IMG/VR virus record: IMGVR_UViG_3300027971_000116
Coordinates: 1 to 36,455 of that record
Strand: one strand, 5' to 3'
DNA from: a virus
DNA length: 36,455 bases
The notes beneath the pieces were generated by a model. It saw nothing but the letters and a program-made list of their open reading frames with translations. It did not search any database and was not told the DNA's origin. Made by a program: the position numbers and the translations under genes. Below are positions 1 to 36,455 of the stretch, piece after piece. Within the stretch, counting starts at the first letter, position 1; every line of letters starts with the position of its first letter.

Positions 1-32
1 AACTAACCACTATTAACAACAAGGAGTTTATT

Positions 33-482
33 TTGAAAAAAGTTTTATTTGCAACATTGGCCACTTTGGCTTTATCTGCATCAGCAATTGAAGTTGGTGT
101 AAATGGTACACGGGATTATTCTGGTAGTGCCGACCGCACAGGTTATGGTGTTACTTTGGGCACAAAATTTGGTGCCTTTGGAGTTGAAGCCGGTTACAAT
201 CGTTTCATCCAAGGTGGAAATGACCAAGACCGCTATAGCTTAGTTGGTTCACAGGATGTTACAAAAGTCGGACCTGTTACAGTTGCTCTTAAAGGTGGTG
301 TAGCATATTTGATGAATCAAACTGGTGCTGATGGTTATGCCGTTACTGCTGGTCTTGGTGGTTCTGTTCCTGTTGCCAAGAATTTGGCTGCAACGATTGA
401 TTGGCGCCGCCAACAAGGTCAGAAAAATGTTAACGCATTTGATGGCAATCAAATTTCTGCCGGATTGAAATACTCGTTTTAA
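33..482 (+). CDS. Small outer-membrane beta-barrel protein
   Basis: The 149-residue product has a clear Sec signal peptide: KK at residues 2-3, a hydrophobic core, and an ASA cleavage site at residues 16-18. The mature part alternates polar and hydrophobic residues, is rich in Gly, Tyr and Val, and ends in Y-S-F. A C-terminal Phe is the usual signal for the BAM outer-membrane assembly machinery. It is therefore probably an 8-strand-type barrel inserted in the host outer membrane. The start is TTG at 33, six bases after AAGGAG (21-26); there is no ATG in the right place. Phage barrels such as lambda Lom are known, and superinfection exclusion or surface remodelling is possible, but no specific family is recognised. 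Localisation is well supported, role is not. Confidence 0.8.
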   Translation: MKKVLFATLATLALSASAIEVGVNGTRDYSGSADRTGYGVTLGTKFGAFGVEAGYNRFIQGGNDQDRYSLVGSQDVTKVGPVTVALKGGVAYLMNQTGADGYAVTAGLGGSVPVAKNLAATIDWRRQQGQKNVNAFDGNQISAGLKYSF

Positions 483-538
483 TGTCCTGAGTTTAGTGAG
501 TTCTCAATAAAAACTCCTATCTTTATATTGGAGAGCAT

Positions 539-1183
539 GTGAAAGTTTATAAGTCGAATTACCGCCATCATTGGATTTCTCCGTATATAATACTGGAGAA
601 AGTATTCTTTTGGCGTGAGATTGATTATGATGAGCCATTGATTGAGAAATGGGCTGACCGCTTGCAACCTTTTTCTAAGGCATATCAAGCTGTTATGGAT
701 TTCATTCATCCAAAAATTGATTATGTAAAGATTGACCGTTATGATACATGGTCAATGGATCATACATTGGCTGATATCATTCTGCCTATGTTGAAACAGT
801 TGAATGCTGAGAAACATGGTGCACCTCATGTTGATGATGAAGACGTACCAATGGAATTACAATCTTGGACTTCACCAGCTAAAGATGAATATGATACTGA
901 TGGTCATCATTTCGCTCGGTGGGACTATGTGTTGAATGAAATGATTTTTGCTTTTGAATGTAAGGCTGATGATACATGGCAAGAGAAATTCAGTTCAGGT
1001 GAACATGATATGAAAAGTGTACCATGTGCATGGGATACAGAAGGTAAACCAACATTGTACAACTTTGAAAAGGGTCCAAATGATACATACAAATGTGATT
1101 ATGAAGGCATGAGAGAAGTACAAAAACGAATCACAAATGGATTCCGTTTGTTTGGTCGCTACTATGAAAACCTTTGGGATTAA
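539..1183 (+). CDS. Conserved T4-like phage protein of unknown function
   Basis: The product has 214 residues, is acidic and Trp/Asp/His-rich, with no signal peptide or membrane segment. A stretch around residues 63-100 (DRYDTWSMDHTLAD, then a Leu-rich helix, KHGAP, and DDEDVP) is one I recall as conserved in marine and other T4-like myoviruses, where it is annotated only as hypothetical. The start is GTG at 539, five bases after GGAG (530-533). The ATG at 537-539 is out of frame and does not yield this protein. No enzymatic motif is recognised. The gene sits alone between the barrel gene and a late promoter at 1189. Confidence 0.8.
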   Translation: MKVYKSNYRHHWISPYIILEKVFFWREIDYDEPLIEKWADRLQPFSKAYQAVMDFIHPKIDYVKIDRYDTWSMDHTLADIILPMLKQLNAEKHGAPHVDDEDVPMELQSWTSPAKDEYDTDGHHFARWDYVLNEMIFAFECKADDTWQEKFSSGEHDMKSVPCAWDTEGKPTLYNFEKGPNDTYKCDYEGMREVQKRITNGFRLFGRYYENLWD

Positions 1184-1188
1184 TTTAT

Positions 1189-1196
1189 TATAAATA
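1189..1196 (+). promoter_or_regulatory. T4-type late promoter (TATAAATA)
   Basis: Exact match to the T4 late-promoter consensus TATAAATA, six bases after the stop of the preceding gene and about 54 bases upstream of the ATG at 1250. Late promoters of this kind are read by host RNA polymerase with gp55, the gp33 coactivator (encoded at 3114 here) and the sliding clamp. Expected transcription start is near 1202, inside the stem of the 1199-1229 hairpin. Confidence 0.75.
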
Positions 1197-1198
1197 GA

Positions 1199-1229
1199 TA
1201 TACTACCACAACACACACAAGGTAGTATA
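1199..1229 (+). other. Leader hairpin followed by CA-rich direct repeat
   Basis: TATACTACC (1199-1207) pairs perfectly with GGTAGTATA (1221-1229), a 9-bp stem with a 13-base loop. It lies at the predicted 5' end of the late transcript from the 1189 promoter. The loop and the sequence just after the stem both contain ACACACACAAGG; the second copy continues into the ribosome-binding site of the 1250 gene. A structured 5' end that stabilises mRNA or tunes translation is plausible but inferred. Confidence 0.5.
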
Positions 1230-1249
1230 ACACACACAAGGAGAAAACT

Positions 1250-1531
1250 ATGTCAAATATGACACCATTTGAAATCCGTCTCGAGCTTTTAAAAATGGCA
1301 AGAGATATGTTATATGATGAATATAATGGTCAACGTGACCGCATTTCCAATAACTGGAACATGCAATGTGAATCGGCAAGAAGTAAAGGTGAAGACCCAC
1401 CTGAACATCCAGGATTGCCATCAATCCCCTCAGAAGCAGATATTATATCCAAGGCTCAAACCTTAAATGGTTTCGTGTCTAATATTTCTGCACCAGAAAC
1501 ACCAAAAGTTACTATTAAGAAAACTTCTTAA
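1250..1531 (+). CDS. Conserved small phage protein of unknown function
   Basis: A 93-residue soluble protein. The N-terminal third (MTPFEIRLELLKMARDMLYDEY) is amphipathic helix and the remainder is Pro-rich with a basic C-terminus (TIKKTS). I recall similar small proteins with the same PFEIRLELLK opening in T4-like cyanophages, always unassigned. The ATG at 1250 has AAGGAG at 1237-1242. It is the first gene after the late promoter at 1189 and is followed by a terminator-like hairpin at 1540, so it may form a short late transcription unit. Function is unknown. Confidence 0.8.
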   Translation: MSNMTPFEIRLELLKMARDMLYDEYNGQRDRISNNWNMQCESARSKGEDPPEHPGLPSIPSEADIISKAQTLNGFVSNISAPETPKVTIKKTS

Positions 1532-1539
1532 TTGAGGGT

Positions 1540-1563
1540 AGTGGGACTTTGCGTCCCACTTTT
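1540..1563 (+). terminator. Intrinsic terminator after the 1250 gene
   Basis: AGTGGGAC (1540-1547) pairs with GTCCCACT (1553-1560) around a 5-base loop, followed by TTT. The stem is 8 bp and GC-rich for this AT-rich genome. The U tract is short (three), so termination may be partial, allowing read-through into the hydrolase gene at 1583. Confidence 0.65.
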
Positions 1564-1582
1564 AACACACACAAGGAGAAAA

Positions 1583-2140
1583 ATGCGAAGTAAACCTATA
1601 CTTTTAAGTTTATTTTTTTCAACGATTATTTTAATATTATCATGTGCAAATGTAGACACATATAATATTTTACCGATTAAATCAACATACAACAATTTAA
1701 CCGCTGATGCTAAAATACAAGTAACTTGTTTAGCTGAAAACATTTATTTTGAAGCCGCACACGAACCACTAGACGGCAAAAAAGCAGTTGCCTTTGTCAC
1801 TTTGAATAGAGTTCAATCCGGTTATGCCGACAATATCTGCGATGTGGTACAACAAAAAACAAAAGGTACCTGCCAATTTTCATGGTATTGTGACAGCACA
1901 TTTACCTCTAGGCGCTTGACAATCAAAGAGACTTCATTGTATAATGATATCTTACAGTTGTCAACGAATGTATTTTTAAATTTTGAAAGAATGGATGATG
2001 TGACTAATGGGGCAACCTATTATCATGCTGATTATGTAAACCCCAAATGGACAAGACTACAAAAGGAGAAACAAATTGGCAGACATATTTTCTACAAGAG
2101 CAAAATCGACCAAATTGACCGAACAAAAGGAATCATTTGA
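1583..2140 (+). CDS. SleB-like cell-wall hydrolase with lipoprotein-type leader
   Basis: The 185-residue product has a 20-residue hydrophobic leader ending in I-L-S-C (Cys21), resembling a lipobox, so it may be a lipoprotein or membrane-anchored enzyme. The body matches the SleB/CwlJ (Hydrolase_2) fold: LAENIYFEAAHEP at about 50-62 carries the presumed catalytic Glu57, followed by AVAFVTLNRV (69-78), CQFSWYCD (97-104), ATYYHADYVNPKW (144-156) and a final GRHIF. It probably cleaves peptidoglycan. The start at ATG 1583 has AAGGAG four to five bases upstream; an in-frame upstream ATG at 1532 lies before the terminator hairpin and has no ribosome site, so it is rejected. Likely role is lysis or envelope remodelling. 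Confidence 0.8.
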   Translation: MRSKPILLSLFFSTIILILSCANVDTYNILPIKSTYNNLTADAKIQVTCLAENIYFEAAHEPLDGKKAVAFVTLNRVQSGYADNICDVVQQKTKGTCQFSWYCDSTFTSRRLTIKETSLYNDILQLSTNVFLNFERMDDVTNGATYYHADYVNPKWTRLQKEKQIGRHIFYKSKIDQIDRTKGII

Positions 2141-2141
2141 T

Positions 2142-2360
2142 ATGAATAAAGACCTAATCACTATCTGTATATCGGTAGTAATCGTATTAACTACCGCAAT
2201 AATTGGCGGAATCGTGTATAATACTAATGATAGAAACAACATGGCGAGAAACATCGAGGCTGCAATTGCCAAAGGTGTTGACCCATTATCCGTGAAGTGT
2301 GCATATGAAACAAATTCTAATCCAATCTGTATAACATACGCCGCTACAACCAAGAAATAA
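2142..2360 (+). CDS. Small single-helix membrane protein next to the hydrolase
   Basis: 72 residues: a short charged start (MNKD), one strong transmembrane helix (about residues 5-25, ITICISVVIVLTTAIIGGIV), then a polar tail with NIEAAIAKGVDPLSVKC and two Cys residues (about 51 and 61). A TTG start at 2076 with AAGGAG would add 22 residues, but that stretch overlaps codons for the conserved SleB C-terminus (IGRHIF), so the TTG and its apparent ribosome site are probably coincidental; ATG 2142 follows AAAGG. The AIAKGVDP pattern is familiar from small T4-like cyanophage proteins without known role. A holin- or spanin-like role is a guess from location. Confidence 0.7.
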   Translation: MNKDLITICISVVIVLTTAIIGGIVYNTNDRNNMARNIEAAIAKGVDPLSVKCAYETNSNPICITYAATTKK

Positions 2361-2375
2361 TTTTAGGAGTATATT

Positions 2376-2648
2376 ATGGCTATTCAGCAAGTGAGTGTTA
2401 ATCAAATTTCAAACCCAGCAGACCGTGAAAAGTTGCTGAAGGTTATCCGTGAGGTGTCTGATTCAATGGCACGGGCACAAGGTGAACAAGAATATATCCG
2501 TGAAGCAATTACGGATATTAGTAAAGAATTGCAGTTACCTAAAAAGATAGTTGCAAAAATGGCGAAGGTCTATTTCAAACAGAACTATGATGAAGAAGTT
2601 GCTGTGCAAGACCAATTTGAAACTCTTTATGAAACGATTATAAAATGA
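2376..2648 (+). CDS. dsbA: DsbA-like double-stranded DNA-binding protein
   Basis: 90 residues, helical and charged. The central pattern (REVSDSMARAQGEQEYIREAITDISKEL, LPKKIVAKMAKVYFKQNY, then an acidic end FETLYETIIK) matches the layout of T4 DsbA, an 89-residue dsDNA-binding protein linked to late transcription. The genomic position supports this, since in T4 dsbA neighbours 33, 59 and 32 as here. It overlaps the next gene by four bases (ATGA), implying coupled translation. The ribosome site is TAGGAG at 2364-2369. Confidence 0.7.
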   Translation: MAIQQVSVNQISNPADREKLLKVIREVSDSMARAQGEQEYIREAITDISKELQLPKKIVAKMAKVYFKQNYDEEVAVQDQFETLYETIIK

Positions 2649-3124
2649 AATATATTTTTAAACAAATAGATGATATCTCTGGACATAATGCAGAGACTAC
2701 AGTTGAATTTAGTGCAGATTCTCTTCCAGATATCTTAGAACATTTTGAAATGTTTCTCCGTGGTTCAGGTTTTCATCCAACAGGTATTTTAGACTTTGTA
2801 GATGAAGAAGATGAATATACCACACCTAAATTTGAACCTGCGGTAGATGAGGATGAGAAATTAGATGAATGGACTCAAACTCTAATAGATGATTGTGAAT
2901 GGCCATTTCCTAAAGAAAGACCATCTGAAGGTCCTAAAGAAGAACCATGGCATGGTGTGTCACCATCTGTTGCAATGCAATGGACAGTAAAAGAATTGCA
3001 AAAAGGACCTATGACTGTTGAATCAGTTACAAACATTTGTCCTGTATGCAAAATTGATAATGAGACAATGAAGAACAACAAATGTTGGGACAATAATTGT
3101 CCAAAAGGAAATGATGCCAACTAA
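2645..3124 (+). CDS. Acidic protein with C-terminal Cys cluster, unknown function
   Basis: 159 residues. The N-terminal half is acidic and ends in a long Asp/Glu-rich stretch (about 56-85); the middle holds a Pro/Glu linker (PFPKERPSEGPKEEPWHG). The C-terminus has CPVC (about 132-135) followed by C and C (about 147 and 152), a CxxC-x11-C-x4-C arrangement that could bind one zinc. I recall similar unassigned proteins at this place in T4-like phages, and cannot name a function. It starts four bases inside the dsbA gene and overlaps gene 33, so it is part of a translationally coupled string. Confidence 0.75.
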   Translation: MKYIFKQIDDISGHNAETTVEFSADSLPDILEHFEMFLRGSGFHPTGILDFVDEEDEYTTPKFEPAVDEDEKLDEWTQTLIDDCEWPFPKERPSEGPKEEPWHGVSPSVAMQWTVKELQKGPMTVESVTNICPVCKIDNETMKNNKCWDNNCPKGNDAN

Positions 3125-3338
3125 AGATGAGATGGCAAAATTTGCCAAGTCCATAGAAGAATTCGTTGCAAATACAAAATACAATTACATCGAAGCGATT
3201 GTTGAGTATTGCAAAGTAACTGGACTTGAAATTGAAGTGGCGGCTACATTAATTAATTCTAATCTAAAATCAAAGATTGAAAATGTGGCATTAGATAATA
3301 ACATGTTAAAAGAAAAGGGTGCTCGGTTACCAATATGA
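3114..3338 (+). CDS. 33: Late-promoter transcription coactivator gp33
   Basis: The product is 74 residues from ATG 3114. The core (YIEAIVEYCKVTGLEIEVAA, then LINSNLKSKIENVA) matches gp33 of T4-like phages, the protein that bridges RNA polymerase to the sliding clamp and activates late promoters with gp55. The short hydrophobic C-terminus (ARLPI) is where the clamp contact lies in gp33. Two ATGs are adjacent (3111 and 3114); AAGGA at 3105-3109 leaves four bases before 3114 but only one before 3111, hence 3114. The stop overlaps the start of gene 59 (ATGA). Its presence agrees with the T4-type late promoters found in the window. Confidence 0.8.
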   Translation: MPTKDEMAKFAKSIEEFVANTKYNYIEAIVEYCKVTGLEIEVAATLINSNLKSKIENVALDNNMLKEKGARLPI

Positions 3339-3940
3339 TATCAGGATATGAAGCATTTGGACTCTATCAGGCTCTAAAACTTCACTTCACAACAGACTCA
3401 TATGATTACTTCAAATATGGTGGCAAGACTAATATTAGTGTTACTGCATTTGAAAATCGTAAAGACAAATATCACTTCTATAAATTATCTCGCAAGTATA
3501 CCAACAAAGAAGATTTAATTAATTTTATTGTTGCTAATTTTATAGAAGATGAAAGGTCATGGGTAGGACCTTTGTTGCAAGAAGAGGCTGATATGAATTT
3601 TCGTAAAAGACAAAAGGTAATTCAATCACTATCATACACTTTTGAAAATGACTGTATACTTATTTTCGAGGACTGTATACTTAATCCTAATGAAGTATTA
3701 AAGACTGATGGTGATTACCCGGTACTACTAACCAAGACTCTGAGAAAAGAAATACAAGTTGAATCATTGTGCCTACTTAATCAGATTCTTGGATTCTTTC
3801 CTATGTGGACAAGTAAAATCAATGATACTATTCGATGGCCAGAAGTTAGGCGAAAGTGTATCAAGTATACCTCTTTTCTACCACAAGATAGTGTAAAATA
3901 CAAGTTGATTTTGAAAAAGGTGTTGAATGAAAATCTCTAA
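3335..3940 (+). CDS. 59: DNA helicase loader gp59
   Basis: 201 residues, basic. The N-terminal pattern (GYEAFGLYQALKLHF, YDYFKYGG, then RKDKYHFYKLSRKY) corresponds to T4 gp59, which has an equivalent KYN...RRDKYFFQKLSEKY stretch. The size is also close to T4 gp59 (217 residues). gp59 binds fork DNA and gp32 and loads the replicative helicase gp41. Location between gene 33 and gene 32, as in T4, strengthens the call. It begins inside the gene 33 stop (ATGA) and overlaps the next gene by 14 bases. Confidence 0.8.
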   Translation: MISGYEAFGLYQALKLHFTTDSYDYFKYGGKTNISVTAFENRKDKYHFYKLSRKYTNKEDLINFIVANFIEDERSWVGPLLQEEADMNFRKRQKVIQSLSYTFENDCILIFEDCILNPNEVLKTDGDYPVLLTKTLRKEIQVESLCLLNQILGFFPMWTSKINDTIRWPEVRRKCIKYTSFLPQDSVKYKLILKKVLNENL

Positions 3941-4445
3941 GATTTATTTGGATATGGATGGTGTTCTTTGTAATTTTGAACGCCGTTATTTTGAGAGATA
4001 CAATGAGTTACCCGGTTCAATGCGTGACCGAAAAGACTTTAATATACATTGGGACGATTTCATTCTAAATTATCAGTTTGAAACTTTAGACTGGTGGCCC
4101 GGTGGTAAAGAACTACTGACTTATGTTTGTTTTCTACATAACGAACATGGGATTGAAGTAGAAATGCTAACTTCTTCTGGTGGACAAAAACACCATGCAG
4201 AAGTAGCAAAGCAGAAGCAAGTATGGTTGGATTCTAAAGGAATTATTTTTAAGGCGAATGTCGTTGCAAGTCGGAAAACAAAATCCGAATATGCAAAACC
4301 AGACACAATCCTTATTGATGATACACCTGATGTAATTCAATCATTCAATGCGGCAGGTGGTATAGGTATTCTGCATAAAGAGGTCGGTAACACTTTGTTG
4401 AAACTGAAATCTCTGGTTACAGAAGACATATATAATCTGATATAA
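3927..4445 (+). CDS. HAD-family phosphatase, probably a 5'-nucleotidase
   Basis: 172 residues. HAD motif I is DMDGVLCNF with Asp9 nucleophile and Asp11. Motif II is LTSSG (Thr82), the motif III Lys is in RKTKSEYA (Lys117 or Lys119), and motif IV is ILIDDTPDVI (Asp131/Asp132). The short cap and the WPGGKELL...EMLTS arrangement resemble the 5'(3')-deoxyribonucleotidase branch, so it may trim or salvage nucleotides for phage DNA synthesis; substrate is not readable from sequence. It overlaps gp59 by 14 bases and lies between genes 59 and 32, an insertion relative to T4. Confidence 0.85.
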   Translation: MKISKIYLDMDGVLCNFERRYFERYNELPGSMRDRKDFNIHWDDFILNYQFETLDWWPGGKELLTYVCFLHNEHGIEVEMLTSSGGQKHHAEVAKQKQVWLDSKGIIFKANVVASRKTKSEYAKPDTILIDDTPDVIQSFNAAGGIGILHKEVGNTLLKLKSLVTEDIYNLI

Positions 4446-4501
4446 TGCATAATGTGGATAAGAAAATATATTAACATACAATTTATACAAGGAAAATACA
4501 T

Positions 4502-5383
4502 ATGAGTTCATTTGCTAATCTTAAGCGCAATCGTAGTGATATCAAAACACTTACAAAAGCGATTGAAGCAACCTCTCAACCTGCTGAGGCAGGATCCAAA
4601 GATGACACACGTTTCTGGCAACCAGAAGTAGATAAGGCAGGTAATGGCATGGCCGTTATTCGTTTTCTACCTGCTCCTGCGGTTGATGGTGACGATGCTC
4701 TTCCATGGGTTCGCACATTCAGTCATGGTTTTCAAGGACCTGGTGGTTGGTTCATTGATAACTGTCTCACAACTCTTAATGAGAAGTGTCCAGTTTGTGA
4801 ACATAACAATACACTATGGAATTCTGGCATCGAAGCCAATAAAGAAATTGCTCGTAAACAAAAACGCAAGTTGACTTACGTTGCAAACATTCTGGTCGTA
4901 TCAGACCCAAGTAATTCATCCAACGAAGGTGAAATTCGTTTATACAAATTCGGTAAGAAAATCTTTGATAAGATTACTGAAGCAATGAATCCTGAGTTTG
5001 CAGATGAGACACCTGTTAACCCATTTGATTTATGGGAAGGTGCTAACTTCAAGTTGAAGATTCGTAATGTTGAAGGCTATCGCAATTATGATAAATCAGA
5101 ATTTGCTGCTAAGTCTGCATTACTTGATGGTGATGATACTAAACTTGAAGAACTGTGGAAGAAAGAATATTCTCTGAAAGATTTTACAGAGAAGAAACAA
5201 TTCAAACCTTATGACCAACTCAAGACCCGCCTTGAAAAAGTTCTAGGTTTTGAAGGTATCGCACCTGTAACTAAGGCTGATACTGCCGTAGTAAGCAAGT
5301 TTAATGATGATGATATTTCTGTGATTGATAAACCAGTTACAGAAGATGAAGATTTGGATTACTTCAAGTCGCTTGCACAATAA
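4502..5383 (+). CDS. 32: Single-stranded DNA-binding protein gp32
   Basis: 293 residues with the three-part gp32 plan. The basic N-terminus has the cooperativity-type motif LKRNRS (about 7-12). The OB-fold core carries a zinc site at His75, Cys88, Cys96 and Cys99 (H-x12-C-x7-C-x2-C, close to T4). The acidic C-terminus (from about 268, rich in Asp/Glu) binds partner proteins. gp32 coats ssDNA and organises replication, recombination and repair, working with gp59. It has its own spaced leader (57 bases) with AAGGA before ATG 4502, as expected for an abundant, separately regulated protein. A strong terminator follows. Confidence 0.95.
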   Translation: MSSFANLKRNRSDIKTLTKAIEATSQPAEAGSKDDTRFWQPEVDKAGNGMAVIRFLPAPAVDGDDALPWVRTFSHGFQGPGGWFIDNCLTTLNEKCPVCEHNNTLWNSGIEANKEIARKQKRKLTYVANILVVSDPSNSSNEGEIRLYKFGKKIFDKITEAMNPEFADETPVNPFDLWEGANFKLKIRNVEGYRNYDKSEFAAKSALLDGDDTKLEELWKKEYSLKDFTEKKQFKPYDQLKTRLEKVLGFEGIAPVTKADTAVVSKFNDDDISVIDKPVTEDEDLDYFKSLAQ

Positions 5384-5402
5384 ACAAATAAGATTTTGTT
5401 TG

Positions 5403-5427
5403 AACCCCGCCTAGTGCGGGGTTTTTT
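5403..5427 (+). terminator. Intrinsic terminator after gene 32
   Basis: AACCCCGC (5403-5410) pairs with GCGGGGTT (5416-5423) around loop CTAGT and is followed by further T residues to 5427. It is the most GC-rich stem seen in the window. It closes the plus-strand replication block at the convergent junction, and the minus-strand gene stop codon (5426-5428) lies within its T tract. On the minus strand no U tract follows the same stem. Confidence 0.9.
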
Positions 5428-7324
5428 ATGCTGGTTGTGTTTCTACTCTATGTTTATTTACCACATGAGTATTATTGTTTGTGGTGCCAGCATTAATAAC
5501 AGTTGGTGTTTGTCTCTTTTCTTGTTCTCTTTGACCAGCACCCACTTCTTTAGAGGCCGATTCAATTTGTTTACCAGTTGAATCTGGTGCACCAATATTT
5601 CCAAAAAGTTCAACGTGCCATGTTTCATGTTTTGGTGTTTTTGGATTTACTTTCTCATGCAGCGCTCTCCACAAACCAATTTTTGGTAAATAATCATCAA
5701 TATTACCTACTTTCGCTTGAAATTTTGGATCTTCTAAATCTGCTGTTGCTATATCTACAGCAGTACCCGATTCGTGGCTATTTGGAGGGTTGCCACCTGG
5801 TATATTTTTTTTACCAATAACAACTCCAGGCTGATCCCCATATTTGTCGATTGTAATTCCTTCTGGTAAAGCTTTAGCACTTGGCCTTGCGATACCCTTT
5901 CTTACTTTTGCAAGTATATCATCTTGTTTTTGGCCCGTCAACTGTTCAAAACCACCAGAAGATTTAACTAAAGGATTATAACCTTTATTTTTTGAGGAGT
6001 CTAAATCTAAAAATAATTTTTTCTGATATTCACCAGTTCTATAGCCAGAGTTAACTTGAATATTTTTATTCATAACTTCTTTAAAGGATTGCGCCAATTT
6101 AAGAAGTCGTTCTTCTAGTGTTGAGCTAATAGATAAATCTACATTAGAAGTTTCTAATGTTACTAAAGATTTTAATCCACCAGATGTTGGTTTTTTATCT
6201 GGTGATGCTGATGGTGCTGATGGTGCTGGCGCAGGTGTTGATGCGGCCGCAGGTGCTGCTGATGGCGCTGGCGCAGGTGCTGCTGATGGCGCTGGCGCAG
6301 GTGCTTCTGTTTTAGTTGGTGGTGATACAACATTTAATATTTTAGAACCAACATTTTTAACGGCATCTTTTACTTTTTGTGCAGATGCTTTTGCCTCTTC
6401 AATACGCTTACGTCTTTCTTCTTCTTGTAAAGTTTTTAATTTTTCAGATTTTTTTTCTACTATAGAGTTTAATGAATCTCTTTTTTCTTTTAGAAAATTA
6501 ATGTCCTCATTGAGAGTTTCAATATATGATTTTCTAGCCTCTTCTGTTTTAGGTTCAGATTGTTTTTCTTCTTTAAGTCCAAAAAATCTTTTAAATTGTT
6601 CAAATTTTTTACTAAAAAACTTTCCTATACCGTCAATAAAATTACCTACAGTTTCGGCAATAGGAACTAAAAAATTAATTACATCATCAAATAATTTACC
6701 AATATTCTTTTTCCCAAAAATACCCATCGTTACAAAATCTATGAACTCAACAAATCCAGCTTTCACACTAGCAAGAATATCACCAGTCTTTGTAAATTCT
6801 TTATAAGCTTGATAAATTCCACTTGCAATAGTTGTAATTAAAAATGTGATTCCAATAATCTTTAAAGATTTTAATATTTTAGAAATTGAAAAATACTTAC
6901 CTAAAGCACCTAAACCAAATACACCCAATAAACTTGTCATTATTTTTTGTAATGGATCTTGTGGTTCTTCCGCTTTTTCTGTTGTTGGTGTTTTTGAAGC
7001 TTCATCTTTGCTTATTTGATTCGCCATGTCAACTTCAAATTTAGCTTCTCTTTCATCAGCTTTCAAAAAGAACATATCAGCTTTACTAGTTGGTTTTCCA
7101 CCTTTGAGTTTAATTAATGCACCAAGATTCCGTTTTGCAATATTTAAATCTTTAGCTAAACCAGGCAAAGAAACCATACTCTTTGCAAATTCATTTAATG
7201 GTTTAAGAAAGTTTGACCTCATTGATGAATCTGGCTTGATTTCTGGCTCAGGAGACCCAACCATCTTCTCTGATTTTCCTAATAACTTTTTTTGAATAGA
7301 ATCTTTAATTATTTCTAAATTCAT
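5426..7324 (-). CDS. Tape-measure/hub-like paralog with M15 peptidase domain
   Basis: 632 residues. The shared N-terminal module has LPGLAKDLNIAKRNLGALIKL at about 53-73. A hydrophobic segment (about 150-170) and TMGIFGKK (about 199-206) follow. A coiled coil (about 265-325) and a Pro/Ala-rich linker (about 335-375) lead to an M15 peptidase (D-Ala-D-Ala carboxypeptidase/VanY or L-Ala-D-Glu endopeptidase type): SGYRTGEYQKK, then SHESGTAVD giving zinc ligands His517 and Asp524, and ETWHVEL giving Glu567 and His570. The C-terminal tail (VGAGQRE at about 594, then TTNN) is shared with the two upstream genes. It probably acts in the virion to cut host peptidoglycan peptides during entry. One base separates it from the previous gene. 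Confidence 0.85.
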   Translation of the reverse strand: MNLEIIKDSIQKKLLGKSEKMVGSPEPEIKPDSSMRSNFLKPLNEFAKSMVSLPGLAKDLNIAKRNLGALIKLKGGKPTSKADMFFLKADEREAKFEVDMANQISKDEASKTPTTEKAEEPQDPLQKIMTSLLGVFGLGALGKYFSISKILKSLKIIGITFLITTIASGIYQAYKEFTKTGDILASVKAGFVEFIDFVTMGIFGKKNIGKLFDDVINFLVPIAETVGNFIDGIGKFFSKKFEQFKRFFGLKEEKQSEPKTEEARKSYIETLNEDINFLKEKRDSLNSIVEKKSEKLKTLQEEERRKRIEEAKASAQKVKDAVKNVGSKILNVVSPPTKTEAPAPAPSAAPAPAPSAAPAAASTPAPAPSAPSASPDKKPTSGGLKSLVTLETSNVDLSISSTLEERLLKLAQSFKEVMNKNIQVNSGYRTGEYQKKLFLDLDSSKNKGYNPLVKSSGGFEQLTGQKQDDILAKVRKGIARPSAKALPEGITIDKYGDQPGVVIGKKNIPGGNPPNSHESGTAVDIATADLEDPKFQAKVGNIDDYLPKIGLWRALHEKVNPKTPKHETWHVELFGNIGAPDSTGKQIESASKEVGAGQREQEKRQTPTVINAGTTNNNTHVVNKHRVETQPA

Positions 7325-7325
7325 T

Positions 7326-9365
7326 TTATGCTGCTCTAGCCATTAATGTGTCTACAGATTTACCTTTATTTTTATCCACTACTGTTGTTTGATTACTTGC
7401 AACCGTTTTGTTATTAGTTTTATCTATATTAATAACATTTGCATCAGTTGGTTTCAATTGTTCTCTTTGACCTTTAGATACTTCAGTAGATGCTTGGGCA
7501 ATATTTTCATATTTAGCAGCTGCGTTTAATTGACCCACATTAGTGTCGGCAAGTTTAGATGTTGTATAAGCGGCTTCAATTTTTTCCATGTTAGAGCCTA
7601 AACCGCCCATAGCCACATTACCTATTATAACCTTCAAAGCTGTTTTGAAATCTGTCAAAGAATTTAAAAAATCAAATCCTTTTTTACTGTTGCCTTGGCC
7701 AACAGAATTTACAATATAACCAACCATAGCCTTTGCGGCTGCACCAAAATCTGAAGATACTGCATCTGGACTGGATTCGAAATTTTCTCCTACTGCTTTA
7801 CCAACATTTTTATAAACATTTCTGCCAGTAATCTGTATAAAACCTCTACCTCTAAATTTATAACCATCTCCAGGTTGAGGATTTGTTCCACTCCCACCAT
7901 ACACCATTTCAAAAAATGCTTCATCTCCTTTAGACCAAGCAGATTGTAAATAATCAGCAGGAACACCACTAGGCATTGCTAACGATTTTGCGACTCTACC
8001 GTTGGGACCAAGTTGTGGAAATTTATTATAAATGTAAGATAATCCTCTTCCACTTAAAGTATTGAGCCAACCTTTGGCACCAATTTCTTTTGATTTTGGA
8101 TCAAGACCGGATTCTTTTGCAGCAGTTGCTACTAATGCTTGAATTGCTGATGGACTTGTTATTCCAGCTTCTTCTATAGCTTTGCCAACTTCTTTTGCTT
8201 TACCTGTCATGCCTTCTGTTGCTACACCTGAAATTTTTTCTGGTTTTTTATCTGCGGATGGTGCAGCTGTTGGTGCCGCAGGTGCAGCTGAAGGTTTTGC
8301 CACTGGCGGTGCAGCTGGTTCAACTTTTTCACTAGGTCTTGATGGTTCTGGTGATGTAGAAGTTTTCCTAGATTCATAGGAAGATATTTGATTATCTAAC
8401 CTATTATTTTGTCTTTCTAAATTTGTTAAATCATTTTCTAACTCAGATTTAATTAATCGTAAAGCTTGAATGTTATCTTGAGCTTCTTTTTCTCTTTTCT
8501 CAAAGTCTTTTAATTTGTCTGTTTTTTCAGTAGGAACTTCTTTCGTATCTGGCATCATTTTTTCTTTTGGATTGAAAAAATCCAAAATCATTGTAAATTT
8601 TTCAGATACAAATTTAATTGCGGATTCTTTAAAATCAAAAAATGCTTTAGTAAAGTCTTTCCACAATTCAGGAATAACTTCAGATAATTTATCTATTTCT
8701 TTCTTGCCGAATAATCCAAAAGTCAAAAATTCTAACATGCCTCCAATACCGGCTTTTATCGACTCAAATATATCTCCAGATTCTTGATATTCTTTAAATG
8801 CATCATAAAAACCTGTTCCAATTGACCCAACAATACTAATGATTAATCCTATAGGGCCTGCAACTTTAAGAAAATTAAATAATGTCTTTGTTATATTTTT
8901 TACAGTAAATATTTTTTTAGCAAACTTGATAATAATTTTTGATATCTCTTTGAAAGATTTTTTTAATTTTCTTAATCCTTTTTTAAATCCAATTTTTAAT
9001 TTTCTAAATGTTTTAGATTTTTTTATTTTATCTAAAAACTTTTTACCAATTTTTCCAAGTCCGTTACCATCTTCTTTTTCTGGTGTTGGACTTTTTTTAT
9101 CTTTGTTTTCTTTTTCTGCACTATCATTGTCTGCTGATTTTGATGGTTTAGATTTTGATGGTCTACCACCGGCAAGTTTAACAAGAATTTGCATGTTTTG
9201 TTTTGCAACATTTACATCTCTTGCTATACTTGGAAATAATAGAAAGTTTTTTGCAACAATATTAAGTATTGCAATTTCAGGTGTAATTTTATCAGATTTT
9301 AGTTTTTCACCAGAAACTTCTAAAACTTTACTCTTGATTGAGTCGGTGAGTGAATTAGGTAACAT
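7326..9365 (-). CDS. Tape-measure/hub-like paralog with GH19 chitinase/lysozyme domain
   Basis: 679 residues. The shared module (FPSIARDVNVAKQNMQILVKL) lies at about 44-64. A strongly basic helical stretch (about 104-155), a hydrophobic segment (about 164-186), LTFGLFGKKE (about 214-223), a coiled coil (about 295-335) and a Pro/Ala linker follow. The region from about 385 to 600 resembles GH19: AAKESGLDP with Glu418 as likely acid, and GDGYKFRGRGFIQITG (499-514), the typical GDGxxxRGRGxIQxTG signature of phage GH19 endolysins. The tail has VSKGQRE (629-635) and KTNN. It probably hydrolyses peptidoglycan glycan strands during DNA entry. A stand-alone endolysin is unlikely because of the large structural N-terminus. 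Confidence 0.85.
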   Translation of the reverse strand: MLPNSLTDSIKSKVLEVSGEKLKSDKITPEIAILNIVAKNFLLFPSIARDVNVAKQNMQILVKLAGGRPSKSKPSKSADNDSAEKENKDKKSPTPEKEDGNGLGKIGKKFLDKIKKSKTFRKLKIGFKKGLRKLKKSFKEISKIIIKFAKKIFTVKNITKTLFNFLKVAGPIGLIISIVGSIGTGFYDAFKEYQESGDIFESIKAGIGGMLEFLTFGLFGKKEIDKLSEVIPELWKDFTKAFFDFKESAIKFVSEKFTMILDFFNPKEKMMPDTKEVPTEKTDKLKDFEKREKEAQDNIQALRLIKSELENDLTNLERQNNRLDNQISSYESRKTSTSPEPSRPSEKVEPAAPPVAKPSAAPAAPTAAPSADKKPEKISGVATEGMTGKAKEVGKAIEEAGITSPSAIQALVATAAKESGLDPKSKEIGAKGWLNTLSGRGLSYIYNKFPQLGPNGRVAKSLAMPSGVPADYLQSAWSKGDEAFFEMVYGGSGTNPQPGDGYKFRGRGFIQITGRNVYKNVGKAVGENFESSPDAVSSDFGAAAKAMVGYIVNSVGQGNSKKGFDFLNSLTDFKTALKVIIGNVAMGGLGSNMEKIEAAYTTSKLADTNVGQLNAAAKYENIAQASTEVSKGQREQLKPTDANVINIDKTNNKTVASNQTTVVDKNKGKSVDTLMARAA

Positions 9366-9367
9366 TT

Positions 9368-11239
9368 TTACCCAACGAATGAATATGATTCAATAAACTC
9401 ACGATTATATACATCTGCAATTTGTGAAGGTGCATCTTTGCCAATTTGACCAGATGAATTATTTGTTGTTGGTGCATTAACTGTAGTTCCTGCATCAGCT
9501 GCAGAATCTAATCTTTGACCTTCGGCTACATCAGAAGACATTTCATTTATATTGGAACCACTAGGCGCAGTTTGTGTTGCAGATGCACCACCTTCACCAC
9601 CACCTCCGCCACCTCCGGCACCTCCTCCACCGCCTCCACCGCCTCCACCGCCTCCACCACCGGCACCACCGGCACCTCCAGCACTTGCAACACTAGCAGC
9701 CGGTGGTGTTGTTGAACTACCAGATACTTGTGATTCTTCTGGTTTCGGTTGTGCAAATGATTTTTGTCCTGTTGTGCCGTCAAATGTTACTGTTGCTGGT
9801 CCTGATGGTCCAACACCCTGATATTCAACTACTTTTTTGTTGTCAATTGCTTTTACTTGTTTATCCAACTCATCTTGTTTTTCAGCAGTAAAATTAACAC
9901 CCTTATAATTAAACATGCCGACATTATATGTAACTCCTTGAGGAAGTTTTAATTCTTGGCCATCTTTCTTTTCAACGGCTGTTGGACTTGTATTCTGTGG
10001 TGGAGAATCGGATTTAGGTTCATTAGTCGGTGAAGTTTTAGATGGATCGGTCTCTGGTGCTTTTTTATCATCAGTTGGTTTAGTTGTTTTTACCTCAGAT
10101 TTTTCTGGTGCTGAACTTGATGTATCTTTTTTGAATGGATAATATGGACCGATTGAAGGTAACTCATATACCGTACCGGTAAGTGGATTCTTAAAACTAC
10201 CTAATGTGATTTTTGGAATTCCAATATTATTTACTGCCCACATTTTCAAACTATCAAAAGTTTCTGATATACTATCAACAATTGGCCCAACAAATTTACC
10301 TACAAAATCAAATGCCTTTTTCAACTCCTCTGCACCAAATAAACCGAATGTTAGAAAATCTAATACACCACCTAGACCTGCGATAAGTGCTTCTTTTAAA
10401 CTACCAGTCTCTTGCCATTTACGAAACCCATCTATGATTCCATTAATTAACGATCCAACAATTGCACCAATAACAAATATTTTACCTAATGCTTTTAAAA
10501 TTGTTCCTGGAGAAAACAATGCAGATAATGCAGACGTAAAAGATCCAGTAAAAAATCCTATTACTTTATCTAATATGCCACTTAAAAATCCACCTTCTTC
10601 TTTCTTTTCTGGTTTCGCATTACCTGAAGTTGGTGCCTTTGACTGTTCTTTTGCTTTTTGATCCTCGAGCATTTGCTCTCGTTCATCTGCCGTTTTGAAT
10701 TCGTCATCAGCCTTTGTTATTGCTTTACCTTTACTAAATGGCTGCAACTTAACTAACTTGATAAGATTTTGCCTTAACACATTCATGTCTTTGGCAATAC
10801 CAGGTATCGACATACAATTTTTAGCAATTACATTTAGTACTGCAACTCCTTCTGAACCTAATCCACCTTCGCCTCCGCCTTCGATTGTTGGACTAGATCC
10901 AGGAGATTCACTACTTTCAAGTTTTGAATCTTTACCTTTGTTTAGTCTTCCTCGCATGTAAGAAGAAAATATATCATCACCACCAAAAAATGAGTTATAA
11001 GCATTTTTACCAAGTTTCTTTAAACCTTTTTTTGAAAAGGTTTCTTTTACATCTGATATCTTATCTTTAATGCTTTCTTTAAAAGATTCTCCGAACCCAG
11101 CACCAGATTCTAAACGACCTTTAACATTTGATGCAAAATCACCTCCACCAGACCTTTTTATTTGGTCTTTGAGGGCTCTAGCATCCTTATAACCCAACTC
11201 TTTTGCTAAGGTGTCTGCGAGTGTAGTTTTTGTGGCCAT
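9368..11239 (-). CDS. Tape-measure/hub-like structural protein with polyglycine hinge
   Basis: 623 residues. A unique N-terminus (1-130) has alternating amphipathic helices. It is followed by the module shared with the next two genes (IPGIAKDMNVLRQNLIKLVKL, about 145-165), TKADDEF..ADEREQ (about 175-189), a hydrophobic segment (about 247-271), LTFGLFG (about 296-302) and a Ser/Thr/Pro/Lys linker. A small domain of unknown type follows (about 420-500), then a 31-residue stretch with 27 Gly, and a VAEGQR tail (571-576) with TTNN. No catalytic motif is seen. Its place straight after gp26/gp51 and its length, near T4 gp29 (590 residues), suggest a tape measure or hub protein; homology to gp29 is not demonstrated. 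Confidence 0.75.
   Translation of the reverse strand: MATKTTLADTLAKELGYKDARALKDQIKRSGGGDFASNVKGRLESGAGFGESFKESIKDKISDVKETFSKKGLKKLGKNAYNSFFGGDDIFSSYMRGRLNKGKDSKLESSESPGSSPTIEGGGEGGLGSEGVAVLNVIAKNCMSIPGIAKDMNVLRQNLIKLVKLQPFSKGKAITKADDEFKTADEREQMLEDQKAKEQSKAPTSGNAKPEKKEEGGFLSGILDKVIGFFTGSFTSALSALFSPGTILKALGKIFVIGAIVGSLINGIIDGFRKWQETGSLKEALIAGLGGVLDFLTFGLFGAEELKKAFDFVGKFVGPIVDSISETFDSLKMWAVNNIGIPKITLGSFKNPLTGTVYELPSIGPYYPFKKDTSSSAPEKSEVKTTKPTDDKKAPETDPSKTSPTNEPKSDSPPQNTSPTAVEKKDGQELKLPQGVTYNVGMFNYKGVNFTAEKQDELDKQVKAIDNKKVVEYQGVGPSGPATVTFDGTTGQKSFAQPKPEESQVSGSSTTPPAASVASAGGAGGAGGGGGGGGGGGGGGAGGGGGGGEGGASATQTAPSGSNINEMSSDVAEGQRLDSAADAGTTVNAPTTNNSSGQIGKDAPSQIADVYNREFIESYSFVG
9587..9679 (-). repeat. 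Glycine-codon microsatellite in the 9368-11239 gene
   Basis: Thirty-one consecutive codons, 27 of them Gly (mostly GGT/GGA/GGC in alternation), with three Ala and one Glu. On the plus strand it appears as an irregular CCN/CCACCG array. It is the GC peak of the window and encodes a flexible hinge between the linker and the C-terminal tail. Such triplet arrays can change length by slippage without breaking the frame. Pro-rich and Thr-rich reading frames on the other strand are shadows of it. Confidence 0.85.
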
Positions 11240-11242
11240 TAA

Positions 11243-11440
11243 TTATCTTCTTCTACTTTGTTTTTGTAGTTCTATTCTTTGTTTTTCTTCTTCCAAATAT
11301 GTAATCAAAAGATTCAAGTAAATGTTTCTCTCCCAAGGCAACATGTTTTCAAGCTCAGTCAAACTATACTTGTGATGTTGCATCAACGCAAAGTTCGTCT
11401 GATAAAAGTTACCTAATGTATCATAACGAAATATTAGACG
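11243..11440 (-). CDS. 51: gp51-like hub assembly protein, probably made by -1 frameshift from gp26
   Basis: A 65-codon frame reading NFYQTNFALMQHHKYSLTEL, then MLPWERNIYLNLLITYLEEEKQR and ending QSRRR. It resembles the small helical product annotated as gp51 beside gp26 in aquatic T4-like phages (recalled, not searched). The frame is open from 11458 but contains no ATG or GTG before the Met at 11381-11383, and no ribosome site precedes that Met. It lies in the -1 frame relative to gp26 and begins at the slippery heptamer T-TTT-TTC (11440-11446). Frameshifting there would give a 307-residue gp26-gp51 fusion. Independent initiation at TTG/ATG 11381-11386 is the alternative. Confidence 0.7.
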   Translation of the reverse strand, partial: RLIFRYDTLGNFYQTNFALMQHHKYSLTELENMLPWERNIYLNLLITYLEEEKQRIELQKQSRRR

Positions 11441-12165
11441 AAAAAATTTTGCATGCCCTTAATTTCAATGTCTTCTTCATAATCGCATTTCGGACATTTG
11501 AAATGAACATCTTTTTTAATTTCAGGCATTGTGTCAAAGAAAATTTTAATTTTTTCTAAGTGTGATTGTTGCAAACCATCAATAAATTCTATTATTTCTT
11601 CCTTCGTTGAATCTTTTGCATAGTAGATTTGTTCTTTATCATAAATGTAGTCCACACAATCTATCAAAACATTTAACATAACATCATTTTCATTCATAGT
11701 TTCATACTTCTGAATCATTTCAAATGTAGGATACTTTAAACATATGCCAAGATTCTCAGTTAGTTGAATTTTGGTGTTGTGTTCTGGATTCTTTGTTGGT
11801 TGAATTTCGAGTAGATTTAAATTGAACTCAACAGACCCTGTACATTTTTTATCTTCTCCATTTTCATCTTTGAGAGTGTTATTACATTTATATTTTAAAT
11901 CAACAATCTCACCAACGGATCTCGCTCTCAAATTCATAAACAAGAACTCCAAATCAAATGTTGATAAATTGTCAACATCTATTTCATCTAAAATACAATT
12001 TTTCAATACTTGTCTAATAACATTAACTGTTTCTTTTTGGTCATCTGATTCAGATGCCATTAAAAACAATTTTTGTTCTTTGACCAAAAATGGTCTAAAC
12101 CTAATTGTTTTGTCAGTTGAAATTAGTTTTACTTCGTATACCGGTACGTCTAGTTTAGGTAACAT
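11434..12165 (-). CDS. 26: Baseplate hub subunit gp26 (T4_baseplate family)
   Basis: 243 residues. The N-terminus (VPVYEVKLISTDKTIRFRPF, then LVKEQKLFLMA) and the end (FKCPKCDYEEDIEIKGMQNFF) match the T4 gp26-type baseplate family; the paired CxxC motifs (around 95-115 CNNTLKDENGEDKKC and about 226-229 CPKC) may bind zinc. In T4, gp26 is a hub assembly component. It is preceded by GAGGATATA before ATG 12165. Its last codons contain a slippery T-TTT-TTC sequence just before the stop, and a gp51-like frame continues in -1. Position upstream of a large tape-measure-like gene parallels the tail assembly chaperones of lambda. Confidence 0.85.
   Translation of the reverse strand: MLPKLDVPVYEVKLISTDKTIRFRPFLVKEQKLFLMASESDDQKETVNVIRQVLKNCILDEIDVDNLSTFDLEFLFMNLRARSVGEIVDLKYKCNNTLKDENGEDKKCTGSVEFNLNLLEIQPTKNPEHNTKIQLTENLGICLKYPTFEMIQKYETMNENDVMLNVLIDCVDYIYDKEQIYYAKDSTKEEIIEFIDGLQQSHLEKIKIFFDTMPEIKKDVHFKCPKCDYEEDIEIKGMQNFFV
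11440..11446 (-). promoter_or_regulatory. Candidate -1 ribosomal frameshift site
   Basis: On the minus strand the gp26 codons AAT-TTT-TTC form the heptamer T-TTT-TTC, a textbook X-XXY-YYZ slippery sequence, two codons before the gp26 stop (GTC-TAA). Slipping back one base continues into the gp51-like frame. A short stem, CTAAT (11433-11437) with ATTAG (11413-11417), lies just downstream, but its spacing is shorter than usual. No internal ribosome site is seen in the 3' part of gp26. Confidence 0.65.
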
Positions 12166-12200
12166 TATATCCTCGCTTTCGCTTTGTTAATAAAAAAAAA

Positions 12201-12968
12201 TTAAAATGCTCGAAGTGCTTTTCCAAAAGGAAGCAATCTTGCGCCTGCGGCCCCAAATAATGAGGCTGCAGCTGCACCCAAATCATAGGACCCATCATAG
12301 ACTGTTTTGTATCTCTGATAGGCAAATTGAATTGAAAGTCTATGAAATCCGTCTTCACTCCAACTCAAAGCTTGTGATGCAACTCCAATTGGAAATGCAT
12401 CTATCAGTTCTACTGCATGAATTTTTTTAATAAAATCATCATATTGAATAATTTTAATATTTGTCATATATCTTGATTTATCACCTTTTGGAAATCTTAA
12501 ATTATTTGTATCATTAGGATGAATCGCTTCCATCCAACGGTCAAATAATTTTCTTTCATAGAATTCATTGGTGCATAAAAAAGTTAAATTAGTATCACCA
12601 TACATTGATTGGTATGGTACTTTAAAAGTTGGTCCATAAATTTTCACATCTGCTGTTTGAAATGTTCTTCCTGGAAATTCAGCTGACTCACATTGTAAAG
12701 CAAGGTACCTAGATAACGATGCGTTAGAAGTTCTTGATTGTTGGTCGCCTGTATCACCAATATTATTTCCTGATATAGCTTTATTAATGGCACTACTCAC
12801 ATCAGCAAAAACAGAATTTGGAAAATTTAATATCTTTTCTAATATTGAGTTTCCAACAAATTGATTGATATATGGCGGTATGGGAAGAACAACTTCAAAA
12901 CGAGAAGGTTTTGCAAGTCCATCTTTTGCTCTAATGTTAGATAAAAATAAATTTGGTGAAAATGACAT
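12201..12968 (-). CDS. 54: Tail-tube-fold baseplate protein, gp54-like
   Basis: 255 residues. The segment CESAEFPGRTFQTADVKIYG, then FKVPYQSMYGDTNLTFLCTNEFYERKLFDRWMEAIHP (about 92-150), is typical of the T4 gp19/gp54 tube-fold family, and the end has SFQFAY-like SIQFAYQRYKTV. In T4, gp54 starts the tail tube on top of gp48. The major tube protein gp19 normally lies beside the sheath gene, which is absent here, so gp54 is preferred; T4 gp54 is larger (320 residues). It shares one base with the neighbouring upstream gene (both at 12968), consistent with coupled translation. Confidence 0.65.
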   Translation of the reverse strand: MSFSPNLFLSNIRAKDGLAKPSRFEVVLPIPPYINQFVGNSILEKILNFPNSVFADVSSAINKAISGNNIGDTGDQQSRTSNASLSRYLALQCESAEFPGRTFQTADVKIYGPTFKVPYQSMYGDTNLTFLCTNEFYERKLFDRWMEAIHPNDTNNLRFPKGDKSRYMTNIKIIQYDDFIKKIHAVELIDAFPIGVASQALSWSEDGFHRLSIQFAYQRYKTVYDGSYDLGAAAASLFGAAGARLLPFGKALRAF

Positions 12969-13546
12969 TAGAATTTTTTCCTTGAGTCTGCGTAAACTTT
13001 ACTTGTACTTGCACCAACAAATGATTCTACAGGTAACAATGCAGCAATGTCCCATTCATCAGCAGTGATTTCTAAAAATCGAGATTCTATTTGAGTAAAT
13101 AAATATCTTTTGATACAAGGAGTTGCCTCAAACACTTTTGATGCGGCCGCCAAATATCTGTAGTTAATTTTTAATTTAGTGTTTTCATCATAAGTATCAT
13201 TAGAAATAGTATCACTTAATTTGTCCAACAAAACCATTCTGTTTTTTGGATGAATGTAGTGTAAGTTTAGTCCTAAGAATCCATCGTTATATCGCTCAAT
13301 AGGAATCACTAAAGGAAACCTATCATAATAAGGCATTGAGTCTTTTGTCTTTGGGTCATAGAAATAGAAGTACATTCTTCCAATCATAGATTTATTTTTA
13401 AGTCTTTGCCTGTCGGTCATCAACCCATCTGAAGTTGGTTTTAAGTCTTTGACTTTTGCCCGTAACCATGCTCTAGATGCATTGGTTCTAGGAGTTAGAC
13501 CTTCTTTTGAAAGTGATGTTTTGATTCTATCAATTAATTTTGCCAT
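12968..13546 (-). CDS. Conserved T4-like structural or assembly protein, function unassigned
   Basis: 192 residues, basic N-terminus. The central run (MIGRMYFYFYDPKTKDSMPYYDRFPL, then IERYNDGFLGLNLHYIHPKNRMVLLDKL) and the end (ADEWDIAALLPVESFVGA, KVYADSRKKF) are strongly patterned and familiar from aquatic T4-like phages, but I cannot attach a T4 gene number. Location between the gp4-like and gp54-like genes suggests a head-completion or tube-related part. The start is ATG at 13544-13546; a GATAAATA sequence lies just upstream on the minus strand but is too close to serve as its promoter. Confidence 0.75.
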   Translation of the reverse strand: MAKLIDRIKTSLSKEGLTPRTNASRAWLRAKVKDLKPTSDGLMTDRQRLKNKSMIGRMYFYFYDPKTKDSMPYYDRFPLVIPIERYNDGFLGLNLHYIHPKNRMVLLDKLSDTISNDTYDENTKLKINYRYLAAASKVFEATPCIKRYLFTQIESRFLEITADEWDIAALLPVESFVGASTSKVYADSRKKF

Positions 13547-13558
13547 TATCTATTTATC

Positions 13559-13990
13559 TCAAATGCCTAAGTCTTTTTCAGTAAGCACTTTAAATTGCCA
13601 TCCATGTTCTTTACAGAATAAGTCAGCTGCTCGCCATTTTTCTTGATTGATGGCATATGTTGCGGATTCTTGGATAAACCGTGCCGTTTTACGTCTTCGG
13701 ATTGGTTGTTTTGTTTGTGACTCTGGCTTTACTTCCAGCACCATCGTCATCTCCTGACCATCTTTCCGTTTGATTCTAACGATGAAGTCTGGAAAATAAC
13801 GATGCACTCTTTGGTCGATAGGAGATTTATAAGGTATCGGCAATTCTTCCGATGCCCACCAGATAACATTTGGGTTGTCATCTAACCATTTCATAACTCT
13901 AATTTCCCATGTGGAACGGTATACAATCTTTTCTGCATTGCCGTTGTACTTCTTTGGGTTTTTAGGACGAAACATTCCTTTATATGACAT
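13559..13990 (-). CDS. 4: Head completion protein gp4-like with nuclease fold
   Basis: 143 residues. The opening (YKGMFRPKNPKKYNG) and YRSTWEIRVMKWLDDNPNVIWWASEELPIPY match the gp4 head completion family of T4-like phages. The core has a TnsA/Vsr-like PD-(D/E)xK nuclease layout: Glu49, Pro67-Asp68 in HRYFPDF, and Glu86-x-Lys88 in LEVKP. In T4, gp4 acts late in head maturation before tail joining. It is the first gene of the minus-strand block and starts 31 bases from the divergent gp48 gene. The catalytic residues appear intact. Confidence 0.8.
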   Translation of the reverse strand: MSYKGMFRPKNPKKYNGNAEKIVYRSTWEIRVMKWLDDNPNVIWWASEELPIPYKSPIDQRVHRYFPDFIVRIKRKDGQEMTMVLEVKPESQTKQPIRRRKTARFIQESATYAINQEKWRAADLFCKEHGWQFKVLTEKDLGI

Positions 13991-13995
13991 AAATA
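13988..13995 (+). promoter_or_regulatory. T4-type late promoter for the gp48 operon
   Basis: CATAAATA, one mismatch at the first base from TATAAATA and identical to two other promoter candidates in the fibre region. It ends 26 bases before ATG 14022 and overlaps the start codon of the divergent gp4-like gene. Expected to start the long plus-strand baseplate transcript. Confidence 0.6.
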
Positions 13996-13999
13996 CTAT

Positions 14000-14014
14000 C
14001 TATAACTCTTATAG
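14000..14014. other. Perfect small palindrome in the divergent gap
   Basis: CTATAA (14000-14005), spacer CTC, TTATAG (14009-14014). It is centred in the only space between the divergent gp4-like and gp48 genes. It might be a hairpin at the 5' end of the gp48 message, a protein site, or a degenerate late promoter for the minus strand, for which no clear TATAAATA was found. Confidence 0.35.
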
Positions 14015-14021
14015 GACAATC

Positions 14022-15347
14022 ATGGCACTTTTTGGATTTTCAGATATAACTTTCTCAAAAGGAGTTTCCGAAAGAAGGGGACCTTTAGCCGCTTTAGTTG
14101 GCAACGAATTTAAAACAACCACTCTTAGATATCCATTAGATGTTGGTAATGCCGATAAAGCACATTACATAGTTATCTATATTAGAAAACAAAAAGCATC
14201 AAAATTGGGTGGGTCCGAATTATCAGGTGGTAATGATGCTTTTCAAAAATCTAGTGCGTCACTTCAAGCCGGTGCAGAACAACAAATAAGAGGTGCATTA
14301 AGTTCTGCTACATCTTCTGTACAGAACATGTCTAAAAATTTTGGCACAGAAATTCTCGGTAAAATCAATAGCGGATTAAATCAAATTAACACATCTACAA
14401 ATGGCGCATTAAGTGGTATCACATCTGCCATTAGTGGTGCTGCAGGAGGAGCAGTTGCTAGTCTCAATAATTTATTTGCCAAAACTAGTGTTTCAATGAC
14501 GGGATCACAACAAGAGACTACGGCATTTATAGACACTTCAATTAAAAAAATAACTGGAGGTAGCAGTGGATTTCTTAGAACAACCAGATTAACAACAGAT
14601 GCTATTGCTTTGTATATGCCCGATACTTTAAATTATGACTATTCACAAGGATTTGATACTCCGAGTATAGGTGGGGAAATGCTTGGTAAAATTGCAACTG
14701 CTGGAAAGGCAGCCGCAGAACAATTAGACAAAGAGGGTGGGTCTTCTACTCTTAAAACCGCCGGCAATGCTGCAGCGACTAAGCTTGGTGAAGGTGCCAG
14801 TAAATTAGCGGGTAAATTTTTGGGAAGTGAGAAAAGTGCTCAACTAGGATTTACTGCTGTGACAGGCAAAGTCAATAATCCCATGCTTGAACTAGTTTAT
14901 TCAGCACCAGACTTTAGAACATTTGACTTTGCTTTCACTTTTTATCCAAGAGATGAAAGAGAAGCGTTAGAAGCTCAAAGAATTATTGAGAGACTAAGAT
15001 TTCATCAAGCACCGGAATTGGCGGATTTAAGTTTATATTTAATCCCACCATCAGAATTTGATATTAAATTTTATTATGCTGGTGCTGAAAATCCAAACAT
15101 ACCACCAATTGCTGAAGGATGTGTTCTTCAAAGTATGCAGGTTAATTATGCACCAAATGGATTTAGTGCATATGAAGTTCCTGGAGAAAATAAACCAGCT
15201 TTAGGAAGAACAGGTATGCCAGTTGCAATACAATTAACATTATCATTTAAAGAAACTACATTCCTTACAAAAGCAGATTTCAATTCTGGATCAAGTGCTA
15301 ATTTAGGTCCTATGGAATATAGAGGCGGAGATGGTGGATTTGCTTGA
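14022..15347 (+). CDS. 48: Baseplate tail-tube cap gp48
   Basis: 441 residues from ATG 14022; a longer frame back to 13875 has no ribosome site and crosses the promoter. The middle (about 85-320) is Ser/Ala/Gly/Thr-rich. The C-terminal half has FDFAFTFYPRDEREALEAQRIIE and SEFDIKFYY, then CVLQSMQVNYAPNGFSAYE and LTLSFKETTFLTKADF, the pattern seen in gp48, whose C-terminus in T4 reads similarly (IRFDKTPNGNF, LEITMREIITL). gp48 caps the baseplate hub and is the platform for gp54 and the tail tube. GGACAAT (14014-14020) is a weak ribosome site. Confidence 0.8.
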   Translation: MALFGFSDITFSKGVSERRGPLAALVGNEFKTTTLRYPLDVGNADKAHYIVIYIRKQKASKLGGSELSGGNDAFQKSSASLQAGAEQQIRGALSSATSSVQNMSKNFGTEILGKINSGLNQINTSTNGALSGITSAISGAAGGAVASLNNLFAKTSVSMTGSQQETTAFIDTSIKKITGGSSGFLRTTRLTTDAIALYMPDTLNYDYSQGFDTPSIGGEMLGKIATAGKAAAEQLDKEGGSSTLKTAGNAAATKLGEGASKLAGKFLGSEKSAQLGFTAVTGKVNNPMLELVYSAPDFRTFDFAFTFYPRDEREALEAQRIIERLRFHQAPELADLSLYLIPPSEFDIKFYYAGAENPNIPPIAEGCVLQSMQVNYAPNGFSAYEVPGENKPALGRTGMPVAIQLTLSFKETTFLTKADFNSGSSANLGPMEYRGGDGGFA

Positions 15348-15379
15348 TTATTAAAAAACACCAAGGATCTTAAAAATTT

Positions 15380-16042
15380 ATGGCAAAATATTTTAATTAC
15401 TTTCCAAAAACACTTTATTCGGCAAATAACAAAACTTCTAGTTTAGATACTGTAACGAATGTTATAGCCAGATTTGCATTTGAATCTAAGCTTAAAGAGA
15501 ATTCTTCCGCTTTTTACACATACTCAATACAAGATTCGGATACACCAGAAATAATTGCATACAAATATTATAAAAATCCAGAGAGACATTGGGTTGTTTT
15601 ATTGTTCAATGACATTATTGATCCACAATTTGATTGGCCACTTAAATATGATTCATTTATTAAATTTGTTGATACAAAATATACTGCAAATGGTGCTGCA
15701 AATACAACCGTACAAACTGGTCTTGCATGGGCAATGAGTACCAATAATGTTCAAGCATATTATAAAATTGTTAAAAGGACTACAACAGATACAACTCCAC
15801 AAGGAACAACGATAGAAGAAAAAATTGAACTTGATGCTAACACCTATGCAAATGTTGCCACATCATCAGCTACATATACACTTGCTGATGGCACAACAAC
15901 AGTTCAAACAATAACAAAAGAAAAACAAACATACTATGATTATGAAATGGAAGTTAATGAAGCTAAAAGAGATATTAAATTATTAAAAAATGATTTTGTT
16001 TCTATTGTTGAAAAAGAATTTAAGAAAGTAATTAAGTCATGA
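15380..16042 (+). CDS. 53: Baseplate wedge subunit gp53
   Basis: 220 residues. The N-terminus KYFNYFPKTLY and the segment YSIQDSDTPEIIAYKYYKNPERHWVVLLFNDIIDPQFDWPL (about 46-87) are the hallmark of gp53, which contains a LysM-like fold and joins wedges into the hexagonal baseplate. T4 gp53 is 196 residues; here the C-terminal part (about 105-190) has Thr-rich filler before a helical end. The stop overlaps the next start (ATGA at 16039), indicating coupled translation with the gp27-like gene. Confidence 0.85.
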   Translation: MAKYFNYFPKTLYSANNKTSSLDTVTNVIARFAFESKLKENSSAFYTYSIQDSDTPEIIAYKYYKNPERHWVVLLFNDIIDPQFDWPLKYDSFIKFVDTKYTANGAANTTVQTGLAWAMSTNNVQAYYKIVKRTTTDTTPQGTTIEEKIELDANTYANVATSSATYTLADGTTTVQTITKEKQTYYDYEMEVNEAKRDIKLLKNDFVSIVEKEFKKVIKS

Positions 16043-17385
16043 GTGACCAAGAAATCCAAATAGGGCAATCAACACAATTTTCTGTTAATGAATTAGTTGT
16101 TGTAACAAAAGCTGGAAAGATTGATATAACTTCAATATTTGAAGAAATCAATATTTTTGATTCAATATTTTTGCCTGTAATGAATGGTAGTGTGTTGATT
16201 AAAGATGCAATAGGTCTTTCTGGTAAATTATTTTTTGATGGTTCGGAATCATTGTTAATAGATATTTCAAAAGATAGTAACTCTGATATTGCAAGTTTTA
16301 AGAAAGCTTTTAGGATTATAAAACAAGGCGAAAGAACTGCTGGAAAAACTTCTAGTGAAACATATCTTTTGCATTTTGCCTCAGATGAATTAACTTATTC
16401 AGATAGACAAAGAATAAATCAAAATTATAATGGTACCTATTCATATGCAGTTCAAAAAATAATGGAAAATTATTTAAAAATTCCTGCTGGTGAATTAGGT
16501 GGAGTTTATGAAGAATCTTGTGGGCTCAGAGATTTTCCTATTCCAAATTTAAGACCATTAGAAGCATTAGAATGGATTGCAAAAAGAGCTGTTGACATTA
16601 ATCAGGCACCAAATTTCATGTTTTTTCAAAATAGTGTTGGATATAATTTTGCCTCTTTGTCCACACTATTAACACAAGATGACTTATTAGATATCACCTT
16701 TCAACCAAAAAATCTTAAAGGAAATAATCCTTTTAGTGAATTGGGTAGTGCAAGAGCCTTTGAAGTTGTTTCTCAGTCTGATAGTTTTAAGAAACAACGA
16801 GATGGTGTAAATGCAGGTAAGTTTTTAGGTTTCGATCCAATTACAAGACAGATTGCAAAAAAAGAAATTAGTTTTGGTGACATATCTGATACAATGAAAA
16901 AGGCAAATGATAATTTAGATTTCTCAGAAATTTTTGATAGAGATGGTGTGCCGAACACTCGAGCATTTGACTCAAAGAAAACTGTAAGTATTTTTAGTGC
17001 TGCACAAAAATTAAGCGAATATATTAAAAAAATGGATCCAACATCAATTTCAAAAGTTGATAATATTGAAGATTATCTATTTCAAAGAAAATCTATTATT
17101 TCAAATCTAATGGCAAAAAGAATAAAAATTGTAATGGCTGGAAATTTTCAATTGACTTCAGGATTTAATGTAAACGTGATAGCACCATCTAAAGGCATAA
17201 AAGAAGAAGGTGATGATAATGATGATCCAAGTATTAGTGGAAAATATCTGATTGTTGCATCAAGACATATTATTGGATTTGATAAACACGAAACTATTAT
17301 TGAAGTTGCATCCACTTCTACAAACAATGAATTTATTCCTACAAGTAATCCTGAACAAACTAAAGAATTGTTAGAGTACGCATAA
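16039..17385 (+). CDS. 27: Baseplate hub protein, gp27-like
   Basis: 448 residues, no signal or membrane segment. Features include FEEINIFDSIFLPVMNGSVLIKDA (about 34-57), SYAVQKIMENYLKI (about 134-147), LRPLEALEWIAKRAV (about 172-186) and a final beta barrel-like part (MAGNFQLTSGFNVNVIAPS, YLIVASRHIIGFDKHETIIEVAS). The plan agrees with gp27/gpD-type hub proteins that form a trimeric ring holding the spike. It lies directly before gp5, the partner of gp27 in T4. The assignment rests on context and general pattern, not on a decisive motif. Confidence 0.7.
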   Translation: MSDQEIQIGQSTQFSVNELVVVTKAGKIDITSIFEEINIFDSIFLPVMNGSVLIKDAIGLSGKLFFDGSESLLIDISKDSNSDIASFKKAFRIIKQGERTAGKTSSETYLLHFASDELTYSDRQRINQNYNGTYSYAVQKIMENYLKIPAGELGGVYEESCGLRDFPIPNLRPLEALEWIAKRAVDINQAPNFMFFQNSVGYNFASLSTLLTQDDLLDITFQPKNLKGNNPFSELGSARAFEVVSQSDSFKKQRDGVNAGKFLGFDPITRQIAKKEISFGDISDTMKKANDNLDFSEIFDRDGVPNTRAFDSKKTVSIFSAAQKLSEYIKKMDPTSISKVDNIEDYLFQRKSIISNLMAKRIKIVMAGNFQLTSGFNVNVIAPSKGIKEEGDDNDDPSISGKYLIVASRHIIGFDKHETIIEVASTSTNNEFIPTSNPEQTKELLEYA

Positions 17386-17386
17386 C

Positions 17387-18463
17387 ATGGAAAAAACTGA
17401 AGAATCAAAAGACTTTGCTGGTAAAAGCGGTTTCATTTGGTGGGTTGGAATAGTAGAAGACAGAAATGATCCACTAAAGATGGGTCGATTGAAAGCTAGA
17501 GCAGTTGGTTGGCACTCTGAAGATAAGATGCATTTACCCACAAAAGAATTGCCTTGGGCAACGCCAATGCTTCCAACAAATAATATTAATGTTTATTCTC
17601 CAAGAGAAGGAGATATGGTTGTTGGATTTTTTACTGATGGAGAAAATGCACAAGAGCCTGTTATCATGGGTGTTCTTCCAGGTATCGCATTAAAAGCTGC
17701 CAATGCACAAGACGCATTTTGTGATCCAAGAACTGCAACTGAATTAGCTTCTGCACCGAAAACACCAAAAGAAAAAACATATAAAACTGACGGTACTGGA
17801 ATTACAATTGTAGAAAGAGATAGAGCAGAATCATATCCAAAGATTTTAGATGAACCATCAACTTCTCGTATTGCAAGAAATGATGCCGATACAATAACAA
17901 AAACTTTTATACAAGAACGAAAAGATAATCTTGTAACAGGAGTTGAAACTGTAAGTGATTCATGGGATGAACCAGAAACACTTTACAATACAGTTTATCC
18001 TTATAACAATGTTGTTGAAACTGAATCTGGTCATTTATTAGAATTTGATGATACTCCAGAAGCAGAAAGAATTCATTTGGCACATAGAAATGGTTCTTTC
18101 CAAGAATGGTTTCCAAATGGTGATAAGGTAGAGAAAGTTACTAAAGACAATTATCAGATTGTAATGGGTGATGACAAAGTTTACATTATGGGTAAATGTC
18201 AAGTCACAATTCAAGGTGATGCAGAATTATATGTTCAAGGTAACTTTGATATGAATGTAGATGGAACTTGCAATATTCGTTCCACTGGAAATATGAAACT
18301 TAATGCACCACTAATAGATTTGAATGATGGTACAAATGGCGCAGCTCGTATAGGTGATACTGCTGATACGGGAGATGCAGGAACTGGCGGCCACTTTGAT
18401 ACTAATAGTGCAGGAACTAACATAATTGAGACAGGTTCTGCAACAGTTGTTATTGGCGGATGA
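17387..18463 (+). CDS. 5: Baseplate central spike gp5 without lysozyme domain
   Basis: 358 residues against 575 in T4. Residues about 16-100 form the OB-fold: WWVGIVEDRNDPLKMGRLKARAVGW, LPWATPMLP, YSPREGDMVVGFF, EPVIMGVLPG. After a linker, ESGHLLEFDDTPEAERIHLAHRNG (about 213-236) leads to a beta-helix with alternating short strands (about 255-312), ending in a Gly/Asp-rich tip. The T4 lysozyme insert between OB-fold and helix is absent. It forms the trimeric membrane-piercing spike. Cleavage of peptidoglycan could instead be done by the GH19 and M15 proteins of the minus block. Confidence 0.85.
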   Translation: MEKTEESKDFAGKSGFIWWVGIVEDRNDPLKMGRLKARAVGWHSEDKMHLPTKELPWATPMLPTNNINVYSPREGDMVVGFFTDGENAQEPVIMGVLPGIALKAANAQDAFCDPRTATELASAPKTPKEKTYKTDGTGITIVERDRAESYPKILDEPSTSRIARNDADTITKTFIQERKDNLVTGVETVSDSWDEPETLYNTVYPYNNVVETESGHLLEFDDTPEAERIHLAHRNGSFQEWFPNGDKVEKVTKDNYQIVMGDDKVYIMGKCQVTIQGDAELYVQGNFDMNVDGTCNIRSTGNMKLNAPLIDLNDGTNGAARIGDTADTGDAGTGGHFDTNSAGTNIIETGSATVVIGG

Positions 18464-18475
18464 GATAAATAAAAC

Positions 18476-18880
18476 ATGGCCCAAGTAAACATAGATTCCA
18501 CAAACACTTTCAAAGATTTGGATTTGAATTTTACGATTCATCCTATTCGAAAAGATGTTAATATTCATAAAAATGAATATGCTATCATTAATTCTGTTAA
18601 AAATTTAGTTTCGACAAATCATTATGACAGACCTTTTCGTCCAGAAATTGGAAGTAGTATTCGCAATCTTTTATTTGAAAATATAGATACAATTATTGCG
18701 GCTCAATTAGAAAGAGCCGTTCAGGAAACGATTAATAATTTTGAACCTAGAGTACAAATAAATCAAGTTATTGCTATTCCAGATCCAGAAAATAATAGGT
18801 ATAAATTGACACTTGATTTTTTTGTTATCAATAATACTAATCCAATTACAATAAATTTCTTTTTAGAGAGAATTAGATAA
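18476..18880 (+). CDS. 25: Baseplate wedge subunit gp25
   Basis: 134 residues, the normal length (T4 gp25 has 132). It contains the gp25/W family core: DLNFTIHPIRKDV, a NEYAIINSVKNLVSTN helix, RPFRPEIGSSIRNLLFE (about 52-68), and a final TLDFFVINNTNPITINFFLER strand pair. The EIGSSIRNLLFE motif is the sheath-binding EPR-type element position. gp25 starts sheath polymerisation and binds gp6. It precedes gp6 by one base. Confidence 0.9.
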   Translation: MAQVNIDSTNTFKDLDLNFTIHPIRKDVNIHKNEYAIINSVKNLVSTNHYDRPFRPEIGSSIRNLLFENIDTIIAAQLERAVQETINNFEPRVQINQVIAIPDPENNRYKLTLDFFVINNTNPITINFFLERIR

Positions 18881-18881
18881 T

Positions 18882-20939
18882 ATGGCAGACAGATTAAAAG
18901 TCACCGAACTTGATTTTGATACAATCAAAACAAATTTAAGAACATTTTTAAATCAACAGGCTGAATTTACAGACTATGATTTTGAAGGTTCTGGTTTGTC
19001 TGTATTGCTTGATGTTTTGGCATACAATACACACTACAATGCATACTATCTGAATATGGTTGCAAATGAATCATTCATGGATACCGCAATATTAAGAGAC
19101 TCTGTAGTTTCTCATGCAAAAACATTAGGATATGTTCCTCATTCAACAACCGCTTCTATTGCAACACTTAATTTTAGAGCAAATTCAGCAACATCAACAA
19201 GTGGAACATTGACTCTGCCCGCAGGTTTTGGATTTCTATCAAATCAAATTGATAGCAAACCATACAATTTTATTGTTTTAAATGACACTACAGTATCTAA
19301 AGCCAATAACTCATATCTCTTTGAAAATTTGGAAATTTATGAAGGTCAATTAGTTACTTATAGGTTTGTTCATAATTCTGCATCAAACCCAAAACAAACA
19401 TTTACTTTACCAGAAGAAAGTATTGATACTTCAACAATAAAAGTTCAAGTTTCTCCTTCATCTGGAAATACACAACTTACAGTTTATAATTTAGTATCTG
19501 ATATATTAGATGTAAATTCTGATTCAGAAGTTTTTTATTTACAAGAAAATAAATCTGGTAAATATCAAATTTATTTTGGCAACGATTCAGTCGGTAAATC
19601 ATTGCCCGATGGTGCAATAGTGAATACCACTTTTCTAAAAACTAACGGAACTGCTGCAAATAAAGCAAACAATTTTGTTGCAACTGCTGGAGTTACAGAC
19701 TCTTTATCGGAATACATTACAAATTTTGTTATAACTCCCGTGTCCGCAGCTGCTGGTGGTGCAGTTCGTGAATCTGTTGATGATATTAAATTTGGTGCAG
19801 CCGCACAGTATACTACACAAAATAGATTGGTAACTGTTAAAGACTATGAATCATACTTAAAGAAAAATTATCCTAGCGTTGATTCATTATCTGTTTGGGG
19901 TGGTGAAGAAGAAGATCCACCAACATATGGTAAAGTTTACATTTCATTAAAACCAAAAGAAAACTATTATATTTCAGAAACAGAAAAACAAAGAATTATT
20001 GATGAAATTATTAAACCAAAATCAATTGTTTCTGTTGATGCAATAATTCGAGATCCTGAATATCTATACCTATTAATTGAAAATTATGTTGAGTATGATA
20101 AAAATAAAACTACTCAAACAATTGAAGCAATAAAATCTTCAATAAGAAATGCTATACTTTTGTATAGAAATACAAACTTAAATAAATTTGGAGCAACTTT
20201 TGTTCTTTCAAAATTACAAGATAGTGTTGATGGTGTTGATTTAAATGCTATTAGTGGTTCTGAAACAAAATTATATTTACAGAAAAGATTTGAACCTACT
20301 TTGGGTGCATCAACAACATATACGATTAATTTTAATGCACCGTTAAATCGTGGAACAACAACAAATAAATTAACTTCTTCTGAGTTTAGAATTTATGATT
20401 CTACTGGTGCAATAAAAACTGTTTTGTTTGAAGAAGTACCTGAATCATTTACCGGCATTTCTGAAATACAAGTTACAAATGCAGGAACTGGATATACAGA
20501 AACACCAACAATAACAATTACCGGTGACGGTACTGGTGCTGTTGCAACAGCAGTAATTGTAAACGGAAAAATACAAAGTATTGCATTAACAAATCGAGGA
20601 ATTAACTACACCAGAGCCATCGTTACAATTACTGGTGGTAATGGATATGGTGCGGCTGGGTCTGCTGTGTTAGATGGTAAGTTTGGTTATCTGAGAACAA
20701 TTTATTATGATGACAATGCAGAAAAACAAACAATCAATGAACAAATCGGAACAATCAATTATGTTACAGGAACAATTACCATAAATGATGTGAGAATATT
20801 ATCTGTTGTTCCTACAGATGGATTAATTAGATTGACTATTGAATCAGGAAAAGGTATTGTAAAAACAGCAAAGAGCACAATCATATCTATTGATGATACT
20901 GATACAACTTCCATAACAACTGAACTCTCTGCAATTTAA
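18882..20939 (+). CDS. 6: Baseplate wedge subunit gp6 (gpJ-like)
   Basis: 685 residues, near T4 gp6 (660). The N-terminus LKVTELDFDTIKTNLRTFLN and DFEGSGLSVLLDVLAYNTHYNAYYLNMVANESFMDTA (about 32-70) are diagnostic, as is AAGGAVRESVDDIKFGAAAQYTTQNRLVTVKDYE (about 290-325). gp6 dimers form the inner ring of the baseplate. The C-terminal part (about 526-600) contains two copies of a GTGYTETPTITITG-type beta module that also occurs in the next three genes. It overlaps the following start by one base (TAATG). Confidence 0.9.
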   Translation: MADRLKVTELDFDTIKTNLRTFLNQQAEFTDYDFEGSGLSVLLDVLAYNTHYNAYYLNMVANESFMDTAILRDSVVSHAKTLGYVPHSTTASIATLNFRANSATSTSGTLTLPAGFGFLSNQIDSKPYNFIVLNDTTVSKANNSYLFENLEIYEGQLVTYRFVHNSASNPKQTFTLPEESIDTSTIKVQVSPSSGNTQLTVYNLVSDILDVNSDSEVFYLQENKSGKYQIYFGNDSVGKSLPDGAIVNTTFLKTNGTAANKANNFVATAGVTDSLSEYITNFVITPVSAAAGGAVRESVDDIKFGAAAQYTTQNRLVTVKDYESYLKKNYPSVDSLSVWGGEEEDPPTYGKVYISLKPKENYYISETEKQRIIDEIIKPKSIVSVDAIIRDPEYLYLLIENYVEYDKNKTTQTIEAIKSSIRNAILLYRNTNLNKFGATFVLSKLQDSVDGVDLNAISGSETKLYLQKRFEPTLGASTTYTINFNAPLNRGTTTNKLTSSEFRIYDSTGAIKTVLFEEVPESFTGISEIQVTNAGTGYTETPTITITGDGTGAVATAVIVNGKIQSIALTNRGINYTRAIVTITGGNGYGAAGSAVLDGKFGYLRTIYYDDNAEKQTINEQIGTINYVTGTITINDVRILSVVPTDGLIRLTIESGKGIVKTAKSTIISIDDTDTTSITTELSAI

Positions 20940-23473
20940 TGTCTGATAACAAAGTTTCTTTACTGATTAATCGTCAGGTTCCCGAATTTGTTCGGGACGA
21001 ATATCCTCTGTTCATTACATTTTTGGAAGCTTATTATGAATACCTTGAAACAAAACAAGGGACTCAAATAAATGATTTAATCTCAGTATCAAAAGATTTA
21101 AGAAACCTTTCAGATGTTGATGATTCAATAGAAGATTTTGAACAACAATTTTTCAATTCGTTTGCTACATATTTACCTAAAGATGTAACTGTAGATAAAG
21201 CATTTTTAATTAAGAATGTTTTACCCATATATCTTTCTAAAGGATCAGAAGGGTCTTTTAAACTTTTATTCAGAATGTTATTTTCTGAAGAACTAGAATT
21301 AATCTATCCAAAAAATAATGTTCTCAGAGCCTCTGATGGTAAATGGACAGTTGATAATATTCTCAGAATTGATACCGATATAAGAAGTGTTTATACTGCA
21401 ACAGGTAACACAAGTTTTTCTTTAGCACAACAAGTCAATAATGATGAAGTAGAAGTTTATGTGAGTGGAGTTTTAAAAACAATCACCACAGATTATTTTA
21501 TTCGTAAAGAATCTAAAAAATTAGTTTTTAATACTGCACCGGCTGCAAATTCAGAAGTTAAGGTAATATATACAAATTTTGATATTGCTTTGCTTAAAAA
21601 TAGGCAAGTTACAGGTGTTACTTCTGGTGCAACCGCAATTGTTGAAAAATCTGTAAAGAGAATTATTACTGACCGATTGAATCTTGGTTTTCCATTTGAA
21701 TTGTTTATTAGTGATAAAACATTAGTAGGAACATTTTCTGGCGGTGAAGAAATTCAAGCTACAATTATTGATGATAATGATGCCTTAATAACTTTAAGAG
21801 CTGATACATTTTCAATCGTCAATAGAATTAATGTCATCAATGGTGGGTCAAGTTATAATGTAGGAGATGTTGTCATTGTAACTGGTGGTGGAGCAGTAAC
21901 AGATGCTTCTGCTCAAGTTGATGATATTGTTGAAGGATATATTGATGGCATCGTTGTAAATTATGGCGGTGCAGGATTTGAACTTAATGGTGATATTACA
22001 GTTTCTGGTATTTCTCCGTTTGCACTTGACCTTGCCGTTGATGGTGTGGATACAGCAGGTGCTCTTGCAAATTCATCAGCAAATACCTATACTGTATCTA
22101 ATGATGCCATATCAACTTATGCAAACACATTAATTTCTGCTGCTGATTATGGATTTCCCGCAACAGTAATTACTGCTGGTGAAAATGTTTCAACAGTTAT
22201 TGCTGATGCATTGAGTTATTACACGTTCACAAGTTTAGGCCCAATATCAAATGTCATTGTTCTATACTCAAATACATCGACTGCAATTTCTCCAACGCTA
22301 GATGCTAACTCGCCATTGTTTACGGCAAATAGTAATTCTTTTGCCATTAAAAATTTCAAGTCAGTAGGTAGAATTAAAATCAACAATGGTGGAACAGGAT
22401 ATCAAGTTGGTGATGAGATTACATTTGGTTCTAATCCTGTGGGAACAAATGGAAGAGGTGCAGCTGCAGCAGTTAAAGCAGTCAACGCAAATGGAACAAT
22501 TACTCAAATTGAAATTCAACCATCTAGAGTTTCTGGTACGGCAAATGTAACTAACAACAGTCCGTTCATCGTAGGTACAGGAACACAATTTGGTACACAA
22601 ATTAGAGTTGGTGATAGAATCACAATCAATAATGAATCAAGATATATTAATGCAATTTCAAATACTACCTATGCAAATGTAAATGTGAATTGGACAGCTA
22701 CTTCAACTGGTAAGAAAGTTGGTAAGTATGGAGACTACTTAATTGGTGGCCAAGGTTATACACAAAATAATTTTCCAACAATAACTGTATCATCAACTGC
22801 TGGAGTAAATGCGAATGTACAAATTTCTGCATTAATGGCCGATGGTGAATCACTTACACCATTTATTGGAAATACACAACCAGGACAAATCATATCAATT
22901 AAAGTTGTAAGTGGTGGTACAGGATATCAATATATTCCACAAGTAGACTTGACAGGTTCTGGTAGTGGTACGGCAACTGCATCTGCTGTAATTGAAGATG
23001 TTTATATTTCTTTGCCTGGAAGATGGACAACATCTGATTCTATTTTGTCAACCTCAGAGAGAAAACTACAAGGCCAAGATTACTATGTTGATTATTCATA
23101 CATAACTTCTTCAGCCGTAGAATTCACAAAATACAAAAAAGTATTAAAACAACTATTGCATCCAGCTGGATTTATAAACTATGCTGACTTAAATGAGAAC
23201 GCCTCTTTTAATGCAAATACAATTACTGTATCAACAACTTCTGCTAACACGATTGCCGGAACAGTAAATGTTTCCAACGGTTCAATTTATATAACTGGTG
23301 TAAACACTAAATTTAACGTGTCTAACTCAAGAGGTACTTTGACTATTGGATCGAATGTTTCTGTGAATAACATAATTAGAACTGTTTCTAGTATCATAAG
23401 TAATACAAATATTGCAGTTTCTTCAGCATTTACAACATCTGCAAATGCACAAACGGCCTTTATATTGATATAA
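20939..23473 (+). CDS. 7: Baseplate wedge protein, gp7-like
   Basis: 844 residues. The N-terminus (VPEFVRDEYPLFITFLEAYYEYLE, then VSKDLRNLSDVDDSIEDFEQQFF and LPIYLSKGSEGSFKLLFRMLF) is a conserved wedge-protein opening of aquatic T4-like phages, annotated there as gp7-like. The rest is beta-rich, with GGxGY modules near 297-345, 477-520 and 655-690 and a Ser/Asn/Thr-rich end. Between them are fibre-like segments with VSGTANVTNNSPFIVGTGTQF-type repeats. It is shorter than T4 gp7 (1032), so the T4 number rests mostly on its place between gp6 and gp8. Confidence 0.65.
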   Translation: MSDNKVSLLINRQVPEFVRDEYPLFITFLEAYYEYLETKQGTQINDLISVSKDLRNLSDVDDSIEDFEQQFFNSFATYLPKDVTVDKAFLIKNVLPIYLSKGSEGSFKLLFRMLFSEELELIYPKNNVLRASDGKWTVDNILRIDTDIRSVYTATGNTSFSLAQQVNNDEVEVYVSGVLKTITTDYFIRKESKKLVFNTAPAANSEVKVIYTNFDIALLKNRQVTGVTSGATAIVEKSVKRIITDRLNLGFPFELFISDKTLVGTFSGGEEIQATIIDDNDALITLRADTFSIVNRINVINGGSSYNVGDVVIVTGGGAVTDASAQVDDIVEGYIDGIVVNYGGAGFELNGDITVSGISPFALDLAVDGVDTAGALANSSANTYTVSNDAISTYANTLISAADYGFPATVITAGENVSTVIADALSYYTFTSLGPISNVIVLYSNTSTAISPTLDANSPLFTANSNSFAIKNFKSVGRIKINNGGTGYQVGDEITFGSNPVGTNGRGAAAAVKAVNANGTITQIEIQPSRVSGTANVTNNSPFIVGTGTQFGTQIRVGDRITINNESRYINAISNTTYANVNVNWTATSTGKKVGKYGDYLIGGQGYTQNNFPTITVSSTAGVNANVQISALMADGESLTPFIGNTQPGQIISIKVVSGGTGYQYIPQVDLTGSGSGTATASAVIEDVYISLPGRWTTSDSILSTSERKLQGQDYYVDYSYITSSAVEFTKYKKVLKQLLHPAGFINYADLNENASFNANTITVSTTSANTIAGTVNVSNGSIYITGVNTKFNVSNSRGTLTIGSNVSVNNIIRTVSSIISNTNIAVSSAFTTSANAQTAFILI

Positions 23474-23476
23474 ATA
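23469..23476 (+). promoter_or_regulatory. TATAAATA sequence at the gp7-gp8 junction
   Basis: Exact late-promoter consensus, containing the TAA stop of the gp7-like gene. A start six bases downstream would fall at the gp8 ATG (23483), giving a leaderless message, so function for gp8 is uncertain; it may be chance or serve downstream genes. Confidence 0.35.
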
Positions 23477-23482
23477 AGCACT

Positions 23483-25096
23483 ATGCCATCAATTACAAAG
23501 AAAAAACTAAGTTACAATAACGCAAAGATTTGGCGTAATTCGGTCTATAATTCAGGAACTACTGATCCAGTTCTTTATATTTTTATTGGTAATAATGTTC
23601 CGTATGCAAATGAGTCTTCTCCAGATTCTCTTGTGGACACGATTAGCACAGAAAAAGATGTTTGGAATAACATATATGCCGCCAAAAAAGTAACGGCAAA
23701 TGATGTAGAACTTGTTATTCCAAAAGTCACTTGGACTGCGAATTCAAAATATAGAAATTATGATGATACAATTGATATAAACACTTTGTTATCATCAAAC
23801 ACCACACAGGGATTAAGTCCCATGTATGTTATTACGACAGGAAGAAATGTATACAAATGCATGTCTAATAACTCCTCGGCCAATTCGACAATAGAACCAT
23901 CGGGCGACTATACAACTTCAAATGGTAATATTGCTACTGCTGATGGGTATTTGTGGAAATACATGTATAATGTTAAGCCATCAAATAAGTTTTTAACTAC
24001 CAGTTGGATTCCGACTCCTACATCCACAGCACAATTAGATTATAATGTAAATGATACTGGCGTTGTTGATGGTGAATTGACAAGAATTATTGTTACTGCA
24101 AATGGAACAAATTACAGAGAGGCATCAAATATTGTAGTTGCCTCTTATACTTCAGGCCAAACAACATTTCAGTTTGCAAATACTGCTAGAGTTTTAAGTG
24201 TGTTTCAGATTTCAACTGTTGCAAATCTTGCAAATATGTCTGTCTCTGGAACAGGCATTCCGTCTGGTTCATATATTACTGCAACGGCAAATGCAACAGG
24301 AGTAATTACACTATCATCTGCAACTACAGCGTCTGGTGGCGGCAATACAGGTAACTTAACAATATCAACTAGAGTTTATGTTGATGGTGATGGAAGTGGT
24401 TCTGCTGCAGCAACTACACTATCAAATACAACATCTGGTGTTTCCTCTGCAAATGCCAATGTATCAAAGGTAACAGTAACAACAATTGGAACTGGTTACT
24501 CAAGAGCAAATGCGTATATCTATGGTTCTGGAACTGGTGCAACAGCAAGAGTTATTGTTTCTCCAAAATACGGCCATGCTTACAATCCGGCTAATGAACT
24601 GAACGCATCGAATTTAATGTTTGCCGTAAGAATTGGTGAAATAGATACTACTGAGAATGGATTAATTTCTTCAAATACTTCTTTTAGGCAGTATGGTCTT
24701 CTCTCAAATCCGCATAAATATGCTAATACTACTGCCGTAACACAAACAACAGCCAATTCAGTAATCTCTCAAACAACAAATTTAGGTTTGGTTGCTGGTG
24801 CAAGTTATACATTAGATGAATTCGTTTATCAAGGAACTTCTTCATCTACAGCTACATTTTATGGTTATGTTAATTCACAAACATCAAATGAAGTTAAGTT
24901 GTCTAAAGTTATAGGAACAGTAACAATTGGATTGCCTTTAGTTGGTTTAAGTTCTGGTGTTTCTAGAATTATTATTACTAAAACAAATCCAGAATTCAAA
25001 CCATATACTGGTGACATTTTATATGTTGAAAATATTACAAAGACGCAAAGAGAAGATGGTCAAGCAGAAAACATCAAAATTGTGGTTAGATTTTAG
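23483..25096 (+). CDS. 8: Baseplate wedge subunit gp8
   Basis: 537 residues; T4 gp8 has 334. Conserved points are ITKKKLSYNNAKIWRNSVYN, DPVLYIFIGNNVPYANE, KDVWNNIYAAKKV, NVYKCMSNN, the EPSGDYTTSNGNIATADGYLWKYMYN segment (about 137-162), LLSNPHKYAN and the ending GDILYVENITKTQREDGQAENIKIVVRF, all with counterparts in T4 gp8 (DGYVWEYLFEI, MIYMENRPPI, EINILFTF). Extra length comes from Gly/Ser/Thr-rich insertions (about 200-365), one carrying the GTGYSRANAYIYGSGTGA-type module. It binds gp6, gp7 and gp10 in the wedge. Confidence 0.85.
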   Translation: MPSITKKKLSYNNAKIWRNSVYNSGTTDPVLYIFIGNNVPYANESSPDSLVDTISTEKDVWNNIYAAKKVTANDVELVIPKVTWTANSKYRNYDDTIDINTLLSSNTTQGLSPMYVITTGRNVYKCMSNNSSANSTIEPSGDYTTSNGNIATADGYLWKYMYNVKPSNKFLTTSWIPTPTSTAQLDYNVNDTGVVDGELTRIIVTANGTNYREASNIVVASYTSGQTTFQFANTARVLSVFQISTVANLANMSVSGTGIPSGSYITATANATGVITLSSATTASGGGNTGNLTISTRVYVDGDGSGSAAATTLSNTTSGVSSANANVSKVTVTTIGTGYSRANAYIYGSGTGATARVIVSPKYGHAYNPANELNASNLMFAVRIGEIDTTENGLISSNTSFRQYGLLSNPHKYANTTAVTQTTANSVISQTTNLGLVAGASYTLDEFVYQGTSSSTATFYGYVNSQTSNEVKLSKVIGTVTIGLPLVGLSSGVSRIIITKTNPEFKPYTGDILYVENITKTQREDGQAENIKIVVRF

Positions 25097-25105
25097 AGGA
25101 AATAA

Positions 25106-28100
25106 ATGAGTATCGATACTAATTTTAATGCGAATCCATATTATGATGATTACGATGAAGATAAGAAATTTCTTCGTGTATTGTTCAAACCTGGATATGC
25201 CGTTCAAGCTCGTGAATTAACTCAAGCTCAATCCATTCTTCAAAAACAAGTTGAAAGATTTGGTAATCATGTTTTTCAAAATGGTTCTGTTGTCACTGGT
25301 GGCCAATCATTCTTACAAGATTGTACCTATATTAAATTAGATTCCACTTATAGTGGAGCTACTGTAAACATCAGCACTTTTGTTGACTCAACAATTGTTG
25401 ATAATATTCAAACACCAACAAAAAGAGCAGAAGTCATTAAAGTTTATGATGCCGATTCTGGAACAGGTGATCCAAAAACTCTTTTAGTTAAACAATTATA
25501 TGGTACTGCATTTACTTCTGGTGATACGATTCTCACTTATGAATCATCACCTGCATATGCAAATATCTCCACATCTGGCGTAGGCACAGGACAGATTTTT
25601 TCTGTTACTGAAGGTGTATATTATTATGATGGATATTTCATTAAAAATGATAAACAAACTATTGCAACTTCAAAGTATAGTAACACAACTGCCAATGCAA
25701 AAATTGGTTTTGAAATTACAGAAAGTTTAGTTAAATCTACTGCTGATACTTCTTTACTTGACCCAGCTCAAGATGCATCAAACTATCAAGCTCCTGGTGC
25801 TGATAGATTCAAAATTGAATTGACACTTGCATCAAGGTCACTTACCTCAACAGACACGACTCAATTTATTGAATTGGGTAGAGTTGAAGAAGGTGTTCAA
25901 ACAAGAAGTTATAGACTGCCACTTTATTCTGTTTTAGAAGACACTCTTGCTCGTAGAACATATGATGAATCAGGTAACTATACTGTTAGGCCTTTTAATC
26001 TATCACTACAAACAAATACATCCAATACTGCAAACATGGATGTTATTTTGTCTCCGGGTAAAGCATATGTTTTTGGATATGAGTATGAAACTATTTCTCC
26101 ATCAACAATAACAGTTGCTAAACCAAGAACAACAGAAGCAATTAATAATAAAGATGTTTCAGTTGATTATGGTAATTTTATATACACAACCGGTCACTAC
26201 GGAACATTTCCTATAAATCATTTATCAACAATTGATTTACATTGTGTTTCAAATGCATCTATTAATTTAACTTCTACTGCATCTATTAGCAATACTAAAA
26301 TTGGTACTGCAAGAATTAAATCTTTCTCTTTTGATTCTGCATCAAATACTTCCAATTCTGCGACTTATTCTTACAAAACATTTTTGTTTGATGTGAGTGT
26401 TGGTTCGTTAACAGGAACAATAAGGTCTGCCAACTCTGGTAATGTTACAATTGGTAATACTACCGCAGGCCAAATTTTCTCATCGGTAACTGATGCATAC
26501 AAAGGCGCAAAAATAAGGATTACTTCTGGACCAGGTTCAGCAGAATCACCAAAATACATTACCGCATTTGATGCAACCAACCAAGTGATTACTCTTGGAA
26601 GTAATTTCTTAACAACACCAAATAATACTTCTGTTTGGTCAATAGATTTTGAATTCAATGATGTTGAATCATTGGCAACTTTCTCAAGTACAACAAGAAC
26701 TAATTCTGCCGATGTTGATGCAAGGTCAAAAGATTTAGCATCAGTATATGATGATGCATATTTAACTGATGTTTCTTTTGAACCCATTGTGTTTAATTTG
26801 GGACAACAATATATTACACCTAGTACGATTGCAGATTTTTCATATTCATATCGTAGACTGTATGAAGCACAAACTTTTGTGGCTTCAGATTCTCCTGCTT
26901 TATCTGTTGGTTCTGGTGAAACATTAACTACCGCTTCTTCAACAACTGCAAAACAACAAAGTTATCAAGTTGTTGTTACTACTGCGGGTACTTCTCCTTA
27001 TGCAGTAGGTTCAACTGTTCCTGCTGATAAAATTACAACTGTTAATACATCAACTAGAAAATTAACAATTGTTAATGCAAATAATATGACTGCCAATATT
27101 GTGGCAACTATTAATTATACATTGGCATCTGGTAGTCCAGCAAAAACAAAAACATTAGTTTCAGCCAATGCAACAATTCAAACATCTGGTGGAGAGTCAA
27201 TAAACACCAACGGTGTAATTGTTTATGCAAATGCAACCACAAGTCAAACAACAATTCAAGCAAACAACATTATTAAAACATCAGGCACCGCACAATCATT
27301 GTATGTTTCAGATGTTACTGCATTGGTTTCAGTATACGATTTTAATGGTGCCGCTGTGGCAAATACAGGTTATACTGATATAACTTCAAGGTATACATTA
27401 GATGATGGCCAAAAGAATTCTTTCTATGACCATTCATCGATTATATTAAAATCAGGATATTCTGCACCTATTGGTCCATTAGTTGTAAGGTATAATCGAT
27501 ATTCTTCTTCTGGTGCTGGATTATTTTCTGTTGATTCATACCCAACATATGGTACAATACCAACCTTTACTTCTCCAACAATTGGAACAGATTATCAACT
27601 AAGAGACACTTTAGATTTTAGACCAGTTAGAAAAAATGCTACAAATGCATTAGATTCAACAACTGTAACAACAACATTTGATGTTGATCCTTCCACTACT
27701 GGACCAAAAATACCAGAAAATGGTTCCGATATTCTTCTTGATTATTCTTATTATTTACCAAGAATCGATACTGTCGTTCTGAATAAAAATAGAACATTTG
27801 ATGTTATTCAAGGAACACCATCATTAGCACCCGTTCAACCAAAAAATAAAGATGACGCAATGAATCTTTATATCTTAAATGAACCTGCTTATATTGCAAA
27901 CACATCTTCGGTCTCAGTTCAATATATTAACAATCGCCGATATACTATGCGAGATATTGGCACGATTGAAAAGAGAATTGAGAATTTAGAATACTACACA
28001 TCATTGTCATTACTTGAACAAGATGCTGTAAACAAACAAGATTTGACAATTCTTGATAGCACAAACTTGCCAAGATTCAAAAATGGTATTATTGTAGATT

Positions 28101-31100
28101 CTTTCAAAGGACACTCAGTTGCTGATGTGTCTTCAATTGAATATTCTTCTTCAATTGATCCGATTAATAAAGAACTTCGCCCGTCATTCAATGTTTCGTC
28201 AAGAATGTTGAATTTTGATTCTGCAAATTCATCCGGTTACTTACAAACAGGACCATTTGTTACTGTTGCGGCTAGTAATACAACATTTGTAAATCAACCA
28301 CTTGCATCTAAGACAATGAATATTAACCCGTTCAATGTGGTTAACTATCTTGGTAAAATTGCATTGAATCCTTCTTCTGATGTTTGGGTTGATACTACAA
28401 AGAAGGCAGATGTTTTAGTCAATCTTGGTGGTGACAAAGATGCTTGGGATTTAGTGATGAGGGGATTGAGTAGTTCTGGATATGAGTATGAATGGGGAAA
28501 TTGGCAAACTCAATGGACTGGAACTAACTCTACTACACAACAATTTGGCAATGGTGCTGTGAGCTGGGCCCAAGAGAGAGATGTAAATGGTAATGCTATA
28601 GGTAATTCTATAAGAACAACAACCACTACTACAGCCGCTCAAACTCGTTCTGGTATTTTATCAAAAGCTGTTCCACAAACTATCACACAATCAATTGGTG
28701 ACCGTATTGTAGATGTGTCTGTTATTCCTTACATGAGAGCTAAGACAATTCTATTTACTGCAACAGATTTCAAACCTGATGTGATTTTATATCCATTCTT
28801 TGACAATACTTCAGTTGAACAATATGTTGCTCGAGCAAATAAATTTATTCTTGCCACAAATAATTTAGGTTATAGCACAAAAACTGCAAACACAGAAACC
28901 ATTAGAGTATATAACAATACTACCGCTTCAAATAACGCAACGGCTATTGTTGTAAAAACTTCAAACAATGCTATTTTTGTTGCTAATCTTGTACCAACAA
29001 GTAATCTAAATCTTGCAAATGCTAATGTTATTGGAGATATATCTGGAACAAGTATTCGAATTGCTGGATATGACCACTATTCTGGAAAAACAAATACTGC
29101 CACCTCAACAACAATTGTATTAGCACTAGATGCAACTGGTGCAAACAACGAAGGATATTACGCTAATACTGCCAATAGTAACACAATTTCTATTGTGTCT
29201 GGAACTGGTGCGGGTCAACAAAGAACAATCAGTTCATATGTTGCAGCAACAAGAACGGCAACAATTTCTTCTGCTTGGACTACAACGCCAGATACAACTT
29301 CTGTATATTCAATTGGTAGATTAACAACGACTAGGTCTGGTGATGTTGCAGGTATTCTTAATATTCCTGCATCAACATTTAGAACTGGTGAAAAATCTTT
29401 TAGGTTAATTGATAATTCAACAGGTGATATTCCTTCTTCATCAACAAATGGTGATGCATCATTCTTTGCACAAGGCTTATTGCAAACAACAGAAAATACT
29501 ATTGTCTCTACTGTTCAACCTGTAATTCAAAGAACTTCTGTTAATGATAGTAGAGTTACAACAACTACAAGTGTAAATGATGTTCCAGTTGCTGGTTGGT
29601 GGGATCCACTTGCACAAACTTTTCTAATTGCACCTGCACAATATAATCAAGGCATTTTTGTTGAAAAAATTAGAGTTTGTTTTAAGACTAAACACGATAC
29701 TTCTCCTGTTACACTACAACTAAGACCAACTGTAAATGGTTATCCATCTTCAACAATTGTTTATCCTTACGGGTCTGTAACACTTACACCTGATAAAGTT
29801 AATACCACAACTTCACCAGATTTAGATGATGCAACAAAATGCACAGACTTTGTATTTGATACACCAATCTATATGTTGCCTGGTGAACATTCTTTTGTTC
29901 TCTTATCTAACTCAAATGGATATGAAGCCTATGTTGGTGAAGTTGGTAAATTAGATATAGTTTCTGGTCTACAGATATCTGAACAACCATATGGCGGTTC
30001 ATTGTTTCAATCACAGAATGGTTCTACTTGGACAGCTGACCAAAATCTAGATATGTTGTTTAGAATTTATAGAAAAGTGTTTAGCGCTTCTTCTGCAACG
30101 GCTCAATTCTTAGTTGACAAACCAACTTCAAATATTGCTTATGATTTAATTAATACTGTTACATCTGAAGTAACAATGGCAAATACATCATTAAGTTATT
30201 CATTCTTATCTGAAAAATCAACTGGTGGACTAACAAGTTTTATAACTTTTAATCCAAAAGAAGATTATACAATGGATGATGGAAATGGAAGAAGGGTATT
30301 AAATCCAACAACAGGCAATACATCCTTCATACTGAAGGCAACAATGTCAACATCTAATCCTGATGTTTCTCCTATATTGGATACTACTAGATTTGGAACA
30401 ATTTTAGTTGATAACTATATCAATGCCCTACCTTTGTTGAACTCAGGTTTCTTAATTGCTAATTCTGGATCCGCATATGCAAACTCTGCTGATGTGACTG
30501 TCTCATTTAGTGGAGGTGGCGGATCAGGTGCTGTTGCAACGGCCACAGTCGCATCAAATGTTATCACTGCTATTACTGTAACAAGTGGTGGTTCTGGTTA
30601 CACAACTTCTCCAACAGTCACAATAACACCAGGATCCGGTGGTGGTTCAGGCGCATCAATCACATACAATGGTGAAAATAAGAAAACTGGCGGTAATGCT
30701 GCAACTAGATATATGACAAGGCGTGTTACTCTTGCCGATGGATTTGATTCTGGTGACCTAAGAGTTTATTTAACTGCATACAAACCATCTGGTTCTGAAA
30801 TTTATGTTTATTATAAACTATTGTCTGGATCTGATTCTGATGTGTTTGATAATAAATCCTATCAATTGATGACACAATTGGGTAATCCTAATTTTGTTTC
30901 TACTAACAAGAGAGACTATAGAGAATTGAGTTTTGCACCAGGATCTTCTTCTGCGGCCAATAATTCAATTTCATATACATCTGGTTCAACTGCATTTAAC
31001 TCATTCAAGACTTTTGCTATTAAGATTGTTATGTCTGGTACAGATACAACTGATGTTCCAAAAGTAAGAGATTTACGAGCAATTGCTTTGCCTTCTGGAA

Positions 31101-31105
31101 CATAA
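25106..31105 (+). CDS. Giant baseplate-associated structural protein, gp10-like (DUF4815 type)
   Basis: 1999 residues, the largest gene here. The N-terminus (NPYYDDYDEDKKFLRVLFKPGYAVQARELTQAQSILQKQVERFGNHVF, about 10-56) is the DUF4815-type opening of large T4-like cyanophage structural proteins. The body is Ser/Thr/Asn-rich beta structure. Later landmarks are YTMRDIGTIEKRIENLEYYTSLSLLEQDA (about 947-975), WWDPLAQTFLI (about 1498-1508) and DYRELSF near the end. A GGxGY module lies at about 1790-1850. It probably takes the gp10/gp9 role at the wedge periphery, linking fibres to the baseplate. GAGGAAATAA precedes ATG 25106. Confidence 0.8.
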   Translation: MSIDTNFNANPYYDDYDEDKKFLRVLFKPGYAVQARELTQAQSILQKQVERFGNHVFQNGSVVTGGQSFLQDCTYIKLDSTYSGATVNISTFVDSTIVDNIQTPTKRAEVIKVYDADSGTGDPKTLLVKQLYGTAFTSGDTILTYESSPAYANISTSGVGTGQIFSVTEGVYYYDGYFIKNDKQTIATSKYSNTTANAKIGFEITESLVKSTADTSLLDPAQDASNYQAPGADRFKIELTLASRSLTSTDTTQFIELGRVEEGVQTRSYRLPLYSVLEDTLARRTYDESGNYTVRPFNLSLQTNTSNTANMDVILSPGKAYVFGYEYETISPSTITVAKPRTTEAINNKDVSVDYGNFIYTTGHYGTFPINHLSTIDLHCVSNASINLTSTASISNTKIGTARIKSFSFDSASNTSNSATYSYKTFLFDVSVGSLTGTIRSANSGNVTIGNTTAGQIFSSVTDAYKGAKIRITSGPGSAESPKYITAFDATNQVITLGSNFLTTPNNTSVWSIDFEFNDVESLATFSSTTRTNSADVDARSKDLASVYDDAYLTDVSFEPIVFNLGQQYITPSTIADFSYSYRRLYEAQTFVASDSPALSVGSGETLTTASSTTAKQQSYQVVVTTAGTSPYAVGSTVPADKITTVNTSTRKLTIVNANNMTANIVATINYTLASGSPAKTKTLVSANATIQTSGGESINTNGVIVYANATTSQTTIQANNIIKTSGTAQSLYVSDVTALVSVYDFNGAAVANTGYTDITSRYTLDDGQKNSFYDHSSIILKSGYSAPIGPLVVRYNRYSSSGAGLFSVDSYPTYGTIPTFTSPTIGTDYQLRDTLDFRPVRKNATNALDSTTVTTTFDVDPSTTGPKIPENGSDILLDYSYYLPRIDTVVLNKNRTFDVIQGTPSLAPVQPKNKDDAMNLYILNEPAYIANTSSVSVQYINNRRYTMRDIGTIEKRIENLEYYTSLSLLEQDAVNKQDLTILDSTNLPRFKNGIIVDSFKGHSVADVSSIEYSSSIDPINKELRPSFNVSSRMLNFDSANSSGYLQTGPFVTVAASNTTFVNQPLASKTMNINPFNVVNYLGKIALNPSSDVWVDTTKKADVLVNLGGDKDAWDLVMRGLSSSGYEYEWGNWQTQWTGTNSTTQQFGNGAVSWAQERDVNGNAIGNSIRTTTTTTAAQTRSGILSKAVPQTITQSIGDRIVDVSVIPYMRAKTILFTATDFKPDVILYPFFDNTSVEQYVARANKFILATNNLGYSTKTANTETIRVYNNTTASNNATAIVVKTSNNAIFVANLVPTSNLNLANANVIGDISGTSIRIAGYDHYSGKTNTATSTTIVLALDATGANNEGYYANTANSNTISIVSGTGAGQQRTISSYVAATRTATISSAWTTTPDTTSVYSIGRLTTTRSGDVAGILNIPASTFRTGEKSFRLIDNSTGDIPSSSTNGDASFFAQGLLQTTENTIVSTVQPVIQRTSVNDSRVTTTTSVNDVPVAGWWDPLAQTFLIAPAQYNQGIFVEKIRVCFKTKHDTSPVTLQLRPTVNGYPSSTIVYPYGSVTLTPDKVNTTTSPDLDDATKCTDFVFDTPIYMLPGEHSFVLLSNSNGYEAYVGEVGKLDIVSGLQISEQPYGGSLFQSQNGSTWTADQNLDMLFRIYRKVFSASSATAQFLVDKPTSNIAYDLINTVTSEVTMANTSLSYSFLSEKSTGGLTSFITFNPKEDYTMDDGNGRRVLNPTTGNTSFILKATMSTSNPDVSPILDTTRFGTILVDNYINALPLLNSGFLIANSGSAYANSADVTVSFSGGGGSGAVATATVASNVITAITVTSGGSGYTTSPTVTITPGSGGGSGASITYNGENKKTGGNAATRYMTRRVTLADGFDSGDLRVYLTAYKPSGSEIYVYYKLLSGSDSDVFDNKSYQLMTQLGNPNFVSTNKRDYRELSFAPGSSSAANNSISYTSGSTAFNSFKTFAIKIVMSGTDTTDVPKVRDLRAIALPSGT

Positions 31106-31106
31106 T

Positions 31107-31346
31107 ATGGGTCAACATGTAAGAATAGGTGATACTGCTCTGATTAGAGATATTCATTCCAAGGCGATTCTAAATACAGATAAATCAGGATTAAATGATT
31201 ATCTAATGAAAAGAGAAATCGCAAAGAAACAACAGGCTGAACAGATACAAACTAAAGACCGCTTAGATAAAATAGAAAATGACATGTCAGATATCAAAAA
31301 TTTGTTAGTTCAATTAGTCAATACAGGAAAGTTAAATGGCAATTAA
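31107..31346 (+). CDS. Small protein with C-terminal coiled coil
   Basis: 79 residues from ATG 31107 (MGQHVRIGDTALIRDIHSKAI). The second half (about 35-72, KREIAKKQQAEQIQTKDRLDKIENDMSDIKNLL) has heptad-spaced hydrophobics typical of a short coiled coil. An upstream in-frame start lies inside the giant gene and is rejected. It is read directly after the gp10-like gene and overlaps the next gene by 11 bases. Probably a virion part or trimerisation helper; no named family recognised. Confidence 0.75.
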   Translation: MGQHVRIGDTALIRDIHSKAILNTDKSGLNDYLMKREIAKKQQAEQIQTKDRLDKIENDMSDIKNLLVQLVNTGKLNGN

Positions 31347-31797
31347 TTATTTAACAACAGCCAATACTTTTCAACAATGGCTGATTGGAACACAAGACTT
31401 AATCACGGTCGCTAATAATCTTACTGATAATATTAGCGGAACTTTCTATGCCAACACCAATCTTGTTGTAGGTAATACACTCAATGTTGTTGGCAATACA
31501 ACCATTTCTGGTGATTTAACTGTATCAGGTAATATTACATTAGATACAATCGGGTTTGATGACCTTTCTGTTGCAGGTTCTGGTAGTTTTGCAAATACAT
31601 TGTCTGTTACTGGTAATTCAACTTTCAGTAATGCCAATGTAACAAATACACTTACTGCAAATATTGCACAGATTACAACTGCAAATATTACAACTGGTAA
31701 TATTACATCTCTAGTGGGAACGGCAAATACTGCAATTTATAATAGAATCGTTGAAGCCGAAGGCACTTCTCTTGCTTTCTCAATTGCACTAGGATAA
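31336..31797 (+). CDS. Short fibre-like repeat protein
   Basis: 153 residues. After a non-repetitive start (MAINYLTTANTFQQWLIGTQDL), the body consists of Asn/Thr/Ser/Gly-rich beta repeats of the TLNVVGNTTISGDLTVSGNI kind, typical of trimeric fibre shafts. The end returns to IYNRIVEAEGTSLAFSIALG. It may be a short tail fibre or a collar/whisker piece. Its stop codon lies in a late-promoter-like GATAAATA. Confidence 0.75.
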   Translation: MAINYLTTANTFQQWLIGTQDLITVANNLTDNISGTFYANTNLVVGNTLNVVGNTTISGDLTVSGNITLDTIGFDDLSVAGSGSFANTLSVTGNSTFSNANVTNTLTANIAQITTANITTGNITSLVGTANTAIYNRIVEAEGTSLAFSIALG

Positions 31798-31800
31798 ATA

Positions 31801-31808
31801 CATAAATA
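31801..31808 (+). promoter_or_regulatory. Late promoter candidate (CATAAATA)
   Basis: CATAAATA ends 22 bases before ATG 31830, the same spacing as the other fibre-region promoters. A second match, GATAAATA, lies at 31793-31800 and contains the preceding stop codon. A ribosome site (CAAGGAAAA, from 31816) falls in the predicted leader. Confidence 0.6.
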
Positions 31809-31829
31809 GGATATCAAGGAAAAATATAA

Positions 31830-32156
31830 ATGGCTAACACCTTCAAATCAAACGTAGCAGCAAATATTGTAACAAGTGGTAATACAATTTACACTTGTCC
31901 TTCTGCTACACAAACAACTCTTATTGGGTTGACACTTTCAAACAAATCGGCCGGTACAGTCACATCAAATGTGTATTTGACTCGTTCGGCCGTTGATTAT
32001 TCTATTATTTCCAACGCACCAATATTAACAGGGTCTACTCTTGTCCCAATCGGCGGAGACCAAAAAGTTGTTTTACAGGCTGCAGATGTTCTAAAAGTAA
32101 CAACAAGCGCCAACGGTTCTTTGGACGTGATAGCAAGTTTGTTGGAAATCGCATGA
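31830..32156 (+). CDS. Small beta-structured virion protein
   Basis: 108 residues without signal or membrane segment. The pattern (TIYTCPSATQTTLIGLTLSNKSAGTV, VYLTRSAVDYSIISNAPI, LVPIGGDQKVVLQAADVLKV, SLDVIASLLEIA) suggests a compact beta sandwich of the type found in many aquatic phage tail regions. The C-terminal LLEIA resembles the MEIAA end of the two fibre proteins further down, so it may be related to their tip domains. Probably a fibre or baseplate accessory protein. Confidence 0.75.
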   Translation: MANTFKSNVAANIVTSGNTIYTCPSATQTTLIGLTLSNKSAGTVTSNVYLTRSAVDYSIISNAPILTGSTLVPIGGDQKVVLQAADVLKVTTSANGSLDVIASLLEIA

Positions 32157-32176
32157 TTTTGTTTGATACAGACATT

Positions 32177-32184
32177 TATAAATT
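32177..32184 (+). promoter_or_regulatory. Near-consensus late promoter (TATAAATT)
   Basis: One mismatch from TATAAATA at the last base. It ends 20 bases before ATG 32204 with CAGGAA in between. Spacing matches the other late promoters in this region. Confidence 0.5.
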
Positions 32185-32203
32185 ACAACAGGAATTATCA
32201 TAA

Positions 32204-33511
32204 ATGGCATACATTGGCGCAGTCGCACCTGGTTACGACCCAACAAGAGCTAGTGTCCCTCAGTTAGACGCTGAGCGATTTAGTGGCACCGGTTCAGCCA
32301 CAGCATTTACTCTTGCAAGACAGGTTGTAAGTCCAACGGACATTAATGTTATTGTTGAGAATGTTTTGCAAGAACCAACCATTGCATATTCAGTCAATGG
32401 TAATACATTAACTTTTACAGAAGCACCAGGATCAGGTACTAATAACATCTATGTTGTTTACCGTGGTTCTGGCATATCGAACTATGCATTTGTTCCAGAT
32501 GGTTCAATCACATATGCAAAACTCGCAAACAATATTAAACAATTTACTGTTGATACCGTTACTGCAAATGGTACAGGAACAACAGTAGAACTTACCGAAG
32601 CACCTGCATCTGCAAACTCTATTATAGTTTCAGTTGATGGTGTTATTCAAACTGCACCAACAAACTATACTTTGTCTGGTAGCACAATTACATTTACAGG
32701 CACACCAGATAATGGTGCGAATGTTGTAGTAAAACATATTGGATTTAGAACAACATCAACTGTTACTGCATTACAGGCAAGTTCAGTTACCGCAACAGAA
32801 ATCGCAGATGGTTCTGTTACTAATGCAAAAATTGTTTCAGTTGCTAACACAAAGATTAGCGGCAATATTGTTAGCTCACAGATTACTTCTGTTGCCAACA
32901 CTCAGATTACTGGCAACATCATCAGTTCGCAAATTACTTCTGTTGCCAACACTCAGATTAGTGGTAATATAGCAAGTTCGCAAATCACATCCAATCCTAC
33001 ACTATATGGTAATGTTTCCGTTACTGGTGTTATTGGTGTTGGTGGTGCTACTACTTCTACTAGTGGTTCTGGTATATCTTTCCCCGCAACCCAATCAGCA
33101 TCATCTGACGCAAACACATTGGATGATTATGAGGAAGGGACTTTTACACCAACTGCATATGGCGCTACAACTGCTGGAACAACAACCTACACAGTTCAAC
33201 AAGGTTCTTACACAAAAATAGGAAGGCAAGTAACAGTTTCTATAAGAATAGATTATTCAGCCTTGACGGGAACTGGTGAACTAAGATTTGGTGGTTTTCC
33301 ATTTACATCGACAAATGATTCAATGGAATATACAGGGGTAGTTATGACTAATACTCTTAATTGGACTAGCGGAACTACGCTAGGAATCTATTTTCCACCC
33401 AATTCAACTTTTTGTGTAATTTTTAACCTTGGCGATGACGCTTCTTGGGCCGGTCAATTATGTACAAATGAAGCCGTAGGAATAAGAAGCACAATGACAT
33501 ATTTTGTTTAA
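32204..33511 (+). CDS. Tail fibre protein with 17-residue repeats
   Basis: 435 residues. Two related beta domains open it: SGTGSATAFTLARQVVSPTDINV to YVVYRG (about 26-88) and a second, TANGTGTTVELTEAPASANSIIV to VVKHIGF (about 123-180). KLANN/EIADGSVTNAKI spacers and three 17-residue repeats (residues 212-262) follow. The C-terminal receptor-side domain begins with ANTLDDYEEGTFTPT (about 305-319) and contains YTKIGRQVTVSIRI, a motif widely seen in phage tail-fibre tips. It probably recognises the host surface. Confidence 0.85.
   Translation: MAYIGAVAPGYDPTRASVPQLDAERFSGTGSATAFTLARQVVSPTDINVIVENVLQEPTIAYSVNGNTLTFTEAPGSGTNNIYVVYRGSGISNYAFVPDGSITYAKLANNIKQFTVDTVTANGTGTTVELTEAPASANSIIVSVDGVIQTAPTNYTLSGSTITFTGTPDNGANVVVKHIGFRTTSTVTALQASSVTATEIADGSVTNAKIVSVANTKISGNIVSSQITSVANTQITGNIISSQITSVANTQISGNIASSQITSNPTLYGNVSVTGVIGVGGATTSTSGSGISFPATQSASSDANTLDDYEEGTFTPTAYGATTAGTTTYTVQQGSYTKIGRQVTVSIRIDYSALTGTGELRFGGFPFTSTNDSMEYTGVVMTNTLNWTSGTTLGIYFPPNSTFCVIFNLGDDASWAGQLCTNEAVGIRSTMTYFV
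32837..32989 (+). repeat. Three tandem 51-bp repeats in the 32204 fibre gene
   Basis: Units 32837-32887, 32888-32938 and 32939-32989 each encode SVANTxI(S/T)GNIxSSQIT. Units two and three are nearly identical over their first 20 bases. The same unit appears in the fibre genes at 33834 and 34796, offering homology for recombination between fibre genes. It is part of a coding region, not a CRISPR array. Confidence 0.9.
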
Positions 33512-33513
33512 TT

Positions 33514-33535
33514 AACTTGATTGGATTATCAAGTT
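33514..33535 (+). other. Hairpin between fibre gene and small partner gene
   Basis: AACTTGAT (33514-33521) pairs with ATCAAGTT (33528-33535), an 8-bp stem with a 6-base loop, just after the fibre stop codon. No T tract follows, so it is not a standard terminator; it may protect the upstream mRNA 3' end. Confidence 0.4.
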
Positions 33536-33561
33536 GGACACTTAACTTAAAGGAAATCAAA

Positions 33562-33810
33562 ATGGCACTCACAGAAACCAAGGTCATTGACCAAATCACA
33601 GTTACCGAAAACGGCATAGTCCTGTATCGGGAAGCAACACGCATCCTAAAAGATGGTGACCAGATAGCACAGACATATCACCGTTCAAGCTTAACACCTG
33701 GTCAGGACTTAACAGGTCAACCAGCCAATGTGGCTGCAATTTGTAACGCAGCATGGACAGAAGCAGTTATAACCGCATATCAAGCACAAGTAGCCGCACA
33801 ACAAGTATAA
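33562..33810 (+). CDS. Small conserved fibre-region protein
   Basis: 82 residues from ATG 33562 with AAAGGAAAT upstream; the in-frame start at 33517 lies in the hairpin and lacks a ribosome site. Conserved-looking points are IDQITVTENGIVLYREATRI, YHRSSLTPGQDLTGQP and ICNAAWTEAVITAYQAQ. I recall the same small protein next to tail-fibre genes in other aquatic phages, always without a defined role. A fibre-assembly or attachment accessory role is inferred from location only. Confidence 0.75.
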   Translation: MALTETKVIDQITVTENGIVLYREATRILKDGDQIAQTYHRSSLTPGQDLTGQPANVAAICNAAWTEAVITAYQAQVAAQQV

Positions 33811-33813
33811 ATA
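33806..33813 (+). promoter_or_regulatory. T4-type late promoter (TATAAATA) overlapping a stop codon
   Basis: Exact consensus. The TAA at 33808-33810 is the stop codon of the preceding gene. It ends 20 bases before ATG 33834, so it can drive the first copy of the duplicated fibre cassette. Confidence 0.75.
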
Positions 33814-33833
33814 ATACAAAGAGTAAAGACTAA

Positions 33834-34487
33834 ATGCCAATTCAAAAAATTACAAGTGGTATTATACAAGACGGTGCAGTAGCAGCGGCTGATATTGTAT
33901 CTGTTGCAAATACTGCTATTACTGGTAATATCATTAGCTCACAAATTACTTCGGTGGCTAATACACAGCTGACTGGTTTGATTCAAGCTGCACAAATTGG
34001 TTCTGCTAATGCTACTTTGGTTACTTCTGGCACATTACCTACAGCTAGATTACCAACCGGTACTGTGTTGCAAGTGGTGAGTTTTGGAACATATGCTTCT
34101 GTTTCCACCAATACAAATACCGAAACAGATACGGGTGTTTTTGCAACAATTACACCAATAAGTGTTACTAGTAAAATTTTGGTTTTAGTGACTCTTATGG
34201 GAGTATATAAAACTGCTGGTAATAGCGCTAGTAGAGTTCATTTAAATTTATATCGTGGAACAAATAGTGGAACATTAATAAACAATTCTGGCGCAAATTT
34301 TTATACTCAAACAGCACTTGACCAAAGAGGAGCAATAGCATTGTCAGTTTTAGACAGTCCATCAACAACAAGCGCTCAAATTTATAAATTATATTTTTAC
34401 AATGACGAAAATGTTGCAACGGTGAGCGTAAACAGAGATGGTAATTCTGGAACAAGCACAATGACCTTAATGGAGATTGCAGCATGA
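33834..34487 (+). CDS. Tail fibre protein, first copy of duplicated cassette
   Basis: 217 residues. A short start (PIQKITSGIIQDGAVAAADI) leads into one full SVANTAITGNIISSQIT repeat and one degenerate repeat (from residue 23), then the conserved joint LIQAAQIGSANATLVTSGTLP and RLPTGTVLQVV. The tip (about 85-217) begins with TITPISVTSKILVLV and ends with MTLMEIAA. The body between is different from that of the 34796 protein while both borders match it. It probably forms a receptor-binding fibre. Its stop overlaps the next start (ATGA). Confidence 0.8.
   Translation: MPIQKITSGIIQDGAVAAADIVSVANTAITGNIISSQITSVANTQLTGLIQAAQIGSANATLVTSGTLPTARLPTGTVLQVVSFGTYASVSTNTNTETDTGVFATITPISVTSKILVLVTLMGVYKTAGNSASRVHLNLYRGTNSGTLINNSGANFYTQTALDQRGAIALSVLDSPSTTSAQIYKLYFYNDENVATVSVNRDGNSGTSTMTLMEIAA
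33900..34001 (+). repeat. 51-bp fibre repeats in the 33834 gene
   Basis: Unit 33900-33950 encodes SVANTAITGNIISSQIT; unit 33951-34001 encodes the degenerate SVANTQLTGLIQAAQIG. These match the units at 32837 and 34937. Confidence 0.85.
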
Positions 34488-34768
34488 TTAATAAACACGA
34501 TGCAATTTTTGCAACATATTCACAAGTAACTGTTATCCGTGGTGACGATGCTTTTGATGCTCAAGGTAATCCTGTTGCTTATAACGAAGCAACAGTTCAA
34601 GCATACATTGATGCTCATGCATACATAGCAAAAAGACAACCAGAATACCCACCACTCACAGATTTGGCTGATGCACTATATCATCAATCTAAAGGTGACG
34701 AAACTAAGTTGACTGCATATCTAGCAAAGTGTGAAGCAGTTAAATCTAAGTATCCAAAACCGTCATAA
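34484..34768 (+). CDS. Fibre partner protein, first copy
   Basis: 94 residues, helical and charged: NKHDAIFATYSQVTVI, then AFDAQGNPVAYNEATVQ (about 23-39), EYPPLTDLADALYHQSKGDETKL and the end KCEAVKSKYPKPS. It is paralogous to the gene at 35566, with an almost unchanged central stretch. Similar proteins follow fibre genes in many aquatic phages; a chaperone or fibre-attachment role is likely but unproven. Translation is coupled to the fibre gene through an ATGA overlap. Confidence 0.8.
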   Translation: MINKHDAIFATYSQVTVIRGDDAFDAQGNPVAYNEATVQAYIDAHAYIAKRQPEYPPLTDLADALYHQSKGDETKLTAYLAKCEAVKSKYPKPS

Positions 34769-34771
34769 ATA
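34764..34771 (+). promoter_or_regulatory. Late promoter (CATAAATA) overlapping a stop codon
   Basis: CATAAATA contains the TAA stop (34766-34768) of the preceding gene and ends 24 bases before the GTG start at 34796. The identical arrangement, CCGTCATAAATA, recurs at 35834. Confidence 0.65.
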
Positions 34772-34795
34772 AAAGATTAATAGAGAGAACATACC

Positions 34796-35569
34796 GTGGC
34801 ATTAACAAAAGTTTCGCCTTCCTTATTCCAAGTATCGAATAATATAACATCAGTTACCGTTGGTGGCTCCGCTAATACCATTTCGTTGACATTTGATAGC
34901 AATGGTGTTATCACTGGCGCATCAAACAATGCGGTAAGTGTTGCGAATACTGCAATCACTGGTAACATTATCAGTTCGCAGATTACATCGGTGGCTAATA
35001 CACAGATTAGTGGTAACATTACTGCGGCTCAGATTACTTCTGTTGCCAATACACAATTAACTGGTCTAATCCAAGCTGCACAAATTGGATCCGCTAATGC
35101 CACTTTAGTTACTTCTGGTACATTACCAAAAACAAGATTACCAACCGGTAGTGTGTTGCAAGTGGTAACCTCTACTAACTCAACTCAATATAGCACAGTA
35201 TCAAGCACTTTTGCCGCTACAGGAATTGCCGCAACAATTACACCAACAAGCGCAACTAGCAATATTCTTGTTATGGTTCATGTGTCGGATTGCTGTAACG
35301 CATACACAAACGGAAGTTTGCTCGGATTAAAGTTGTATCGTGCCTCTACTGCCATTATTTCGTTTGGCTACTATGTAGGCTTCAACACTGGAGGCGTACT
35401 AACTACAGACATTGGAACTTGTTCAACTTCGTATCTAGATTCACCAGCAACAACTTCAGCAACTACCTATACAGTATATTTTGCAAGTACAAATAATACT
35501 GGAACAATGTATGTAAATTACAACGCAGGTTCTACTTCAACAGTCACAATCATGGAGATAGCCGCATGA
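34796..35569 (+). CDS. Tail fibre protein, second copy of duplicated cassette
   Basis: 257 residues from a GTG start with AGAGAG upstream. The N-terminus (ALTKVSPSLFQVSNNITSV) differs from the first copy; three 17-residue repeats begin at residue 48; LIQAAQIGSANATLVTSGTLP and RLPTGSVLQVV are shared with the first copy. The tip starts TITPTSATSNILVMV, contains an unusual Cys pair (DCCNAY), and ends VTIMEIAA. A probable receptor-binding fibre with a different specificity from the first copy. Stop overlaps the next start (ATGA). Confidence 0.8.
   Translation: MALTKVSPSLFQVSNNITSVTVGGSANTISLTFDSNGVITGASNNAVSVANTAITGNIISSQITSVANTQISGNITAAQITSVANTQLTGLIQAAQIGSANATLVTSGTLPKTRLPTGSVLQVVTSTNSTQYSTVSSTFAATGIAATITPTSATSNILVMVHVSDCCNAYTNGSLLGLKLYRASTAIISFGYYVGFNTGGVLTTDIGTCSTSYLDSPATTSATTYTVYFASTNNTGTMYVNYNAGSTSTVTIMEIAA
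34937..35089 (+). repeat. 51-bp fibre repeats in the 34796 gene
   Basis: Units 34937-34987, 34988-35038 and 35039-35089 encode SVANTxI(T/S)GNI-type 17-residue repeats, the last being the degenerate SVANTQLTGLIQAAQIG form, as in the first cassette. Confidence 0.85.
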
Positions 35570-35838
35570 ACAAACATGATGCAATTTATAAAACACATCC
35601 AAATGTTGTCAGTATTGGCGGTGACAATGCTTTTGATGCTCAAGGCAATCCTGTTGCTTATAATGAAGCCACAGTTCAAGCATATATTGATGCTCATGCC
35701 TACATAGAAAATCGTGCAAAAGAATACCCATCTTTCATAGATTACCTTGATGGTGTTGTAAAAGGTGACCAAACTCAGATTGACAAATACATAGCCGACT
35801 GCCAAGCAGTTAAGACTAAGTATCCAAAACCGTCATAA
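35566..35838 (+). CDS. Fibre partner protein, second copy
   Basis: 90 residues, paralog of the 34484 protein. Both share NKHDAI at the start, AFDAQGNPVAYNEATVQ in the middle and AVK(S/T)KYPKPS at the end. The region after the centre differs (EYPSFIDYLDGVVKGDQTQ) and is shorter by the ALYHQS-type segment. Divergence is concentrated where a contact with a different fibre might lie; that link is an inference. Confidence 0.8.
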   Translation: MNKHDAIYKTHPNVVSIGGDNAFDAQGNPVAYNEATVQAYIDAHAYIENRAKEYPSFIDYLDGVVKGDQTQIDKYIADCQAVKTKYPKPS

Positions 35839-35841
35839 ATA
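35834..35841 (+). promoter_or_regulatory. Late promoter (CATAAATA) overlapping a stop codon
   Basis: Same arrangement as at 34764: the TAA stop codon (35836-35838) of the partner gene is inside CATAAATA. It ends 22 bases before the TTG start at 35864. Confidence 0.65.
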
Positions 35842-35863
35842 CAGTATAACATAGGAACACATT

Positions 35864-36286
35864 TTGAGTTATTTAGGAAACCAACCGGTAAGTGGTGCAA
35901 TCAGAAGTCAGTTCTTTTCTGGAACAGGCTCAACCACGACTTTCAATTTGTCATATGAGTATGGCAATGAAGCTTCCGTATTAGTCTTTATTACTGGTGT
36001 TAAACAGAAGACTGATTCATATGCAGTAATCAATGGTCAAATAGTTTTTACAACTGCACCACCAAGTGCAACAGATAACATTGAAGTTATTTACCTTGGT
36101 GGTTCTGTCGTAACCACACCTTATTTGGCCGCAGATACATATGGTATAGTCAGAATAAATGCTTCGACATTAACACAAAATTGCACGATTACAACAGGGT
36201 ATAATGCGTCCTCTGCCGGCCCTTTAACAATCGCAAATAATGTTGTGGTAACGGTGGCAAATTCTAGTGTATGGACAATATTTTAA
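35864..36286 (+). CDS. Short fibre-region protein with FSGTG beta domain
   Basis: 140 residues. SYLGNQPVSGAIRSQFFSGTGSTTTFNLSY to FTTAPPSATDNIEVIYLGG (about 2-84) is the same beta domain found twice in the 32204 fibre. The C-terminal part (TYGIVRINASTLTQNCTITTGYN, VVTVANSSVWTIF) resembles a phage-tail terminal beta domain. The start is TTG at 35864 with AGGA at 35853-35856; no in-frame ATG exists nearby. Likely a tail-fibre or decoration component. Confidence 0.75.
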   Translation: MSYLGNQPVSGAIRSQFFSGTGSTTTFNLSYEYGNEASVLVFITGVKQKTDSYAVINGQIVFTTAPPSATDNIEVIYLGGSVVTTPYLAADTYGIVRINASTLTQNCTITTGYNASSAGPLTIANNVVVTVANSSVWTIF

Positions 36287-36294
36287 GGTAAATT

Positions 36295-36455
36295 ATGGCG
36301 GGAAAATTAGTCGTAGATACAATTGATACAGATAATGCGTTTATCACATTAAACGTACAGCAATCTCAAATTGCTACCATGAATGTCTCTGGCATTTATA
36401 GCAATACTGGTGTTAAGATGATTGGTGCCAATGGTACTGTAAGTAATACTGCAAT
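36295..36455 (+). CDS. Fibre-like protein, truncated by the window end
   Basis: ATG 36295 after TAAGGTAAATT. The 53 visible residues begin AGKLVVDTIDTDNAFITLNV and continue with QIATMNVSGIYSNTGVKMIG, a pattern typical of fibre N-termini. The C-terminal part lies outside the window, so type and length are unknown. Confidence 0.7.
   Translation, partial: MAGKLVVDTIDTDNAFITLNVQQSQIATMNVSGIYSNTGVKMIGANGTVSNTA

Follow-up and report, generated by a model that had tools for sequence, protein, structure and literature searches.

In the stretch of viral DNA analysed here, which we call the window (36,455 nt, IMG/VR record IMGVR_UViG_3300027971_000116), gene 26 and the frame corresponding to 'gene 51' very probably form one unit, which would express two forms of a tail assembly chaperone through -1 slippage of the ribosome. 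This reading is based on the sequence anatomy of the locus, on its conservation among related phages, on the coding character of the -1 frame and on homologies, all of which are observed directly. The features concerned are listed in Table 1.

Table 1. Features of the gene 26 locus and its neighbours in the window.
Feature	Position	Strand	Basis or remark
Tail tube / gp54-like gene, upstream	12201..12968	-	phrog_45, E=5.6e-34
Gene 26 homologue, short (G-like, TAC-N) product, 243 aa, ATG start	11434..12165	-	PF12322, phrog_150
AAGGG, Shine-Dalgarno-like, 9 nt before heptamer	11456..11460	-	Probable stimulator of the -1 shift (predicted)
Slippery heptamer T_TTT_TTC	11440..11446	-	Sequence; TTTTTTC in -1 slip phase
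TAA stop of the short product, read only without slip	11434..11436	-	Sequence
-1 frame extension, gp51 domain, 65 codons + stop	11243..11440	-	phrog_634, N/S ratio
Next gene, 623 aa, candidate tape-measure or hub protein	9368..11239	-	Position and size

Anatomy and conservation of the slip site

The gp26 domain is present in the window protein, which matches both Pfam T4_baseplate (PF12322, E=3.8e-60) and phrog_150 (E=7.8e-68), and its last codons are CAA AAT TTT TTC GTC TAA. The original prediction had described a TTTTTTC heptamer at this end of the gene, followed by an open -1 frame of 65 gp51-type residues reaching to 11243, with no ATG or GTG before 11383. The sequence agrees on each of these points. 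From the slip site the -1 frame is open up to the TAA at 11245-11243 and encodes 65 residues (RLIFRYDTLGNFYQTNFALMQ...RRR), the earliest start codons being TTG at 11386 and ATG at 11383. For the extension the family matched is phrog_634 ('baseplate hub assembly catalyst', E=8e-26), showing that the C-terminal domain of gp51 is present, and there is also a weak match to the C-terminus of phrog_150. The 307-residue fusion that had been proposed is arithmetically correct, the predicted long (GT-like, TAC-NC) product consisting of gp26 residues 1-242 and the 65 residues of the extension. In-frame heptamers of the form XXXYYYZ occur 62 times in the 10,050 codons of the window genes, and only in gp26, with TTTTTTC and the overlapping AAATTTT, do they lie within four codons of a stop. 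The heptamer at the end of gp26 is thus beyond chance expectation. The window's record, possibly a fragment, yielded no further PF12322 match that would represent a separate full-length gp51 gene of the T4 kind; the gp51 domain occurs solely as the -1 frame of gp26.

We classified 181 homologous loci, 79 from close uncultured relatives, 76 from more diverse uncultured relatives and 26 from isolated phages. An in-frame T_TTT_TTC, T_TTT_TTT or T_TTT_TTA is found 6-30 nt before the gp26 stop in 179 of them, and in 173 loci the -1 frame extends at least 35 codons beyond the slip. The remainder include two diverse loci cut by a contig edge and one true exception, Synechococcus phage S-SCSM1, which retains the heptamer but has the gp51 domain, headed by an ATG of its own, in +1 (locus L095, 1960-2159), either a natural exception or a sequencing error. 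The isolated phages with this arrangement infect Synechococcus, Prochlorococcus, Pelagibacter, Caulobacter, Ochrobactrum, Stenotrophomonas, Cronobacter, Aeromonas (Aeh1), Vibrio (Schizotequatrovirus) and Acidovorax. When the junction was aligned in related phages, as the original prediction had proposed, the slippery heptamer, the frame relation of -1 and the lack of a start all proved to be kept, in uncultured relatives both close and diverse as well as in isolated phages. In Ackermannvirus FKP14 and Vibrio phage D493 a gp51-like -1 frame is present without the T6 heptamer, and another route of expression is possible in these two. Both have xTT TTC near the gp26 stop, and in D493 the end of gp26 forms a TAATG overlap; stop-start coupling is retained for D493 alone.

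Clustering of the 179 loci at 85% amino acid identity gave 109 clusters. The first slip codon is TTT in 109/109 clusters, and elsewhere in the same genes TTT makes up 69% of Phe codons. The base preceding it is T, likewise in 109/109 clusters, while the residue at that position varies between Ser, Asn, Asp, Ala, Gly and Phe; elsewhere in the same genes, 74% of the codons for Asn, Asp and AGY Ser end in T. Since the clusters share descent, naive probabilities of this codon bias are not P values. The second slip codon is TTC in 81 of the 109.

A run of at least six T in all 179 loci would also suit slippage of RNA polymerase, which would yield mRNAs of altered frame. The run is usually six, however, and bacterial polymerase slips efficiently only on T runs longer than six. 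The tandem slippage codons and their phase exactly fit -1 ribosomal shifting, and a Shine-Dalgarno (SD)-like element at ribosomal spacing implicates the ribosome, so that we consider polymerase slippage highly improbable. Even less credible is an origin in a decayed gene or a sequencing error. Nothing speaks for it except the frame change itself, and conservation refutes it: the same arrangement, under purifying selection, is seen again in 179 loci that come from many hosts and many projects.

Protein coding in the -1 frame ahead of plausible starts

To characterize the -1 frame we compared codons 4-16 after the slip, which in most loci lie beyond the gp26 stop and before the conserved Met of FALMQ. 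Over these codons the nonsynonymous-to-synonymous ratio of differences (N/S) is 0.17 for the -1 frame, against 1.19 and 1.29 for the remaining two. Purifying selection acts on the -1 frame ahead of any plausible start codon, and protein is therefore encoded where most loci have no preceding start. Only 5 of 106 loci combine an SD-like site with an ATG, GTG or TTG in the first 22 codons after the slip, compared with an SD at gp26's own start in 70%. This scarcity counts against a free gp51.

In many cyanophages gp51 is annotated as a separate small protein, which at the window locus would arise by reinitiation after gp26 at ATG 11383 or TTG 11386. Many database records do contain a gp51 of 45-60 aa, and in P-SSM2, ACG-2014f and other cyanophages an ATG directly after the gp26 stop has been used by annotators; the TAATG overlap of D493 also speaks for this reading. 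Against this, the first starts of the -1 frame vary in position, are TTG in 50 of the 106 loci and have an SD in 2%, whereas the slip site is invariant, selection acts on residues ahead of the first Met, and the gp51 of T4 is a full-length fused form. We therefore regard a separately initiated gp51 as very unlikely, and expression as part of a frameshifted chaperone as the preferred reading.

Candidate stimulators and a possible mechanism

Beyond what the original prediction contained, an SD-like element ends 9 nt before the heptamer, as AAGGG in the window and GGAGGG in many relatives. Its duplex with the anti-SD has a mean energy of -5.85 kcal/mol, whereas the positions around it lie at about 0, and the pairing exceeds that of synonymous shuffles (z=-9.1). 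The Glu codon at the element is GAG in 44 of 65 cases vs 21.5% elsewhere. The element is kept beyond amino acid constraint and is selected at synonymous sites. No -1 frame start lies at initiation distance from it, and its likely role is therefore the promotion of a backward slip, which makes it a probable candidate stimulator of the -1 shift. In the dnaX gene of E. coli an SD-like element about 10 nt upstream promotes backward slip in this way. The sequence downstream of the heptamer folds moderately more strongly than control stretches do (mean z -1.30 vs -0.49), and in the window's own clade neither a conserved 3' stimulatory hairpin nor covarying pairs were found. Stable hairpins begin about 5 nt after the heptamer in the cyanophages P-SSM2, S-SKS1 and ACG-2014f and in one uncultured relative; they are possibly clade-specific frameshift stimulators.

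From these sequence features we infer that slippage occurs, how often, how the SD-like element acts on it and how the two products divide their tasks, as follows. The majority of ribosomes would read gp26 through to its stop, yielding the 243-residue short form. A minority would be slowed as the 16S anti-SD pairs with the AAGGG/GGAGG element 9 nt upstream, and would then step back one base on T_TTT_TTC, yielding the 307-residue long form with the gp51 domain. If lambda G/GT is taken as a guide, the tape measure would be coated by the short form, while the long form would link it to assembly of the hub or tube. In the T4 group the paralogous genes 26 and 51 take the place of slippage.

An AlphaFold2 model of gp26 (pLDDT 85) has as the best PDB matches of its N-terminal domain the HK97 tail assembly chaperone 2ob9, YqbN (3klu) and RBSTP2171 (3fgx), all three TACs or TAC-like, at Z 7.2-7.4 over about 84 residues, values within the range of chance best hits (VIA Z 7.4). 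In Foldseek 2ob9 is again the top match, with a weak E of 0.88. On its own the modelled fold match is weak; taken in combination with a layout like that of G/GT, it speaks for gp26 acting as a chaperone. A sequence search of solved structures found no relatives of gp26 or gp51, and the single-sequence fold predicted for the gp51 domain is helical with low confidence (pLDDT 66).

The next gene begins 3 nt after the gp51 stop. It had been taken to be tape-measure-like, but Pfam and PHROG family searches gave no tape-measure family match for its 623-aa product. In Cr30 and HTVC008M, annotated tape-measure genes lie one gene downstream. Three consecutive minus-strand genes of the window (5426-11239) are paralogous over some 250 N-terminal residues, at 31% and 29% identity, and differ at their C-termini, which are Gly-rich, chitinase-19-like (weak) and VanY-like (weak). 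They may have arisen by triplication of a hub or tape-measure head and carry lytic domains.

Relation to T4 and to known systems

The original prediction held that the two genes are separate in T4. This is right, genes 26 and 51 being on opposite strands in T4 and JSE, but it is incomplete, because T4 gp51 is a full gp26 paralogue with an added C-terminal domain, a paralogy that the prediction did not include. PF12322 covers residues 1-206 of T4 gp26 and 1-201 of T4 gp51 (E=4e-52 for gp51), and the phrog_150 match reaches the C-terminal end of T4 gp51. A profile of the predicted fusions matched T4 gp26 by itself and JSE gp51 in two colinear segments, the last being the extra domain; T4 gp51 was matched too, more weakly. 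These matches indicate a gp26 paralogue with the C-terminal domain in frame, so that T4 has two genes in place of a frameshift. The wider spread of the frameshift suggests that it probably came first and the duplication later. Frameshift and gene duplication would be two routes to one purpose.

This has consequences for the annotation of gp51. Cyanophage gp51 was described in 2010 as being without its first ~200 residues, and gp51 as seemingly absent from Aeh1 (PMC3037559). The former can be explained because the N-terminal part is gp26 itself, and the latter because the domain sits unannotated in the -1 frame. The same holds for S-BM3, S-WAM1, LPCS28 and ACG-2014d, whose records lack an annotation of this -1 frame domain. 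In many database records gp51 is recorded as a separate gene or has been overlooked, and in cyanophage-like relatives of T4 it is most likely the terminal part of a chaperone made by frameshifting rather than a free catalyst of 60 residues. A role is also suggested for the essential gene 51 of T4, whose product was of 'unknown function' in a 2010 review (PMC3004832). T4 was cited in a 2016 review as the exception to G-T frameshifting (PMC5009743), and our reading would bring the T4 superfamily under the G/GT rule.

The original prediction knew of no report for T4-like gp26/gp51. According to papers that cite it (PMC10885494, PMC12846349), however, a study by Vladimirov, Gautam and Davidson (2022, Virology 566:9-15) had already recognised which genes of T4-like phages encode the tail assembly chaperones, and it treats the present genes as such. 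The title of that work stresses a route without frameshift, through separate short and long genes, and in the PRFect paper some T4-like phages are said to carry a short copy and a long fusion copy in place of frameshifting (PMC10885494). Poly-T frameshift signals in T4-like short chaperone genes are credited to Vladimirov et al. in PMC12846349. To judge from these citing papers, the general phenomenon is therefore probably already known, and the window locus is a further case of it, itself new. Neither the SD-like element nor a survey this broad was found in the literature searched, in which Vladimirov et al. (2022) was represented by citing papers; part of the frameshift's breadth and the SD-like stimulator may thus be unreported so far. 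Only tentatively do we extend our reading to the whole, namely that the frameshift is near-universal outside the T4 group, that it is driven by the SD-like element and clade-specific hairpins, that it explains the gaps in gp51, and that duplication replaced it in T4, a combination that may well not hold in full.

Among known systems, E. coli dnaX resembles the window locus in having an internal SD-like element upstream of its heptamer, at about 10 nt, and differs in its A AAA AAG heptamer, its strong 3' hairpin and in being a cellular gene. Lambda G/GT likewise combines a short chaperone with a -1 extended form in the tail region, but has another heptamer and belongs to another sequence family, and its gene order would be common to the window on condition that the following gene encodes the tape measure. 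T4 genes 26 and 51 share with the window PF12322, in both proteins, and the C-terminal domain of gp51, but they are two divergently oriented genes with no frameshift. The TAC locus of Pakpunavirus/Vandenendeviridae has a conserved -1 extension after a poly-T motif, as in the window, whereas the motif is GTTTTT and the phage family is another (PMC12846349). The T4-like chaperones of Vladimirov et al. are apparently the same genes, of the gp26/gp51 family, with short and long forms and, as described in PMC12846349, with poly-T signals in the short gene.
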